Origin: an uncultured Anaerolineales bacterium
GTDB lineage: Bacteria > Chloroflexota > Anaerolineae > Aggregatilineales > Aggregatilineaceae
NCBI GenBank assembly: GCA_937135955.1
Contig: CAKZOB010000055.1
Coordinates: forward strand, 1-64,000
DNA length: 64,000 nt
Direction of reading: 5' to 3'
A program made the position numbers and the translations under genes. Positions 1 through 64,000 of this stretch are shown one piece after another. The notes beneath the pieces are model-generated. The model did not search any database. It saw nothing but the letters and a program-made list of their open reading frames with translations, and was not told the origin of the DNA. How positions within the stretch are numbered: the first letter of the stretch is position 1; the number at the start of each line of letters is the position of its first letter.

Positions 1-1
1 G

Positions 2-1165
2 CTGGGCCTGAAGCACTTCGAGCCGCGCGATCCCTGCCGCGCCGTCGAAAATATCGTGCGCGTCTTCACCGCCATCGGCGAAGACCTGCGTCGCCTGACA
101 GCGTCCGTCGGCGCAACCCGCCTGCAAGACCTGGTAGGGCGAGCCGACCTGCTGGAACAGGTTGCCGCGCACGACCGCGTTGACCTCTCTGCGCTGTTCG
201 CCTATACGCCGGTCAAGCCGCGCCCGGCGGCGGAGGTCGGCGTGGGCCGCCGCCTGACCCGTCCGCGCAACACGCTCACTCGGATGCTCACCGACGTGGT
301 GCTGGAAGCCGTGCTCGACGACGAGCGCGAAGTCACCTATCACGACGAGGTGATGGCGCACGACCGCGCGTTGGGCGCACATCTAGCGGGCGAGTTGGTG
401 CGCCGCCCCGATCTGTGGGAGCGCATTGACGCGGTGCATCTCAAGTTCAGCCCGTCGTCGGTGGCAGGTAATGGCTTCGCCGCCTGGGTCACCGACAAGC
501 TGGATATTCTGATCGAGGGTGGCGCGCAGGACGGCGCAGCCAAAGGCGCAAACGGCGGGCGCGTGGCGATTATGAAAGGCGTCAATCACAACGGTCTGCG
601 GCTGGACGGCAGCGTGGGCAAGAGCTTCGCCTATGGCGCGCAGCGCGGCGTGTTGATTGTGCAGGGCGACGCTGACTCGCGGGCCTGCGTGCGTCTCTCT
701 GGCGCGGACGTGATCTTCGGCGGTGAGCTGCGCGGCCCGATTGACGATTCGGCGGGCGTCAGCGCGACGACGGCCAACCTGAAGGGCTTCGCCTGCGAGT
801 ACATGACGTCGGGCCGCGTGCTGATCCTGGGCGATCCGGGGCCGTATGCCTTCGCGGGCATGACCGGTGGCGTGGTTTATCAGCACCTCAGCCGCGAGTT
901 GGGGCTGGACGAGGCGGCGTTGCAGCGGCGCATCGCGCGCGGGGCCAAAGTGCGCATCGCCCCGCTGGACGACGACGACATCCCGCAAGTGCAGGAGTTG
1001 CTCGATCACTACATCGCTGCGCTGGAGCAAACCGCGCAATATGACGTGGCCGACCGCATCGCGGCGCTGCGCCAACCGGCGGTGCTGCGGGGCCGCTTTG
1101 TCAAGGTGGTGCCGGTCGCCGCGCCCATCGTTTTGCCAGGGCAGGGTGGGAGTGTACATCCGTAG
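2..1165 (+). CDS. gltB: Glutamate synthase large subunit, C-terminal part (5' end outside window)
   Basis: The frame is open from base 2, so only the last 387 residues are visible. They match the end of the glutamate synthase (GOGAT) large chain: the tail of the FMN/synthase barrel (GRADLLEQ region) followed by the GXGXG beta-helix domain, with repeated Gly-rich turns such as GSVGKSFAYGAQRG, GELRGPIDDSAG and GPYAFAGMTGG. The enzyme makes glutamate from glutamine and 2-oxoglutarate. The beta-helix domain is structural and links the glutaminase and synthase parts. The apparent GTG start at base 56 is internal, because coding similarity begins upstream of it. A strong terminator follows the stop, so this gene ends its operon. 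Confidence is high for the family; an archaeal-type stand-alone GXGXG subunit is possible but the preceding residues argue against it. Confidence 0.87.
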   Translation: MGLKHFEPRDPCRAVENIVRVFTAIGEDLRRLTASVGATRLQDLVGRADLLEQVAAHDRVDLSALFAYTPVKPRPAAEVGVGRRLTRPRNTLTRMLTDVVLEAVLDDEREVTYHDEVMAHDRALGAHLAGELVRRPDLWERIDAVHLKFSPSSVAGNGFAAWVTDKLDILIEGGAQDGAAKGANGGRVAIMKGVNHNGLRLDGSVGKSFAYGAQRGVLIVQGDADSRACVRLSGADVIFGGELRGPIDDSAGVSATTANLKGFACEYMTSGRVLILGDPGPYAFAGMTGGVVYQHLSRELGLDEAALQRRIARGAKVRIAPLDDDDIPQVQELLDHYIAALEQTAQYDVADRIAALRQPAVLRGRFVKVVPVAAPIVLPGQGGSVHP

Positions 1166-1190
1166 GCTGTGCGGATTCAAGAAAAGATAT

Positions 1191-1224
1191 GGGCAGAGGG
1201 CAAAAACCTCTGCCCTGTTCTTTT
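1191..1224 (+). terminator. Rho-independent terminator after gltB
   Basis: A 9-bp perfect stem, GGGCAGAGG (1191-1199) with CCTCTGCCC (1207-1215), has a 7-nt A-rich loop and is followed by TGTTCTTTT. It lies 26 bp after the gltB stop and before the convergent MutS-like gene. Confidence 0.85.
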
Positions 1225-1305
1225 GATGAGAGAATGGGGAAATGGCAACCTGGTTGTACCTGCCCGCTCGCGCGATTTGATCTTATACTCCGCCCGATCC
1301 GCGGA

Positions 1306-3024
1306 TCACTCATCCCCGCTGCGCACGTCAGAAAAAGTGCCATCCCCGATCCCGCGCGAGCGCAGCAGGTTGTCAATCTGCTCGAAGCTGAGGCCGTAGC
1401 GGGCGGCGATCTGACGGGCGTAGCTGTGCCCGCGTGGCGGGCCGGGCACAATGCGATAGGTCTGGCGAAAGGACAGCGGTGCATCTCCGTCTTCCTCGGC
1501 CAGCGACACCAGACTGACGACCAGGCTGTCGCCGGGCAGCTCGGCGTTCAGTGCGGACACGCCCGCCGCCAGTTCGTGTAGATGCGTGGCGTAGATGGCG
1601 CGCGCGCCCAGTCGTCGCAGCGCCCGCAACACCTCGCGGGCCAGGTACAGGCTTTCGCCAGGGCTGGTGCTGGTGAGCGCTTCGTTGAGCAGCACCAGGC
1701 TGTACGGCGTGGCGCGGGCGAAGATGTCGTGCAGCCGTTGTGCTTCCTCGCCCAGGCGACCGGTGCCCGCCTGTGGCTGCTCCTCGATGGGGAAATGTGT
1801 GTAGATGCCGTCGGCGGGGCTGAGGCGAGCCTGCCGCGCAGGCACGTGTAGCCCGGCCTGCGCCAGCACCTGCGCCAGCCCGATCGCCTGCGTGTACGTC
1901 GTCTTGCCACCCTGATTCGGCCCGGTGAGCACGAAGATGCGCCCCTCTGGCCCAAAATGCACGTCGTTGAGCACGATCTCATCGGCGGAAGCGGACTGAG
2001 TCAGTCGGCGCAGGGCCAGCGCGACGTTGTAGGCGTCGTGCAGCGAGCAGACGCGCTCGGCCTGCGGGGCGATCTCCGGGCGGCAGGTCGGCAGTCCGGC
2101 GGCGCGCAGGCGCTCCACCAGCCGTACCCCGCCGACGTAGAAGGACAGTTCGTCGGCCAGCGCGCCCAGAAAGCCGGTGTTAAGCTGCTGATAGTGTTGC
2201 AGGGCGCGGGCAACCGGACGGCTGACCTGCTTGAGCACTTCGGCCAGGTCGCGGAAGAGGGGATAGAGCAGCGGATTTTCGGTGTCTACGCCCGCAATCA
2301 TCCCCGCTGACCTGCGCGTGCTGTGCAGTGGGGCGATGCCTGTCCAGCGCGCCGCCACCTTGCTCCGCCCAAAGATGGCGTCGAGCAGCGAAGGAGTCGC
2401 GCCGGAGAACGTCTCGCTGTTGATCGCCAGCAGGGTGGCCTCGAAGGGGCGCAGTTGATCGTCCAGGTTGACGCCGATGGTCACGCTGCGCACACCGCGC
2501 ACCTGCTGCAGCAGGGCGGGCAAGTCGCGCAGCAAATGTTGGAAAGTCTCGTCAGCGGCGATGGCGATCACCCTATCGCGCAAGGCGCGCCAACCAGCAG
2601 CCCGCAAGGTCAGCGCCGGTCGGGTCAGCGCCGTGTGCAGCGCCTGCACGCAGATCACATAGCTTTCGAGCTGCCCCACCCGCCAGACGACCTCGTGCAG
2701 GGGCGTCTGCCCGGCGGCGGGCAGATAGTCGAAGCGCTCCAGCCCGTCTACCAGTGGGAGCAGCGCTTCCAGATCGGCGACCAGCCCTGGCGCGGCCAGC
2801 AGATCAGCCAGCATGTCCTGGCGATAGGCGATCACCGCCGGATCGTCGCACAGGCTCAGCAGGATGGCCCGCGTGCCGTTAGCGCGGCGTCCCGTCCCGC
2901 CCAGTCCGGCCAACAGGGTTTCCAGATCGAGGTCGGCGATGGCACGGGCGTTCAGGCGAGGAGAAAGGTCGGGCTGATAGCCGGGCGGCCACAGCAGGCT
3001 GATGGGGGTTGATGGGGCTGTCAT
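1306..3024 (-). CDS. MutS-family ATPase lacking the mismatch-recognition domain
   Basis: A 572-residue protein with a C-terminal MutS domain V ATPase. The Walker A motif GPNQGGKTT lies near residues 367-375, the Walker B-like segment LVLLNEALTST near 443-453, and a TH-L-HE signature loop follows. The N-terminal part has only a helical core/lever-like region and no mismatch-binding domain I. It is shorter than MutS (about 850 residues) and lacks the Smr nuclease of MutS2. The Walker B Asp is Asn (N447) but the catalytic Glu (E448) is kept. I chose ATG at 3024; a GTG six codons upstream (3042) with a GGGGTGA box is an equally credible start. The role could be DNA repair or recombination, but the substrate is unknown. 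Confidence 0.75.
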   Translation of the reverse strand: MTAPSTPISLLWPPGYQPDLSPRLNARAIADLDLETLLAGLGGTGRRANGTRAILLSLCDDPAVIAYRQDMLADLLAAPGLVADLEALLPLVDGLERFDYLPAAGQTPLHEVVWRVGQLESYVICVQALHTALTRPALTLRAAGWRALRDRVIAIAADETFQHLLRDLPALLQQVRGVRSVTIGVNLDDQLRPFEATLLAINSETFSGATPSLLDAIFGRSKVAARWTGIAPLHSTRRSAGMIAGVDTENPLLYPLFRDLAEVLKQVSRPVARALQHYQQLNTGFLGALADELSFYVGGVRLVERLRAAGLPTCRPEIAPQAERVCSLHDAYNVALALRRLTQSASADEIVLNDVHFGPEGRIFVLTGPNQGGKTTYTQAIGLAQVLAQAGLHVPARQARLSPADGIYTHFPIEEQPQAGTGRLGEEAQRLHDIFARATPYSLVLLNEALTSTSPGESLYLAREVLRALRRLGARAIYATHLHELAAGVSALNAELPGDSLVVSLVSLAEEDGDAPLSFRQTYRIVPGPPRGHSYARQIAARYGLSFEQIDNLLRSRGIGDGTFSDVRSGDE

Positions 3025-3094
3025 AGCGCTTGTCTGGTGCACATTGTGTTCACCCCGATTGTAACGTGTTTCGCGGCGGCCTGCCGAAAAGCGG

Positions 3095-3134
3095 GCCCCC
3101 TTTCGAAGACCTGAAACAGGTCTGGAAAGGGGGC
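3095..3134. repeat. Long GC-rich hairpin between FHA and MutS-like genes
   Basis: The arms GCCCCCTTTCGAAGACCTG (3095-3113) and CAGGTCTGGAAAGGGGGC (3117-3134) pair almost completely around an AAA loop. On the minus transcript it is followed by only a short TTTT. It could terminate the FHA transcript, or be an intergenic repeat or processing site. Confidence 0.6.
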
Positions 3135-3198
3135 TCTGGGGGGGAGGGGGACAGGTAATTTTCAGCAAGAGCGGGGGCAGCCTGTCGCTGCGACCTCG

Positions 3199-3738
3199 CT
3201 AGCGGGCACGCGAGTGCACGAAAAAGACAGTGATATGCAGCGTGCCCAGGATCAGTTGATCGCCGTCGGCCAGGATTGCTTCCTGATATGGTGTCAGCAG
3301 CGTCCCGTTGAGATAGGTACCGTTGGTGCTGCCCAGGTCGGTCACCACCACCCGATCATGTTTGCGCATCAGGCGACAATGCCGCCGCGATACACCGTGC
3401 AGATGCGCGTTGAAATCGTTGAGATCAAACAGGGTCTCGGTCACTGGCCCCACAGCGCGACCCAGCGTCAGCGGCCTGTCGAGGGTGAACCAGGCGCACA
3501 CTCCGGAAGGCAGCACCTGTAGCAGCAGGGCCGTGCCTGGCTGAAAGGTCGGGTCGCCGCGCCGCACCGGATTGACGTAAGTGGGAGGGCGAGACAGCAT
3601 CCCCGTGCCGATGGGCCGCGTGTCCTGGGGGCGCCCGCACTGCGGACAGGTCTCACCTTCGCGCAGCGCATGTTGGTGCGCACAATACCAGCAGTCGGCT
3701 GGTTCTGTCTCTGGGGCCGTATCCAGAATAGCTACCAT
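3199..3738 (-). CDS. Zinc-ribbon plus FHA-domain protein
   Basis: A 179-residue soluble protein. Near residues 16-36 it has two CxxC knuckles (CWYC and CPQC), typical of a zinc ribbon. A forkhead-associated domain fills roughly residues 80-175, with the GR, SRRHC and LGSTNGTYLNG signatures that bind phosphothreonine. The ATG at 3738 was chosen over an upstream in-frame start because AGGGGA sits 6-7 nt before it. FHA proteins read Ser/Thr kinase marks, and this window also encodes a PknB-like kinase at 19.4 kb and an FHA-tipped VWA protein at 61 kb, although no link is shown. It has no signal peptide or membrane segment. The upstream region carries four copies of a TGGTAAGC-type motif. Confidence 0.85.
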   Translation of the reverse strand: MVAILDTAPETEPADCWYCAHQHALREGETCPQCGRPQDTRPIGTGMLSRPPTYVNPVRRGDPTFQPGTALLLQVLPSGVCAWFTLDRPLTLGRAVGPVTETLFDLNDFNAHLHGVSRRHCRLMRKHDRVVVTDLGSTNGTYLNGTLLTPYQEAILADGDQLILGTLHITVFFVHSRAR

Positions 3739-3877
3739 GTTCGATCCCCTGTCTTTCACCCACCCACCTGACCCAGTGTGCCCTGAACTGACTGCATCGT
3801 AACAACCTTTGTGCAACGGCCCGCTTACGGTTCAGTGCATTCTGTGGCGTTGCGGAGCGTTTAGCATGCCCCAATCC

Positions 3878-4072
3878 TGGTAAGCACTTGTGTGCTCGGC
3901 CCGGTGCCAGTCTGAAGGCACAACAAGCTAGCCTAAAGCTACACGCTGAATATCAACACTGTGCTTACGGGTATCACGGCGGACGGGCGGCCATTGACCG
4001 CGCAGCAGTTGTGATGACATGGTAAGCACAGCGTTCAGTGTGCACACTGGGGCAATACCTGGCGCTTACCAC
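3878..4072. promoter_or_regulatory. Cluster of TGGTAAGCAC motifs, two direct and two inverted
   Basis: The 376-bp gap upstream of the FHA gene holds TGGTAAGCAC (3878-3887), GTGCTTAC (3961-3968), TGGTAAGCACAG (4020-4031) and CGCTTACCA (4064-4072). The middle two form a 14-bp inverted pair with one mismatch (AACACTGTGCTTAC versus AACGCTGTGCTTAC in reverse complement). It resembles an operator array, but the protein is unknown. I see no gene in this gap. Confidence 0.35.
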
Positions 4073-4114
4073 TATTGGCGAGGGAAAAGGGGCCGTTCAG
4101 CGTATTTGCTTCGA

Positions 4115-5695
4115 TCAGCCGATCAGCGGCCAGACCCACAACTCCGACCACAGGCAGCGGGTATTCACGTCCTCATAGTTGAGCAGGGCCACGCCGACCC
4201 GCCCCGTGCCGGGCGTCATGGTCTCCTGGGCGACCAGCGCGCCGTTGAGATAATAGGCCACGCGCTCCCCCTGGGCGATGATCAGCAGGCGGCTGGTCTG
4301 CGGCTGCACCAGCGGGCTGAGGTCGTAGACATTGGTTGTCAGTTGAGCGTCGCGGGCCTGCACCAGCCCGAAGCCCTGGCTGCTATCCACGTAAGCCAGC
4401 GACAGGTTGCGCCCGTCCGCCCAGCGGAAGACCAACCCGCAGCCCACGCTTTGCCCTTCGGTGACGATGGTCACCCGCCCGCCGAACAGGAAATCGCTGT
4501 AGACGGCCTGCTCACTGCCGAGCAATTCGAAGTTCGAGGTGAGGTCAGTGCTGCTTTGCGTCTTTTCGAACAGATACAGGTCGCGGGCGGGCGCGGGGGT
4601 GATATGTCCCCCTTCGGCCAGTTCATTCACGATGGTGGCCGGGTCTGGCGCTTCCCAGGTTGTCAGGGCCAGCGGCAAGCCGCGATAGGTAGACCCCAGG
4701 CGGGTAGTGGCGATCACCTGATCGAACAACACGGTCGCCGCGCTCGGCTGATCGCCGGTGCTCACGAAGACACCCACCGTGCCCGGCGTGAGCAGGCGCG
4801 CATCGGACACAGTGCCCAGCAGCACGCCGTTGGCGAAGAAGTCCAGGCGCTCACCGCGAGCCATGACCGCCAGCGACCAGGTGCGATCAGGGGTGTTCAG
4901 CGCGGGCGCGTCCGTCCAGGTGCGCAGGGCGTAGTTGCCCGTCTCGTCCTGGTAGAGCACGCGCCACTGCCCCTGGGTATTGACCTTGAACTGATAGAAG
5001 CGGCCCAGCATGGCCCCCTGCGCCCGCAGGATCAGGCCGAATTCCGCGTAGGGAGGCGAGCCCAGCAGGCGCGCTTCTGCCTGCAGGTACACGTCGGCGG
5101 TGCGCAATTCCTCCGGCGGGACGGCGAACAGAGTGGCGCTCTCGCCGCTCACCCGCATCTGTAGATACCCCTGCAACAGAGGCACAGGTTGACCGTCCGG
5201 CGTCACCCACGATACAGCGCCTTGCTCGAACTCACCGCGCACGGCCTCGCGGGCAAAGCCCGGCGTCAGCGTCAGTTGGTAGCTGCCGCGCGTCGCGCCC
5301 TGCCCGCCCTGGTAGCGACTCACGCGCACGGTGTAGGTGCCGTCGGCGGGCAGCATCAACGCTTCTAGGCCCGCGTCGCGCACCAGCGAGTCCAGATCGT
5401 CGTTCTCCGCCACAGACTGCCCATCCGGGCCGGTGACCTGCAACACAGGGTCGAGGTCACCGCCCGTCGTGACGGCGATCAGCGAGACGATTTGCCCCGC
5501 GTAGCCCTCGAACTGCCAGGTCTCGGCGGGCTGTGCGTCGTTCAGGTTACCGCTCACCGGGACGAAGAAGGTGAGCGTCGCCGGTTCCTGCGAGCGGGTT
5601 GCCGGGAGCGGCGCGGCAATCAGCGCCAGCAACACGACCAGCAGTCCGCCCAGGTGCGACCGTCGCCGACAACACCAGAAGCTCAGAATGCCCAT
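4115..5695 (-). CDS. Secreted protein with pre-peptidase-like N-terminal domain, paralogue of next gene upstream
   Basis: A 526-residue protein. Residues 1-35 form a signal peptide (charged start, then LLVVLLALIAAPLPA). Residues 40-150 resemble a PPC-type beta-sandwich (QTFEGYAG-like turn, LPADGTYTVRVSR). Two concanavalin/LamG-like beta-sandwich segments follow (YQFKVNTQGQWRVLY, FFANGVLLGTV, and later YYLNGALVAQETM). It is built like the adjacent upstream gene, with which it shares the order PPC-like, sandwich, linker, sandwich, and its start overlaps that gene's stop by 13 bp, suggesting translational coupling. No catalytic residues are recognisable. The protein is probably exported and binds something at the cell surface; function is unknown. 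Confidence 0.7.
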   Translation of the reverse strand: MGILSFWCCRRRSHLGGLLVVLLALIAAPLPATRSQEPATLTFFVPVSGNLNDAQPAETWQFEGYAGQIVSLIAVTTGGDLDPVLQVTGPDGQSVAENDDLDSLVRDAGLEALMLPADGTYTVRVSRYQGGQGATRGSYQLTLTPGFAREAVRGEFEQGAVSWVTPDGQPVPLLQGYLQMRVSGESATLFAVPPEELRTADVYLQAEARLLGSPPYAEFGLILRAQGAMLGRFYQFKVNTQGQWRVLYQDETGNYALRTWTDAPALNTPDRTWSLAVMARGERLDFFANGVLLGTVSDARLLTPGTVGVFVSTGDQPSAATVLFDQVIATTRLGSTYRGLPLALTTWEAPDPATIVNELAEGGHITPAPARDLYLFEKTQSSTDLTSNFELLGSEQAVYSDFLFGGRVTIVTEGQSVGCGLVFRWADGRNLSLAYVDSSQGFGLVQARDAQLTTNVYDLSPLVQPQTSRLLIIAQGERVAYYLNGALVAQETMTPGTGRVGVALLNYEDVNTRCLWSELWVWPLIG

Positions 5696-7431
5696 AGCCA
5701 GATGTTGTTGAGCTGACAGTAGGTCTGCTCCGTTGCGCCGCTGTCATCTTCGGGGACGTACATCTCCAGCGCGACAGTGCCCTCGTCCGGTGTGAAGCGC
5801 GCTTCGGCCACCAGTTGCCCGTTGACGTACATGACCACTGTCTCTTCCAGGGCAATGACCAGCACGCGGTTGGTCGCGCCCACGTCGGGGATCACCGCGC
5901 TGAACTGATCCAGCACGCTGGAGTCCAGCAGATTGCCTTCCGCATCCCACTCACCCAGCAAGGCCCAGCCATCGGCAAAGACCATAGCCGTGTCGCTGCC
6001 GTCGTTGGCGCGGAAATACATGCCGCAACCGGCTTCGGCGTTGCCGTAGATCAGGCGAGCGTCGAAACCCAGCACAAAGTTGCGGAAGACCTTGCCCTGG
6101 CCCAGCGGGTAGGAGCTGAAACCGGCGTTGGACGTATCGCCATAGCTGCTGGGCACAGTCAGCCCGATGGCTCCCCCTGCGGGCACTGCGCCCGCCTGAT
6201 TCAACTCGCCCATGATGTCGGCGGGGACGCTGCTCGACCAGCGCTCCAGACGGGCGGGGAAACGCGAGGCCGACGCGGGCGTCTCGCTGGGGGCGGGCAG
6301 CGGGACAGTCGGTGTGGGAGTCCTGATGGTGCCCAGCGCGCCCAGCAGACCCGGTCTGGTTGGGGTGGGCTGCGCGATGTCCTGGCCGGTGAGCGCGACG
6401 GCGGTCGTGCCCAGGCCATAGGGCCGCGTGACGATCACATTGTCCATGAACACGGTCAGGGTGTCGGCCTGGTCTGGGCCGGTCGCGGCCACCAGCCCGC
6501 TGAGGCCCTCGCTGGCGTAGTGGTTGGCGTCAATCACTTCGGCCACAAAGCGATCGTTGAAGAAGAGCAGGAAGCGGTTGTCCTGCAACAACACCGCAAC
6601 GCGCGGCTGCATGTCGGTGGGGTCAATCGCCTCGTGGACTGTCCAGTTCTGCACGGCCACCCAATCGCCATCGAAGTAGTACACCGAATAGTCGCCATCG
6701 CTGCTGAAAGTGACCGAGTAGAACGTCTCCGTCTCCTCATTGTCGCGCAGCACAAAGCCATATTCGAAATAGCTGGGCGCGCCCTGAATGCTGAAATCGG
6801 CCTGAATGTAAGAATCGGCCCAGACCAGGTCTTCGCCGGAAGGTATTGCATAGGCGAGCAGGTTATCGGTCATCACTTCGATGCGCAGGCTTTGCTGGAA
6901 GGTGGTCACAGTCATATTCTGCGAGGCGTAGGGTTCCCATTCCAGGTGCAGGCCATCGGCGACTGGCGCGAAAGTGTCCCACACGGTCAACTGCGCGAAG
7001 CCCGGCAACAGGCGCACCGAGTACTTCCCTGCCGTGTCCCCGCGCCGGCTGAGCGTGACCAGGCAGTCGCCGTCGGCGGGCATGGTGAACGCCTCGGCCA
7101 CGGTCACGCTGGGAGTGCCCTGTACCACCGTGCCCCATGCCAAGACGCTGCCCGTCGCGTCCTGGATCGTCGCATCCACGACCAGGTCGCCTATGGTCGT
7201 CTGCACCACCAGCGACCCCACTCCGCCGTCGGTACAGCGAAAAGCATAGCTAACCTGCGGCGTGCTGGCGTCCAGTCCTCCGGTCTGCGGGACGGGATCA
7301 TCGAAGGAGAGGACAGGTTGAGCCAGAGGAGCGGCCCGGACGGGAGAAGCGGGGAGCAGCGTCAGGACGAGGACGAAGGTCAACAACGCACTACTCAGGG
7401 TGATCAACCGCCCGTGAAGCCAGATGTTCAT
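5683..7431 (-). CDS. Secreted beta-sandwich protein, paralogue of the downstream gene
   Basis: A 582-residue protein. A strong AGGAGG lies 8 nt before the ATG at 7431, which fixes the start. The first 34 residues are a signal peptide ending near SPVRAAPLA. A PPC-like domain follows (LSRRGDTAGKYSVRLLPGFA), then a LamG-like segment (FYSVTFSSDGDYSVYYF, FFNDRFVAEVID), a Thr/Pro-rich linker around 370-395 (TRTPTPTVPLP) and a second sandwich (VMYVNGQLVAEARF). The downstream paralogue ends with the same closing pattern (...NIWLWAF versus ...ELWVWPLIG). Extracellular and ligand-binding is the best inference; no enzyme motif is visible. Confidence 0.72.
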   Translation of the reverse strand: MNIWLHGRLITLSSALLTFVLVLTLLPASPVRAAPLAQPVLSFDDPVPQTGGLDASTPQVSYAFRCTDGGVGSLVVQTTIGDLVVDATIQDATGSVLAWGTVVQGTPSVTVAEAFTMPADGDCLVTLSRRGDTAGKYSVRLLPGFAQLTVWDTFAPVADGLHLEWEPYASQNMTVTTFQQSLRIEVMTDNLLAYAIPSGEDLVWADSYIQADFSIQGAPSYFEYGFVLRDNEETETFYSVTFSSDGDYSVYYFDGDWVAVQNWTVHEAIDPTDMQPRVAVLLQDNRFLLFFNDRFVAEVIDANHYASEGLSGLVAATGPDQADTLTVFMDNVIVTRPYGLGTTAVALTGQDIAQPTPTRPGLLGALGTIRTPTPTVPLPAPSETPASASRFPARLERWSSSVPADIMGELNQAGAVPAGGAIGLTVPSSYGDTSNAGFSSYPLGQGKVFRNFVLGFDARLIYGNAEAGCGMYFRANDGSDTAMVFADGWALLGEWDAEGNLLDSSVLDQFSAVIPDVGATNRVLVIALEETVVMYVNGQLVAEARFTPDEGTVALEMYVPEDDSGATEQTYCQLNNIWLWAF

Positions 7432-7470
7432 GATGTGTTTCCTCCTTGTGCTAGTCATATTGGGCATGCT

Positions 7471-8160
7471 CTAGCCCCAGTCTGGCACGCGCTGTCGTAA
7501 CACGTGCAACAGGGCGTGAAAGTCTTCGCGGGCGATCTCTGCCCCGTCGTTCCAGCGCTGATCTTCCAGCTTGAGTAGACGACGTTGCTCGGCGACAGCG
7601 CTCAGATCGGTGTTGGACTGTGTTTCGCGGCGCGGGCGTAGCCGGATGAAATAGCGGTAACCGATGGTGTTCTCAGCTTCTTGAGGCGGCATGAAGGTAT
7701 AGAAGATCGCCTCCTCCTCGTCCTGCAACAAATGCAAGGCCATACAATACCAGCCTTTGGGGACACGGGTGCGGCGTCGCACCGGAAAACGCCAGGCTTT
7801 GACGTTGACCGTGCGATCCCACTCGATGCGCGTGACGCGGACTGGCGAGCGACGGGCGTCGGTGATCACCAGGGCTTCCTGGCTGAGCGTCGCCGAGCGG
7901 CGGCTGGGCCACACTCGCCGCAACAGGTGTTCGATCAGGGCACCGCCAGCGATGAAGACCAACACGTCGGCGGGCAAGACCACGCACAACGGGCTGACCG
8001 AAGGCTCCAGGGCGCGCTTGGCCAACGCCATACCGACGATGTGCGCCAACACCACCACCCCCAGGGCCAGCACTGGCCCCCAGAACCGCACCGGAAAATG
8101 CTCAGCGTCTATGACAATGTGCCGCTCCGCTACAGCGGCCTGTTCGACTCGATCCATCAT
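7471..8160 (-). CDS. Two-helix membrane protein of unknown function
   Basis: A 229-residue protein. Two hydrophobic segments at about residues 29-48 (GPVLALGVVVLAHIVGMAL) and 57-78 (PLCVVLPADVLVFIAGGAL) form a hairpin anchor. The rest is a cytoplasmic beta-rich stretch (LSQEALVITD, VTRIEWDRTVNVKAWRFPV) reminiscent of a bacterial PH-like fold, then a polar helix. It lies immediately upstream (transcriptionally) of the secreted paralogue pair, 39 bp before the start of the first, so all three may be co-transcribed. I do not recognise the family. Confidence 0.55.
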   Translation of the reverse strand: MMDRVEQAAVAERHIVIDAEHFPVRFWGPVLALGVVVLAHIVGMALAKRALEPSVSPLCVVLPADVLVFIAGGALIEHLLRRVWPSRRSATLSQEALVITDARRSPVRVTRIEWDRTVNVKAWRFPVRRRTRVPKGWYCMALHLLQDEEEAIFYTFMPPQEAENTIGYRYFIRLRPRRETQSNTDLSAVAEQRRLLKLEDQRWNDGAEIAREDFHALLHVLRQRVPDWG

Positions 8161-8243
8161 GACTTGCTTTCAGAACCCAGGCGAGGCCCAAGATACAAAA
8201 TTATTGTGGGGATCGTTCGCCCGGCGGTGTGACTTCCCGCCGT

Positions 8244-8627
8244 TCAATGCCACAACGACACTCCCCCTAGCAGCCGTTCGACCTCATGGCGCAGTTGCAG
8301 CGTGTCGAACGGCTTGGTGAAGTAGCGATCAATGGGACTGTTGACGAAATGCTGGCGACGGCTGGCCTGTTCGGGCACCACAGTCACCATGATGATCGGC
8401 GTCTGTTCGAGCGCCGGATCGGCGCGCACAGCATCATAGACCTGCCAACCATTCATCCCTGGCATCATGATGTCGAGCACCACCAGGTGAGGGCGCACCT
8501 CGCGGATCAGGCGCAACCCCTCCCAGCCATTGTCAGCAGTGTGCAGCTCGATATCCGGATGTCTCAACACAACACCGAGAAGCTGCGAAATTTCATGATG
8601 ATCGTCAATCACAACAACCCGGTACAC
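8244..8627 (-). CDS. Single-domain response regulator (CheY-like)
   Basis: A 127-residue receiver domain and nothing else. The acidic pair D8/D9, phospho-acceptor D52 (LVVLDIMMPGMNG), T82 and K105 (TKPFD) are all present, so it should be phosphorylatable. GTG at 8627 was chosen because GGAGG lies 9 nt upstream; an ATG six codons earlier sits inside that Shine-Dalgarno region. There is no output domain and no kinase next to it, so the partner is encoded elsewhere. Confidence 0.88.
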   Translation of the reverse strand: MYRVVVIDDHHEISQLLGVVLRHPDIELHTADNGWEGLRLIREVRPHLVVLDIMMPGMNGWQVYDAVRADPALEQTPIIMVTVVPEQASRRQHFVNSPIDRYFTKPFDTLQLRHEVERLLGGVSLWH

Positions 8628-8739
8628 GTCGCCTCTCCTCCCATAAAACCCTTTGCCCAAAGTCTATTCTCCAAAGCATTCTTGAGTTCCTTCTAAGATT
8701 AGCACATATCTGGCGATTCTGAGAGCACCTGATCGCCAG

Positions 8740-8945
8740 GGGTGCGTGCAAAATGTGACGGGCAATTTGCAGCAGGCTGCTGCCCCTCACCCCTGCCTCC
8801 CCTCTCCCTCGCGACTGCGTCGCGAGGGAGAGGGGACTTATTGTCTCTCGCGCGAGCGCCCCCTTCGCCCGCAGCGCGGGAGAAGGGGCCGGGAGATGAG
8901 GGTCATCGGGCATAGCAAAGCCGCTGTCAACCTTCGCACGCACCC
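8740..8945. repeat. Type A intergenic repeat with GGGTGCGTGC terminal inverted repeats
   Basis: The element begins GGGTGCGTGCAAAATGTGAC and ends with the inverted counterpart GTCAACCTTCGCACGCACCC; the imperfect terminal repeats extend over about 31 nt with the outer 10 identical. Inside are two palindromes, CCCTCTCCCTCGCGAC/GTCGCGAGGGAGAGGG and a CCCCTTCGCCCGCAGCGCGGG stem. It fills most of the gap between the CheY-like gene and the glycosyltransferase. There is no open frame and no transposase. Confidence 0.8.
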
Positions 8946-9023
8946 TCCTGTCACTGCCGGTTGACGGCGCGCCCTCACCTGAGGCATGATGGGAAGGCAT
9001 TCTCAACAGTGGAGCGACCGGCT

Positions 9024-10160
9024 ATGCGCGTGCTTATGCTCTCCAAAGCCTGCGTGGTAGGGGCCTATCAGCGCAAGCTCGAAGAAATGGCCCGGCAGGC
9101 CCCCGATCTGACCCTGCGCGTCCTCGTCCCGCCGGTCTGGCGCGATCCGGCGCGTGGCGAATTGCGCCTGGAACGGGCGCACGTGCGCGGCTACGAGCTG
9201 CGCGTCACACCGATCCGCCTCAACGGCAATTTTCATCTGCACCATTACCCGCGCCTGGGGCGCGAACTGCGCGAGTTCCAACCCGACCTGGTGCACATAG
9301 ACGAGGAACCGTACAACCTGGCGACCTGGCAGGCGCTGTGGCACACCCGCCGCCTCGGAGCGCGGGCGCTCTTCTTCACCTGGCAGAACATCGCCCGCCG
9401 CTATCCTCCGCCGTTTTCGTGGGGCGAACGCTGGGTGCTGCGTCGTGCGGACTGCGCTATCGCCGGCACGCAGGGTGCCGCCAAAGTCTGGCGGGCCAAG
9501 GGATACCGCGGCCCGCTGGCCGTCATCCCGCAGTTCGGCGTAGACCCCGACATCTTCGCGCCCTCGCCCGCCCCCCGCTCCACCGACGAGTTCGTGATCG
9601 GCTTCGCTGGAAGATTGGTGGAAGAAAAAGGCGGGGCGTGGCTGCTGGAGTCGCTCGCCGGGCTGGAGGGGCGCTGGCGACTGCTCATCGCTGGAGAAGG
9701 GCCGCAGCGCCCGGCGCTGATCGCTCAGGCGGAGCGACTGGGCAGCGCTGCGCGAGTGACATTCGAGACGCGCGCCTCGACCGAGATGCCCGCTTTTTAC
9801 CAGCAACTCGACGCGCTGGCCGTCCCTTCGCTGACCTACCCGAACTGGAAAGAGCAATTCGGGCGGGTGATCGTCGAGGCGATGGCCTGCGGCGTGCCGG
9901 TCGTCGGTTCGTCAAGCGGCGCGATTCCGGACGTGATCGGCGAGGACGGGCTGATCGTGCCCGAAGGAGATGTGGAAGCGCTGAGGGCAGCGCTGCGCCG
10001 CCTGATGATCGCGCCCGATCTGCGACGGGAACTGGGTCAGCGCGGGCGCGCGCGCGTGCTGGCGCGTTACACTCAGGCGCAGGTTGCCGCGCAGACGGTG
10101 ATGGTCTATCGGCAAGTACTGGGGCAGAGCGCGGATGCTGACAACTCAAGAATGGGCTGA
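9024..10160 (+). CDS. GT4-family glycosyltransferase
   Basis: A 378-residue GT-B fold enzyme. The N-terminal Rossmann domain begins MRVLMLSKACVVGAYQRK. The C-terminal nucleotide-sugar domain has GFAGRLVEEKGG, then the acceptor/donor signature VIVEAMACGVPVVGSSSGAIPDVI with an E-x7-E-like spacing. ATG at 9024 follows GGAG at 9 nt. It transfers a hexose from an activated sugar donor; the acceptor cannot be predicted. It stands alone, with repeats on both sides and no polysaccharide cluster, so it could act in glycolipid or cell-surface glycan synthesis. Confidence 0.85.
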   Translation: MRVLMLSKACVVGAYQRKLEEMARQAPDLTLRVLVPPVWRDPARGELRLERAHVRGYELRVTPIRLNGNFHLHHYPRLGRELREFQPDLVHIDEEPYNLATWQALWHTRRLGARALFFTWQNIARRYPPPFSWGERWVLRRADCAIAGTQGAAKVWRAKGYRGPLAVIPQFGVDPDIFAPSPAPRSTDEFVIGFAGRLVEEKGGAWLLESLAGLEGRWRLLIAGEGPQRPALIAQAERLGSAARVTFETRASTEMPAFYQQLDALAVPSLTYPNWKEQFGRVIVEAMACGVPVVGSSSGAIPDVIGEDGLIVPEGDVEALRAALRRLMIAPDLRRELGQRGRARVLARYTQAQVAAQTVMVYRQVLGQSADADNSRMG

Positions 10161-10240
10161 TTATCAACAAGAAACTGCTTTGGAAAGCCCTGCACAGGCT
10201 ACGCGCCAGGAATTTAGCGATTTGCTCGGTGCGGAGGCGT

Positions 10241-10330
10241 TGACCTCACCCCCGCTCGGCGCTGGCGCGAGGCTGGGGGTGAGGTAAACCACAGCGCAGC
10301 AAACGGCCTGTCATAGGTTGCGCGCACTCT
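10241..10330. repeat. Composite repeat: TACCTCACCCCC palindrome with a type A end
   Basis: TGACCTCACCCCCGCTC pairs with GAGGCTGGGGGTGAGGTAAA around a GCGCTGGCGC centre. It is followed by a CAAACGGCCTGTCATAGG stretch ending GCGCGCACTC, a degenerate version of the GGGTGCGTGC end. It lies between the glycosyltransferase and tetR. Confidence 0.7.
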
Positions 10331-10336
10331 CAAATT

Positions 10337-10427
10337 GGGTGCATTTCAGTTGAGTTCACAAAACCCGACAAGCCCGAACAAGTCTGATGCCTCATCAGCC
10401 GACCGTGAGCTTTCGTGAAATGCACCC
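10337..10427. repeat. Type B repeat, 91 bp, GGGTGCATTTCA terminal inverted repeats
   Basis: It starts GGGTGCATTTCA and ends TGAAATGCACCC (perfect 12-bp inverted termini, imperfect for about 23). Another 91-bp copy is at 35769-35859 and a 90-bp relative at 25987-26076. It is non-coding and ends 16 bp before the tetR promoter. Confidence 0.8.
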
Positions 10428-10443
10428 CTCAACAGGCAACAGC

Positions 10444-10472
10444 TTGACAGCGCGCCCGATGCGGGGCATAAT
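10444..10472 (+). promoter_or_regulatory. Sigma-70-type promoter of the tetR-ABC operon
   Basis: TTGACA (10444-10449), a 17-bp spacer, then CATAAT (10467-10472). Predicted transcription start is about 10479, just before the operator palindrome. Confidence 0.85.
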
Positions 10473-10485
10473 GGCGTCCGAGAAT

Positions 10486-10501
10486 ACGAACGATCGTTCG
10501 T
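10486..10501. promoter_or_regulatory. TetR-type operator palindrome
   Basis: ACGAACGATCGTTCGT is a perfect 16-bp palindrome, lying within the predicted 5' leader and right after the transcription start. This is the position expected for autorepression by the adjacent TetR-family protein. Confidence 0.8.
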
Positions 10502-10526
10502 TCATATTTCGATCTAGAGACTACTC

Positions 10527-11144
10527 ATGGATCCAACGCTCTCCAAAGGCGATCAGGCCCGCGCCGACATCCTGGATGCCGCGCGGCACCTCTTCGTGAC
10601 GTACGGGTATCACGGCACCAGCATGCGCGCCATCGCCCAGGCCGCGGGCGGGCGCTCAGTCGCCGGGCTGTATAATCACTTCCCGAGCAAGGAAGCCATC
10701 TTCATGGCGCTGATCGCCGAGCGCAACCCCTATGACCTCCTCTTCGGTGTGCTGGAAGGCGCGCTCGCCGACGCACACACCCTGGCAGACTTCGTCCATA
10801 CCGCTCTGCGCGAGGTATTGCGGGTGTTGCCGCAGCACTACGACTTCCTGCAACTCGCCCAGATCGATCTGCGCGAATTCGGCGGCAAGAACATCGCCCA
10901 TCTCCTGCAACATTCGGCGTTTCCCCGCCTGCTCGACCTGCTACGCCGCGTGCAAGCCCTACCCGACGCGGCACGGCTCGATAGCCTGGTGTGGGTGCGC
11001 ACCCTGGCCAGCCTGGTGATCGGGTTTGTGATCACCGAGCAACTGGCCCCGACAGGGCTGTTCGGCGACCTGAGCACCGACGAATGGGCCGCGCACCTGG
11101 CAGATATGCTGCTGTACGGCTGCCTTGGCCCGCGCGCCGGGTGA
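10527..11144 (+). CDS. TetR-family transcriptional regulator
   Basis: A 205-residue protein. The N-terminal helix-turn-helix covers residues 10-57, with FVTYGYHGTSMRAIAQAAG and the recognition-helix signature GLYNHFPSKEAIF. The rest is the variable ligand-binding helical bundle. It is first in an operon with an ABC ATPase (36 bp downstream) and an ABC-2 permease, the standard layout of a ligand-induced efflux pump repressed by its own regulator. The 16-bp palindrome and promoter just upstream support autoregulation. The inducing ligand is unknown. Confidence 0.9.
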   Translation: MDPTLSKGDQARADILDAARHLFVTYGYHGTSMRAIAQAAGGRSVAGLYNHFPSKEAIFMALIAERNPYDLLFGVLEGALADAHTLADFVHTALREVLRVLPQHYDFLQLAQIDLREFGGKNIAHLLQHSAFPRLLDLLRRVQALPDAARLDSLVWVRTLASLVIGFVITEQLAPTGLFGDLSTDEWAAHLADMLLYGCLGPRAG

Positions 11145-11180
11145 TCGTTTCCTTTCCCTGCTCACAAGGATTGTGCTGCT

Positions 11181-11918
11181 ATGAACGAATCTCCCTACGC
11201 CGTTGAAGTTGTTGATGTGCACAAGTGTTTCGGCCCAATTCAGGCGCTGCGCGGTGTCACCCTGCGCGTGCGGCGCGGCGAAATCTACGGTCTGCTGGGG
11301 CCGAATGGCGCGGGCAAGAGCACCCTCATCCGCCTGCTGGCCGGACTATACCGGCCCGACGCGGGCAGCGTAACCGTGCTGGGCCGTCCCATGCCCAACA
11401 AAGAAGTGCTGGCGCAGCTCGGCTATATGACACAGGCAACAGCGCTCTATAGCGAACTGACCGTATGGCAGAATGTGTCTTTCTTCGCCGGGCTGATGGG
11501 CTGCCGCGATGAGCGATCCATCGCCGCGGCCATCGAATTCGTCAGCCTGACGGAGCGAGCGCACAGCCGGGTCAATACGCTTTCCGGCGGGATGCGTCAG
11601 CGGGTATCGCTGGCGATCGCCGTGGCGCACCGTCCGGCGCTGATCCTGCTGGACGAGCCAACCGTCGGCGTAGACCCACAGTTACGCGCGCAATTCTGGG
11701 AACACTTCCGGACCATCACCGGCCAGGGCGTGACACTGATCGTCTCCAGCCATGTGATGGACGAGGCCGAGCGATGCGACCGGCTGGGCTTCTTGCGCAA
11801 CGGGCAACTCATCGCCGAAGGCACGGCGGAGTCGCTGCGCCAGGCGGCGGGCACAACCAACCTGGAAGAAGCATTTCTGCGCCTGGCCGAGCGCCAGGAG
11901 GAGGTACACGCCCTATGA
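11181..11918 (+). CDS. ABC transporter ATP-binding protein
   Basis: A 245-residue nucleotide-binding subunit of the drug/antibiotic exporter type. Walker A is GPNGAGKST, the Q-loop LGYMTQ, the signature LSGGMRQR, Walker B LILLDEPTVGVDP, and the H-loop VSSHVMDEAERCDR. AAGGA lies about 10 nt before the ATG. Its stop overlaps the permease start (ATGA), so the two are translationally coupled. It powers export of an unknown substrate through the next gene product at the inner membrane. Confidence 0.93.
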   Translation: MNESPYAVEVVDVHKCFGPIQALRGVTLRVRRGEIYGLLGPNGAGKSTLIRLLAGLYRPDAGSVTVLGRPMPNKEVLAQLGYMTQATALYSELTVWQNVSFFAGLMGCRDERSIAAAIEFVSLTERAHSRVNTLSGGMRQRVSLAIAVAHRPALILLDEPTVGVDPQLRAQFWEHFRTITGQGVTLIVSSHVMDEAERCDRLGFLRNGQLIAEGTAESLRQAAGTTNLEEAFLRLAERQEEVHAL

Positions 11919-13069
11919 GCATCACTCGCAGCCTGATCCTGGCCCGGCGGGTCATCCTGCAAATGCTCGCCGACCGCCGCACGCTGGCGCTGATCGTCGT
12001 CGTACCGATGATCCTGCTCAGCTTTCTGGGCGTGCTGATCCGCGCCGACCCCGCCGAACGTGTGGTGGGAGTCGTCAACCAGGACAACGGCGTGTCGCTG
12101 GGCGGCACAACGGTGAACCTGGGCGAGCGGCTGATCGCCGTGCTGCAGGGCTTCGAGGAATTCAGCACCCGCCCCATGAACCCAGCAGAAGCCCGTCGCG
12201 AGCTTGACGCGGGCGACGCTGATGCCGTGATCACGCTGGGGCCGGACTTCACGCAACAGGTCTTGCAAACGCGCACGCTGACCCTGGCGGTCGAATTCGA
12301 AGGCTCGAACCCCATGATCGCCGAGCAATTGCGCAAAATGCTAGAGCGCGTGGCCCTGCAGGCCGCCAATGTCAGCCTGGCGTTGCTGGCCGCGCCGGCG
12401 AGTGGCGAAGCGGGCGAGTTGCGAGCGGTGCTCGATGCTTCCTATCTGCACAGTGGTCCCGAATACGACACGCTCGACTACATGGCTCCAGCGCTGGTAA
12501 GCTTCTTCGTGTTCCTGTTCGTCTTCCTGTTGACGTGCCTCGCCTTTCTGCGCGAGCGCCTGGCGGGCACACTGGAACGGCTACAGGCCACTCCCATCCG
12601 CTCCTACGAGATCATCATCGGCTACATGCTGGGCTTTCTGGTATTCGGTATAGTGCAGGGTGCCGTGACCCTGCTCTTCACCATCTATGTGCTGGACATT
12701 CACTATGCAGGCAACCTGCTCAACATCGTCGCCGTCGAGTTGCTGCTGGTGGTACTGTCGGTGAACCTGGGCATCTTCCTCAGCACCTTCGCCCAGAATG
12801 AATTCCAGGTATTGCAGTTCATCCCGCTGGTGGTGGTCTCACAGGGGTTGCTGGGCGGAGTGGTGTGGCAGGTGGAGGACATGCCCGCCGCCCTGCAACC
12901 GTTCTCGCGGCTGATGCCCCTCACCTATGCCACTCGCGCCCTGCGCGATGTGATGATTAAGGGCGAAGGGCTGTCCAACGTGGCGGGGTCGCTGCTGGTG
13001 CTGCTGGCCTTCGCCGTGCTGGTGATCGCCCTCTCGTCGCGCGTGACGGCCCGCGCCCAGGGGTCGTGA
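11915..13069 (+). CDS. ABC-2 type transporter permease
   Basis: A 384-residue permease of the YhgE/YbhR-like ABC-2 class. There is one transmembrane helix near residues 25-45, a large extracytoplasmic loop (about 50-190), then five more helices (ALVSFFVFLFVFLLTCLAF, LGFLVFGIVQGAVTLLF, and so on). ATG at 11915 overlaps the ATPase stop and follows GGAGGAGG. A longer in-frame extension upstream lies inside the ATPase gene and is not used. With the ATPase and TetR it makes a regulated exporter. Confidence 0.9.
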   Translation: MSITRSLILARRVILQMLADRRTLALIVVVPMILLSFLGVLIRADPAERVVGVVNQDNGVSLGGTTVNLGERLIAVLQGFEEFSTRPMNPAEARRELDAGDADAVITLGPDFTQQVLQTRTLTLAVEFEGSNPMIAEQLRKMLERVALQAANVSLALLAAPASGEAGELRAVLDASYLHSGPEYDTLDYMAPALVSFFVFLFVFLLTCLAFLRERLAGTLERLQATPIRSYEIIIGYMLGFLVFGIVQGAVTLLFTIYVLDIHYAGNLLNIVAVELLLVVLSVNLGIFLSTFAQNEFQVLQFIPLVVVSQGLLGGVVWQVEDMPAALQPFSRLMPLTYATRALRDVMIKGEGLSNVAGSLLVLLAFAVLVIALSSRVTARAQGS

Positions 13070-13138
13070 TCGGAAAGGCAGAGCGCTGACCTTCGCCCCG
13101 GCGGATCGCGCGCCCTGCCTTTTCTGCTCTCTCCCCCA

Positions 13139-13256
13139 GGGGGCGTGCAAAATGGGGCTGCCCCTCACCTCTGAATCCCCTCTCCCTCGCGACGCGGTCG
13201 CGAGGCGAGGGGACTTGCTGTCTACAGTAAAGCCGTTGTCAACCTTTGCACGCACC
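13139..13256. repeat. Short type A repeat (about 118 bp)
   Basis: Begins GGGGGCGTGCAAAAT and ends CAACCTTTGCACGCACC. It has a single CCCTCTCCCTCGCGAC palindrome and lacks the second (CCTTCGCCCGC) stem found in the 8740 copy. It lies just upstream of the marR promoter. Confidence 0.78.
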
Positions 13257-13262
13257 TCTCCC

Positions 13263-13301
13263 CCAAACATTTTGGCGCTAAAATGTTTGGTGCTGTACAA
13301 T
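13263..13301 (+). promoter_or_regulatory. marR promoter overlapped by an 11-bp-arm operator
   Basis: Inverted arms CCAAACATTTT (13263-13273) and AAAATGTTTGG (13280-13290) flank a GGCGCT core. A -35-like TTGGCG (13272-13277), an 18-bp spacer and a -10 TACAAT (13296-13301) overlap the palindrome, so a bound MarR dimer would block polymerase. The -10 ends 7 bp before the ATG, which implies a leaderless mRNA. Confidence 0.75.
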
Positions 13302-13308
13302 TTTCTCC

Positions 13309-13761
13309 ATGACGAATGAACATCCTTTGCCGCTGCGCTTCGACGGCTGCCTGGCCACGAACCTTGAGCAGGCATTCCGTCACCTGGAGCAGGTGTACGA
13401 GCGCCTCATCGCGCCCACTGGCCTGACCCTCCTGGAATGGTATGTGCTGCGAGCGCTCTATGAGCAGGACGGCCTGACCGCCTCACACCTGGCCGCGCTG
13501 GTCTGCCGTCATCCGTCCTCGATGACTGCCGTGCTCGACCGCATGGAAGAAAAGGGGCTACTGCGTCGTCAGACAGACACTGCCGACCGGCGCGTGGTGC
13601 ATGTCTTCCTCACCGAGCGCGGACGGGCTTTCCGGCCTCAGGTGGAAGCAGTAGCCGCATACCTGGATCGCGCCATCACAGAATTCCTCAGCGACGAGCA
13701 ACTGGCCACGTTCCGCTATGTGCTGAGCGTGCTACAGAACATCGAACTGAGCCTTCCATAA
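13309..13761 (+). CDS. MarR-family transcriptional regulator
   Basis: A 150-residue winged-helix protein. The helix-turn-helix and wing lie at about residues 60-105 (LTASHLAALVCRHPSSMTAVLDRMEEKGLLRR then DTADRRVVHVFLTERG), with dimerisation helices at both ends. No Shine-Dalgarno sequence precedes the ATG, and the promoter -10 is so close that translation is probably leaderless. The palindrome over the promoter suggests autoregulation. The next gene on the strand is a GNAT protein about 100 bp on with its own likely -10. The effector is unknown. Confidence 0.9.
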   Translation: MTNEHPLPLRFDGCLATNLEQAFRHLEQVYERLIAPTGLTLLEWYVLRALYEQDGLTASHLAALVCRHPSSMTAVLDRMEEKGLLRRQTDTADRRVVHVFLTERGRAFRPQVEAVAAYLDRAITEFLSDEQLATFRYVLSVLQNIELSLP

Positions 13762-13867
13762 CTGCGGCGATCCATCTCGTCCCAATCCCACTATCGGCCC
13801 ATGCCAGTGTGTTCGCAACTTGCCATATACTTGGGGTGCACAAACGCAGACAAAGGACGAAACGACC

Positions 13868-14818
13868 GTGCGCTTTCATCCGCTGGGCTGGCTCAGCCCC
13901 AACGCCGAAGTGTTGCTGCGCATTCGGGCCGCCGAACACGCCCGTGACGCCGAAGAGAGCCTGGCGCATATGCGGCAGGCGCTGGAACGCGGACGACTGC
14001 ACGCTGTGTGCCTGTACGACGACGCCGAGAAGCCACGCGGGTTCGCCGCCTGGCGCTGGCTGGGAGACGAGCGCGAACACGCCCAGGTGATCGTGCAGTA
14101 CGTGGTGCCCGTGACACCGCCGGCGTTGGGCGAAGCCCTGGTAGACTACGTGTTTTCAGAGCTATTGCGCACTGGCAACCTGCAAGTGATCGAGGCCCGC
14201 CTACGGGATGATTCGCCGGGGATTCGCACCGCTTGGGTGCGTCATGAAGCAGCTTTCTTCGAGCGTTGCCGCATGGCACGAGAACTGGGGCGCGTGCCCG
14301 TGCCCATCCTGCCCATCCCGCCCGCTTACCGCCTGGTGCGTTGGGACGAGACGCTCTGGCCGCAGATTGAGGCGGTGATCTTGGTGGCGCACCGCCAGAA
14401 CGTGGAGTCGGTGGCTGTGCCGGAGGCCAGCGCCGAAGCAATGGTGGCCCGTCTGCACCGCGCCTGCGCTGACTCGACCAGCAACTCTCAGTGGCGGTCC
14501 GATGCCAGTCTGCTAGCTCTCGACCAGCGCGGCCAGGTGCTGGGCTATGTCGCGGTGACCGCCGCGCAAAGCGAAGCGCAGATCGTAGACCTGGCCGTGC
14601 ACCCCGACTTTCAGCGACGAGGGCTGGGGCGGCTGTTGTTGGGACGCAGCCTGGCTTTCTGCCATGCAGCGGGCCTGGCCGCAGCGACGCTCTCTGTCAG
14701 CTCGTCAAATCCGGCGCGCCATCTGGCCGATCAACTCGGTTTTCTGCCGGTGGCCTGCGGAGAAGTCGCTATCTGGTGGCGCGATGGACGTCAGCTTGCC
14801 TGGCGTCCGGCCCTGTGA
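13868..14818 (+). CDS. GNAT-family acetyltransferase, large form
   Basis: A 316-residue protein. The C-terminal half is a GNAT domain: residues 230-300 carry VLGYVAVTA, DLAVHPDFQRRGLGRLLL (acetyl-CoA loop R-R-G-L-G) and SNPARHLADQLGF. The N-terminal half is a second, degenerate GNAT-like fold. GTG at 13868 was chosen because AAAGGACG precedes it and a TATACT -10 box (13826-13831) lies upstream; an earlier in-frame TTG would be before the transcription start. Substrate is unknown. Confidence 0.75.
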   Translation: MRFHPLGWLSPNAEVLLRIRAAEHARDAEESLAHMRQALERGRLHAVCLYDDAEKPRGFAAWRWLGDEREHAQVIVQYVVPVTPPALGEALVDYVFSELLRTGNLQVIEARLRDDSPGIRTAWVRHEAAFFERCRMARELGRVPVPILPIPPAYRLVRWDETLWPQIEAVILVAHRQNVESVAVPEASAEAMVARLHRACADSTSNSQWRSDASLLALDQRGQVLGYVAVTAAQSEAQIVDLAVHPDFQRRGLGRLLLGRSLAFCHAAGLAAATLSVSSSNPARHLADQLGFLPVACGEVAIWWRDGRQLAWRPAL

Positions 14819-14830
14819 GCGCAGCGTCTG

Positions 14831-16171
14831 TCACCAGGGGAGGACGTAATACGCCCCCGCGCGACCGCTGACGCGCCGCAAGTGCCCTTCGGTCACCAGC
14901 CCGCTTAGGTCGCGCTGTAACAGGTCTGGGCGCACCAATGGCCAGAGCGCGCGCAACTCGTGCAGGGTGATGCTGCCATGTTGCCGCACATAGACCAACG
15001 CGCTGCGTTGCCGTTCGTTAAGACGCTCTTCCGGGGATGGCTCAGGCCGCGGCGTCTCGCAGGGGGCGTACAGGCGCACTGTCACGCTGTAGGGGCTGGC
15101 GACGAACTCCGGCGGCGGCGCACCGTACCTGTCCATCGCCTGCAACACACGGAAGATGCCCCCGCCCGTGCCACGCACATAGCCCCACTCGACCAGGATG
15201 TTCGCCAGGCAAGGGTTGCGCCGATAGCGCGCCGCCACCAGCGTGCGCGTGCTGAGGAAGGCGGGCAGCCCCCCAGGGCTGACGACCTCCAGGCTGTCGT
15301 CGTAGAGATGTACAGTCACCTGCTCGTGACGGAGCCGATAGTCGCGGTGACAGATGGCATTGCTCAAGATTTCGCGCACGGCTTCGGGGGGATAGGGAAA
15401 TAACTCCGGCGCGGCGGCAGGCGCGCGCATCTGTTCGCGCAACGCCTCCCACACCTGGTCGAGCAGACGGGTCAGCGCCCCGCCAAACGACCGCTCGAAG
15501 GCGACCGGTGCCTGCGGCCCGCGGCCAATATGGCGCACCAGCCGCGCGCCCGCTTGCGGCAACCAGCGCTCTGGCTCGCGCCCAAAGAGCAGCAGTCCGG
15601 CTACGGTGACGCGATAATCCGGCGTGAGCGCACCCATGGTCTCCAGCGCCGGGTCCGTCACCGGGCGACCGGTGCGGCGGGCGCGCGCCTTCATGAAGTC
15701 GGCCAGCAGCGCCGGATGGAGATCGGCGGGGCGCGCACCGGGCACGACTTCCGTCTCGAAGTCCCCGTTGGCACGCGCCTGAAGCAGACCGCGGATTTCC
15801 TCGCCGCTGAGCACGGCATTGCCCGTCAGCATGCGGGCCAGGACGCGTCCATCGTCCAGGGCATGCACCTGACGGCTGCGGGGGACGTGCACGGCCAGCG
15901 CTGGTCCGCGCAGGGAGGGAACGATCTCCGGCGTGCCGAAAGCGATAGGGGGAAAGCAATGCGCCGCGGCAGCTTCTACCGCCGCTACAAAGCGGGCGGT
16001 GTCCGGCGCATTACCCGCCTCACCCGCCTGATCCAGGCCCAGGACAATCCGCCCGCCGTCGGTATTGGCCAGGGCCACCGCCGCCGCAGCGATAGCCTCC
16101 GGGTCGGGACGCGGCACGAAAACCAGCGACAGGTCGGCATCACGCTCCAGCGAAAGACGTTCGGTGTGCAT
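14831..16171 (-). CDS. AlbA_2 (Schlafen-type) regulator with GHKL-like domain
   Basis: A 446-residue protein. The N-terminal AlbA_2/divergent-AAA domain (about 1-115) has the ALANTDGGRIVLGLD signature. A central GHKL/HATPase_c_4-like domain (about 240-340) has YPPEAVREILSNAICHRDY and VVSPGGLP. A C-terminal winged helix (about 375-446) has LNERQRSALVYV...ITLHELRAL. Such proteins are annotated as putative transcriptional regulators; some members are tied to phage or toxin responses, but no such partner is nearby. It lies 160 bp downstream of gyrA on the same strand. The gap holds a CACAGAGAGG...ATCTCTGTG inverted repeat. Confidence 0.78.
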   Translation of the reverse strand: MHTERLSLERDADLSLVFVPRPDPEAIAAAAVALANTDGGRIVLGLDQAGEAGNAPDTARFVAAVEAAAAHCFPPIAFGTPEIVPSLRGPALAVHVPRSRQVHALDDGRVLARMLTGNAVLSGEEIRGLLQARANGDFETEVVPGARPADLHPALLADFMKARARRTGRPVTDPALETMGALTPDYRVTVAGLLLFGREPERWLPQAGARLVRHIGRGPQAPVAFERSFGGALTRLLDQVWEALREQMRAPAAAPELFPYPPEAVREILSNAICHRDYRLRHEQVTVHLYDDSLEVVSPGGLPAFLSTRTLVAARYRRNPCLANILVEWGYVRGTGGGIFRVLQAMDRYGAPPPEFVASPYSVTVRLYAPCETPRPEPSPEERLNERQRSALVYVRQHGSITLHELRALWPLVRPDLLQRDLSGLVTEGHLRRVSGRAGAYYVLPW

Positions 16172-16330
16172 GGCCCCCCCATGAGGCTGCTGGATTCCCT
16201 TCTGCCAAAGCTCAACGAGCTTGACGACAAGACTTCACCACAGAGAGGACGCAGAGCGGGAGATTATCTCTGTGTTCTTGCCGGCATCCTCTATGCCATT
16301 GCAGTTCAATGGCTCCTGCCCGGCCAGCGA

Positions 16331-18973
<2,643 letters not shown>

Positions 18974-19043
18974 AGACTCTACTCAGTCGTTTTCCTGACT
19001 ATACAGAGCTGCCCTGCGGGCGAACAGCGCATCACAAAATCAG

Positions 19044-19073
19044 CCGGGCGACCAATGAGCGCGGGTCGCCCGG
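19044..19073 (-). promoter_or_regulatory. Terminator-like hairpin in the gyrA leader
   Basis: A perfect 10-bp stem, CCGGGCGACC (19044-19053) and GGTCGCCCGG (19064-19073). On the minus strand it is followed by CTGATTTTGTG. No minus-strand gene ends here, so it could attenuate gyrA or shape its leader. Confidence 0.45.
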
Positions 19074-19366
19074 TGTTGATCATGTGTCCACGCAGGGCCA
19101 GCGCCGGCCCGGTCGCGGCCCTCCGGCTAACCCCGCGATTGCGCAGATAGATTATAGCTCAACAGGAGTCGGCGGGCGAATTTCAGGGGTGCATGCACAG
19201 GGTAATCGCGCGGCTGCGCGCCGTGCCCTGGCGCGGAACCCCATCCCCGCCTGCGACGTAGTAGAAAGTAGCCCTGGTGAGAGGGAAAAGCGAACCATGC
19301 GGCAGGTGCAGACCGGGCAGCAGCAGTATACTAGGGGGCACTCGGTGTGCCAGTGAGGAGGCTGGC

Positions 19367-20242
19367 ATGGATGGTGCCTTGATCGGTCAGGTGCTCAACG
19401 GGTACGTCATCGTGCGCCCGATCGGCACGGGGGGGATGGCTCGCGTCTACACCGCTTACGAGCTGGAGACGCAGCAGCCGGTTGCCATCAAGATCATGCT
19501 GCCGGAACTGAGCGCCGACGAGAGCTTCCGCACCCGCTTCTGGCGCGAAGCCGAACTGATGATCACCCTGCGCCATCCGCACATCGTGCTCGTGTATACC
19601 TATGGTGAATGGCGCGGTTACCTGTACATCGTCATGCAACTGATCAAGGGGCCGACGCTGGAAAACGTGCTGCGCCATCACCGCTTTTCGCCGCTTACGG
19701 CCTGGCAGATCGTGCGCCCTGTCGCCGACGCCCTGAGCTATGGGCACGATCACGGCGTGCTGCACCGCGACCTGAAGACTGGCAACATTCTGATTGAGCG
19801 CGTCGGTGAGGGCAATCATGTCTACCTGACCGACTTTGGCCTGGGCAAGCGCCCTCACTTGGATACGCGCCTGACGGCAACCGGCATTTCGGTGGGCACG
19901 CCGGAGTATATGGCTCCTGAAGTCGCCCTGGGCGAAGCAGCCGATCACCGGGCCGACCTGTATTCCTTTGGGGTCATTCTCTACGAATTGCTGCTCGGTG
20001 TCCTGCCCTTCCAGGGGGCCAACGAGCAGATGACCGCGCTGGCGCACATTGACGAGCCGGTGCCCCTGCCACGCACCCACCATCCGCGGTTTCCGTTGAC
20101 CCTGCAGGCATTGTTGTTGCGCGCCCTGGCCAAGGAGCCAGAGGCCCGCTTTCAGTCTGCCAGGGAGATGCAACGCGCCTATTATGACGCCGTGCAGGCG
20201 CTCGATCCTGAGACGCGGCGCATGTGCTTCTGGGCGATTTGA
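19367..20242 (+). CDS. Soluble PknB-like Ser/Thr protein kinase
   Basis: A 291-residue protein that is almost only a Hanks-type kinase domain. The glycine loop is GTGGMARVY, with Lys42 (VAIKIM), the catalytic loop HRDLKTGN (D135, N140), DFG D156 and the activation-segment end GTPEYMAPE. There is no transmembrane helix or PASTA extension, unlike typical PknB, so it acts in the cytoplasm. AGGAG lies 6 nt before the ATG at 19367, and a possible TATACT -10 lies at 19327-19332. FHA readers are encoded at 3.2 kb and 61.3 kb, but a functional link is speculative. Confidence 0.93.
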   Translation: MDGALIGQVLNGYVIVRPIGTGGMARVYTAYELETQQPVAIKIMLPELSADESFRTRFWREAELMITLRHPHIVLVYTYGEWRGYLYIVMQLIKGPTLENVLRHHRFSPLTAWQIVRPVADALSYGHDHGVLHRDLKTGNILIERVGEGNHVYLTDFGLGKRPHLDTRLTATGISVGTPEYMAPEVALGEAADHRADLYSFGVILYELLLGVLPFQGANEQMTALAHIDEPVPLPRTHHPRFPLTLQALLLRALAKEPEARFQSAREMQRAYYDAVQALDPETRRMCFWAI

Positions 20243-20261
20243 GAGCGCTCAGAAGCCGCTC

Positions 20262-20362
20262 GAAAATCTCGCCCCTTGCCCCCCGCCGGCGAGAGAGCAA
20301 GCGCAGAATTGAAGCCCCCCTCCGCGCGCGGAAAGGGAATTCGGGGGTGAGGTAACCCTGCT
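20262..20362. repeat. Degenerate remnant of the composite repeat
   Basis: Contains CCCCTTGCCCCCCGCCGGCGAG, CCTCCGCGCGCGGAAAGGG and GGGGGTGAGGTAA, recognisable pieces of the palindromic modules, in the gap between the kinase and rdgB stops. No gene is present. Confidence 0.5.
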
Positions 20363-20452
20363 GATCGGGACTTCTCAAGGGTCTCCAGCGTTTTCCAGGC
20401 GTGCGCACAGGGCCTTGTTTCCCAACACGCGGAATCCGCGGCGGTGGGCCGC

Positions 20453-21094
20453 CTACCTCGACCCCCGTCCGTCGCGCAGGGCGTGAATGCGCGGCAACGC
20501 CTGGCGCAGCGCCCGTTCGCGGTGAGTGAGATAGCGCGCCTTTTGGTCGGCAGGCAGTTGATGCACCTGGCCGAGCAACATCCCCCAGGTCGGCACGTAA
20601 AAGATAGACTCAAAGGGAAACCCAGGGATACGCAGCGGATCGGCCTGTTCCAGGATCACCCCCCGCAATGTCCCTTCGAAGAAAGATAGAGCATTGGGCG
20701 CAACTCCCACGGCGATCACGGTACGGAACTGCGCGCCGCGCCGTTCGCGGGGCACACCGTCGAGCCGGGCCAGGCAGTAGGTGATGATGGCTTCGTCGCT
20801 CATGCGCCCCTGCCCGATCCAGCGCCGCACGCGGATACCGGGTTCACCGCCCAGGGCGTCAATCTCCACGCCCGTGTCATCGGCGATGACCACGAATTGG
20901 TCGGGCGGCAGGTGTTGCAGATAGGCGCGCGCCTTGAGCAGCGCATTTTCTTCCAGAGTCGAACCTGTCTCCGGCACATCGAGGGTCAGGCCCAGGTCAG
21001 CAGGAGACAGGATGTCCAGCCCCAGGGTGCGCATGATCTGGCGCACTTCTCCCACTTTGCCAGGGTTCGTAGTGGCATAGAACAGTTGGCGCAT
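20453..21094 (-). CDS. rdgB: Non-canonical purine NTP pyrophosphatase (RdgB/HAM1 family)
   Basis: A 213-residue house-cleaning enzyme that hydrolyses dITP, ITP and XTP to monophosphates, keeping them out of DNA and RNA. Family features are the N-terminal FYATTNPGKVGEVRQI, the metal/catalytic ADDTGVEIDALGGEPG and the closing THRERALR. AAGGAAG precedes the ATG. Divergent from the family norm, it has RRWIGQG where most have AR(Y/F)AG. It is monocistronic, convergent with the kinase gene. Confidence 0.88.
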   Translation of the reverse strand: MRQLFYATTNPGKVGEVRQIMRTLGLDILSPADLGLTLDVPETGSTLEENALLKARAYLQHLPPDQFVVIADDTGVEIDALGGEPGIRVRRWIGQGRMSDEAIITYCLARLDGVPRERRGAQFRTVIAVGVAPNALSFFEGTLRGVILEQADPLRIPGFPFESIFYVPTWGMLLGQVHQLPADQKARYLTHRERALRQALPRIHALRDGRGSR

Positions 21095-21233
21095 TGTACT
21101 TCCTTGCTACGAGGTGTCTATGACGGGCGAAGTGTACTGCACCGCCCTGCCAATGACAAGCGCCCCATGCGCCCCAAGCCGTGCTGCTTGTGCAGTATGA
21201 CAATACATTAGCGCTGGTGTTGCCAGGTACGTA

Positions 21234-21242
21234 TGGTAGAAT
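21234..21242 (+). promoter_or_regulatory. Extended -10 element upstream of the CBM48 gene
   Basis: TG at 21234-21235, one base, then TAGAAT (21237-21242): an extended -10, with no convincing -35. It lies 36 bp before the CBM48 gene start. Confidence 0.5.
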
Positions 21243-21278
21243 CAAAATCAGAAGCAAGTTGACCCAAGGAGTCAAATC

Positions 21279-21587
21279 ATGCTCAAGAAGCGCTTTCTGA
21301 AAAGTGGCAAGGTGAAGGTCGAATTCACCGTACCGGATGCCATTGCCGCCAATGCCGAAAACGTCTTCCTGGTGGGCGACTTCAACAACTGGGACGAGTC
21401 TGCTACACCGATGACGCGCTATAAAAACGGCAAGTTCAAAGTAACGCTTGATCTCGAACCCAATCGTGAGTATCAATTCCGCTATCTGGTGAACGGCTCT
21501 CAGTGGCACAATGACTGGGACGCCGACCGCTACGTAGCCAACCCCTTCAGCGGCGACAATTCGGTCGTCAGCACCAGGCCAGAATAG
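21279..21587 (+). CDS. Stand-alone CBM48 / isoamylase-type E-set domain
   Basis: A 102-residue protein consisting of one early-set carbohydrate-binding domain. Diagnostic residues are VFLVGDFNNWD, FKVTLDLEPNREYQFRYLVNG and WHNDWDADRYVANPFSGDNSVV, typical of glycogen-binding modules of branching enzymes and AMPK beta. AGGAG lies 8 nt before the ATG. It sits upstream of a glycogen debranching enzyme and near glgC, consistent with a role on glycogen, perhaps as a separate targeting subunit. It has no catalytic domain. Confidence 0.87.
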   Translation: MLKKRFLKSGKVKVEFTVPDAIAANAENVFLVGDFNNWDESATPMTRYKNGKFKVTLDLEPNREYQFRYLVNGSQWHNDWDADRYVANPFSGDNSVVSTRPE

Positions 21588-21747
21588 CCGCAGCGCCGGT
21601 TGGCATGGATACGACCGGGGGACGTTCTGCCTACTTGATGACCTCTGGCGGCGTCCCGCCCAGATTTTCTGATTGTCCGCCGCCCGTACCGCCGTCGCGC
21701 TGTACGGGCGGCTGTAGCTTGATGCAGGGGAGTGTGAAGAAGCCAGC

Positions 21748-23781
21748 ATGATCCGACTCGGACGCGAATCGCTGGAGGCGCTGTTGCGCCGCGAATGGCT
21801 GGTCACCAACGGCATCGGCGGTTACGCCATGGGCACGCTGGCCGGGGCGCGCACACGGCGCTATCACAGCCTGCTCACCGCGTCGCTGCGACCTCCGACC
21901 CGCCGTACGGTGCTGGTGGCCAACCTGGACGCCTGGGTGGACATTGACGGGCGACGCTCGCCGCTGGCGACTCATGAGTGGGCCGCCGGCGTGATCCTGC
22001 CGGACGGCTACCGGCACCTGGAGAGTTTTCGGCTGGAGGGGGCGATCCCCGTCTTCGTCTGGGGTCTGGGCGACGTGCGCATCGTACAGCGCATCTGGAT
22101 GGCGCACGGGCACAACACGACCTACGTCACCTATTCCTATGTGCGTGGCACGTCGCGCGTGCGGCTGGTGCTCAAACCGCTGTGCACTTTCCGCGACCAT
22201 CACAAGCTGACGCGCGGCGGCTACCCGGTGGAAGTGACCCCGCTGCCGGTCTCGCCCGCCTGTGGCGAAGGGGTGCGCGTCACCCTCTCGCCCGACCGCG
22301 ATGGGAACGACGGCGGTTCATTCCGCATCTTCGCCAACCAGGGGACGATTGCGCCAGATGCCGAATGGTGGTGGTCATTTCACCTGGCCGAAGAAAAGCG
22401 GCGCGGTCTGGACGACCAGGAAGACCTCTTCGCCGCGGCAACCGTCATGGCTGATCTCGACCTGGGCAGCACGCTGGCACTGGTCTTCACCGCCGAAGCG
22501 GACGACCCCCTGCCCTGGCACGATGCCCTGCTGGCCGAGCAGCGGCGTCAGCAAGCCCTGCTGGCTCAGGCCGATCTGGACGAGGCCCCACCCTGGGTGC
22601 AGCAGCTCGCCCTGGCCGCCGATCAGTTCATCGTCACGCGCGACATCGGCGGACAGCCGGGCAAGAGCATCCTGGCCGGTTATCCCTGGTTCAGCGACTG
22701 GGGCCGCGACACGATGATCGCCCTGCCGGGCCTGACGTTAGCTGTGGGCCGGACCGTGGAGAGCGGCGAGATTCTGCGCACCTACGCCCGCTTCGTAGAC
22801 CAGGGCATGTTGCCCAACCGCTTCCCCGACGCGGGTAGCGCGCCCGAATACAACACCGCAGACGCCACGCTGTGGTATTTTCAGGCGCTCTACGCGCATT
22901 GCCAGGCAGCAGGCGCTGCCGACGAAGTGTGCCGCGAGCTATATCCTGTGTTGACCGACATCTTGCGTTGGCATGTGGAAGGCACGCGCTACAATATCCG
23001 TATGGACCCGGCGGATGGTCTGTTGTTCGCCGGCGAGCCGGGGCTGCAACTCACCTGGATGGACGCCAAGATTGACGACTGGGTGGTCACGCCGCGGGTG
23101 GGCAAGCCGGTGGAAATCAACGCGCTGTGGGTCAACGCCCTGCGCATCACCGCGACGCTGGCCGCCGCGCTGGGATGCGAGGAGGACGCCGCCCAATATC
23201 ACGCCATGGCCGACCGCGCCCTGATCAGCTTCAACCGGCGTTTCTGGTACAGCGGCGGCTATCTCTATGACGTGGTAGACGGGCCAGACGGTGACGATCC
23301 CACGCTGCGCCCGAACCAGATTCTCGCCGTGTCGCTGCCGTTCCCGCTGCTGGAAGGCGAGCGGGCGCAGGCAGTGGTAGATATCTGCGCGCGTGAACTG
23401 GTCGTCAGCTATGGCCTGCGCAGCCTAGCTCCCGACGAATCCGACTATACCGGCTACTACAGCGGCGACGTATTGCAACGCGACCGCGCCTATCATCAGG
23501 GCACGACCTGGGCCTGGTTGCTGGGTGCGTTTGCCATCGCTCATTACCGGGTCTATGGCCGGGCCAGCACGGCCTGGAGTTACCTGGAGCCGCTGGCCGA
23601 TCATCTGGCGGACTATGGCATGGGCACAATCAGCGAAATCTTCGACGGCGACCCGCCCCATCAGGCGCGTGGAGCCATCGCCCAGGCGTGGAGTGTAGCC
23701 GAAGTCCTGCGCGCTTATCGCATCCTGGAAAGGGCATTGCTCAAGGAACAGACCGCCGCCACCAAGGAGCATAGCGTATGA
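21748..23781 (+). CDS. Glycogen debranching enzyme (amylo-alpha-1,6-glucosidase, GH133 type)
   Basis: A 677-residue enzyme. The N-terminal beta domain (NGIGGYAMGTLAGARTRRYHSLL) is the bacterial/archaeal debranching N-domain. From about residue 290 comes the (alpha/alpha)6 catalytic barrel with AGYPWFSDWGRDTMIALPGL, TWMDAKIDDWVVTPRVGKPVEINALW and YHQGTTWAW, where the family's catalytic acids reside. It removes alpha-1,6 branch stubs during glycogen breakdown in the cytoplasm. Its stop overlaps the start of the next gene (ATGA). Neighbouring CBM48 and glgC genes make a small glycogen locus. Confidence 0.9.
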   Translation: MIRLGRESLEALLRREWLVTNGIGGYAMGTLAGARTRRYHSLLTASLRPPTRRTVLVANLDAWVDIDGRRSPLATHEWAAGVILPDGYRHLESFRLEGAIPVFVWGLGDVRIVQRIWMAHGHNTTYVTYSYVRGTSRVRLVLKPLCTFRDHHKLTRGGYPVEVTPLPVSPACGEGVRVTLSPDRDGNDGGSFRIFANQGTIAPDAEWWWSFHLAEEKRRGLDDQEDLFAAATVMADLDLGSTLALVFTAEADDPLPWHDALLAEQRRQQALLAQADLDEAPPWVQQLALAADQFIVTRDIGGQPGKSILAGYPWFSDWGRDTMIALPGLTLAVGRTVESGEILRTYARFVDQGMLPNRFPDAGSAPEYNTADATLWYFQALYAHCQAAGAADEVCRELYPVLTDILRWHVEGTRYNIRMDPADGLLFAGEPGLQLTWMDAKIDDWVVTPRVGKPVEINALWVNALRITATLAAALGCEEDAAQYHAMADRALISFNRRFWYSGGYLYDVVDGPDGDDPTLRPNQILAVSLPFPLLEGERAQAVVDICARELVVSYGLRSLAPDESDYTGYYSGDVLQRDRAYHQGTTWAWLLGAFAIAHYRVYGRASTAWSYLEPLADHLADYGMGTISEIFDGDPPHQARGAIAQAWSVAEVLRAYRILERALLKEQTAATKEHSV

Positions 23782-24365
23782 CCCCCCTGCAGCCGCCGGC
23801 TTCGCCCAGCCGGGCCTATCGGCTGATCCTTTCCGGCGCGGCGCTGCTCTTCCTGGCCGTGTTGACGGTGGCGCTGCTGATTCTGCTGCTGGACGACGCC
23901 CGCGAGCGCACGCAGCAGCAAGAGTTTTCGGCAACACTCACCGCCATTGCCGCCAATCTGGCTTTTGCGCAAGCCGAGATGACCGCTGCCGCGGGTGATA
24001 CGCCGCTGACAGCCGGTCAATACGACTTCGCGGTGCGCGACGACACAGTGACCTATCGGGCGGGCGGTTCGTGCGACGCCCAGGAAGTCGGCGGGCAGGT
24101 CATGAGCGTAGAGAGATTGCCGACCGATGCTTTCGCGCTGCTGGTGTGGGGCGACTATCTCGCGCCGCGGTTGGTGCTGACTGGCGAAGTAGCCGGGTAT
24201 CCGCCGGGGACATGGGCACTGACATTGCCTGGCAGCGTGCACCGGCGCATCTGGATACAGGTCACCGGCGCGGGACGCACGCTCTCCGCGCCGGTGGAGG
24301 TAATCTTCAGCGCCGGAGACTGCGCTCACAACGCCGCCGACGTGATCTTCGAGCAGCAGCCCTGA
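23778..24365 (+). CDS. Membrane-anchored protein of unknown function
   Basis: A 195-residue protein. One hydrophobic helix at about residues 17-41 (LILSGAALLFLAVLTVALLILLL) is followed by an exported domain with two cysteines (GGSCDAQ and AGDCAHN) that could form a disulfide, and several beta-strand-like stretches. It starts inside the stop codon of the debranching enzyme and so should be co-translated, but nothing in it points to glycogen. It ends 6 bp before the convergent glgC stop with no evident terminator between. Confidence 0.6.
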   Translation: MTPLQPPASPSRAYRLILSGAALLFLAVLTVALLILLLDDARERTQQQEFSATLTAIAANLAFAQAEMTAAAGDTPLTAGQYDFAVRDDTVTYRAGGSCDAQEVGGQVMSVERLPTDAFALLVWGDYLAPRLVLTGEVAGYPPGTWALTLPGSVHRRIWIQVTGAGRTLSAPVEVIFSAGDCAHNAADVIFEQQP

Positions 24366-24371
24366 GCGGAC

Positions 24372-25637
24372 TCACCGCCCGCCGCGAAAACTCACCTGGA
24401 CATTGGCGGGCACCACACCGTCGGGGAACTGCGCTTTGACTTCTTCGGCCAGCAGGTCAGCGCCCAGCACGGTGCCGCGCCGCACCACGAAACGCGGCGG
24501 CACGGTCGAGTTTTTGCCGATGCACACGATGCCCAGGTCCGGCCCAGGGATGATTTCCCCCACGCGCGCGCCCTGACCCACCACCACGCCTTTGTCTATG
24601 ACTGCCCGCTCAATCACCGCGTCGCGTTCGACGTAGCTGTCAGTAAGGATCACGCTTTCGCGGACGACAGCGTTTGGCCCGACGAACACGCCCGGCGATA
24701 GCACGCTGCGAATCACGCGCGCCCCGCTGGAAATGACCGAGCCATCGGTGATCAGGCTATCTTCGATGATGGCTCCCCGGTCAATACGCACCGGCGGACG
24801 CTCTTCGCTGCGGGTGTGAATGATCCACGAGCGGTCGTTGAGATCGAGCGAGGGCGGCGAGCCGAGCAAGTCCATGTGCGCTTCCCAATACGCATCAATG
24901 GTGCCCACGTCAATCCAGTAGCCGCCGAAAGGATAAGCCATCACGCGCATCCCCAGCTCGATCATCCGCGGGATGATGTTGTAGCCGAAGTCGTGTTTCG
25001 AGTCGGGGCGGGCGGCGTCCTCGCGCAGCAGCTCTTCCAGCACGTCCAGCCGGAAGACATAAACGCCCATGTTGGCCAGGTCACCAGGGGGCACCGCGGG
25101 CTTTTCGACAAATTCTATAATGCGGTTGTTCTCGTCCACGGCCATGATGCCATAGCGCGACGCCTCGCTGAGCGGCACCCGGATGACGCAGACAGTCGCG
25201 TCGGCCCGGTTTTCCTCGTGATAGCGGACGAGCATATCGTAGTCCATCTCATAGATGTGGTCACCGGAAAGGATCAGGATATTGCGCGGCGATCCGCGGC
25301 GGATGAAGTTGATGTTCTGGGTGACGGCATCCGCGGTGCCCGCGTACCAGTCGGTATCGTGTCGCCCCTGGTAGGGTTGCAGCAACCGCACGCCGCCGGT
25401 GAAAGTGCGGTCAAGGTCCCAGGGACGGCCCAGCCCAATATGCTCGTTGAGGCTATGCGGGCGATACTGCGTCAGGACCAGCACATCGAAGATGCCCGAA
25501 TTGACGCAGTTGCTCAGCGCAAAGTCTATGATGCGGTATTTTCCGGCGAATGGCACAGCCGGCTTGGCGCGTTTGGCGGTCAAGACGCCCAGGCGACTGC
25601 CCTCACCCCCTGCCAGAATCACGGCTCGCGTGCGCAT
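24372..25637 (-). CDS. glgC: Glucose-1-phosphate adenylyltransferase
   Basis: A 421-residue enzyme that makes ADP-glucose for glycogen synthesis. The nucleotidyltransferase half begins [34 protein letters not shown], continues with the substrate loop [11 protein letters not shown], and has HIYEMDY. The C-terminal left-handed beta-helix shows hexapeptide repeats ([20 protein letters not shown]). AGGAGG lies 11 nt before the ATG. The N-terminal Arg/Lys-rich activator region is intact, so allosteric control is plausible. It is convergent with the debranching enzyme. Confidence 0.94.
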
Positions 25638-25772
25638 AACCCGTCGCTCCTCCTGATGCGTGCAAAACCACTCTTCGTCAAGAATCTCACTTCCAGCTCA
25701 ACCAACACCCAACCTGTCCCCAGTATAGCATGAGCCTGCAACGGTTGCGCGTGCGGGGTTTCTGCTTTCTGC

Positions 25773-26076
25773 GGGTGCATCTCACGAAAGTTCACGGTGG
25801 GCTGATAATGTATCAGACCTGCCTTGAGGGGTGCGGACAAATGTGACAGGCTGTGTGCTGCGCTTCGGTTTACCTCACCCCCAGCCTCGCTACGCTCGGC
25901 GAGGCGCGCCAGCGCCGAGCGGGGGTGAGGTAAGAAGCCCCACACCGGGCACATCGCTGAGAACCTTTGCGCGTACTCAGTTTTGGGGGTGCATTTCACA
26001 AAAGCTCACCCCAGAGCACGGCTTCAGAAATCCGCCTCAGTTCGCTTGCACTCGTGAACCCAACTGAAATGCACCC
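25773..26076. repeat. Nested repeat cluster: truncated type B, type A, intact type B
   Basis: Positions 25773-25820 match one half of the 91-bp type B element (GGGTGCATCTCACGAAAGTTCACGG) and then break. A type A-like element follows (GGGTGCGGACAAATGTGACAGG to GAACCTTTGCGCGTACTC, about 25828-25979) carrying a TTTACCTCACCCCCAGCCTCG palindrome. A 90-bp type B copy spans 25987-26076. It fills most of the 550-bp gap between glgC and the Crp/Fnr gene. Confidence 0.7.
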
Positions 26077-26187
26077 TGCCTGAGCCACAACAGGTATGGC
26101 ACTGTAGAAAAGAGCAGGTGCCAGACCTTGATCTGCGCCGAGTCGAGGAGAAAGTGAGCAAAGAAAGTGTGGGACGAAAAACGCCCC

Positions 26188-26883
26188 CTACTCCAGTGCG
26201 ATCGAGCGCAGCAGGTCTTCGCGCAGGATGATGATATGCTGCCGGTCGAAGCGGATCGCGCCAATCTCTTCCAACATGCGCAGCGCCCGGCTGACTGTCT
26301 CTGGCGTGGTCGCCAGGTGCGCCGCGATCGTCGCGCGGGTGATCACCGGATCGTCCGCCGTTCTCTCGTCCAGTTGACGCAGCAGAAAGCGGGCCAGCCG
26401 CGCGGGCACCGAATAGAGCGCCAGGTCTTCTGCCTGCTGCACCAGGTCACGGATGCGTGCCGTCAGGATACTCAGGGCGGTCAGCGCCAGCTCTGGTCGC
26501 CGTTCCAGTTCCATCCGCAAGACCGCCGAGGGTAACACCCATGCCACCGTGTCCGTCAGGGCCACCGCGCTGGCCGCATTGGGGCCGCCATCCAGGGCGG
26601 GGATGTCGTTGAACGAGTCGCCGGGGCCGGGCAGGCGCAGCACATATTCGCGCCCGCCGGGGCTGAGACGGAAGATTTTCACGCGGCCCGCTTCGACGAT
26701 CCACAGTCCGGCGGACGGCTCATCCTGCACAAAGAGCATTTCGCCAGCGGTGAAGCGCCGAAAGACAGCCCGACTGGCCAGAGCGATCACGTCGGCAGGG
26801 CTGAGCGCGGAGAAATAGGGCAATGCCGCCAGCCGCGCGGTCAGCGAGGATTCCGGCTGAGGGGCGGTGCTATCAGGGGACAT
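26188..26883 (-). CDS. Crp/Fnr-family transcriptional regulator
   Basis: A 231-residue protein. An N-terminal cyclic-nucleotide-binding beta-roll (about 20-135: FRRFTAGEMLFVQDEPSAGLWIVEAGRVKIF, LPGPGDSFNDIPALDGG) is followed by the dimer helix and a Crp-type winged helix (about 165-225: ITRATIAAHLATTPETVSRALRMLEEIGAI). It has no N-terminal cysteine set, so it is not an Fe-S FNR. The phosphate-binding R/S pair of true CRP is not obvious, so the effector is unknown. Repeats flank it on both sides. Confidence 0.9.
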   Translation of the reverse strand: MSPDSTAPQPESSLTARLAALPYFSALSPADVIALASRAVFRRFTAGEMLFVQDEPSAGLWIVEAGRVKIFRLSPGGREYVLRLPGPGDSFNDIPALDGGPNAASAVALTDTVAWVLPSAVLRMELERRPELALTALSILTARIRDLVQQAEDLALYSVPARLARFLLRQLDERTADDPVITRATIAAHLATTPETVSRALRMLEEIGAIRFDRQHIIILREDLLRSIALE

Positions 26884-26982
26884 GACGGGAGATGGTCCCT
26901 TCAGCAGTGCGCTGGAAAGATCAAGGACTGCTGGACTATTGTGTCATACGCCCTCCGCCAGGGCAACCAATGCCACCCGCTG

Positions 26983-27236
26983 AGCAGGGGGATTGCCTCA
27001 AACCGCTTGCCGCTTTACCTCACCCCCACGTCAGCGCCGAGCGAAGGTGAGGTAAGAAGCCCCACACCGAGCACATCGCTGAGAACCTTCCCTGACACCC
27101 CTGCGGGCGAAGGGGAGCGCCTGAGCGAGAGACAGTAAGCCCCCTCGCCCCGCGACGCCGTCGCGAGGGAGAGGGGATAGAGGGGTGAGGGGCAGCAGAC
27201 TGCGGCAAATCGCCCGCCACAGTTTGCACACACCCC
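26983..27236. repeat. Composite intergenic repeat, four modules
   Basis: In order: GCAGGGGGATTGCCTCAAACCGC; TTTACCTCACCCCCACG with GGTGAGGTAAG; CCCCACACCGAGCACATCGC; a CCTGCGGGCGAAGGGG module; CCGCGACGCCGTCGCGAGGGAGAGGGG; and a right end CAGTTTGCACACACCCC, the inverted type A terminus. It occupies the gap upstream of the SH3b/glycosidase gene. Confidence 0.75.
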
Positions 27237-27371
27237 GTCGCCTTCCCGCCTTGCAGCGCCCGATCCCGCGTGCTACACTACCGGCAGCCTGAGGTGGTCG
27301 TCCAACCTGCTTCTGACCGGCGCGCGAGCGCTTCTGCACATCCATTTCATTGGTTTGGTGGAGAAACAACC

Positions 27372-29009
27372 ATGCCCGTCCGCACCCTGACGCGCTTCTT
27401 GCTGGCAGTAACGGTCCCCGTGTTCCTGTCGCTGAATGGCTTCGGCTCTGCCATGGCGCAGAGCGGAGCCGATGCCACTGTCATTCCCGACCAGCTCAAT
27501 CTGCGCAGCGGCCCCGGCACCGAATATAGCATCGTCGCCAAGTTGCCGCGCGGCACAGCGCTGACCTTGTTGGGGCGCGATGATGTGCCCGCCAACGGTC
27601 TATGGCTCTACGCCCACACAGGCGATGGTGCCGAGGGCTGGGCGCTGTCGGACTACCTGGAGGTGCGCGCTGACCTCGACCTCGAATCGTTGCCCGTCCG
27701 ACCTGCGACAGGCACGCCCATCACCACACAGACACAGCCCGCTGCCGCCGTTCAGCCGCCCGCCGCCGGTTTTCCCGAAGGAACGGGCATTCCCGCTCAG
27801 ACCACTGCGGCGGTGAACCTGCGCGTTGGGCCGGGCACGGGCTACCGCGTCATCACCACGCTGTCGGCGGGGCTGGCGGCGCTGGCCAGGGGACGCGACG
27901 GAGCAGCGGAATGGGTCTTTGTCACGGTCAGCGGGCAGGAGGGCTGGGTCTATGCCAGCTATCTGCAACTGCTATCCGGCGAAGTCAGCGCTCTGCCGCT
28001 GGTAGAGACCATTGTGACGGTCACCGCCGGCGCACCGGCAGCGGCAACTGGCGGCCTCGCCGTGCCTGCGCCTGTCCGCAGCGGGCCAGGGCTGAGCAGC
28101 TTCGGCTACGGCGGTCATGTGGATAGTTTCGCCTATCCCGATCTGATGCGCTACGCCGGTATGACCTGGGTCAAGCGGCAGATTCGCTTCTCGTGGGGAG
28201 CGCCGGGCGGCATTGCCGCGGGCGCGATCGAGCAGGCGCACGCCAACGGTTTCAAGATTCTGCTGGGCATCGTCGGCAACGCCAACGACGTGCTACAGCC
28301 GGGCTACTTCGAGGAATATGCCCGTTTTGTGGGCGAAGTGGCGGCGCTGGGGCCAGACGCGATCGAGGTGTGGAACGAACAGAATATTGACCGCGAATGG
28401 GCGCATGGGCATATTGACCCGGCCAGCTACACCCAACTGCTGGCCCTGGCCTACAACGCGATCAAGAGCGCCAACCCCAACGTGGCCGTGATCAGCGGCG
28501 CGCCCGCGCCCACCGGTGCCGAGGGCGCTTTTGGCACGGATGCCGTGTGGAACGACGATCGCTACGTGCGCGGGATGGCCGCCGCCGGAGCAGCCCGTTA
28601 CATGGACTGCATCGGCGCGCACTACAACGAGGGCATCGTCGCCCCCTCGCAGACGGCGGGCGACCCGCGCGGCAACTACTACACGCGCTACTTCTGGGGC
28701 ATGGTCAATACCTACTATAGTGCCTTCGGAGGGGCGCGTCCGGTGTGCTTCACCGAGCTAGGCTACCTGTCGCCAGAAGGACTTGGCCCACTACCCGCTC
28801 ATTACGCCTGGGGGGCAGATACCAGCGTGGCCGAGCAGGCTCGTTGGCTGGCCGAGGCGGTGCGCCTGGCCCGCAACAGTGGGCGGGTGCGGCTGGTCAT
28901 CATCTGGAATGTGGACTTCACCAACTATGGGGGCGATCCAATGGCCGGATATGCCATCGTCCGGCCCGGCGGGAGTTGCCCGGCCTGCGATGCGCTGGCC
29001 GGACGTTAG
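27372..29009 (+). CDS. Secreted SH3b-SH3b-glycoside-hydrolase-like protein
   Basis: A 545-residue protein. A signal peptide (about 1-32, ending GSAMAQS) is followed by two bacterial SH3 domains, roughly 35-100 (LNLRSGPGTEYSIVAKL) and 140-200 (VNLRVGPGTGYRVITTL), and a TIM-barrel glycosidase-like domain (235-545). The barrel carries the acid/base motif EVWNEQN (E336) and nucleophile motif CFTELGY (E462), as in clan GH-A enzymes such as GH39/GH5. GGAG lies 9 nt before ATG 27372. It probably hydrolyses a cell-wall or extracellular glycan. The next gene has a diverged copy of this barrel in which the nucleophile is lost. Confidence 0.82.
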   Translation: MPVRTLTRFLLAVTVPVFLSLNGFGSAMAQSGADATVIPDQLNLRSGPGTEYSIVAKLPRGTALTLLGRDDVPANGLWLYAHTGDGAEGWALSDYLEVRADLDLESLPVRPATGTPITTQTQPAAAVQPPAAGFPEGTGIPAQTTAAVNLRVGPGTGYRVITTLSAGLAALARGRDGAAEWVFVTVSGQEGWVYASYLQLLSGEVSALPLVETIVTVTAGAPAAATGGLAVPAPVRSGPGLSSFGYGGHVDSFAYPDLMRYAGMTWVKRQIRFSWGAPGGIAAGAIEQAHANGFKILLGIVGNANDVLQPGYFEEYARFVGEVAALGPDAIEVWNEQNIDREWAHGHIDPASYTQLLALAYNAIKSANPNVAVISGAPAPTGAEGAFGTDAVWNDDRYVRGMAAAGAARYMDCIGAHYNEGIVAPSQTAGDPRGNYYTRYFWGMVNTYYSAFGGARPVCFTELGYLSPEGLGPLPAHYAWGADTSVAEQARWLAEAVRLARNSGRVRLVIIWNVDFTNYGGDPMAGYAIVRPGGSCPACDALAGR

Positions 29010-29067
29010 CGGCATTGCCAGGCAACGGCACGCCGCCCTGCGTCGGGGCAGCCCGGAGATTCGGTTG

Positions 29068-32000
29068 ATGAGCGAGAAATCACCGGCAGACCAACTGCCA
29101 CCTGTGGAACCGCCGCTTCCTCCTCAGCGAGAACGGCGCGTCTCTCCCGCAGGGCGGCGCGAGGAGTCGCGCCATTTGCCGGTCACGACCGTCAAGCCAC
29201 AATTCGCGGGTCAGGTCAAAGCGTCGCCGCCGCCGCCTTCGCCTCGCCCCCGGCGACGGGCGCTGCGCCTGCCGCAGGGCTTCTTTTCCGCCCTGCTGAC
29301 CGGCGCGCTCTTCGCCTTTCCGCTGATGCTGGCCGCGCTGACGCTGCCGCCTTTTTCGCTGTTCGATGTGGCTGGCCTGGTGGAGCAGCGGGCCGACGAC
29401 AAAAGCGTCAGCGAGGCCGCCGCTCAGGTGCGCTTCACGCTCACGGCGGCAGCGCCGCAGATCGAGCACGCGGGTCTGACGTTGCGGGCGGAAGGCGAAG
29501 CATCTGTCGCCCCCCTGGAAATCGGCTTGGTGGCGCTATCGCCAGCGGACTTTCTCGCCCGGAAGTTTCCCGCGTCGGGCTGGCACTGTCCCGCCGATCT
29601 GCCGCCCAATCACGCCCTGGCCAGCGCAATTTATAGCCTGGCGCGCAAAGGCGCGTTGCCGGAACGCCTAACCGTGCGCGTGACCCCTCTGGCCGGGGGG
29701 ACGGACAGCGCGGCGCTGGAACTGCACCTGTGGAATGCCAGCACTGGCCACTGGGAATATGTGCCCGCCAGTGCCGACGAAGCTGGTGCGCTGGAGGTCA
29801 CGCTATCCTACGTGCCGCGCTGCCTGGCCCTGCTGCGCGAAACCGGTCAGAGTCGGCGGCTGGCCCTGGCATTGGGCCTGCAAGATGTTCTGAGCACAGA
29901 CGTGCTCGCCGCCAACCCGATCGTCGTGCCGGGCCGTCTGCGCCCGACGCGCACCGGCGCGCTCGATGTGGTGCTGGCCCCCGGTTACAGCACGGGCGAA
30001 GGCTATGCGGTCATGCCGCACGCGCAGAACTACGCCGATCCCGCTGTCATTGATCTCGCTACTGTGCAGACCTTGCTGGAAAACCCCGCCCTGCGTGCCG
30101 AGCACGCCCGTCAACTCGCCGCCTTCGCCCTGGCCGATAGCGGCCATGCCGGGCTGGTGCTGGACTACCGCGCCATGCCCCTGAGCCTGCGCGACGCCTA
30201 TACGGCTTTCGTGCGCGAGCTGGCCGGGCTGCTGGATCACGGCGGGCAGGCGTTGACGGTGATTGTGCCCATGCCGGTGTCGTTGGGCGAAGGGGTCTGG
30301 GAGACGGGTGGCTACGATCTGGCGGCGTTGGGACATCTGGTTGATACGCTGGTGCTGCTCGGCCCGCCCGATCCGGCGGCGTATGTTCCTGGTGGGAGCG
30401 TCGAACAGGCGCTGGACTGGGCGGTGAGGCAGGTCAGCCGGGGGACGCTGGCGCTGGGCGTGAGCGCCCTCAGCGTTGCGGAGACTCCCGACGGCACGCT
30501 GTTGCCGGTGGATTTCGCCGAGGCGCTCGCTTATGTAGGCGAAGTGTCGCTCGAACCGGCGCACGAGGTCACGCCTGGGCAGACGATTGCCGCCCGCCTG
30601 ACTCATCCGTCGGGCATCCGCGCCGAATGGGGCCTGAGTGAGCCGGAACGCACTCCCTTTGTCCGCTACTACAGTCCGGAGGGCGCGCTGCTGCGCACGA
30701 TGTGGATCACCGACGCTGAAGCGCTGAGCGCGCGCCTGCGCCTGGCCGCCGATCACCGGTTGGGGGGCGTTTTCGTCGCCGACCTGCTGAGCCGTGACGC
30801 GACGCCTGGCCTGGTGGCGGCGCTGCTGTCCTACCGCCTGGATCGCCCGCTGGAAGCGCCCTCCTTTGCACTGGAATGGCGTGTGCGTGCGGATGAGGTG
30901 GTCGTGGCGCGCGCTGAGGCAGCGCCCGATCAGCCGTTCACCTTCACCGCCTGGGAACGTCCCGGCCCGTTGACCGTCGGGCTGTGGCTGGGCGACACTC
31001 TGCTGAGCGAGGCGACGATCACCGTCGCCGCCCCCGAACCGACCCTCACGCCAACCGTCACACCGGCACCCCCGACACCAACGGCAACTGTATCCCTGGC
31101 AACGCCGGTCGTGCCCGCCCCGGCGGAAACGCCTGCGCCCGCTCTGCCCGACCTGAACACGCTGCCGACGGTTGATCCGGCCTGGCTGACGGTTGATCTG
31201 GGCACGACGTTTGAGGCAGGGGTGCACGTGGGCAAGTTGAGCCGCTCACTGCTCCAGGCGGGGCGCATGTCCATGAAGTGGATCGCGCTGGACGCGCGCT
31301 ACCGGGTGGGGGCCATGCCCGGCGCGCAGCAGGACGCCATCGTCCAGGGGCAGGGCAACGGGTTCAAGGTGCTGCTCAGCGTCAGCGGCGACGTGGACGA
31401 ATTCGCGGCGCTCGATCGGGCGGAATACCTGTCCCTGTTCACGACGTACATGTCCGGCCTGGCCTCCTATGGCCCGGATGCCATCGAGGTCTGGCCAGAA
31501 GCCAACGCGCTGATGTCCCCCGAAGACTATCTGCGCCTGCTGGCTCTGTCGTACAGCGCCATCAAAACGGTCAATCCCGGCATCCTGGTCATCAGCGGGG
31601 CGCTGCGCCCGCAAGACGATCCCGCCGCGCCGGACGAGAGCGACGCAGCCTACGCGCAGGCTCTGGCCCAACTGGGCGTGGCGCAATTCGCCGACTGCCT
31701 GGGCGTGCACTATACCCTCGGCGCGGTGCCACCCGTGAACACTGAAGGCGATCCGCGCGGCGCAAGCCCCATCTACTATCTGCCGGAGATCATCGAGCGG
31801 GTCAGCAGCGCGTTTGCCACGGACAAACCGCTGTGCTTCACGCGATTGGGCTACCTGTCGCCGGAAGGATTACCACCCCTGCCGCCTGAGTATGCCTGGG
31901 CGCAGGGCACGACGGTGGGCCAGCAGACGCGCTGGCTGATGGACACCGTCGGACTGGGCCTGAGCAACCCGCAAATACGCCTGATGATCCTGTGGAGTCT

Positions 32001-32112
32001 GGATCGCAGCGCCTTCGCCGAGGGCAGCCCGGAGGCAGGCTACGCGCTGATCCGCCCGGATGAGTCATGCCCGGCCTGCGAGGCGCTCGCTCCTCTGCTC
32101 AAGGAAAAATGA
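29068..32112 (+). CDS. Membrane-anchored double hydrolase-like protein, both active sites apparently degenerate
   Basis: A 1014-residue protein. A Pro/Arg-rich cytoplasmic N-terminus is followed by a transmembrane helix near residues 75-100 (FFSALLTGALFAFPLMLAALTL) and a large extracytoplasmic part. Around 300-480 is a GH18/YaaH-like barrel (GLVLDYRAM, YTAFVRELAGLL, ALTVIVP) in which the catalytic Glu of the usual D-F-E is Arg (D366-Y-R368). After a Thr/Pro linker (655-700) comes a second barrel paralogous to the upstream gene's: EVWPEAN keeps E811, but the nucleophile motif reads CFTRLGY (R926). GGAG is 9 nt before ATG 29068. Probably a glycan-binding pseudoenzyme paired with the upstream enzyme. 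Confidence 0.78.
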   Translation: MSEKSPADQLPPVEPPLPPQRERRVSPAGRREESRHLPVTTVKPQFAGQVKASPPPPSPRPRRRALRLPQGFFSALLTGALFAFPLMLAALTLPPFSLFDVAGLVEQRADDKSVSEAAAQVRFTLTAAAPQIEHAGLTLRAEGEASVAPLEIGLVALSPADFLARKFPASGWHCPADLPPNHALASAIYSLARKGALPERLTVRVTPLAGGTDSAALELHLWNASTGHWEYVPASADEAGALEVTLSYVPRCLALLRETGQSRRLALALGLQDVLSTDVLAANPIVVPGRLRPTRTGALDVVLAPGYSTGEGYAVMPHAQNYADPAVIDLATVQTLLENPALRAEHARQLAAFALADSGHAGLVLDYRAMPLSLRDAYTAFVRELAGLLDHGGQALTVIVPMPVSLGEGVWETGGYDLAALGHLVDTLVLLGPPDPAAYVPGGSVEQALDWAVRQVSRGTLALGVSALSVAETPDGTLLPVDFAEALAYVGEVSLEPAHEVTPGQTIAARLTHPSGIRAEWGLSEPERTPFVRYYSPEGALLRTMWITDAEALSARLRLAADHRLGGVFVADLLSRDATPGLVAALLSYRLDRPLEAPSFALEWRVRADEVVVARAEAAPDQPFTFTAWERPGPLTVGLWLGDTLLSEATITVAAPEPTLTPTVTPAPPTPTATVSLATPVVPAPAETPAPALPDLNTLPTVDPAWLTVDLGTTFEAGVHVGKLSRSLLQAGRMSMKWIALDARYRVGAMPGAQQDAIVQGQGNGFKVLLSVSGDVDEFAALDRAEYLSLFTTYMSGLASYGPDAIEVWPEANALMSPEDYLRLLALSYSAIKTVNPGILVISGALRPQDDPAAPDESDAAYAQALAQLGVAQFADCLGVHYTLGAVPPVNTEGDPRGASPIYYLPEIIERVSSAFATDKPLCFTRLGYLSPEGLPPLPPEYAWAQGTTVGQQTRWLMDTVGLGLSNPQIRLMILWSLDRSAFAEGSPEAGYALIRPDESCPACEALAPLLKEK

Positions 32113-32165
32113 GACAGGCGCTCGGCCCTGTTTGTCTGCGGCATCTCTATGCATTACCCACAAGT

Positions 32166-32290
32166 CTCCCCTCACCCCTACATCCCCTCTCCCAACGCTG
32201 TGGGCGAGGGGACTTACTGTCTGTCGCCCAGGCACTCCCCTTCGCCCGCAGCGCGGGAGAAGAGGCCGGGGGTTGAGGGGGCTTTTCAGC
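32166..32290. repeat. Type A core repeat overlapping the ubiB stop codon
   Basis: CCCCTCACCCCTACATCCCC, a CCCAACGCTGTGGGCGAGGGG stem, GGCACTCCCCTTCGCCCGCAGCGCGGG, then CCGGGGGTTGAGGGGGCTTTTCA. The terminal TTTTCA, read on the minus strand, gives the TGA stop of the UbiB-like gene. The same right end (CCGGGGGTTGAGGGG...CTTTTCA) occurs inside the VWA gene. Confidence 0.78.
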
Positions 32291-34208
32291 GTTCGCGCCA
32301 GTTCCACAGCATCCGCAGCAACGCCAGCCCTGCCAGCCCCAGACCGACCCCGCCCAAAGTCTGCTCGCCGCCCACGTAGAGGATGGTGCTGCTGACCGCG
32401 ATGCCGGCGAAGATAACCGCCCCGGCCAGGCGTGACACAGCATGTTCCAGACGCGCTACCCGGCGTTCGGCATCCGGCGCGAAGGAGGCGCGCATGGTCA
32501 GCTCGCCCCGATCAGCGCGACGCAGCATGTCTTCGGCCAGCGCCGGTATCTGGATGATCCGTTTCAGCAGGTCTATGCCAGTATCGCGCAGCAAGGCGAC
32601 CTGCTGCCCGCTGAGCAGGGCGCACACCGTCTCCGGGTCGAGCAGGTCGCTCGGAGTCAGCTTGAGCGGCAGCGGCCCGGCGGTCAGGTCTTCGCGCTCG
32701 GCCAGCAGTTCGCGGGCGAAGGGAGCGATCTCGCGCCAGGGGTCGAAGGCCGGGTCCAGGCCCGTTGCCAGCCCGCTGAGGATGCCCACACAGCGCGTCA
32801 GGTAGAGGAAATCCTGCGGCACCTGGAAAGGCAGGGCGAAGAGCAAATCGCGGAATTCGCGCCCCAGCGCGGCCATTTCCTGAAACTGCATGGCGCTGAT
32901 CTCGGCCATGCTCATGCCCCACACCCGGTCAAAGACCTGCCGCGACGCTTCCTCGATGCGCTCCAGATCAGCGCCAGGCAGCAACACGCCCAGCCGCTGA
33001 TAGGACTGTACCAGCCGGTGCGCGTCGCGGGCGGTGAGGGCGTAGAGCGTCTCACGTAGTCCCGCCTCGATCTCCGGCGTCAGCCGCCCGGCCATGCCGA
33101 AATCCACGAAAATCAGGTAGAAAGGCCGCCCGCGCAAGGGTGTGCCGTCGGCGTGTTGCCCGCTGCCCGATGGCGAATCCGGATCGAGGGGGTAAACGAA
33201 CAGATTGCCGGGGTGCGGGTCGGCGTGGTAGAAGCGCTGGATGAACACCATCCACAGATAGGTGTTGATCAGGCGGCGGGCCACATCGCGCCGGTCTATA
33301 CCTGCCGCTTCGATGCGCTCGAAGTCGGTGATCTTGATGGCGGTCACGTCTTCCAGCGTGAGCACGCGGTGAGTAGAGTGCTCGCGGTAGACGCGGGGGA
33401 TGTAAATGCCCTTGTTGTTAGCGAACATCCGCGCGAAGGTCTCGGCGTTGTCCGCTTCGTGGGTGTAGTCCAGCTCTTCCAGCAACACCGCGCTGAACTC
33501 GTCCAGCAGGGCGGGCACGTTGGCACGGCGGGCGACGAAGGGGATGCGCATGGCCCAGCGCGCCACTACCCCCAACGCCTTGAGATCGGTCCCCACCAGG
33601 CGTTGAATGCCGGGCCGCTGCACCTTCACCACCACCCGGTCACCATCGGGCAGGCGGGCGCGGTGCGCCTGTCCCAGCGACGCGGCGGCGATGGGCGTCG
33701 TGTCGAAGGAGGTGAAGCGCGTTTCGAGCGGCCCCAGTTCCTCGACCAGCACGCGGCGAATCTGGGGGAAAGGCACGCTGGGGACTTCGTCTTGTAGCGT
33801 GGCCAGTTCGGCGATCACTTCGGGCGGCAGCACGTCCACCCGGCTGGAGATGAACTGACCGAGCTTGATCATCACGCCGCCCATGTCCGCCGCCAGCAGG
33901 CGGAATTCGCGCGCCCAGCGCACCAACCGCGCCGGACGCCCCCGTGCCACGCGCTCCCGCCCGGCGATGCGACGCAGCAGCAGTTCCCAGAAGATCACAC
34001 GGGCGAACAGCCATGCTGCAAAGCGCAGTGTGCGCCGGTAGCGCCGCCAGTCAATGGGCTGTGCGGCGAGCAGCGCCAGTCGTTCTTCGCCGCTGAAAGG
34101 CGCAGTGCGAACGTGCCCATCGGGCGAGAGCGTCGGCATTGGCTCGTGAGAGCGATCCTGGTCGCTGCGTCCGCCAGTGACCACGCGATCGGGCGCGGGA
34201 TCGGCCAC
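32286..34208 (-). CDS. UbiB/ABC1 (AarF) family atypical kinase
   Basis: A 640-residue protein. UbiB hallmarks in order are the KxGQ motif VMIKLGQFISSR, the A-rich loop AAASLGQAHRA that replaces the P-loop, invariant Lys VVVKVQRPG, EELDYTHEADN, the catalytic YHADPHPGN and metal-binding DFGMAG. Two hydrophobic segments close the C-terminus (VIFAGIAVSSTILYVGG, GVGLGLAGLALLRM). Family members support quinone or lipid metabolism, partly as ATPases. GTG at 34208 follows CAGGAG at 7 nt. It lies 34 bp after the ArsA-type gene on the same strand, likely co-transcribed. Its last codons run into a repeat. Confidence 0.93.
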   Translation of the reverse strand: MADPAPDRVVTGGRSDQDRSHEPMPTLSPDGHVRTAPFSGEERLALLAAQPIDWRRYRRTLRFAAWLFARVIFWELLLRRIAGRERVARGRPARLVRWAREFRLLAADMGGVMIKLGQFISSRVDVLPPEVIAELATLQDEVPSVPFPQIRRVLVEELGPLETRFTSFDTTPIAAASLGQAHRARLPDGDRVVVKVQRPGIQRLVGTDLKALGVVARWAMRIPFVARRANVPALLDEFSAVLLEELDYTHEADNAETFARMFANNKGIYIPRVYREHSTHRVLTLEDVTAIKITDFERIEAAGIDRRDVARRLINTYLWMVFIQRFYHADPHPGNLFVYPLDPDSPSGSGQHADGTPLRGRPFYLIFVDFGMAGRLTPEIEAGLRETLYALTARDAHRLVQSYQRLGVLLPGADLERIEEASRQVFDRVWGMSMAEISAMQFQEMAALGREFRDLLFALPFQVPQDFLYLTRCVGILSGLATGLDPAFDPWREIAPFARELLAEREDLTAGPLPLKLTPSDLLDPETVCALLSGQQVALLRDTGIDLLKRIIQIPALAEDMLRRADRGELTMRASFAPDAERRVARLEHAVSRLAGAVIFAGIAVSSTILYVGGEQTLGGVGLGLAGLALLRMLWNWRER

Positions 34209-34241
34209 TGTCAGTCTCCTGTTGTGAGCTGTCCCGGCGTG

Positions 34242-35420
34242 CTACCCTTCCGCCTTGACGAAGTGAATGCGCAGGTGCGCCTGCTCGAAACGGGCGCTCT
34301 CCGTCTTTAGATTCCACAGCGCATAGGGTAGCACAATATTGCGCCGGTAAGGGCCGACGCGCAACGTCAATTCGTCCGCTGCGCGGTAGAGATCGAGATC
34401 GCGTTTTTCGGCGAAGGGCAGCGGCACGATCAGGTAGTAACCACCGTTCCCGTCCGGCTCGATACGATGCGTCTGCTCGCGGGCCATCACCTGGGCCGGA
34501 TTCTGATCGCCGTAGAGGGCGTTTGCCAGGCGACGCAGGGCGGCCATGCCGCCCACTTCTTCGTCGAACATGGGGGCCTGCAACAACGGCAGCTCGCCGA
34601 ACGCCTCGCGAATGTAGGCGATGTTCTCCGCCTGACGCGCCTTCCAGGCGCTGAAGTAGGGATCGGTGACGGTGTCGGGAATAACGCGGTTGCACAGCAC
34701 GGCGTCTACCGCATAGCCGTACAGATTCAGGTAGGTATAGGTGCGCTGCGTCTCGCGGATCACCATGCGCTCCGGATTGACCACCAGGCGCAGGCTGCTG
34801 CGTTCCGGATCGGTCAGAATCTCGCGCACCGTGTCGAGGGTGTCGAACAGGCCGTTGATGCTGTCCAGCGTCTCGTCGTCGGGCAGGTCGGCCCCGATTA
34901 GCGGTTTGGCGACGGGGCGCAGCAGCCGCCCGCTGGTACCGCGCATCAGGTTAGTGATGCGCTGGAACCACCAGCGCGTGGTATCGGGCAGGCTGAGCAG
35001 GCGCAACGTCTCGGCGGTGGGCGCGGCGTCTACGATCAACACGTCGAAGTCGCCATCCTCCACATATTTGTTGATCCACAACAGATGCGCGCCTTCTTCC
35101 AGGCCGGGCAGGATGGTCACCTCCTCGGCGACGATCTCATTGACCTGCCGCTCGCTGAGCACGCTGAGCATCCAGCGTTGAATGCGCCCCCAGTATTTGT
35201 CCATCGAGTAGCGCGCGTCCACTTCTTGCGCCCACAGATTATCGAGGATGCGCACCGGTTCCGGCCCGATGCTCACTTCCAGCGAATCGGCCAGGGAGTG
35301 AGCGGTGTCGGTCGAGATGACAATGGTGCGCAACCCCAGGTCGGCGCAACGCAGGGCGGTTGCCGCGGAGATGCTGGTCTTGCCCACGCCTCCTTTGCCT
35401 GTATGGACGATAATGCGCAT
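34242..35420 (-). CDS. ArsA/GET3-family ATPase with C-terminal HSP20-like domain
   Basis: A 392-residue P-loop ATPase. The deviant Walker A KGGVGKTS is at residues 9-16, switch I STDTAHSLADSL follows at about 41-52, and switch II is DAAPTAETLRLLSLP. The last ~90 residues (GGYYLIVPLPFAEKRDLDLYRAADELTLRVGPYRRNIVLP) are the ArsA_HSP20 alpha-crystallin-like domain seen in bacterial and plant homologues. No ArsB or arsenic genes are present, so an arsenite pump is unlikely; a targeting or chaperone ATPase role is a better guess. AAAGGTG precedes the ATG. Confidence 0.9.
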   Translation of the reverse strand: MRIIVHTGKGGVGKTSISAATALRCADLGLRTIVISTDTAHSLADSLEVSIGPEPVRILDNLWAQEVDARYSMDKYWGRIQRWMLSVLSERQVNEIVAEEVTILPGLEEGAHLLWINKYVEDGDFDVLIVDAAPTAETLRLLSLPDTTRWWFQRITNLMRGTSGRLLRPVAKPLIGADLPDDETLDSINGLFDTLDTVREILTDPERSSLRLVVNPERMVIRETQRTYTYLNLYGYAVDAVLCNRVIPDTVTDPYFSAWKARQAENIAYIREAFGELPLLQAPMFDEEVGGMAALRRLANALYGDQNPAQVMAREQTHRIEPDGNGGYYLIVPLPFAEKRDLDLYRAADELTLRVGPYRRNIVLPYALWNLKTESARFEQAHLRIHFVKAEG

Positions 35421-35565
35421 GAACTTACACCTTTCCCGTCAGATATATGCTGGACGATGCGGATGATCTCTCTACCATACCATACGCCCAGGTCGCCCAA
35501 ACGATGCACAGACCTGCCCAGATTCTAGCAGCAGCAAGCAAACTTCCGAAGCTTGCCGGACTTCG

Positions 35566-35768
35566 GGGGTGCGTGCAAACTGTGACGGGCAATTTGCGGC
35601 AGTCTGCTGCCCCTCACCCCTGAATTCCCTTTCCCGCGCGCAATCGCGCGGGGCGAGGGGACTTGCTGTCTGTCGTGTCGCCTGCAGGCGCTCACCTCAC
35701 CCCCGCTCGGCGCTGGCGCGAGGCTGGGGGTGAGGTAAAGCGGCAAGCGGTTTGATGCAATCCCCCTG
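35566..35768. repeat. Composite repeat, type A left end plus palindromic modules
   Basis: Starts GGGTGCGTGCAAACTGTGACGG, continues with the CTGCCCCTCACCCCTG module, a CCCGCGCGCAATCGCGCGGGGCGAGG stem and TCACCTCACCCCCGCTCGG with GAGGCTGGGGGTGAGGTAAA, and ends with GCGGTTTGATGCAATCCCCC. It abuts the 91-bp type B element. Confidence 0.75.
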
Positions 35769-35859
35769 GGGCGCATTTCAGGCTAGTTCACAAGACCCGA
35801 CAAGCCCAAACGGGTCTGATGCATGATCAGCCGACCGTGAACTCCTGTGAAATGCGCCC
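35769..35859. repeat. Type B repeat, 91 bp, with matched GGGCGCATTTCA termini
   Basis: Same length and layout as 10337-10427, but position 4 of both ends has changed: GGGCGCATTTCA left, TGAAATGCGCCC right. The inner stem AGACCC...GGGTCT is stronger than in the other copy. It lies 5 bp beyond the pheA stop and may serve as the 3' end structure of the aro operon. Confidence 0.82.
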
Positions 35860-35864
35860 GGTGA

Positions 35865-36710
35865 TTATGGACCAGTGGTGTTGGGGCCGCCCAATGCCGC
35901 CGGATACGACCCCAGCATCTTGACCATCGAGGCCTGGCGCAACAGGTCTACCAGCGCGGCTTCGGCGGCGGGGTCTTTCCAATGGCCTTCGAAATCCAGG
36001 TAGAACCAGTATTGCCAGGGCCGCCCGCGCATGGGGCGCGACTCGATCTTGGTCAGGTTGATGTTACGCAGGGCAAACGCGCCCAGCGCGTCGTAGAGCG
36101 CGCGCGGGCGGTGACGCACGGCGAAGACCAGCGAGGTCTTGCTGGGGTCGCGGCGCTGCGCGTCTTCGTGACCGATGGCAAAGAAGCGCGTCGAATTGTA
36201 GGGGTTGTCCTCGATGCCGCTTTCCAGGGTCACCAGCCCGTAGAGTTCGCCTGCCAGCGCGGAGGCGATCACGGCTGTATGCGGCTCTGGATGTTCAGCC
36301 AGCTCGCGCGCTGCGCCCGCCGTGTCGTACGTGGCGACGGGTTCCCAGCCGCGCCGCCGCAGTGTCTCGGCGCATTGCGCCAACGCCTGCGGGTGCGACC
36401 GCACGCGCTTGACATCTTCCAGCGTTGTGCCCTCTGGAGCCAGCAGGTGATGGGTGATGGGCAACAGGTGCTCCGCCTGCACGCGGAAATCGTGCTCGAT
36501 CAACAGTTCGTAGACCTGGAAGACCGTGCCCGTCAGCGCATTTTCGACCGGCACCATGCCATGTGTGGCCCGCCCGCGCCGGATCGCATCGAACACTTCG
36601 GGAAAGGATTCGCAGGGCAGGGTCTGTGTGTCGTCGCCGAAATGGCGGCGAATCGCCTCCTCCGAGTATGCGCCGTGTTCCCCCTGAAATGCGACAATCC
36701 GTTCGCCCAT
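35865..36710 (-). CDS. pheA: Prephenate dehydratase
   Basis: A 281-residue enzyme converting prephenate to phenylpyruvate, the committed step to phenylalanine. The catalytic part (1-180) shows FQGEHGAYSEEA, GMVPVENALTGTV and the TRF motif in NSTRFFAIG. A C-terminal ACT domain (about 190-270, SLVFAVRHRPRALYDALGAFALRNINLTKIESRP) binds Phe and gives feedback inhibition. It has no chorismate mutase domain; that activity is supplied by aroH at the other end of the operon. GAGGAGA lies 6 nt before the ATG. It is the last gene of the aromatic operon. Confidence 0.94.
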   Translation of the reverse strand: MGERIVAFQGEHGAYSEEAIRRHFGDDTQTLPCESFPEVFDAIRRGRATHGMVPVENALTGTVFQVYELLIEHDFRVQAEHLLPITHHLLAPEGTTLEDVKRVRSHPQALAQCAETLRRRGWEPVATYDTAGAARELAEHPEPHTAVIASALAGELYGLVTLESGIEDNPYNSTRFFAIGHEDAQRRDPSKTSLVFAVRHRPRALYDALGAFALRNINLTKIESRPMRGRPWQYWFYLDFEGHWKDPAAEAALVDLLRQASMVKMLGSYPAALGGPNTTGP

Positions 36711-36731
36711 AGTTTTCTCCTCGGTGATCGA

Positions 36732-36759
36732 TTTTCAGTGAGCAGTTTTCAGTGAGCAG
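36732..36759. repeat. Tandem 14-mer TTTTCAGTGAGCAG x2
   Basis: Two exact adjacent copies with a partial third (CTCTCAGTAGC), in the 129-bp gap between aroQ and pheA. Related AGCAGTCAG runs occur at about 40160-40195. Confidence 0.8.
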
Positions 36760-36839
36760 CTCTCAGTAGCCTGTAATCAAGACGAAGCAGACTTTGCCAC
36801 ACAGCAACCACTTGCTGACGGCTGATCACTGGCAACTGA

Positions 36840-37268
36840 CTACTCCCTTTCCAGCAACGCCTCCAACGCCAGCCGATAGCCCAGCCAGCCCAACCCGCTG
36901 ATCTGCCCCACACAGACCGGCGCGATCAGCGAGGTGTGGCGGAACGGCTCGCGGGCGTGAATGTTCGACAGGTGCACTTCGATGGCGGGCAACCCCACGG
37001 CGCTGAGCGCGTCGCGCAACGCCACGCTGGTGTGCGTATAGCCGCCGGGGTTGAGGATCACGCCGTGCGCCCAGCCGCGCGCGTCGTGCAGCACATCAAT
37101 CAGCGTCCCCTCGTGATTGCTCTGTACGATGCGCAGCGTCGCGCCGTGCGCGGCTGCATGGGCTTCCAGCCGCGCGTTGATCTCGTCCAACGTCAGGCGA
37201 CCATAGACCTCCGGCTCGCGCGTCCCCAGCAGATTCAGGTTTGGCCCATGCAAGATCAGGATATTCAT
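36840..37268 (-). CDS. aroQ: 3-dehydroquinate dehydratase, type II
   Basis: A 142-residue enzyme of the shikimate pathway, converting 3-dehydroquinate to 3-dehydroshikimate. The type II signature [20 protein letters not shown] opens the protein, with the active-site Tyr in VYG, then [25 protein letters not shown] and [14 protein letters not shown]. Normal length (about 145). Its ATG overlaps the aroB stop (ATGA), so the two are coupled. Upstream in-frame extension lies inside aroB and is not real. Confidence 0.95.
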
Positions 37269-38329
37269 GCTCCCTCCCGCAGCGACTCCAGCACAGCGAT
37301 CACCTCGTCGCGCGGCACGCCGCCTTCGACGCACGGCGCGCCCTCCTCGCGCAGCAAGACGAAACGCGCTGTCCCGCTCTGCCACTTCTTATCGTGACGC
37401 ATGGCGTCCCACAGGGCGGCGGGTTCCAGGCCCGCGTAACGGACAGGCAGCCCTAACGCTCGCACCGCCCGCTCGACTCTCTCCGCCAGGCCGGGCGCAG
37501 CCAGCCCGCGCCGCTCCGACAGCCGTGCCGCTGCCACCAGACCCACCGCCACGGCCTCGCCGTGTTTCCAGGTGTAGCCGCTCACTCCTTCGATGGCATG
37601 GGCGAAGGTATGGCCCAGGTTCAGGTAGGCCCGCACGCCGCTTTCGAGCCGGTCTTGCTCGACCACCGCCTTCTTGACGTGCACCGCCCGCGCGATCACT
37701 TCTTCGATCGGGTCTGGCCCGCGCGTCAACAGGTGATCGATCAGCGGCGGGTCGGCGATCAGCCCGGCCTTGAGCACCTCCGCCAGGCCGCAGCGCCACT
37801 CGACCGGCGGCAAGGTGCGCAGCGTGTCCGTGTCGGCGAAGACGGCCAGCGGGTCTTTGAACGCGCCTACCAGGTTTTTGCCCTGGGGCAGGTCAACGCC
37901 GACCTTGCCGCCCAGGCTGGCGTCCACCATGGCCAGCAGGCTGGTGGGAGCCTGCACAAAGGCCACCCCGCGCATGAAGGTCGCCGCGACGAACCCGGCT
38001 AGGTCGCCGATCACGCCGCCACCCAACGCGATCACCAGCGACGCGCGGTCGCAGCCGCCCGCCAGCAATTCGCCGTAGAGGGCGGTCGCCGTGTCCAGCG
38101 TCTTGTACGCCTCGCCATCCGGTACGGTGACCAGGAACGCCTCCGGCAGACGGTCTACCAGCGCCCGACCGTAGAGCGGGGCCAGGGTATCGTTGGTGAT
38201 CACCGCCACGCGCGAAAAGCGTCGCTCTGCCACCAGGGCGGGCAGCGCGTCCGTCAATGCGCCGGGCCGGATCACGACCGGATAAGCCCCATTCGCGCCC
38301 CGGATGGTCAACTCCGCTGTCGTTTCCAC
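37265..38329 (-). CDS. aroB: 3-dehydroquinate synthase
   Basis: A 354-residue NAD- and metal-dependent enzyme that cyclises DAHP to 3-dehydroquinate. Recognisable motifs are [57 protein letters not shown] and the metal ligands in [16 protein letters not shown] at 38329 follows GGAGGTGATAG. The start lies inside the end of aroK (22-bp overlap), and the end overlaps aroQ, so the three form a tightly coupled block. Confidence 0.95.
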
Positions 38330-38835
38330 AGGTCTATCACCTCCCCGGCAACCTGCGCCGGTGTGCGGGTCGTCGTGTCAATCATATGCGGCAGGCTAGC
38401 GTAGTGAGCCGCCCGCCGGGTGTAGAGCGCCATCAGCCGCTCGCGGTCGGTGCTGAACAGGGGGCGCGCCGGATCGTCGCCCACGCGCCGCAGAATTTCG
38501 TCGAGCGACGCCATCAGGCACACGATCAGGCCGGTCTGCGCGAAAGCCTGGCGCGTGCCATCATCGAGCAGCGCCCCGCCGCCCACCGCGATCACCTGGT
38601 CACGCCGCGCCGCGATCTCCTGGCAGACCTGCGCCTCCAGCCGTCGGAAGGTCGCTTCGCCATCCTGGGCGAAAATCTGCGCGATAGTCCGTCCGGCCTG
38701 GCGCTCGATCTCGGTGTCAGTATCCACAAAGGCCAGGCCCAGCCGCGCGGCGACGATGCGCCCGATGGTGCTCTTGCCCGTGCCCATGAAACCGGCCAGC
38801 ACCAGGTTGGCAGGATAAGCGGCGTCACTCACCAT
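38308..38835 (-). CDS. aroK: Shikimate kinase
   Basis: A 175-residue P-loop kinase phosphorylating shikimate at the 3-OH. Walker A is GFMGTGKST, the shikimate-binding FVDTDTEIERQAG contains the D-x-D, GGGALL is the second binding loop, and the lid RPLF and the R-R-A-x-Y helix follow. It overlaps aroB by 22 bp. A repeat separates it from aroC upstream. Confidence 0.94.
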   Translation of the reverse strand: MVSDAAYPANLVLAGFMGTGKSTIGRIVAARLGLAFVDTDTEIERQAGRTIAQIFAQDGEATFRRLEAQVCQEIAARRDQVIAVGGGALLDDGTRQAFAQTGLIVCLMASLDEILRRVGDDPARPLFSTDRERLMALYTRRAAHYASLPHMIDTTTRTPAQVAGEVIDLWKRQRS

Positions 38836-38863
38836 CAGGGTTCCCGGTAAAGCTCTGCCTTGC

Positions 38864-38955
38864 GCTTTACCTCACCCCTGGCCGCGCTGCGCTCGGCCTG
38901 TCCCCTCTCCAGCCTGGAGGGGGCACCGGGGCGCGTCGGCACCGAATGGGGGTAA
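38864..38955. repeat. Palindromic repeat between aroC and aroK
   Basis: GCTTTACCTCACCCCTGGCCGCGC, an inner CCCCTCTCCAGCCTGGAGGGGG stem and GGGGGTAAGGT form the TACCTCACCCCC-type palindrome with an inserted CCCTCTCC stem. It interrupts the aromatic operon. Confidence 0.7.
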
Positions 38956-38960
38956 GGTCG

Positions 38961-40142
38961 TCATGTCTCATAGCCGAAACGCCAGGATACATCGTCCATG
39001 GACAGGTCGTCCAGCCGGGCCTGGCGCAGCGCGGCGAAACGCGGGCGCAGTTCGTCCAGGCTGTCCCCGCCCAGCTTGCGCAACAGCTCGTCGGCCAGCA
39101 CCAGCGCCACCATCGCTTCCAGGATCACCACGGCGCGCGGCGTGGCGCAGAAATCGCTGCGCTCGTATTCAGTATGGGCGGGCGTTCCCGTCGCCAGGTT
39201 CACCGACTCCAACGGCGTCAGCGTGGTGCTGATTGGCTTCATGGCCGCCCGCACGATCAGTGGCTCGCCGGTCGTGATGCCGCCCTCCAGCCCGCCAGAA
39301 CGGTTGCTGGTCCGACGGATGCGCCCGCTTTCGTCCAGCGTCAGCCGGTCGTGTACCTGCGTGCCGGGCCGACGGGCGTTCTCGAAGGCCGGGCCGATTT
39401 CCACGCCCTTGATGCTCGGCACGCTGCACACGGCACCGGCCAGCCGCCCCGTCAGGCGGCGGTCGTAGTGCACGTGCGATCCCAGACCGGGCGGCAATCC
39501 CAGCGCCACGACCTCGATGATCCCGCCCAGGGTGTCTTTGTCGATCTTGGCCTGACGGATGGCCGCCCGCATTCGCTCGGCGGCCTGCGGATCGGGGCAA
39601 CTCACGTCAGAAGCCAGCGCCACAGCGAAGCGAGCCGGATAGTCCGGCGGGTCGTCGGTGAAGTGCGCCGCCTCCGGGCCGATGGCGATCACGTAGCCGC
39701 CGACGGTGATGCCGAACTCGGCCAGCAGCCGCCGGGCGATTGCGCCAATGGCGACGCGCATGGCTGTCTCGCGGGCGCTGGCCCGTTCCAGCGCCAGGCG
39801 CAGGTCGCGGTAGCCGTACTTGAGCGCGCCGGTCAGGTCGGCGTGACCGGGGCGCGGCGTGCTCATGGGCGGAATGTCGCGCTGTGCCCAGTTCTTCCAG
39901 TCGCGGTTTTCGATCACCAGGGCGATTGGCCCGCCGGTCGTGTGCCCGTTCATCACCCCGCCGGTGATGCGGACCTCGTCGTGCTCGATCTGCATCCGCC
40001 CGCCCGCGCCATACCCTTGCTGGCGGCGTGCCAGATCACGGTTGATGTCGTCGGGCGTCAGGGGGACGCCGGCGGGCATTCCTTCCAGAATGCCGGTCAA
40101 CGCCGGGCCGTGACTTTCGCCCGCAGTCAAAAAGCGCAGCAC
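38961..40142 (-). CDS. aroC: Chorismate synthase
   Basis: A 393-residue FMN-dependent enzyme, last step to chorismate by 1,4-elimination of phosphate from EPSP. Motifs are TAGESHGPALTGILEGMPAGV at the N-terminus, RQQGYGAGGRM, SARETAMRVAIGAIARRLL and the signature RSGGLEGGITTGEPL with PTHTEYERSDFC. GTG at 40142 follows GGAGG at 5 nt. Length is normal. Flanked by repeats on both sides within the operon. Confidence 0.95.
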   Translation of the reverse strand: MLRFLTAGESHGPALTGILEGMPAGVPLTPDDINRDLARRQQGYGAGGRMQIEHDEVRITGGVMNGHTTGGPIALVIENRDWKNWAQRDIPPMSTPRPGHADLTGALKYGYRDLRLALERASARETAMRVAIGAIARRLLAEFGITVGGYVIAIGPEAAHFTDDPPDYPARFAVALASDVSCPDPQAAERMRAAIRQAKIDKDTLGGIIEVVALGLPPGLGSHVHYDRRLTGRLAGAVCSVPSIKGVEIGPAFENARRPGTQVHDRLTLDESGRIRRTSNRSGGLEGGITTGEPLIVRAAMKPISTTLTPLESVNLATGTPAHTEYERSDFCATPRAVVILEAMVALVLADELLRKLGGDSLDELRPRFAALRQARLDDLSMDDVSWRFGYET

Positions 40143-40237
40143 AGGTCCTCCAAAAGAGCTATGAGCAGTCAGCTATCAGCCATCAGCAGTCAGTAAGAGC
40201 GGTTTCGCAGAGGCGCTGTTCTGTGCGCCCCGCTGAT

Positions 40238-40330
40238 GTTTACCTCACCTCCCGTCTTGCTGCGTTCGGCTCGCTCTCTCCAGGTTAGCTGAGGAAGCAG
40301 CGAGGCGCGCCAGCACCGGGCGGGGGTGAG
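40238..40330. repeat. Palindromic repeat between tyrS and aroC
   Basis: GTTTACCTCACCTCCCGTC at one end and GGCGGGGGTGAGGGC at the other, with GCGAGGCGCGCCAGCACCGG inside: a diverged TACCTCACCCCC palindrome. Confidence 0.68.
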
Positions 40331-40370
40331 GGCTATTCCACGCACACTAAACCGCCGTCTTCGCCTTCCT

Positions 40371-40412
40371 CAATCCGCAATCCGCAATCCACAATTCGCA
40401 ATTCCCAATCCG
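40371..40412. repeat. Six tandem copies of a CAATYCN heptamer
   Basis: CAATCCG, CAATCCG, CAATCCA, CAATTCG, CAATTCC, CAATCCG in a row, starting 3 bp beyond the tyrS stop. A seven-base unit in untranslated sequence. Confidence 0.85.
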
Positions 40413-40415
40413 CCT

Positions 40416-41729
40416 CTATTCCACGCGCAGCAGATGGTATTGCTTCTTGCCTTTGCGCAGCACCAGAGCACGTCCTTCGAGGGCATCGGCCAGGGTGACG
40501 CGCCGCTCCACGTCGTCCACACGGACGTTGTTCAGGTACAGCCCGCCGCCTTCGATGAGGGTGCGAGCCTGCTTCTTAGAGCGTTCCAGGCCGCAGGTCA
40601 CGGCCACGTCCACCAGGCTCAGACCGTCGCCTTGCAGGTCGGCGGCGGGGACGGTGCTGGAGGGCACTTCCGCGAAGATGTCCAGCAGGTCATCGGCGCT
40701 CAGCCCTTCTAGGTCGCGCTCGCCGAAGAGCACTTCGGTCGCCTGCTGGGCCTTGCGCAGACCCTCTTCGCCGTGCACCATGCGCGTGACTTCTTCGGCC
40801 AGGCGGCGTTGGGCGGCGCGCAGGTGCGGCTCGGTGGCGACGGCGCGCTCCAGGGCAGCGATCTCGTCGCGGCTCAGCAGGGTGAAGAACTTGAGATACT
40901 GCACCACGTCGGCGTCTGGCGTGTTGATCCAGAATTGGTAGAAGCGGAACGGCGAGGTACGTCGCGCGTCGAGCCAGACCGTGCCAGCCTCCGTCTTGCC
41001 AAATTTGACGCCAGTGGACGTGGTCACCAGCGGCACGGTCAGAGCGTAGGCTTTGCCATCGGCCACCTTGCGGATCAGCTCCGTGCCCGCGGTGATGTTG
41101 CCCCATTGATCGCTGCCGCCCATCTGAAACGTGCAGCCGTAATCCAGGTACAGGCGCAGGAAGTCGTAGGCCTGCAGCAGCATGTAGCTAAACTCGGTGA
41201 AGGAGATGCCCTCGTCGCTTTCCAGGCGCATCCGCACCGAGTCCTTGGCCAGCATGTAGTTGACGGTGAAGTGCTTGCCGATGTCGCGCAGGAACTCGAT
41301 CAGGTTGAGCTGGCACAGCCAGTCGGCGTTGTTGAGCAGCAGGGCGGGATTGGGCACGCCCTCGAAGGCCAGGAAGTGCGCCAGTTGGGCCTTGATCCCT
41401 TCCAGGTTATGGGCGAGTTGTTCTTGGGAGAGCAACTGTCGCTCTTTGGCCTTGCCGCTGGGGTCGCCGATCAGGCCGGTACCGCCGCCCGCCAGCGCGA
41501 TCGGCGTGTGACCGTGCCGTTGCAGATGCACCAGCACCATGATCGGCAACAGCGACCCCACATGCAGACTGTCCGCGGTAGGGTCGAAGCCGATATAAGC
41601 GGTGACCTTCTCGGCGGCGAGCACTTCTGCTGCGCCTTCGGTGATGTTGTGGATCATGCCGCGCCAGCGCAGCTCTTCAAAGACATTTTCGGCGATGTCC
41701 GTCTTTGCAGCGGTTGTCGGGTGACTCAT
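40416..41729 (-). CDS. tyrS: Tyrosyl-tRNA synthetase
   Basis: A 437-residue class I synthetase charging tRNA-Tyr. The HIGH-like motif is HVGSLLP in the Rossmann fold, the tyrosine pocket has [10 protein letters not shown] and the KMSKS-like loop is KFGKT, typical of the bacterial TyrS group. A C-terminal S4-type RNA-binding domain (about 365-437: [23 protein letters not shown]) follows. I place the start at ATG 41729; a GTG at 41750 overlapping the aroE stop is also possible. A synthetase inside the aromatic operon fits attenuation that responds to charged tRNA. Confidence 0.94.
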
Positions 41730-41746
41730 GATTCGCTCGTTCCTGT

Positions 41747-42583
41747 TCACGGGTTACTGTGCAAACCAGCCAGGGCAGCCTGGGCCGCCTCTGCCATTAT
41801 AGCGAGCGGCGGCGCAATCCCCAGCCATTGCGCAAAGGATAGCGCCCCCTGCCGGACGAGCATCCCCAGCCCGCCGAGCGCCCGCGCCCCTGCCTCTTCC
41901 GCCAGACGCATCAGCCGCGTCACCGGCGGGTTGTAGACCAGGTCGTAGAGCACGGCGTGCGACGGGAAGGGCACCCCCTCCGGCCAGGGCGACTCGTCTG
42001 TGCGGGGGAACATGCCCACCGGCGTGCAGTTGACGATCAGATCGGCGGCGAGCGCCAGCAGCGCCAGATCGTCGTATCCGGCCACGGGCCAGCCCGCCAG
42101 CGCGCGCCCGTCGGCACCAGCACGACTGATCAGCGCGATCCGCGCCGCGCCCAGGTGCGTCAGCGCGTAGACGACGGCCCGCGCGCTCCCGCCTGTGCCC
42201 AGCACCAGGCAGGTTGCGCCGCGCACGACCACCCCCTGCGCCTCCAGATCGTCGGCGAAGCCCTGCCAGTCGGTGTTGTCGGCGAGCAGAGCGCCGTCGG
42301 GCCGCACGACCAGCGTATTGGCCGCGCCGATCTCACGCGCTGCTGGCGTAGCGGCGTTCACCTGCGGCAGTGCCAGCGCCGCCCCCTTGTGCGGGATGGT
42401 CACGTTGAAACCGCGGTAGCCCGCCGCGAGCAAGCGGGGCACTTCTTCGGCGAAGCGGTCGGGCAGCACGGGCAGGAGATCGTAGCGCCAGTCCAGACCC
42501 AGGGCGCGGAAAGCTGCGTTGTGCATGGCTGGCGAGACGCTGTGCGTCACCGGCCAGCCGAGCAGCCCCACCCGCTCAGTCAT
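41747..42583 (-). CDS. aroE: Shikimate dehydrogenase
   Basis: A 278-residue NADPH-dependent enzyme reducing 3-dehydroshikimate to shikimate. The substrate domain has [19 protein letters not shown] and FNVTIPHK (catalytic Lys in PHK), then the catalytic Asp in ADNTDWQGF. The Rossmann domain has [15 protein letters not shown], and NCTPVGM follows. ATG at 42583 overlaps the end of aroA by 8 bp. Confidence 0.94.
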
Positions 42584-43895
42584 GCGCGCACCACTCCATC
42601 TCCGCGCCAAGCGCCTGCATGGTCTCGGCGAAGCCGGGGAATGAGTCGTGCGCGCAGGCGGCGTCTTCGATCATCGTCTCGCCCTCCGCCACCAGCCCAG
42701 CGACGGCCAACGCCATCGCCACGCGGTGATCGTCGTGCCCGTGCACTGCTGCGCCGCGCAGACGCTGCGGCCCAAGGACGCGGAAGCCATCCGGACGCTC
42801 CTCGATCTCCGCGCCCATCTTGCGCAATTCGGCGGCCATCACCGCGATGCGATCGGTCTCCTTGACGCGCAACTCCGCCGCGTCGCGCACGACGGTTTCG
42901 CCGACGGCCTGTGTAGCCGCCACCATCAGCACGGGAAATTCATCAATGGCGCGCACGATCAGGTCGCCGCCTACTTCCGTCCCGCGCAGGTCGGCCCGCC
43001 GGACGAGCAGATCGGCCACCGGTTCGCCGCCCTCCAGCCGTTCGCGCTCGCAGAGCACGGGGCCGCCCATGGCCGCCAGAATGTCCAGCAGACCAGTGCG
43101 CGTCGGGTTGACGCCCACGCCGGTCACGCGCACGTCGCCATCACCGGCCAGCAACGCCGCGACCAGCACGAACGCCGCCGACGAAGGATCGCCGGGCACG
43201 GTCAGGTCGAGCGGGCGCAAGGCCGGGCCAGGGGTCAGGGTGACGATGAACCCGTTCACGTGCACCTGCGCGCCCATCGCCCGCAACATGCGCTCAGTGT
43301 GATCGCGCGCTGGCCCTGGCTCGCTGACGGTCGTCGGGCCGTCGGCGAACAGCCCTGCCAGCAGGATGCCGCTCTTGACCTGCGCGCTGGCGACCGGCAG
43401 CGTGTGCGCTACGCCGTGCAGCGTCGCCGGGCGGATGTGTAGCGGGGCGTGCCCGTCGGTGTCGGCGATTTGCGCGCCCATCCGGCGCAGCGGTTCGGTG
43501 ATGCGGCGCATGGGGCGGCGGCGCAGTTGCTCGCTGCCGTCCAGCGTGCTGGCGAAAGGTTGCCCGACCAGCACGCCCGCCAGCAGGCGCATGGCCGTCC
43601 CTGCGTTGACACAGTCGAGCGGGGCAGCGGGTGCCTGCAAGCCACCCAGGCCGCGCCCGTGCACGGCGAGCGTCGTCTCATCCGCCCGCTCGACGGCGAT
43701 CCCCAGCGCCTGGATGCAGCGCCGAGTCGCCAGCGTGTCACCAGCAGGCAACCAGCCACGCACCCGGCTGACGCCATCGGCCAGCGCCCCCAGGATCAGC
43801 GCGCGGTGCGACAGCGACTTGTCGCCGGGGACGCTCACTGTCCCGCGCAGCGCCGCGCCAGGATGCACGCGAAGGGCGGTCGGTTGGCCTGTCAT
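42576..43895 (-). CDS. aroA: 5-enolpyruvylshikimate-3-phosphate synthase
   Basis: A 439-residue two-domain enzyme adding the enolpyruvyl group of PEP to shikimate-3-phosphate. Signatures are VPGDKSLSHRALILGALADG (Lys/Ser binding S3P), NAGTAMRLLAGVL, DGSEQLRRRPM, and the second block LRVKETDRIAVMAAELRKMG and DDHRVAMALAVAGL. GAGGTGA is 5 nt before the ATG. The NAGTAMR form resembles the class I, glyphosate-sensitive pattern. A repeat lies upstream, between it and tyrA. Confidence 0.95.
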   Translation of the reverse strand: MTGQPTALRVHPGAALRGTVSVPGDKSLSHRALILGALADGVSRVRGWLPAGDTLATRRCIQALGIAVERADETTLAVHGRGLGGLQAPAAPLDCVNAGTAMRLLAGVLVGQPFASTLDGSEQLRRRPMRRITEPLRRMGAQIADTDGHAPLHIRPATLHGVAHTLPVASAQVKSGILLAGLFADGPTTVSEPGPARDHTERMLRAMGAQVHVNGFIVTLTPGPALRPLDLTVPGDPSSAAFVLVAALLAGDGDVRVTGVGVNPTRTGLLDILAAMGGPVLCERERLEGGEPVADLLVRRADLRGTEVGGDLIVRAIDEFPVLMVAATQAVGETVVRDAAELRVKETDRIAVMAAELRKMGAEIEERPDGFRVLGPQRLRGAAVHGHDDHRVAMALAVAGLVAEGETMIEDAACAHDSFPGFAETMQALGAEMEWCAHD

Positions 43896-43946
43896 GGCGT
43901 CACCTCGCGGGCGATCAGGGGCATGGGCCAGCGTGGTGGCCGTTGT

Positions 43947-44046
43947 TTCACCTCACCCCCAGCCTCGCCGTGCTCGGCTCGCCCCCTCTCCATGCATGGA
44001 GAGGGGGCAACGAGGCGCGTCAGCGCCGAGTAGGGGTGAGGTGAAG
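43947..44046. repeat. Palindromic repeat between tyrA and aroA with a perfect 28-bp core
   Basis: TTTCACCTCACCCCCAGCCTCG at one end and AGGGGTGAGGTGAA at the other. At the centre, 43981-44008 is a perfect palindrome of 14-bp arms, GCCCCCTCTCCATG and CATGGAGAGGGGGC, with no loop. It sits inside the aromatic operon. Confidence 0.8.
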
Positions 44047-44139
44047 CAATGCCCGGCAAAGGCCAGAATAATCCCGTTCGCAGGGGCGTAGGGCCATACC
44101 CCCCTGCAAGCCTGACCCATAACGGGAAGGATACAGCGC

Positions 44140-45000
44140 TCATGTGATCAACCGCTCCCCATAGGTTGCCGTGTAAGCGCGGCGCGCCGCCACAATGGCG
44201 TTCAATTCCTGCTCCAACTGCTCTGGCTCGTCCAGCAGCGCTTCCAGGCGATCCAGATGCTCGCGCAGGCGGGCGGCAGTCTCGCGCAACAATTCGGCGT
44301 TGGTGCTGAACATGCCAACGATCATCGCTGCGTCGGTGCGGGCCAGGCGCGTCGCCCCGTCGAACCCGCCCGCTGCCAGTTCCAGCAGCGCCGAATCTTC
44401 TGCCGCGCCGTCCATGGCCAGGCGCATCAGCGCGAAGGAGAGCAGGTGCGGCAGGTGACTGGTCAACGCGGTCAGGCGATCCTGGCGGGTGCGATCCATC
44501 CAGAGCGGCTGTGCGCCCACCGCGCGCACCAGCGCTTCGGCGATCAGGCGGGCTTCGTCGGTGGTGCGGCGCGTTTCGCACAGCACGAAGCGCGCACCCT
44601 GGTAGAGGGTGGGGATGGCGTTGCGGTAGCCGTTCTCGGCCAGACCGCACATCGGATGCCCACCAACTGCCATGACCTCCGGCGGCAGGCGATCCAGCGC
44701 CTGGCAAATGCGCGTCTTGGTGCTGCCCAGGTCAATGACCAGCGCGCCAGGGCGGAGGAGTAACTGCGGGATCAGGCCGATGATCACGTGCGTGGGCACG
44801 GCCAGCACCACCACATCGGCCTCGGCGACCGTCCCCGGCCCATCAATCACACCCCGCCCGGTCGCGTCTTCGATCACGCCCGGCGCAATGTCTTCAGCGG
44901 TGAGGCGGCCCACCTTGCCGCGCAGGGCCATCGCCAGCGAACCACCCATCAACCCCAGACCAACGATGTGCACCGTACAGGTAGCAAAGGAAGCGTCCAT
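44140..45000 (-). CDS. tyrA: Prephenate dehydrogenase
   Basis: A 286-residue NAD-dependent enzyme that oxidatively decarboxylates prephenate to 4-hydroxyphenylpyruvate for tyrosine. The Rossmann motif is VGLGLMGGSLA. DLGSTKT, the substrate His in GGHPMCGLAENGY and LTSHLPHLLSFAL complete the family pattern. ATG at 45000 is one base after the aroF stop. Unlike many homologues it has no C-terminal ACT domain, so control may rely on the operon attenuator. Confidence 0.93.
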   Translation of the reverse strand: MDASFATCTVHIVGLGLMGGSLAMALRGKVGRLTAEDIAPGVIEDATGRGVIDGPGTVAEADVVVLAVPTHVIIGLIPQLLLRPGALVIDLGSTKTRICQALDRLPPEVMAVGGHPMCGLAENGYRNAIPTLYQGARFVLCETRRTTDEARLIAEALVRAVGAQPLWMDRTRQDRLTALTSHLPHLLSFALMRLAMDGAAEDSALLELAAGGFDGATRLARTDAAMIVGMFSTNAELLRETAARLREHLDRLEALLDEPEQLEQELNAIVAARRAYTATYGERLIT

Positions 45001-45001
45001 A

Positions 45002-46039
45002 TCAAACCTGTTGCAGTTGCGGTTCGGCGACCTGTCGTCCAACGACTGGCGCAAGCTGACGCACCCTGGCCACCAGTTCGGCGAAACGCTCCGGTCTGAG
45101 CGACTGTTGCCCATCGGAGAGCGCCTGTTCCGGCTGCGGGTGCACTTCTATGATCAGGCCGTCCGCGCCGGCAGCGACGGCGGCCAGCGCGACGCTCTCG
45201 ACATATTCCCAGCGCCCGACACCATGACTGGGGTCGGCGATGACGGGCAGGTGCGAAAGGCGCTTGAGCACAGGGATGGCGTTGATGTCGAAAGTGTTGC
45301 GCGTGTAAGTCTCGAAGGTGCGGATGCCGCGCTCGCAGACCATGACGCGCATGTTGCCGTGACTCAGGATGTACTCGGCGGACATCAGCAGTTCTTCGAT
45401 GGTGCTGCTCATGCCGCGCTTGAGCAAGACCGGATGCTGACTCTCGCCCACGGCGTGCAGCAGCGTGTAGTTCTGCATGTTGCGCGCGCCGATCTGCAAC
45501 ACATCGGCATACTGGCAGACGAGCGGCACAAGCTGCGGGTCCATCACTTCGGTCACTACCGGCAGGCCGGTAGCCTCGCGGGCCTCGGCCAGGTAGCGCA
45601 AGCCCTCTTCACCCAACCCCTGGAAGGCGTAGGGCGACGAGCGCGGCTTGAAGGCTCCCCCGCGCAGGGCCGTCGCCCCCGCTTCGCGCACGGCATACGC
45701 CGTCTCGATGATCTGTTCGCGGCTCTCCACCGAGCACGGCCCGGCGATGATGGCCAGGTTGGGGCCGCCGACCATGATGCCGTTGAGCGGGATGAGCGTG
45801 TCGTCGGGGTGATATTCGCGGCTGGCGATCTTGAAGGGATGCGAGACAGGCATCACCGACTGCACACCGGACATCAGGGCCAGTTGTTCGCGGTCAATGG
45901 GGCGGCCCCGCCCGATGACGCCGATGATGGTGCGCTCTTTGCCTTCCGACAGGTGCACGTCATAGCCCATGGCGCGGATGCGGGCAATGACATCGGAAAT
46001 TTCGCGGGCGGTGGCGTTGATGTTCATCACGACGATCAT
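45002..46039 (-). CDS. aroF: DAHP synthase (3-deoxy-7-phosphoheptulonate synthase), type I-beta
   Basis: A 345-residue enzyme joining PEP and erythrose-4-phosphate, the first step of the pathway. The N-terminal ~75 residues ([28 protein letters not shown]) are a ferredoxin-like regulatory domain that binds Tyr or Phe in this subclass. The TIM barrel follows: [63 protein letters not shown] and [14 protein letters not shown]. It is downstream of aroH and coupled to tyrA. Confidence 0.95.
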
Positions 46040-46091
46040 GGCATTTTATCTCCCGGTCGGTCAGACCTCTCCAATAATTCTCGCCAGGATG

Positions 46092-46496
46092 CTAAACAGG
46101 TGTCTGTAAGGCGCGGTCGGGGCGCAGAGCCTGCGCCTCGCGCAGGTAGACATGGCGAATCTGCTGAGGGCTGCGGGTGGTGTTCCACAGCACCAACACG
46201 CGCAAACACATGGGCAGGCCGCCGGGCACGGCCATCTCATGGCCGCACAGGATCGCCACGTCGTGCCAGCCCAGTTCACGAGCGGCCACAGCGGGGTATT
46301 CGGCGTTCAGGTCAACGGTGGTGGTGAAGAAAACCGCACCGATGTCGTTCACGTCAATCTGATTGGCCTCTACCAGGGCGTGCAGCAGCTCGTGCGTGGC
46401 GCTGCGGATGGCATCGGGCGTGTTGGCCTCCACGGTAATCGCCCCGCGCACGCCCAGGCAACGCAAAGGTGAGGCGGAAGGCTGCGGCGAAGTCAC
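46092..46496 (-). CDS. aroH: Chorismate mutase, AroH class
   Basis: A 134-residue monofunctional chorismate mutase of the B. subtilis trimeric barrel type, converting chorismate to prephenate. Family motifs are CLGVRGAITVEANTPDAI (active-site Arg), ALVEANQI, FTTTVDLNAEYPAVAARE and CLRVLVLWNTTRS. GTG at 46496 was chosen because AAGGAG lies 10 nt upstream; a TTG three codons earlier would be almost on the Shine-Dalgarno sequence. It is the first enzyme gene after the attenuator of the aromatic operon. Confidence 0.92.
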   Translation of the reverse strand: MTSPQPSASPLRCLGVRGAITVEANTPDAIRSATHELLHALVEANQIDVNDIGAVFFTTTVDLNAEYPAVAARELGWHDVAILCGHEMAVPGGLPMCLRVLVLWNTTRSPQQIRHVYLREAQALRPDRALQTPV

Positions 46497-46531
46497 GGTC
46501 TGCAAACTCCTTTCGTGGCGCGATCCTGAAC

Positions 46532-46565
46532 AAAAAAGGGCGCTGAGCCTGTGCTCAACGCCCTT
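46532..46565 (-). terminator. Attenuator terminator of the aromatic operon
   Basis: On the minus transcript, AAGGGCGTTGAGC (46553-46565) pairs with GCTCAGCGCCCTT around an ACAG loop, followed by a run of six T (46532-46537). The 13-bp stem has one G-U pair. It stands between the leader-peptide stop and aroH. A competing partner for the first arm, CTGAGCGTGCCTT (46606-46618), lies upstream. Confidence 0.9.
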
Positions 46566-46588
46566 GTGTCTGCGTTTCTGGTTGGTCG

Positions 46589-46720
46589 CTAGCTGACACC
46601 GGCAGAAGGCACGCTCAGACCCGCCCTATGGACGCCCCCAAAGTAATAATAAAAGCTAAACCAGACCCAGGCGCTGCCAGGGCTGATCAGGTGCTGCGAA
46701 TGGGGACGAATGCCGGTCAT
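46589..46720 (-). CDS. Aromatic-amino-acid leader peptide (attenuator)
   Basis: A 43-codon frame whose residues 18-27 read WVWFSFYYYF: two Trp, three Phe and three Tyr among ten codons, preceded by HLISPGSA and followed by GGVHRAGLSVPSAGVS and TAG. It lies 25 nt after the predicted transcription start, with GGGAG about 13 nt before the ATG, and 84 nt before the enzyme gene aroH. The product has no likely function of its own. Translation speed through the aromatic codons should decide whether the downstream terminator or the antiterminator forms. The start is the first ATG on the predicted transcript. Confidence 0.9.
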   Translation of the reverse strand: MTGIRPHSQHLISPGSAWVWFSFYYYFGGVHRAGLSVPSAGVS

Positions 46721-46751
46721 AGCGTTGCTTGCTCTCCCAGTGACACCGAAC

Positions 46752-46780
46752 AGCTTAGCACAACGGCGGGGATGTGTCAA
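46752..46780 (-). promoter_or_regulatory. Promoter of the aromatic operon
   Basis: On the minus strand, TTGACA (46775-46780), a 17-bp spacer ending in TGC, then TAAGCT (46752-46757): consensus -35 and an extended -10. The transcription start should be near 46745. Confidence 0.85.
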
Positions 46781-46858
46781 TAAGTCCGCGGGCAATTCGA
46801 TTTGGGATCATTGCACGAAAAAGGGTGCGCCGCTAAGGCGTGTTGTGCACTTTGTTCG

Positions 46859-47131
46859 CCCTCATCCCCCGGCCCCTTCGCCCGCGCTGCGGGCGAAGGG
46901 GAGCGCTCGTGCGAGAGACAGCAAGTCCCCTCGCCCCGCGACGCAGTCGCGAGGGAGAGGGGATGCAGGGGTGAGGGGCAGCAGACCGCCTGACCTCACC
47001 CCCGCTCGGCGCTGGCGCGCCTCGCGCCCCCTCTCCGCGTCGGAGAGGGGGCAAGGTCAAGCCGAGTGAAGCGAGGCTGGAGGTGAGGTAAAGCAGCAAG
47101 TGGTTTGATGCAATCTCCCTGCCCCTTCCCA
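46859..47131. repeat. Composite repeat between the aromatic operon and the TPP riboswitch
   Basis: A stem of 13-bp perfect arms CCCCTTCGCCCGC / GCGGGCGAAGGGG; then CCGCGACGCAGTCGCGAGGGAGAGGGG; then GACCTCACCCCCGCTCGG with an inserted CCCCCTCTCCG/CGGAGAGGGGG stem and GAGGCTGGAGGTGAGGTAAA; then GTGGTTTGATGCAATCTCCC. It ends directly before the -35 of the thiamine promoter. Confidence 0.75.
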
Positions 47132-47133
47132 GT

Positions 47134-47162
47134 TTGGCAGCCCTGGCCGGACGTGCTATAAT
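47134..47162 (+). promoter_or_regulatory. Promoter of the TPP riboswitch-thiY unit
   Basis: TTGGCA (47134-47139), a 17-bp spacer ending TGC, then TATAAT (47157-47162). A near-consensus extended -10 promoter; transcription should begin near 47169. Confidence 0.88.
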
Positions 47163-47182
47163 CGCATCAGAACAATCACAAA

Positions 47183-47277
47183 GCGCACTGGGGAGCTCGA
47201 CGAGATCGGGCTGAGAGGGTATCTGTTGGATACCGACCCATGAACTTGATCCAGGTAATGCTGGCGTAAGGAGTGTT
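47183..47277 (+). ncRNA. TPP riboswitch (THI box)
   Basis: Conserved THI-box pieces appear in order: ACTGGGGAGC, the core GGGCTGAGAGGG (47208-47219), a P3 stem GGTATC...GATACC, ACCCATGAACTTGATCCAGG, TAATGCTGGCGTAAGGAGTG. It binds thiamine pyrophosphate and normally turns expression off when TPP is abundant. About 150 nt separate it from the thiY start. I see no obvious poly-U terminator there, so control may be by sequestering the AGGAGGAG ribosome site or by a structure I cannot resolve. Confidence 0.93.
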
Positions 47278-47428
47278 GGCTGATGTGCGGTTGTTGCCTC
47301 AGTCTTTCCCCTCTTCGCCCCAACCGTAGGCAGAGTTTAGGGTGCTACAGTCCGGTGCGCTCGCTCCTCAAGCTGCGTCTTTGTGACCATCGTTGGCATT
47401 GGCCGCAGTGAGTTCCAGGAGGAGAGAG

Positions 47429-48460
47429 ATGTTGCATCGTCTGTGGTTACTGACAGTCGTTTTTATGGTGTGCATCACCGTTGGTGTCTCCGGCTTCGGA
47501 ACCGCTCCAACACAAGCGCAAGAGCCGGGATTGGTGGATGTCCGTTTGCCAGAACGTCAAACCGTTCGTTTTCAACTCGATTGGACGCCGAACACCAATC
47601 ACATCGGCGTCTATGTCGCGCAGGCATTGGGCTTCTATGATGACGTCAATCTCGATGTTCAGATTGTCCGACCAGACGAGACCGACCAGACCGTGATCCA
47701 GGCGGTTGAGAGCGGCGCTGTCGAGTTTGGCATCAACTACCAGGAATACACGACCTTCGCCATTGCTGAAGGCGCGCAGATAGTCTCAGTGGCAGCGATC
47801 ATCCAGCACAACACGACTGGCTTTGCCAGCTATGCCGGTCGCAACCCTGTGACGCGCCCCGCTGACCTAGCCAACCTGACTTACTATGGGGGTGGTAAGG
47901 TCGCAGAAGCCATCATCTCGCGTTTGGTGGCCTGCGACGGCGCGCAATGGCAACCTCGCTACGCTCAGCTCGGCGTCGTCGATCTGGTGGAAGTACTGCA
48001 AAGGGGCGATGCCGACTTTGGCTGGATTTACTATGGGTGGGAGGGGATCGAAGCCGAGCTTCGCGGCGTCGATCTCGATGTGATCATGTTGCGCGACTAC
48101 CCTGACTGCATTCCCGACTACTACACCCCCTTCATCCTGACCTCGCGCCGCCTGGTCGAAACCGAGCCGGATGTGGTGCGGGCCTTCGTTCACGCAACTG
48201 CGCGTGGTTTCCAGGTTGCCATTGACTATCCGCTGGCAGCAGCCGAACTGTTAATCGCCGCTGAGCCACAGCTCGACCCGGAGCTTGTGCGCGCCAGCGC
48301 CCTGTGGCTCGCACCACGCTACCAGGAAGACGCGCCGCGTTGGGGAGAGCAGCGTGCTGAAGTCTGGCAGCGCTTCACGGATTTTCTCGTCCAGGAGGGC
48401 CTGCTGGACACGCCCATTGATGTCAGCCGCGCCTTCACAAACGACTTTTTGCCAGGGTAA
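47429..48460 (+). CDS. thiY: ThiY-like periplasmic binding protein for a thiamine pyrimidine precursor
   Basis: A 343-residue exported binding protein of the NMT1/THI5-like family. The signal peptide covers about 1-35 (LLTVVFMVCITVGVSGFG...AQA). The mature domain begins with the family signature FQLDWTPNTNHIGVYVAQALGFYDD and has GINYQEYTTFAIAEGAQIVS. AGGAGG precedes the ATG. The TPP riboswitch upstream makes uptake of formylaminopyrimidine or HMP the likely role. Usual partners ThiX and ThiZ are not next to it; the next gene is on the other strand. Confidence 0.87.
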   Translation: MLHRLWLLTVVFMVCITVGVSGFGTAPTQAQEPGLVDVRLPERQTVRFQLDWTPNTNHIGVYVAQALGFYDDVNLDVQIVRPDETDQTVIQAVESGAVEFGINYQEYTTFAIAEGAQIVSVAAIIQHNTTGFASYAGRNPVTRPADLANLTYYGGGKVAEAIISRLVACDGAQWQPRYAQLGVVDLVEVLQRGDADFGWIYYGWEGIEAELRGVDLDVIMLRDYPDCIPDYYTPFILTSRRLVETEPDVVRAFVHATARGFQVAIDYPLAAAELLIAAEPQLDPELVRASALWLAPRYQEDAPRWGEQRAEVWQRFTDFLVQEGLLDTPIDVSRAFTNDFLPG

Positions 48461-48580
48461 ATACTCTGGCAGCAACTGGAACATGCAGACGACAGGGGGC
48501 GAAATGCCTCCTGTCGTCGAGTCAGGACACGCGGTGCTACAGAACTCTGGGAGTCTTGCCAGGCCAAGAACAATTGCTCC

Positions 48581-50080
48581 TCAACTGAAAGTCTTTTGCC
48601 CCACCAACCAGCGCCACACCCAGGCCAGCGCCTGCACGTCGGCGCGCTGATAGGCGCAGGCGCGGGCCAGGGCCTCTACGTCGCTGTTCTCCAGCCAGGT
48701 ACAATAGTCCTGGTAGGCGAGCAACCAGTCGTCGCCGCCCGGCCAGGGAAACCCCAGATAAGGCGCAACATCCTTCAGACTCCAGCCTGGCAGGGGCAGG
48801 CTCACCGCGTTTCTGCACACAGTCAGCAGGTCTACAAAACGGGGTGCGAGCCGCTCCCGGATTTTCGGCGGCGCACTGTTGCGCAGGACCGTCCTGTCGT
48901 AGGCGCTCCAGTGATAGATCGGCTCGTCGCCTGTCCCCACAGCCTCATCCAGCGCCGTCCACAGGGACGCCACATCCGGCGCAAGGATGATCATCTGTCC
49001 GTCGGGCAGGGTCAGCGTCTCCATGTTTGCCCAGGGAGCGAGCAGGGCGATCTGTGTGTTGCCTGCGCTATCGCACCAGCCCATACACCAGGGCGCATTC
49101 TGCTCACCGGCCTGCTGCGTCTCCAGGTCGAACATCCATCCCGCGCGGTGACACGGGGTCGGTAACGAGCCATGCCAGATCGGGCGTTGCTCCACCCAGG
49201 CCCGCGCGCTGGCGTGTAGCCGACGGGCCGTGTCCGGCCCGATGCCGCGCACCTGCAACAGATCGTCGGGCGAACAGGCCGCAATAGCCGTCACGCTGGC
49301 CAGGCCCGCCGCCTCCAGGTTTACGCGCAGGGTCGGCCCCACGCCCGACAGAATGTCCACCTGTCCGCGCTGACTGGCTTCTGTGTGGCAGTGTTGCTGC
49401 CAGGGGCAGAAAGAGCAATGCTGCTTGATCCAGATGGGCGGTTCCTGAGCGGTGTCCAGCAGGGCGATGGTGCGCAGCAACGCCGTCATCAGCCGGTCTT
49501 CGTCGTATTCGTGCGGCAGACGTCCCCAGGGACGCCCCAGGTCATCCATGCCCAGCCACAGTTCGCCCGGTGCTGTGGCAATTCCCATCTGACGCAGCAG
49601 CCAGGTGTAGAGATCGAGCTGTACCCAATCGGCTTCTTCCGGCTCACGCCGCCGCTTGATCTCCACTGGACGATAAGCGGGTTCGCCGAGATACTCGACG
49701 CGCTGCAGGCAGTCGGGTTGCCCGCGCACGACAAACACGCGATCGGTCAGATCGAGCGGGGCGCTGTGTTCGAGACAGCCATGCCACAGCACCGCGACCT
49801 CGCCTGTCGTGAGCGCATGGCGCGTGAGAGCCACGCCTGCCTCCCACGACTCCACGGGCACCCGTTCTACTTCGGGAAATTCCGCCTGTTGAATGGCGAT
49901 TTCGTGCTCGCGGCCCTGCTCGATCAACGTTTGCGCTGCGAGCGAGAGCGTGCCCCGCAGGGCAGGATCGCCGTACCTTTCCAGCCACAGTTCGCGCTCG
50001 CAGGTTAGCGCCATGCGCACCATCTGCGCTGTGACGAGCGGTGCCTGAGCCTGTGACGAAGGGCCATGCCCGGCAGACAT
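48581..50080 (-). CDS. RecB-like nuclease with Fe-S cysteines, HhH and RNase H-like domains
   Basis: A 499-residue protein of the TM0106 type. A PD-(D/E)XK nuclease core has D123 (GQPDCLQ) and E140-x-K142 (PVEIKRR). C27, C222, C225 and C231 (CSFCPWQQHC) match the Cas4/AddB-style 4Fe-4S set. A helix-hairpin-helix pair follows at 243-292 (LSGVGPTLR, VRGIGPDTARRL), then an RNase H-like domain (D318-x-E320, and DLLTVCRNAVSLPLPGWSLKDVAPYLGF). AAGGGAAAGG precedes the ATG. No helicase or CRISPR genes accompany it. Likely a DNA-processing nuclease; the pathway is unknown. Confidence 0.85.
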   Translation of the reverse strand: MSAGHGPSSQAQAPLVTAQMVRMALTCERELWLERYGDPALRGTLSLAAQTLIEQGREHEIAIQQAEFPEVERVPVESWEAGVALTRHALTTGEVAVLWHGCLEHSAPLDLTDRVFVVRGQPDCLQRVEYLGEPAYRPVEIKRRREPEEADWVQLDLYTWLLRQMGIATAPGELWLGMDDLGRPWGRLPHEYDEDRLMTALLRTIALLDTAQEPPIWIKQHCSFCPWQQHCHTEASQRGQVDILSGVGPTLRVNLEAAGLASVTAIAACSPDDLLQVRGIGPDTARRLHASARAWVEQRPIWHGSLPTPCHRAGWMFDLETQQAGEQNAPWCMGWCDSAGNTQIALLAPWANMETLTLPDGQMIILAPDVASLWTALDEAVGTGDEPIYHWSAYDRTVLRNSAPPKIRERLAPRFVDLLTVCRNAVSLPLPGWSLKDVAPYLGFPWPGGDDWLLAYQDYCTWLENSDVEALARACAYQRADVQALAWVWRWLVGQKTFS

Positions 50081-50090
50081 ACCTTTCCCT

Positions 50091-51077
50091 TCATAACCAA
50101 CGGCGGCGGTGCATCCACGCCGCCATGATCGCCGGCAAAGACAGCATGATCAGCAGCGTCACCACAAAGGACGGTTTGTCAGTCCAGGCATCCAGCGGCG
50201 TCACCGGCTGGAAATAGTTCATGCCGAAGAACCCGGTCAGGAACGACAGCGGCATGAAGAAAGTCGTAATGATGGTGAGCGTCTTCATCACGTCGTTCAT
50301 GCGGTTGTTGACCACCGACAGATGCGTATCCAGCACGCCGCCCACCATATCGCGCAGGCTCTCGGTGATGTCGTACAGGCGCACCAGGTGATCGTACACG
50401 TCGCGGAAGAAGACGCGATCGTCATCGCGGATGACGGGGAAATCGCCCCGCGCCAGCTTGTTGAGCACTTCTCGTTGCGGAGCGATCACGCGGCGCAGAC
50501 GCAGCAGCCCACGCTTGAGTTGAAAAATCTGTTCAGGCACCGTTTTTCCCGCGTGATCGAACAACTCGTCTTCCAGGTGATCGAGCGCGCTGTCCAGTTG
50601 CTCGACTACAGGCATGTAGTCGGCCACCAGCTCGTCGGCCAACAGGTAGAGCAGATGATCCGGGCCGCGCCGGACGTGTCGTTCATCGCGCTGACACAGC
50701 GCCCATACCCGCTCGACGGCGGCAATGGGTTCGCTATGATGCGTGATCACATAGCTGCGCCCCAGGAACACGTCTAGTTCCAGCGTGCGCACCCGCTGAT
50801 CGGCTGCGTTATCGAACACGACGCCGTGCAGCACCAGGTACAGATAGCTGCCCCAGTCGTCCACCTTGGGATGATGCGATTCGGCCAGCGCATCGTCAAC
50901 AGCCAGCGGGTGAAAGTTAAATTCGTCGCGCAGGATCGGCTCGCACATCGAGGCAGGTTCGCCACACAGATCAATCCATAGCAGACCAGCGCTATCCTGC
51001 CGTGCTGTGGCGATAGCTTCTATAGACAGATCGGTCTGTAAGGCTCCCTTGGAAGGGCGGTACAAGGAGCGGATCAT
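50091..51077 (-). CDS. corA: CorA-family magnesium/cobalt transporter
   Basis: A 328-residue protein. A large cytoplasmic alpha/beta funnel and long helices (about 1-265) are followed by two C-terminal transmembrane helices. The first ends in the selectivity motif GMN (FLTGFFGMNYF), and the second is SFVVTLLIMLSLPAIMAAW, followed by a basic tail HRRRWL. It forms a pentameric channel for Mg2+ influx in the inner membrane. It ends 10 bp upstream of the nuclease gene on the same strand, so they may share a transcript. No Mg-sensing leader is visible. Confidence 0.93.
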   Translation of the reverse strand: MIRSLYRPSKGALQTDLSIEAIATARQDSAGLLWIDLCGEPASMCEPILRDEFNFHPLAVDDALAESHHPKVDDWGSYLYLVLHGVVFDNAADQRVRTLELDVFLGRSYVITHHSEPIAAVERVWALCQRDERHVRRGPDHLLYLLADELVADYMPVVEQLDSALDHLEDELFDHAGKTVPEQIFQLKRGLLRLRRVIAPQREVLNKLARGDFPVIRDDDRVFFRDVYDHLVRLYDITESLRDMVGGVLDTHLSVVNNRMNDVMKTLTIITTFFMPLSFLTGFFGMNYFQPVTPLDAWTDKPSFVVTLLIMLSLPAIMAAWMHRRRWL

Positions 51078-51213
51078 CGTCTCACCTCAAGCCTTTTTCA
51101 CAACACCAGGGTTGCGTGTCCCGACGGCTCACAAAAACAAGAGCGTGAGAGATGCCCGTCCCCATCCGCGCTACTCCCACGCCTGCTTGTCAATCCCTGA
51201 CGTCTTCGGACGC

Positions 51214-52071
51214 TCACACCAGCCCGGCCCGCGCTGCGCCTTCGCGCAAGAAGCGCAGTCCTTCGGCGGCCAGCACCGCTGGCGGCTGATTCGGCGGACG
51301 CCACAGGCAAGTCGCCGCGGCCAGGTCGGGGTTGATCGCCGCGAACGATTCCAGCACCAGCGGACCGCGGTAATGCGCGTCCTTCAGGCCGCGGAAGACC
51401 TCGTCCCAGATCACCGTGCCGGAACCGACCAACCCGCGATGGCTCTCGCTCATATGGATATAGCCCAGGGTCTCGGCGCAGGCCACGATGGGCTTGTAGA
51501 AGCCCTCTTCCTCGATATTCATGTGATAGGTATCGGCGTGTAGCTCGATGTTGTCATAGCCTGCCGCGCGCACCGCCAACACCGCTGCCTGCCCATCCTC
51601 CAGGGCATTGTATAGGTAAGTCTCGTAGCGATTGCAGCACTCCAGCGCCAGGGTGATGCCGCGCTGCTTCGCTTCGTCGGCCACTTCGATCAGCGTATCT
51701 ACCACGACCTGCCGTTCCTCCGGCGTGGGAGCCTTGCCGGTGAGCGTGCCCAGCGAATAGGCAATACAGCCGCACAGATAGTCGCCCTCGATCTCGACCA
51801 GCCTGTCCATGGCGCTGACCAGGAACTCCTTGGCCTTCTGAGGAGCTACCGGCATATGGGCGTCTTTGGGCAATACCAACGAGGCCGTGGCGGCGATGCC
51901 GGCGTCTTTCAACGCGCGCCGGTGCGCGGCGGCGTCGAATTCGTGTGGCTTGAGCAAAGGTATCTCGATGAAGTCGAAACCGGCGCGGGCAGCGGCGTCA
52001 ATGGCGTAGTTGCCTGTCTCGGTATTCCAGTCGCCAATCCATAAGAAAGCGTGTGCACCAAACCTGGGCAT
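51214..52071 (-). CDS. Sugar-phosphate isomerase/epimerase (AP endonuclease 2-like TIM barrel)
   Basis: A 285-residue protein related to D-psicose/tagatose 3-epimerases and IolE/IolI. The start FGAHAFLWIGDW, barrel strands FDFIEIPLL, metal ligands in LALECCNRYETYLYNA (Glu), ELHADTYHMNIEE (Asp/His), YIHMSESHRG and VLESF (Glu) fit the divalent-metal ketose epimerase site. AAAGGAGG lies 8 nt before ATG 52071; a longer frame upstream lacks a ribosome site. Substrate is unknown and no sugar operon surrounds it. Confidence 0.83.
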   Translation of the reverse strand: MPRFGAHAFLWIGDWNTETGNYAIDAAARAGFDFIEIPLLKPHEFDAAAHRRALKDAGIAATASLVLPKDAHMPVAPQKAKEFLVSAMDRLVEIEGDYLCGCIAYSLGTLTGKAPTPEERQVVVDTLIEVADEAKQRGITLALECCNRYETYLYNALEDGQAAVLAVRAAGYDNIELHADTYHMNIEEEGFYKPIVACAETLGYIHMSESHRGLVGSGTVIWDEVFRGLKDAHYRGPLVLESFAAINPDLAAATCLWRPPNQPPAVLAAEGLRFLREGAARAGLV

Positions 52072-52158
52072 AGCAAATCCTCCTTTGAAAAGTCTTCGGC
52101 GCTCAATCACGCCCATAGTGTGCGCCAGCATGCGCCCGCGCGCAAGAACTTGTTTAGA

Positions 52159-52490
52159 GCAGGGGGATTGCATCAAACCGCTTGCTGCTTTACCTCACCC
52201 CCAGCCTCGCCCCAGCGCCGAGTGGGGGTGAGGTCAGCGCCTGTGGGCGAGCACGTGTGAACTGTGACAGGCCGTATGCTGGGCTGTGGTTTACCTCACC
52301 CCCAGCCTCGCTACGCTCGGCGAGGCGCGTCAGCGCCGAGCGAGGGTGAGGTAAGAGGCCCCGCACCAAGCACATCGCTGAGAACCTTCCCTCGCATCCC
52401 TGCAGGCGAAGGGGAGCGCCTGGGCGAGAGACCTGGGGGTGAGGGGCAGCAGACTGTAGCAAATTGCCCGTCACATTTTGCACGCACCCC
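52159..52490. repeat. Composite repeat, two palindrome blocks and type A ends
   Basis: GCAGGGGGATTGCATCAAACCGC, then TTTACCTCACCCCCAGCCTCG with GGGGGTGAGGT, a CACGTGTGAACTGTGACAGG end, a second TTTACCTCACCCCCAGCCTCG block, CCCGCACCAAGCACATCGC, the CCTGCAGGCGAAGGGG module, and the right terminus CATTTTGCACGCACCCC. No gene is present. Confidence 0.75.
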
Positions 52491-52684
52491 TGCCGGACAT
52501 CCGAGAGGACTGAGCATTGTGCCCTCCCCTTCAAGCATTTCTTCCTCCGTGTGAGAATCTAATGCCTTATCTGTCAGATAAGTAAAGATTCAGCCGCGAA
52601 CAGGACTCCGGTCACGCTGCGCGAAAGGCCCAGCGGCAGTTATACTTGATTGGGGCGGAACTTATACTTGTCGAGGCCGGAGTC

Positions 52685-55351
52685 ATGGCACAGGCTGCAC
52701 TCTTCACCACTCAGCAAATCGCCAACGCGGCTGAAGTGTTCGTGGAAGCACTGAGCGCGCTCTTCCCCGCCGACACTTTCGACGCGCTGTTTCATCGCAG
52801 CACGCTGCGCCGCGCTTACTGGTCGGCATTGCAGGCCGCCCTGGAAGACTACGCGGGACCTGACCGCGCGCCCCTGACGCGGGCGTTGATGCACGGGCAC
52901 GCCCTGGCTGCCCCCGCCGTGGTCAACGAGCTGCTGAAGCTGTTCATTCCTGGTCAGACGCCCGACTATCAGGCTGTCGGCGCGCACTGGGGACGGCTGC
53001 TGAGTCTGCCGTCCACCGAACACGGCGCGCTGGCAGCCGAAGCGCAGGTCTTTTTCCATACCCTGGCTGCCGAATTGCGGCAGTCGTCGCCGCTGCGTCT
53101 GGCGCTAAACCAACTGGCGCACATGCAGCCTCCCCTGCCTGCCGATAGTCAGGACACGCTACTCAGCACCGCCGAGCAAGACCTGGCCCGTCTGCTCGAC
53201 GTGGCGCTGATCGGCGGGCCGGAGATGGCCGGTTTGCAGGTGCGCCATCTGTTGGCCCTGGCCGGACAGCAGGCAGGGCGCGGCGACGATACGCTGACTA
53301 TTACCCTGACGTCGCTGGCCCGCCTGGCCGAACTGCTACCGGCTGAAGCGCTGGCGTCGCTGTGGGCTGCGGTAGATGCCCTCGACGATCCGGCTACCCG
53401 CGCCCGTAGCCTGGCTTATCTGGCCCCACACCTGGAGCGTGTCGGCCTGATCCCCGATGCGCTAACCCTGGTCGAAACAACGCTTACGACGCCGTCGGCT
53501 CATCTGTCCGCCGTAGAGCGTGCTGACGTGCTGCTGGGGCTGGCTCCGCACCTGAACGCCAGCGGCCCAGAGCCTTCGCTGCCGACCCTGCAACAGCGCG
53601 CTTTGGAAGCGGCGCAGGCCATCGGCGATCCCGCATCGCGCGTGCGGGTGCTGGGCACGCTGGCCGAGCACCTGTCCCCTGAATTGCAACCGGTCGCGCT
53701 GACGCTGGCTTTTGAGGCGGCCCAGTACATCTCCAGCGATATGGCTCGCGCCACGGCGCTGGCCGAATTGCCGCCGCACCTGCCCGCCGAGTTTCACGGA
53801 TCGCTGCTGACCATTGCCCGCGACCTGGCCGATCCGGAGGCGCGCGCGTTGTTGTTGGGGCAGATGCTCCCGCACCTGCCCGCCGCGTTGCAGGGCGGAG
53901 CGCTGGCCGAAGCATTCGAGGCCGTCTCCGCCATCGCCAGCGACGACGCGCGAGCTGCGGCGTTGATCGCGCTGACTCCTGGCATTGAGGCCGGGGGCTT
54001 ATTGCAGCGCCTGCCCGATCAGTTGCAGCAGGCCATGCAGGTGCTCTTTTCGATCAGCGACGACACCAACCGGGCGCGCGCTTTCGCCGCGCTCGCCCCG
54101 GCCCTGTCACCGGAACTGCTCGGCGAGGCGTTGCAGGTGCTCAAAAATATTCCCGATCCGCGCGAGCGGGCCTACACTCTGCGGCAACTGGCCCCTCACC
54201 TCCCTGCCGAATTGCAGGTTGCGGCGTTCGGGATGGTACGCGAACTGTCTGCGCCGGACGCGCGCGCCCGCACACTGAGCGCCATCGCCCCCTTCCTGAC
54301 CGCGCCAGTCGCCCGCACGACCGCCTACCACGAGGCCCTGGACGCGGCGCTTACCATCCCGGCGGACGAGATGCGGGTGGGGACGCTGGTAGAGTTGATC
54401 CCGCACCTGCCCCCTGCCCTGGCCGAACGGGCCGCACAGGCAGCGTTGGCAGCCACCTGTGCCATGTCCCGCGACGGCGCGCGCACGCAGGCGCTGGTCT
54501 GCCTGGCCCCGCACCTGCGCCCGGAACAACTCGAAGAGGTGCTCGATTGCGCGCTGGCCGTTCGCGATCCTCTGGAACGAGTGCCCGCGCTCAGCGCGCT
54601 GTTGCCGTTCCTGCCGGATTCCCTGGCGCGACGCGCCGGACGGGAAGCGCTCGAACTCGCCGCTGGTCTGCGCGCCCCGCATCAGCGGGCCAACGCTCTG
54701 GCGGCGGTCGCGCCGGTGTTGCCGCCCGCGCTGGTGGAGTCGGCCATCGGGTTGGCCCGCCGCATCGAGGCCCCCTTCGACCGGATGCATGTGCTGGTGG
54801 CCTTGTTGCCGCGCGACCCCGAAGCGCTACGTGACGAGGCATTGCGCACTGCTCGCGCCGTCCCCAACCGGATGCAGCGCGTGGCTGCCCTGCTGGAAGT
54901 GGTGCCCCATCTCGAACCGACGGCGCGCCCTCCTGTGCTCGACGAAACGCTGGAAACAGCGCTGGGCATTGATGACGATTACGACCGGGCCAGCGCCCTG
55001 GCCCAGCTTGCGCCACATCTTGGCCGACACAGCGTTCGCAACCGCTGTCAGGAGACGCTGAGCCTGGCGCTCGACGCGTGCCTGGAGATCGAGTCCATTG
55101 TGCAGAGCGCCGATCGCCTGGCGACGCTGGCCACGCTCGTTGCCAGCCTGCTGACTCCGGCACAGGCCTATCCCCTCTGGCGACGGGCAGTGCTGGCCTT
55201 GCGCGGTCTGCCCGAAGCCGAAGTGCTGGCGGCGCTGGCGGCGCTGGCCCCGCTGATCGCGCATCTGGGCGCGACCGCTGCGCTGGACGAACTGGTCGAG
55301 GCGCTGGAGGTGTCCGTATCGGGAGGCTATGCCCTCAGTGGGATGCTGTAG
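52685..55351 (+). CDS. Large alpha-helical repeat protein (HEAT/TPR-like, LAPHLP repeats)
   Basis: An 888-residue protein with no signal peptide or membrane helix. After an N-terminal helical domain (about 1-190) come roughly 17 degenerate repeats of about 35-38 residues with consensus D..ARA.AL..LAPHLP.EL...AL..A. Examples are LAELPPHLPAEFHG, LRQLAPHLPAELQV and LVELIPHLPPALAE. These would stack as an alpha-alpha superhelix used as a protein-binding scaffold. Similar repeats occur at the ends of large signalling NTPases, but no NTPase domain is present. ATG at 52685 is preceded by GAGG; two TTATACTTG motifs (from 52640 and 52661) may be -10 boxes. Partner unknown. Confidence 0.75.
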   Translation: MAQAALFTTQQIANAAEVFVEALSALFPADTFDALFHRSTLRRAYWSALQAALEDYAGPDRAPLTRALMHGHALAAPAVVNELLKLFIPGQTPDYQAVGAHWGRLLSLPSTEHGALAAEAQVFFHTLAAELRQSSPLRLALNQLAHMQPPLPADSQDTLLSTAEQDLARLLDVALIGGPEMAGLQVRHLLALAGQQAGRGDDTLTITLTSLARLAELLPAEALASLWAAVDALDDPATRARSLAYLAPHLERVGLIPDALTLVETTLTTPSAHLSAVERADVLLGLAPHLNASGPEPSLPTLQQRALEAAQAIGDPASRVRVLGTLAEHLSPELQPVALTLAFEAAQYISSDMARATALAELPPHLPAEFHGSLLTIARDLADPEARALLLGQMLPHLPAALQGGALAEAFEAVSAIASDDARAAALIALTPGIEAGGLLQRLPDQLQQAMQVLFSISDDTNRARAFAALAPALSPELLGEALQVLKNIPDPRERAYTLRQLAPHLPAELQVAAFGMVRELSAPDARARTLSAIAPFLTAPVARTTAYHEALDAALTIPADEMRVGTLVELIPHLPPALAERAAQAALAATCAMSRDGARTQALVCLAPHLRPEQLEEVLDCALAVRDPLERVPALSALLPFLPDSLARRAGREALELAAGLRAPHQRANALAAVAPVLPPALVESAIGLARRIEAPFDRMHVLVALLPRDPEALRDEALRTARAVPNRMQRVAALLEVVPHLEPTARPPVLDETLETALGIDDDYDRASALAQLAPHLGRHSVRNRCQETLSLALDACLEIESIVQSADRLATLATLVASLLTPAQAYPLWRRAVLALRGLPEAEVLAALAALAPLIAHLGATAALDELVEALEVSVSGGYALSGML

Positions 55352-55362
55352 AGGGCGACCGA

Positions 55363-55938
55363 TCAGGTGAGCAGATAGACCCAGAACAGGGCCACTTCGC
55401 CGCGAGCCATGTCGTCATTGGTGTAGAGCGTTTCGCGCAGACCGTCCAGGCGACAGCCCATCGCCGCGTAGAACTTGCACGCGGGGACGTTGTTTGTCTG
55501 CGTTTCCAACACGAGCGCCCGGTACCCCATGCGACGTGCCCAGGCGACCGCCCGCTCGAAAAGCGCGCGCCCTAACCCGCGTCGCCGTACCGTCTGATCG
55601 AGCATCAGGTTCCACACCCAGGCGGTGCTGTTCCATTCTTCTGGCGTCACATCCAGCACACCGACGATCCGCCCCTGCCATTCCACGACCAGGTGCAGAC
55701 CGTCGCCGCGCAAGAGGCGCTGGCGGATACGCGCGCGCTCGTTGGTGTCGAAGTCGTAGCCGCTGCCCTTGTCGAAAGGGACGGGCAGACGGCGTTCGAC
55801 CAGCCGCCACCCCCCTTCGATGCCGCTCCCCAGCCGTTCGACTTGCAGGACGGTGTCGCTGACAAAGCCAGGACGAATGCCCGCCAGCGCCGGGATGTCG
55901 TCTTCGGTCATGGGACGGATGATCGCTTCGTCGTGCAT
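55363..55938 (-). CDS. GNAT-family N-acetyltransferase
   Basis: A 191-residue single-domain acetyltransferase. The fold is IIRPMTEDDIPAL at the start, VVEWQGRIVGVLDV, then WNLMLDQTVRRRGLGRALFERAVAWARRMG (acetyl-CoA loop R-R-G-L-G) and ETQTNNVPACKFYAAMGC. The pattern resembles streptothricin-type acetyltransferases (the QTNN..ACKFY box), but the resistance function is not proven. ATG at 55938 has only a weak GGGGGC before it. It is convergent with the repeat protein. Confidence 0.85.
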   Translation of the reverse strand: MHDEAIIRPMTEDDIPALAGIRPGFVSDTVLQVERLGSGIEGGWRLVERRLPVPFDKGSGYDFDTNERARIRQRLLRGDGLHLVVEWQGRIVGVLDVTPEEWNSTAWVWNLMLDQTVRRRGLGRALFERAVAWARRMGYRALVLETQTNNVPACKFYAAMGCRLDGLRETLYTNDDMARGEVALFWVYLLT

Positions 55939-56035
55939 GGACAGTGTGCCCCCAATCCCCGCGGTGAATGCTGCGCGAATTGTACGGCGGGCGCGCGAAT
56001 TTTCAAGGGGCACGAGTGTGGTATGCTAAAGGAGG

Positions 56036-56303
56036 GGATGCGCGCAAAGGCTGTCTGAGACTTCGCCCCACTTGATCCCCCAGCCCCTTCGCCCACGCTG
56101 CGGGAGAAGAGGAGCGCTCGTGCGAGAGACGGTAAGTCCCCTCGCCCCGCGACGCAGTCGCGAGGGAAAGGGGATAGAGGGGTGAGGGGCAGCAGACTGT
56201 CACAAACGGGCCTGGCCCAAGGGGCGAGGGATTGAGGGGGGTTAAACGGTCTCTGAGTCAACCAAAGCGCAGCAAACTGCCTGACATATTTTGCACGCAC
56301 CCC
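56036..56303. repeat. Type A composite repeat upstream of the membrane-protein gene
   Basis: Left end GGATGCGCGCAAAGGCTGTC, then CCAGCCCCTTCGCCCACGC, CCGCGACGCAGTCGCGAGGGAAAGGGG, GGGTGAGGGGCAGCAGACTG and a right end CATATTTTGCACGCACCCC. Reverse orientation relative to the 8740 copy. Confidence 0.75.
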
Positions 56304-56383
56304 AAGAAGGCCAAGACCGGGCAGGAGAAATTCCCATTGGCAGGCTCGCCCTTGCCCGCCATCTTCCTGAAAGCGAGAACGCC

Positions 56384-57373
56384 ATGCAGGGTGTAAAGGA
56401 CAGACTCCGCAGCAGTACCTGGGGCGCAAGGCTGAACTTCGCCGCCGTGTTGCTCGTATGTTCGGAGTGGATCGTCTGGCAGAAGCCCACCGCCTATCAT
56501 CCGCTGGAGTGGCTGGGCATCGCCGCGGTCTATGTGGCGCTGGCAGCGCTCGCGCTCGATCTGCTCGTCCGCCTGAACGTGTATGAAGCACCGCGCCTGC
56601 TGGTGCTGGCGGGCCTTTATGGGCTGGTGAATGCCACCCTGATCGCGCACATCACCGCCCGCGACCTGCCAGTCAGTCTGCTGGGGCGTCCGCTGGCAGC
56701 GCAACCGCTGGCCTTCCTGCTGGCGCTGGCGATCTTTCAGGTGCTGAGCAGCGGTCGCCCAACCGGCCCGCTAGATTTTGTCGGAGCGCTGGGGAGCGGG
56801 GTGCTGTGGGGAATCTGGGTACGCTGGTTTCCGACGGTCTCCGACGACCCTGTGCCCGCTGCCTCCAGCGACCAGGCCATCATTGCGCTGGCGTTGCTGC
56901 TATTGGCTTGTGCCGCCCTGCGCTTCCTGCTGCCTGGTGACAACCTTCGCCAGGAGCGCGATTGGTCCCTCAGCCGGCGAGAAAGCGCGCTGATGGGGGC
57001 CGTGCTGGTTGCGGCTCTGGGGGGCGGCCTGGGACAGGAGGCCATCACAGGAGCGGACCTGGCCATCCTGATAGGGCTGGGTGGCTTTCTGACGACTATT
57101 CTGTGGCTGAGCGCGCTCCCTGGCAGGCGACCGTCGGTGCTGCGTCATATGCTGCCACTGCGCCGCCCTAACATGGCAGGCTGGCTACTGGTTGTCGTCG
57201 CCTTTCTGATCGGCGGCTGGATCGGCCATCATCTGCCCGGTGAGGGGACGAATAGCCCGCAAAGCGACGCCCTGTTCGGCGCGCTGACCATCTTTGGGTT
57301 GGTGTGGCCGCCAGCAGTCGCCAGCCTGATCGGCGTCCGCGTGCTGGCCCGCCTGACCCGCGAAGGGTGGTGA
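56384..57373 (+). CDS. Polytopic membrane protein of unknown function
   Basis: A 329-residue protein with about nine hydrophobic helices, e.g. FAAVLLVCSEWIVW, LGIAAVYVALAALALDLLV, LLVLAGLYGLVNATLIA, AFLLALAIFQVLSS, ALALLLLACAALRFLL, ILIGLGGFLTTILWL, GWLLVVVAFLIGGWIG and GALTIFGLVWPPAVASLIG. There are short loops and few charged residues, with no transporter signature. ATG at 56384 has only a weak purine run upstream. It lies alone between a repeat and a convergent ABC operon. I do not recognise the family. Confidence 0.65.
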   Translation: MQGVKDRLRSSTWGARLNFAAVLLVCSEWIVWQKPTAYHPLEWLGIAAVYVALAALALDLLVRLNVYEAPRLLVLAGLYGLVNATLIAHITARDLPVSLLGRPLAAQPLAFLLALAIFQVLSSGRPTGPLDFVGALGSGVLWGIWVRWFPTVSDDPVPAASSDQAIIALALLLLACAALRFLLPGDNLRQERDWSLSRRESALMGAVLVAALGGGLGQEAITGADLAILIGLGGFLTTILWLSALPGRRPSVLRHMLPLRRPNMAGWLLVVVAFLIGGWIGHHLPGEGTNSPQSDALFGALTIFGLVWPPAVASLIGVRVLARLTREGW

Positions 57374-57428
57374 GAACCCCGCCGCGCTCGTGACATTCCA
57401 GCGGTCTGGCGAGCGTGGTGCGGGGTAT

Positions 57429-58685
57429 CTACTCATAGCGGAAGCGCCACACCCCGAAGGCGAAGAACAGCGCCGCCAGGCCCAGTAATACGCCCAGCAT
57501 CGGCGCGATGTCGGCGACCGTCCCGCCGTAATACATCAGCTTGCCGAAGGCGTCCATCCCCCAGGCTACCGGCGTCAGGTGACCGATCAGCTTCATGAAG
57601 TCCGGCACGATCTCCAGCGGCCACCAGGCACCCCCCAGCGGCGAGAGGGTCAGGCCGAAGAGCAAACTCAGGTTGTTCGCCTGGGCCGAGGTACGCGCCA
57701 CCGTAGCGAGCGCCACGCCGAGGGCGGTCGCTGTCAGCGTGTAGGCGAGCACGATCAGGGCAATGCCTGGCACGTTGTCGCCCCATTCCACGCCCATGGT
57801 GGTTCCGGCCAGCACCAGCGCGGCGAAGATCGCCAGCCCATAGAGATAGCGCCCGATGATCTTGCCCGCCAGCGTCTGCCAGCGCGGCACGGGTAGCACA
57901 AACAGACGTTGCAACGTGCCCACTTCGCGCTCGTAGACCAGCACCGTCGAGTTGTTGAGCATCATGATCAGCACGAACATGATCGCCATGCCCGGCCCGC
58001 TCTGATTGAAGCCGGTGCGGGAGGCCCGCGTCGCGGTGCCCTGGCTCTCCACGCGGATCGGGCGAGTGTCCCAGGCCGTCTCCACGGTCTGGCGCACCTG
58101 GTCGAACGCGGCAGCCCGGTCCCATGCCGACGCGCCCCGCCGCTGGAAGGCTTCCTCGGCCACCTTCACCGTCAGGTTGGCGATGGCGACCGCTCCGCCC
58201 AACCGCGAGAGCGCCGCGTCAATCTTCTGTTCGGCCAGCAGCGGCGCGTTGAGGTCGGCGCTGCTCTTGTAGATCACCGTGACAGTGTCACCGGCGCGCA
58301 GGCCCGCCCCGAAACCGGCGGGGATGAGGATTGTCCCGAAGCTGTCGGCTTCCTTCAGGCGTTCGTCGGCCACCTGATGGCGACGGTCGGGCGCGGCGCT
58401 GATCGCGCAGCCGGGCGCGGCGTCGTCTGCCCCCACCAGGCACAGGCGGAAGGCGCGATCGGCCTCCATCTCGGCACGCAGCGCCTCTACCAGCGCCGCC
58501 GACAGCGCGCTGCCGTCTTCGTCAATCACGTCAACCGTGATCGCATCCCCGTCGTCGGAGCCGCCCATGGCAATGCCCAGCAGAAGCATCATCGCCGCGG
58601 GCATGAGCAGGCCGAAAAGGAACGTCTCGCGCTCCCGCAGCGAGCGCAGCAGATCGTAGCGGGCAATGGTGATGATGGCACGCAT
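57429..58685 (-). CDS. ABC-2 type transporter permease
   Basis: A 418-residue permease of the YhgE/Pip-type ABC-2 family. One N-terminal helix (ETFLFGLLMPAAMMLLLGIAM) is followed by a large extracytoplasmic loop (about 45-230, with two cysteines) and five C-terminal helices, including IMFVLIMMLNNSTVLVYEREVGTLQRLFVLPVPRW with the conserved coupling segment. Last gene of a three-gene exporter operon, 18 bp after the paralogous permease. The pair would form a heterodimeric channel. Confidence 0.9.
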   Translation of the reverse strand: MRAIITIARYDLLRSLRERETFLFGLLMPAAMMLLLGIAMGGSDDGDAITVDVIDEDGSALSAALVEALRAEMEADRAFRLCLVGADDAAPGCAISAAPDRRHQVADERLKEADSFGTILIPAGFGAGLRAGDTVTVIYKSSADLNAPLLAEQKIDAALSRLGGAVAIANLTVKVAEEAFQRRGASAWDRAAAFDQVRQTVETAWDTRPIRVESQGTATRASRTGFNQSGPGMAIMFVLIMMLNNSTVLVYEREVGTLQRLFVLPVPRWQTLAGKIIGRYLYGLAIFAALVLAGTTMGVEWGDNVPGIALIVLAYTLTATALGVALATVARTSAQANNLSLLFGLTLSPLGGAWWPLEIVPDFMKLIGHLTPVAWGMDAFGKLMYYGGTVADIAPMLGVLLGLAALFFAFGVWRFRYE

Positions 58686-58703
58686 GAGTTCTCTCCTCCC
58701 CGC

Positions 58704-60017
58704 TCAAACTTCCTGCCGCCGCGCAAAGACCCACAGCCCCGCCGTGCACAGGACGACGCCTATCGCCAGCAATGCGGCCAGGTTGGGGACAATGCCCGTC
58801 AGCGTCTCTTCGCCCGTCGCCAGGTCGAAGAAACCGCGAATGCCCCAGTAGTTCAGCGTGAGTTTGGGTAACCAGGTGAGGGCATCCGGCAGGTTCTCAA
58901 TGGGGATGAACGATCCGCCCAGCATCCCCAGCACCATCGAGACAATGGAGCTATAGGTGGTGGCCTGATCGGCGTCTCTGGCCAGCGCTGCGACCAGCAG
59001 CCCCAGGCTGACCGCCGCGAAGACGACCGTCAGCACCAGCACCACCAGGCCCGGCAGATCGCCGCCCCAGACGGAGTTCTCGCGCCCCATCAGGCGGGCG
59101 ACGAGCGCCGTCGCCACGATCAGCAGGACCATCTGAACTACGCCAGTCATGTACATCCCCAGCAGCCTGCCCACCATGAAGACCCAGCGCGGCGTTGGCG
59201 TGCTGAGAATGCGCGGCAACGTCCACTGCTGCATCTCGGTGCGAATAGTTGCCGCGCCCGCGCCCATGGCGAAGCTCATGAACAGGATCGCCATAGACGG
59301 GGCGAAGTATTGCATGGCGTCGAAGACGCGCCGCTTGCCCTGCCAGTCCAACCGCTCCAAACGGATGGGGCTGGCTTCGGCCAGCGTCATCGCCTGCGCG
59401 CGCAGTTGCGCCGTGGCCTGGGCGATAGCCGCCTCGTCCGCCCCCAGCGCATCGCCGATCTGCGCCAGCGCAGTCGGGCCGATCTGTTGGGCCAGGATCA
59501 CGCTGTTCATGCCATTGGTGATGGCGCTGAGGATGGCGCGCACCACGCTGGGGCCGATACTGCGCCCGCTGTCGTAATACAGAGCGATCGGCGCTGGAGA
59601 ACCGCCCGCGAGCGCTTTGGCCGTCCACTGCGGGTCGGTGATGGCGATGGCCGCGGCCAGGTTGCCGTCTTCGACGCGCGCGCGGGCCTGGTTGAAATCG
59701 GCATAGACTTTGCCATCGGTCAGGTCGTAAAGCGCACGGTAAGGTTCGTCCTGCGCCGGGTCGCCGCTGGGCACAAAAGCGCGCTGCAACTCCGCGCCCA
59801 GGTTCAGCGACGCCCCGTCCGGCAGAGTCTCTCCCTGATCCTGATTGATCACGGCTACGGGTACGGCGTCCAATTGCACGTCACCGCTCGTGCCGAAGGC
59901 CAGGCCGATGATCCCGCTCAACAGCACCGGCAGAGCGATCAGGTAGATCAGGGCATCCCGATCTTTGAAGGTGACGTAGAGGTCTTTCCAGGCGATGGCG
60001 GCGATCTTGCTGAACAT
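58704..60017 (-). CDS. ABC-2 type transporter permease
   Basis: A 437-residue permease paralogous to the next gene. It has a helix at about 23-43 (ALIYLIALPVLLSGIIGLAFG), a large external domain (45-250), then SMAILFMSFAMGAGAATIRTEMQQWTLPRILSTPTPRW, MVLLIVATALVARLM and LAALLAIGVVLCTAGLWVF. It starts 14 bp after the ATPase stop. Together the three genes encode an export pump of unknown substrate. Confidence 0.9.
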   Translation of the reverse strand: MFSKIAAIAWKDLYVTFKDRDALIYLIALPVLLSGIIGLAFGTSGDVQLDAVPVAVINQDQGETLPDGASLNLGAELQRAFVPSGDPAQDEPYRALYDLTDGKVYADFNQARARVEDGNLAAAIAITDPQWTAKALAGGSPAPIALYYDSGRSIGPSVVRAILSAITNGMNSVILAQQIGPTALAQIGDALGADEAAIAQATAQLRAQAMTLAEASPIRLERLDWQGKRRVFDAMQYFAPSMAILFMSFAMGAGAATIRTEMQQWTLPRILSTPTPRWVFMVGRLLGMYMTGVVQMVLLIVATALVARLMGRENSVWGGDLPGLVVLVLTVVFAAVSLGLLVAALARDADQATTYSSIVSMVLGMLGGSFIPIENLPDALTWLPKLTLNYWGIRGFFDLATGEETLTGIVPNLAALLAIGVVLCTAGLWVFARRQEV

Positions 60018-60030
60018 GGGCGGTCTCCTC

Positions 60031-60990
60031 TCAGTCGCGCAGCGCGCGCCCGGTCAGATGCAGAAAGACCGCTTCCAGCGTCGGTTCGCGCACCTCGACC
60101 GCCTGCAGGCTCAGGCCAGCCTGATTGATCAGTCGCAGCGCTTCCGGCAACACCTGCCGCGCATCAGTCGCCAGCAGGTGCAGCGCGCCGTCGTCATCGG
60201 GCACGGGCGCGCAACTGCTCACGCCGGGCAACTGCCCCAGCGCCTTCACCAGGTCCGGCGCGACATCCGGCACTTTGAGCACCAGCGTGTCCTGCTGGCC
60301 GACCATGTGCGTCAGTTCTTCCTGCGTGCCCAGGGCGATGATTTCGCCGTGATCAATGATGCCCACCCGGTGCGAGAGTTCCTGCGCCTCCTCCATATAG
60401 TGCGTGGTGTAGAGCACAGTCATGCCTTCTGCGTTGAGGGCCTTGACCGCGTCCAGGATGTTGCGACGCGATTGGGGGTCAATGGCGACGGTCGGCTCAT
60501 CGAGGATCAGGATTTGCGGGCGGTGCAACAGACCAATGCCGATGTTGACGCGGCGCTTCATGCCCCCGCTGTACTCCTGTACCGGATCGTCTGCCCGCTC
60601 GGTCAGGCTGGTGAAAGCGAGCACTTCGTCAACCCGCCGCTTCAACTCTCGCCCGCCCAGGCCGTACATCTTGCCGAAGAAAGTCAGGTTCTGGCGGGCG
60701 GAGAGGGTGGGGTAGAGCGCCAGTTCCTGCGGCACGACGCCGATCAACGCGCGCACCGCCAGCGATTCGCGGGTGACCGAGTGTCCACCGACGATCACGT
60801 CGCCCGCGGTGGGCGTCAGCAGGCCGCTGATCATGCCGATCGTCGTCGTCTTGCCCGCGCCGTTCGGCCCCAGCAGGCTGAAGATTTCGCCCCGGAAGAT
60901 GGAAAAACTGACGTTTTTCACGGCAATGACCCCATCAGGAGGGTTGAACTGCTTGGTCAGGTTGCGGATCTCGATCATGGCAGTGTTCAT
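60031..60990 (-). CDS. ABC transporter ATP-binding protein (CcmA/NodI type)
   Basis: A 319-residue ATPase and first gene of the exporter operon. Walker A is GPNGAGKTT, the Q-loop VVPQELALY, the signature YSGGMKRRV, Walker B ILILDEPTVAIDP and the H-loop YTTHYMEEAQELSH. A ~90-residue C-terminal extension (LVLKVPDVAPDLVKALGQLPGV...PTLEAVFLHLTGRAL) is typical of DrrA/NodI exporters. ATG at 60990 follows GGGAG at 7 nt; a second in-frame ATG is four codons on. The upstream in-frame extension has no coding character. Confidence 0.93.
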   Translation of the reverse strand: MNTAMIEIRNLTKQFNPPDGVIAVKNVSFSIFRGEIFSLLGPNGAGKTTTIGMISGLLTPTAGDVIVGGHSVTRESLAVRALIGVVPQELALYPTLSARQNLTFFGKMYGLGGRELKRRVDEVLAFTSLTERADDPVQEYSGGMKRRVNIGIGLLHRPQILILDEPTVAIDPQSRRNILDAVKALNAEGMTVLYTTHYMEEAQELSHRVGIIDHGEIIALGTQEELTHMVGQQDTLVLKVPDVAPDLVKALGQLPGVSSCAPVPDDDGALHLLATDARQVLPEALRLINQAGLSLQAVEVREPTLEAVFLHLTGRALRD

Positions 60991-61319
60991 GCAGATACTC
61001 CCGGCTAGACGTAGCACTCTGTCCGGTAAACAATCCAGGCGAATGACATGTTGCAGCCTGCTATGTGTGTGTACGATGGAGTCCGGCCACAGGTTGCAGC
61101 GCGGGTGCACAGTGGCCTGCTCACAGATAGCAGGAGTGACCTTTCCATCCGGACGATCAGGTGTACTACTGCTATTGCGCTGACACAAAAACCTGTTGCA
61201 CAATAAGAGCACGACTGACATAGGCCGTAAGGTCGCCGACTATATTTATCTGAATGGTGTCACGGATCATCTCACCCTGGCAGAAAGCTTCGGCGGGCGT
61301 ACAGGCACGGGAGAACACC
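60991..61319. other. Divergent intergenic region between the ABC operon and the VWA gene
   Basis: A 329-bp gap that must hold both divergent promoters. It is more AT-rich than its surroundings (for example ACTATATTTATCTG near 61238-61251). I could not assign a convincing -35/-10 pair, and I see no gene, repeat or strong hairpin. Confidence 0.5.
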
Positions 61320-64000
61320 ATGTTGAAGTCAAAATGGATCGGTCAGAGGCCACTTGATAACCCCTCACCCCGGCGCGGTGCGCCACCCCTCTCCCTCAAT
61401 GGGGCGAGGGGGAAAACCTGGCCCGTCTCCCCTTCGCCCCTCAGAGGGAGGAGGGGCCGGGGGTTGAGGGGGGCTTTTCAAACGGTCTTTCAGAGTCTGA
61501 TAGCGGTGCTGACGTTGGCGCTGTTGATACCCGCTATCCCCGCGGCCCATGCTCAGACCCCGACCCAACTGATCATCAACTACCCCGAAGTGACCGACCT
61601 GGGCGATGAGGGGCTGCAATTGGGGCTGTATTTCACCATCGCCGATAGCACGGGGCGCGTCGTCCCCAACGCGCGAATACAGTCCACGCGCATCGTGTTA
61701 GACGATGGTCAGGCGGTGGACAACATCATGCCAGAGCAGCCCAACACGCCTTTCTATATCGCGCTGGTGCTTGATGCCAGCGGGAGCATGGGGCCAGCCG
61801 CCGCCGCCATGCGCGACGCGGCCAACCAAGCCATTCAAAACGCGCCGGAACAGGCGCAGATCGCTGTCATCCGCTTCAACGAGAGCATAGACGTGCTGCA
61901 GGACTTCACCACCGACCGCAACCGCGCCGCCAACGCGGTCGGTGACGTGCAGCCGGTTAACCTGAAAGGCACCTGCCTCTACGACGCTTCCTGGCGAGCT
62001 ATCGAGCTGGTCAGCCAGGCCCCACCCGGAAGACGTGCCATTATCGTCTTCACCGACGGCACCGATCGCCTGCGCCCGGCCCCAGATACCACCCCGTGCA
62101 GCCAGCACACCTTTGCCCAGGTGGTGGACTACGCCACCAGCCCCGCCGCGCGGGTGCCCATTCATACCATCGGCCTGCGCACGAATGACCTCAACCCGAC
62201 TGAACTGCGCAACCTGGCCAATCAGACCGGCGGCCTGACCGTCATCGGCGAGCAGGGTGATCTCAACACGCTGTTCCAGGACATCATGAACGCGCTGAAG
62301 AATCAATGGCTGGCGCGGGGTATCTTCTTCCCGGAGCGCGGGACACACGCCGCCACGCTGATCGTCACCCTGGCTGACGGTACCAAGCTCTCGGCCTCCA
62401 CGCAGTTCGAGGTGCCGCGCGATTTCGCCGTGCCGCAGACGCCCACTCCCACTCCTACGCCGGTGGTGGTGAAGCTGGAGATACTGTCGGCGCGCTGGGA
62501 TCAGGCTCAGGACATGCTCTACCTGGAGGTGCGCGCCCAGGGCGAACAGGTGATCAGCACCTACCGCTTCGACTTCTTCGACGCTAACAATCAGCTTCTG
62601 GATAGCAAGACGATCCCCAGGCCGCTGCCCTCGCCGGTGTCCATCTCTGCCGTCAACCTGACCGGCAAGCTGCGTGTGGAACTACGCGCCCTGGATGGGC
62701 AGGGCAACTTCATCAGTTGGCCCGGCGAGCGCGACCAGATGCTTGACAAGGTCTCCTACGAATTCAACATCATCCGCCCCACGCCGACTCCCCCGCCCGC
62801 GCCGCCGACGCTCATTCCGGTAGAGGTGATCATAGATAGCATCGGCTACGACGAGCAGACCGACACCATCACCTTTTACCTGACGCTCGTCGGCGCGGCG
62901 CAGATGGGCGGGCTGCAGATCAACGTAGTAGACGCCAAGACCAGTCAGCTCAAGACCGTTTACAACGTCGAGGTCAGCGAGACCGTCTCGGTGGGCGCGG
63001 AAGGGCTGGAGCCGCTCAGAGAATACCTGGTGCAGGTGATCGCCCAGGCCCCCGACGGCCAGAACCTGACGCGCAGCGAGCGCATGAACTTCGTCTATAC
63101 GCCGCTGCTCACGCCGACGCCGGCCCCCACGTCCACCCCCACCCACACTCCCACGCCCGAACCGGTGGAGGTGACCATCTCAGTCCGGCAAGACCCGCAA
63201 ACTAAAGAGTTCATCTTCACAGTGGAGGTGATCAACGAGGAGCGCGTGGCGTCCTATAAGTTGCAAATGCGCGACCGCAGCGGGCTGGTGAAAGGCGAAT
63301 ACGTCTACGAAGCGCCCCTGCGCGGCGAAATTCGCCTGCCGGAATTGGAGGCGGGCGAGTACACAGCAGTGATGGAAGCCTATGGGCCGGACGGCAGACG
63401 CGCCGCTGTGGGCAACGTCACTTTTGCCTACACGCTGCCTCCAACGCTGACGCCCACGCTCAGCCCTACCCCTACTCTTTCGCCCACACCTACACCGGGA
63501 CCGGGCGCGTTCGAAAAGCTGACCGACAACGTGCGCGGCAACCCCGTGCTGGCGCTGGTGATCGCGCTGATCGGCTTCGCGCTGGTGATGGTGCTCTTCC
63601 TGCTGGTGCGCCCGCGTAAGAAAGCCGCCACCGGCACCGGTTTCCTGGCCGCGCAGACGGGCTTCTATCAGATGCCGGGCACGCCGTCCGAAAAGCCAAG
63701 CGCGACGCCGCCGGGCGCAGCCCCAGGCGCACCTGTCACGATTGCTGACCAGGCGACCAATGTCTACACTGACGTCTTCGACTATGTGGGGACGCTAGAA
63801 GTGCGCCGCTCGCCCGCCATGCCGCGCATCGGGGCCAGCGTGGTCATCACCTCGGTGCCGTTCCGCATCGGGCGCGGAACGCAGTTCCCCAACGATCTTT
63901 CGCTGGACGAAGATAGCAGCATCTCGCGTAAACATGCCGTGATCACCCTGGAGAGTGGGCAATTCCTGATCACCGATCAGGGCAGCGCCAATGGCACGCG
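61320..64000 (+). CDS. VWA-domain membrane protein with C-terminal FHA domain (3' end outside window)
   Basis: The frame is open from ATG 61320 (GGGAG 6 nt upstream) to the window end, 893 codons. The hydrophobic signal core (FQSLIAVLTLALLIPAIPAAHAQ) ends near residue 84. A von Willebrand A domain has the MIDAS motif D152-A-S154-G-S156 and IVFTDGTDRL. Thr/Pro linkers then separate two or three beta-sandwich segments. A transmembrane helix (741-763, LALVIALIGFALVMVLFLLV) leads to a cytoplasmic FHA domain (from about 842: FRIGRGTQFPNDLSL, SISRKHAVI, GSANGTR). It would bind a partner outside and phospho-Thr inside. Residues 14-54 come from an inserted intergenic repeat. Confidence 0.85.
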   Translation, partial: MLKSKWIGQRPLDNPSPRRGAPPLSLNGARGKTWPVSPSPLRGRRGRGLRGAFQTVFQSLIAVLTLALLIPAIPAAHAQTPTQLIINYPEVTDLGDEGLQLGLYFTIADSTGRVVPNARIQSTRIVLDDGQAVDNIMPEQPNTPFYIALVLDASGSMGPAAAAMRDAANQAIQNAPEQAQIAVIRFNESIDVLQDFTTDRNRAANAVGDVQPVNLKGTCLYDASWRAIELVSQAPPGRRAIIVFTDGTDRLRPAPDTTPCSQHTFAQVVDYATSPAARVPIHTIGLRTNDLNPTELRNLANQTGGLTVIGEQGDLNTLFQDIMNALKNQWLARGIFFPERGTHAATLIVTLADGTKLSASTQFEVPRDFAVPQTPTPTPTPVVVKLEILSARWDQAQDMLYLEVRAQGEQVISTYRFDFFDANNQLLDSKTIPRPLPSPVSISAVNLTGKLRVELRALDGQGNFISWPGERDQMLDKVSYEFNIIRPTPTPPPAPPTLIPVEVIIDSIGYDEQTDTITFYLTLVGAAQMGGLQINVVDAKTSQLKTVYNVEVSETVSVGAEGLEPLREYLVQVIAQAPDGQNLTRSERMNFVYTPLLTPTPAPTSTPTHTPTPEPVEVTISVRQDPQTKEFIFTVEVINEERVASYKLQMRDRSGLVKGEYVYEAPLRGEIRLPELEAGEYTAVMEAYGPDGRRAAVGNVTFAYTLPPTLTPTLSPTPTLSPTPTPGPGAFEKLTDNVRGNPVLALVIALIGFALVMVLFLLVRPRKKAATGTGFLAAQTGFYQMPGTPSEKPSATPPGAAPGAPVTIADQATNVYTDVFDYVGTLEVRRSPAMPRIGASVVITSVPFRIGRGTQFPNDLSLDEDSSISRKHAVITLESGQFLITDQGSANGT
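61359..61481 (+). repeat. Repeat copy inside the VWA coding sequence
   Basis: AACCCCTCACCCCGGCGCGG, CCACCCCTCTCCCTCAATGG with GGGGCGAGGG, TCCCCTTCGCCCCTCAGAGG and the right end CCGGGGGTTGAGGGGGGCTTTTCA match the intergenic repeat at 32166-32290 block for block. It is read in frame as an Arg/Pro-rich stretch ahead of the signal-peptide core. Confidence 0.8.

Follow-up and report, generated by a model that had tools for sequence, protein, structure and literature searches.

Conserved aromatic-codon leader and terminator upstream of a shikimate/Phe/Tyr operon in Anaerolineae: a very probable ribosome-mediated transcription attenuator

The window, the whole 64,000-nucleotide stretch of DNA from an uncultured Anaerolineales bacterium that we analyzed, contains on its minus strand a short reading frame crowded with Trp, Phe and Tyr codons, which lies between a promoter and a strong terminator and is followed by eleven genes of aromatic amino acid metabolism. 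This arrangement raises the question whether the frame is a leader peptide that couples transcription of the genes to the supply of aromatic amino acids, and if so, of which ones. The elements concerned are the following.

46775-46780, minus strand: -35 hexamer TTGACA, identified by sequence, aligned and kept throughout family f1, the family of the window
46752-46760, minus strand: extended -10 element, TGC followed by TAAGCT (46757-46752), 17-nt spacer from the -35 hexamer
46734-46738, minus strand: probable Shine-Dalgarno sequence GGGAG, kept as GGGAGA in the genus
46589-46720, minus strand: putative leader peptide ORF MTGIRPHSQHLISPGSAWVWFSFYYYFGGVHRAGLSVPSAGVS, 43 codons, with ATG at 46720 and stop codon UAG at 46591-46589, kept in relatives
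46640-46669, minus strand: candidate control codons for WVWFSFYYYF (2 Trp, 3 Phe, 3 Tyr), from the translation
46607-46626, minus strand: predicted region 1:2 hairpin GGGCGGGUCUGAGCGUGCCU, protector and competitor of the antiterminator, from folding
46595-46618, minus strand: region 2, candidate antiterminator strand, with alternatives 46618-46606 (that of the initial annotation) and 46604-46595
46536-46565, minus strand: intrinsic terminator, regions 3:4, 13 bp with a loop of 4 and a T-run
46092-46496, minus strand: aroH-type chorismate mutase (TIGR01796), first gene
45002-46039, minus strand: aroF, DAHP synthase (NF006421/TIGR01361)
35865-45114, minus strand: tyrA, aroA, aroE, tyrS, aroC, aroK, aroB, aroQ and pheA, by NCBIfam models, aroQ by Pfam PF01220

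The consensus promoter, the 43-codon frame and the 13-bp terminator that had been described in the initial annotation are all present. The extended -10 element is kept in a TGTGCTAAGCT-like form in 10 members of family f1, and promoter scores of at least 9 were obtained for 56 of 86 leaders, against about 11 expected from shuffles; judged by sequence conservation, a promoter precedes the leader. Promoter and Shine-Dalgarno sequence are both conserved within the family of the window, with a distance between GGGAG and ATG of 13 nt in the window and of 7 nt in congeners; many distant leaders have a weak Shine-Dalgarno sequence or none. The terminator folds with -24.4 kcal/mol (z -6.7 compared to shuffles), and no other strong terminator-like site occurs on the minus strand between 47200 and 35566.

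Downstream of the leader, HMM searches identified chorismate mutase (with an inferred GTG start and the Shine-Dalgarno sequence AAAGGAG), DAHP synthase, prephenate dehydrogenase, EPSP synthase, shikimate dehydrogenase, TyrRS, chorismate synthase, shikimate kinase, dehydroquinate synthase, type II dehydroquinase and prephenate dehydratase, ten of the eleven named by NCBIfam and aroQ by Pfam. The cluster genes make the aromatic amino acids that the leader encodes, tyrS being included among them, and the order aroH (pheA) aroF tyrA aroA aroE (tyrS) aroC aroK aroB aroQ is common among relatives. The eleven genes that the initial annotation had placed under the leader are thus confirmed as genes; that the leader controls all of them we infer from their order, the conservation of this order and the lack of internal terminators.

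A single GC-rich region, read by itself, could mislead, and the aromatic frame might have come to lie next to a terminator by chance. For 142 relatives, the DNA preceding aroF was examined, and a leader was scored where the best short ORF had six or more aromatic residues in ten. Such an ORF occurred in 92 of the 142 regions, while 1.6 were expected from dinucleotide shuffles, and the chance of mere coincidence is therefore negligible. The opposite strand, taken as a control, yielded 6 such ORFs in the same regions. A hairpin terminator followed the leader in 91 of 92 cases (median -20.3 kcal/mol), with its start at a median of 72 nt past the last aromatic codon in these 91 leaders, and with the leader stop codon at a median of 45 nt past the same codon. 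A terminator of -12 kcal/mol or stronger was found within 180 nt of the aromatic cluster for 90 of 92 leaders, compared to 28 of 397 random windows nearby. Two hallmarks of an attenuator are thus in place, a short ORF with codons for the products of the pathway and an intrinsic terminator between this ORF and the first gene. Of 40 further genomes sampled from the class but outside the order, 18 were positive, and these came from many families. For about half of the class-wide regions outside the order, the leader was not detected within 1.6 kb of aroF, and some of these missing leaders are probably explained by extra genes that precede aroF. The aromatic identity of the residues is kept between genera, with variation in the order of Phe and Tyr and in the codons. 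Absence of a W/F/Y-rich frame or terminator at orthologous operons had been named in the initial annotation as the outcome that would speak against it; when looked for, both were found to recur across the class.

Aromatic leaders ahead of aroF were also seen outside Anaerolineae, in Calditrichota (L095, L101 and L104), a Clostridiales MAG (L092) and an Oscillochloris MAG (L097). The L101 leader contains FYYYGYYYYF, and the terminator sequences of the Calditrichota leaders are unrelated. In several Anaerolineae (G044, G244, G382, G429 and others), aroF itself is present in tandem adjacent copies.

Attenuation further requires that the position of the ribosome decides between alternative RNA folds. 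Taken alone, duplex formation between region 2 and the terminator 5' arm gives a weak energy signal (mean z -0.56), which is why we turned to a model that follows the stall position and is compared to local controls. In this model, the ribosome hides the RNA up to 12 nt past the first base of the A-site codon, and the readout is the probability that, as long as the 3' arm has not yet been made, the terminator 5' arm is paired to RNA upstream of it. The mean of this probability over leaders was about 0.62-0.66 for an A site within the aromatic codons, about 0.3 after the ribosome had moved beyond region 2, and 0.25-0.27 for a ribosome at the stop codon. In the comparison with shuffles, sequestration of the 5' arm had a probability of 0.63 for stalled ribosomes and of 0.25 at the stop codon, and the drop was 0.32, compared to 0.07 in shuffles (Wilcoxon p=1.5e-12, n=71 non-redundant leaders). 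Local shuffles of positions +9 to +45 shrank the drop (p=6e-8 for dinucleotide shuffles, p=5e-8 for shuffled codon order) and removed a part of it, not all. A comparison of own with swapped arms located a match to the 5' arm at +12 to +40 past the aromatic codons (p=0.003; peak at +18, with the class-wide peak given as +18 to +40), and a second class-wide signal, of similarity to the 5' arm and matching to the 3' arm, was detected at +6 to +28. These are the positions expected for regions 2 and 1, respectively, of a four-region attenuator. Covariation was judged between families, because the terminator is nearly invariant inside f1.

The folding comparison with and without a ribosome-masked leader, as suggested in the initial annotation, thus gave a dependence on the stall position that exceeds the shuffled controls, and its idea that stalling frees the antiterminator strand and arrival at the stop codon masks it is backed statistically by the modeled drop over the 71 leaders. 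The swap test is modest (z -2.9) next to the terminator, which served as its positive control (z -23.6). For this reason, we consider the predicted antiterminator switch as supported class-wide, not as proven.

For the window itself, the picture is less sharp. The pairing of 46606-46618 with the first terminator arm that had been proposed exists, with an RNAduplex energy of -10.8 kcal/mol, and is part of the minimum free energy fold when the A site of the model ribosome is at a Tyr codon; taken by itself, the window sequence forms an antiterminator duplex that is no better than those of shuffles, and the antiterminator reaches significance only when the 71 non-redundant leaders are taken together. 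When the A site is at the last Phe codon, the best fold combines the 1:2 hairpin (46626-46607) with a different antiterminator, in which 46604-46601 and 46599-46595 pair with 46562-46559 and 46570-46566. Both pairings are plausible in the model, and the footprint geometry suggests that a ribosome at the stop codon would mask the second one completely. The profile of the genus is noisy (probabilities of 0.38-0.66 for stalled ribosomes and 0.24 near the stop), and at least two competing antiterminator pairings are predicted for it.

Together, these data suggest a model in which the leader of the window is, very probably, a ribosome-mediated transcription attenuator of the shikimate/Phe/Tyr operon. 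At the level of sequence, it appears to have every feature expected of one. RNA polymerase would start about 25-30 nt ahead of the leader ATG, with a ribosome following behind. Under scarcity of charged tRNA-Phe and tRNA-Tyr, and in this clade probably of charged tRNA-Trp as well, the ribosome would stall in WVWFSFYYYF and cover region 1, leaving region 2 to pair with region 3, the 5' arm of the terminator, and transcription would run on into aroH to pheA. With adequate charging, the ribosome would move on to the UAG codon, region 2 would be masked or remain in its pairing with region 1, and transcription would stop at the 3:4 terminator, which can then form. The strength of the terminator on its own and the weak Shine-Dalgarno sequences of many relatives would also fit a terminator that is governed in another way, by an RNA-binding protein or as a site of constitutive partial termination, with the ORF being incidental. 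However, an incidental ORF explains neither why the aromatic codons recur at a fixed spacing and match the products of the pathway nor why the modeled fold depends on the stall position beyond controls, and we consider this explanation improbable.

A sensor that reads tRNA or a metabolite directly would be another way to regulate the terminator, and the genome does contain one for a neighboring branch of the pathway. A T-box (RF00230, 101.8 bits) lies upstream of trpE at L159:3046-3372 (minus strand, contig C19 of the genome of the window), and by our reading of the alignment, the triplet after its GAA is UGG. T-boxes were found upstream of trpE at 15 of 20 loci tested in the order, the genome of the window included. 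At the aro leader, no T-box covariance match was obtained in a search for which the trpE T-box served as positive control, no Rfam family matched at E 0.1, and the window scan returned only a TPP riboswitch elsewhere. Control of the aro operon by a T-box or metabolite riboswitch, which these searches led us to discard, is thus very improbable. A Trp-rich leader at trpE was considered as a reason for the variable presence of Trp codons in the aro leaders; none that was convincing was found in about 70 trpE upstream regions of the order, where the T-box was found instead at 15 of the 20 loci tested. In this scheme, the sensor for Trp biosynthesis would be a T-box, and that for the common pathway a leader peptide.

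Which amino acids act through the leader is less certain. Phe and Tyr codons are present in all 91 leaders, and Trp codons in 32, kept mainly in the family of the window. Phe/Tyr sensing would therefore be the general rule and triple aromatic sensing a clade-specific elaboration, so that the earlier proposal of a leader that reads all three end products finds its codons in the clade of the window, not across the class. In the leader of the window, Phe is encoded by TTT in 3 of 3 cases and Tyr by TAT in 2 of 3; the operon's own genes favor TTC (66:16) and TAC (46:14). Codons do not prove sensing: the AroR leader of C. glutamicum has Tyr codons, yet is reported to respond to Phe only (PMC11802643). 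This precedent, the lack of Trp in 59 of 91 leaders that all have Phe and Tyr, and the separate T-box of trpE in the genome of the window and in relatives would all fit an attenuator that acts on limitation of Phe and/or Tyr alone, with the two Trp codons as passengers too far upstream to matter. We regard this as a serious possibility, if a somewhat less than even one. Against it, W-x-W-F is kept at a constant place in most of f1 and in L019 and L020 of family f3, which suggests selection, and placing the A site over the Trp codons gives a similar modeled sequestration (in f1, 0.55-0.60). To the reading that one leader combines the charging states of the three aromatic tRNAs in its control of the whole shikimate/Phe/Tyr operon, we give about even credence; an ancient, class-wide Phe/Tyr attenuator would then have gained Trp codons in one Anaerolineae family, in cells that read Trp biosynthesis by T-box. 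The leaders of L019 and L020, and their AroF proteins (77% identity), are closer to f1 than those of other f3 members are, and a transfer of the operon together with its leader is possible.

The leader shares with the trp, pheA, pheST, his and ilvGMEDA leaders of Proteobacteria an ORF with control codons, competing 1:2, 2:3 and 3:4 pairings, which are predicted here, and an intrinsic terminator. It differs from them in lacking an Rfam match (no hit to leader families of the Trp/His/Leu/Thr type at E up to 10), and the classical aromatic ones read one amino acid. Leaders with several kinds of control codons are known, for example ilvGMEDA (Ile/Val/Leu), and the remark in the initial annotation that known leaders usually sense one amino acid understates such precedents. 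We know of no classical leader attenuator that governs the entire shikimate pathway.

The closest parallel is AroR of C. glutamicum, a Phe-Tyr-Phe leader of aroF that is reported to act by ribosome-mediated attenuation (Neshat et al., 2014, reviewed in PMC11802643; also PMC4046766). Both are aromatic-codon leaders ahead of a DAHP synthase operon. AroR, however, belongs to another phylum and another operon, has three aromatic codons (5-9 here) and no Trp, and is reported as responsive to Phe only. The leaders are likely convergent, and they are too short for inferring descent. The uORFC-13-1 motif, described as a U run that codes for at least one Phe and as occurring before aroF in Acholeplasma and environmental sequences only (PMC8632094), likewise combines a uORF with Phe codons, a terminator and a downstream aroF; unlike the present leaders it is reported from outside Chloroflexota, the comparison being one of descriptions, and Rfam 15 gave no such match. 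T-boxes (RF00230) also sense tRNA charging and control aromatic genes, but read the tRNA directly and without translation. According to a survey of 2010, demonstrated cases of regular leader peptides were until then confined to Proteobacteria and Actinobacteria, to which the survey added Firmicutes (Naville and Gautheret, PMC2965389). In a search of open-access full texts, we found no leader-peptide attenuator described for Chloroflexota.

The attenuator is, in our judgment, real and conserved, and its mechanism is of a known kind; what sets it apart from described systems is its lineage, its mix of Phe/Tyr(/Trp) codons and its predicted control over a whole shikimate operon. Its presence across deep-branching Chloroflexota bears on the age of the mechanism. 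The natural range of F/Y/W composition and spacing, over dozens of genera, provides a ready data set for asking how attenuators that respond to several amino acids weight each of them. The trpE T-box and the aro leader in one genome point to a division of labor between two tRNA sensors, and if triple sensing holds, two mechanistically different sensors would divide a single pathway between them.

Divergent from the aro leader, at 47134-48460 on the plus strand, lie a promoter (TTGGCA-N17-TATAAT), the TPP riboswitch (47179-47289) and a gene for an NMT1/THI5-like protein. Palindromic repeats (GGTGAGGTAAA.. / CCTCACCCCC..) are interspersed in intergenic gaps (38852-38957, 40225-40331, 43933-44041, 46849-46986 and others). 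Three of them are inside the aro operon, in the tyrA-aroA, tyrS-aroC and aroC-aroK gaps, and a related one is found directly upstream of the leader promoter.
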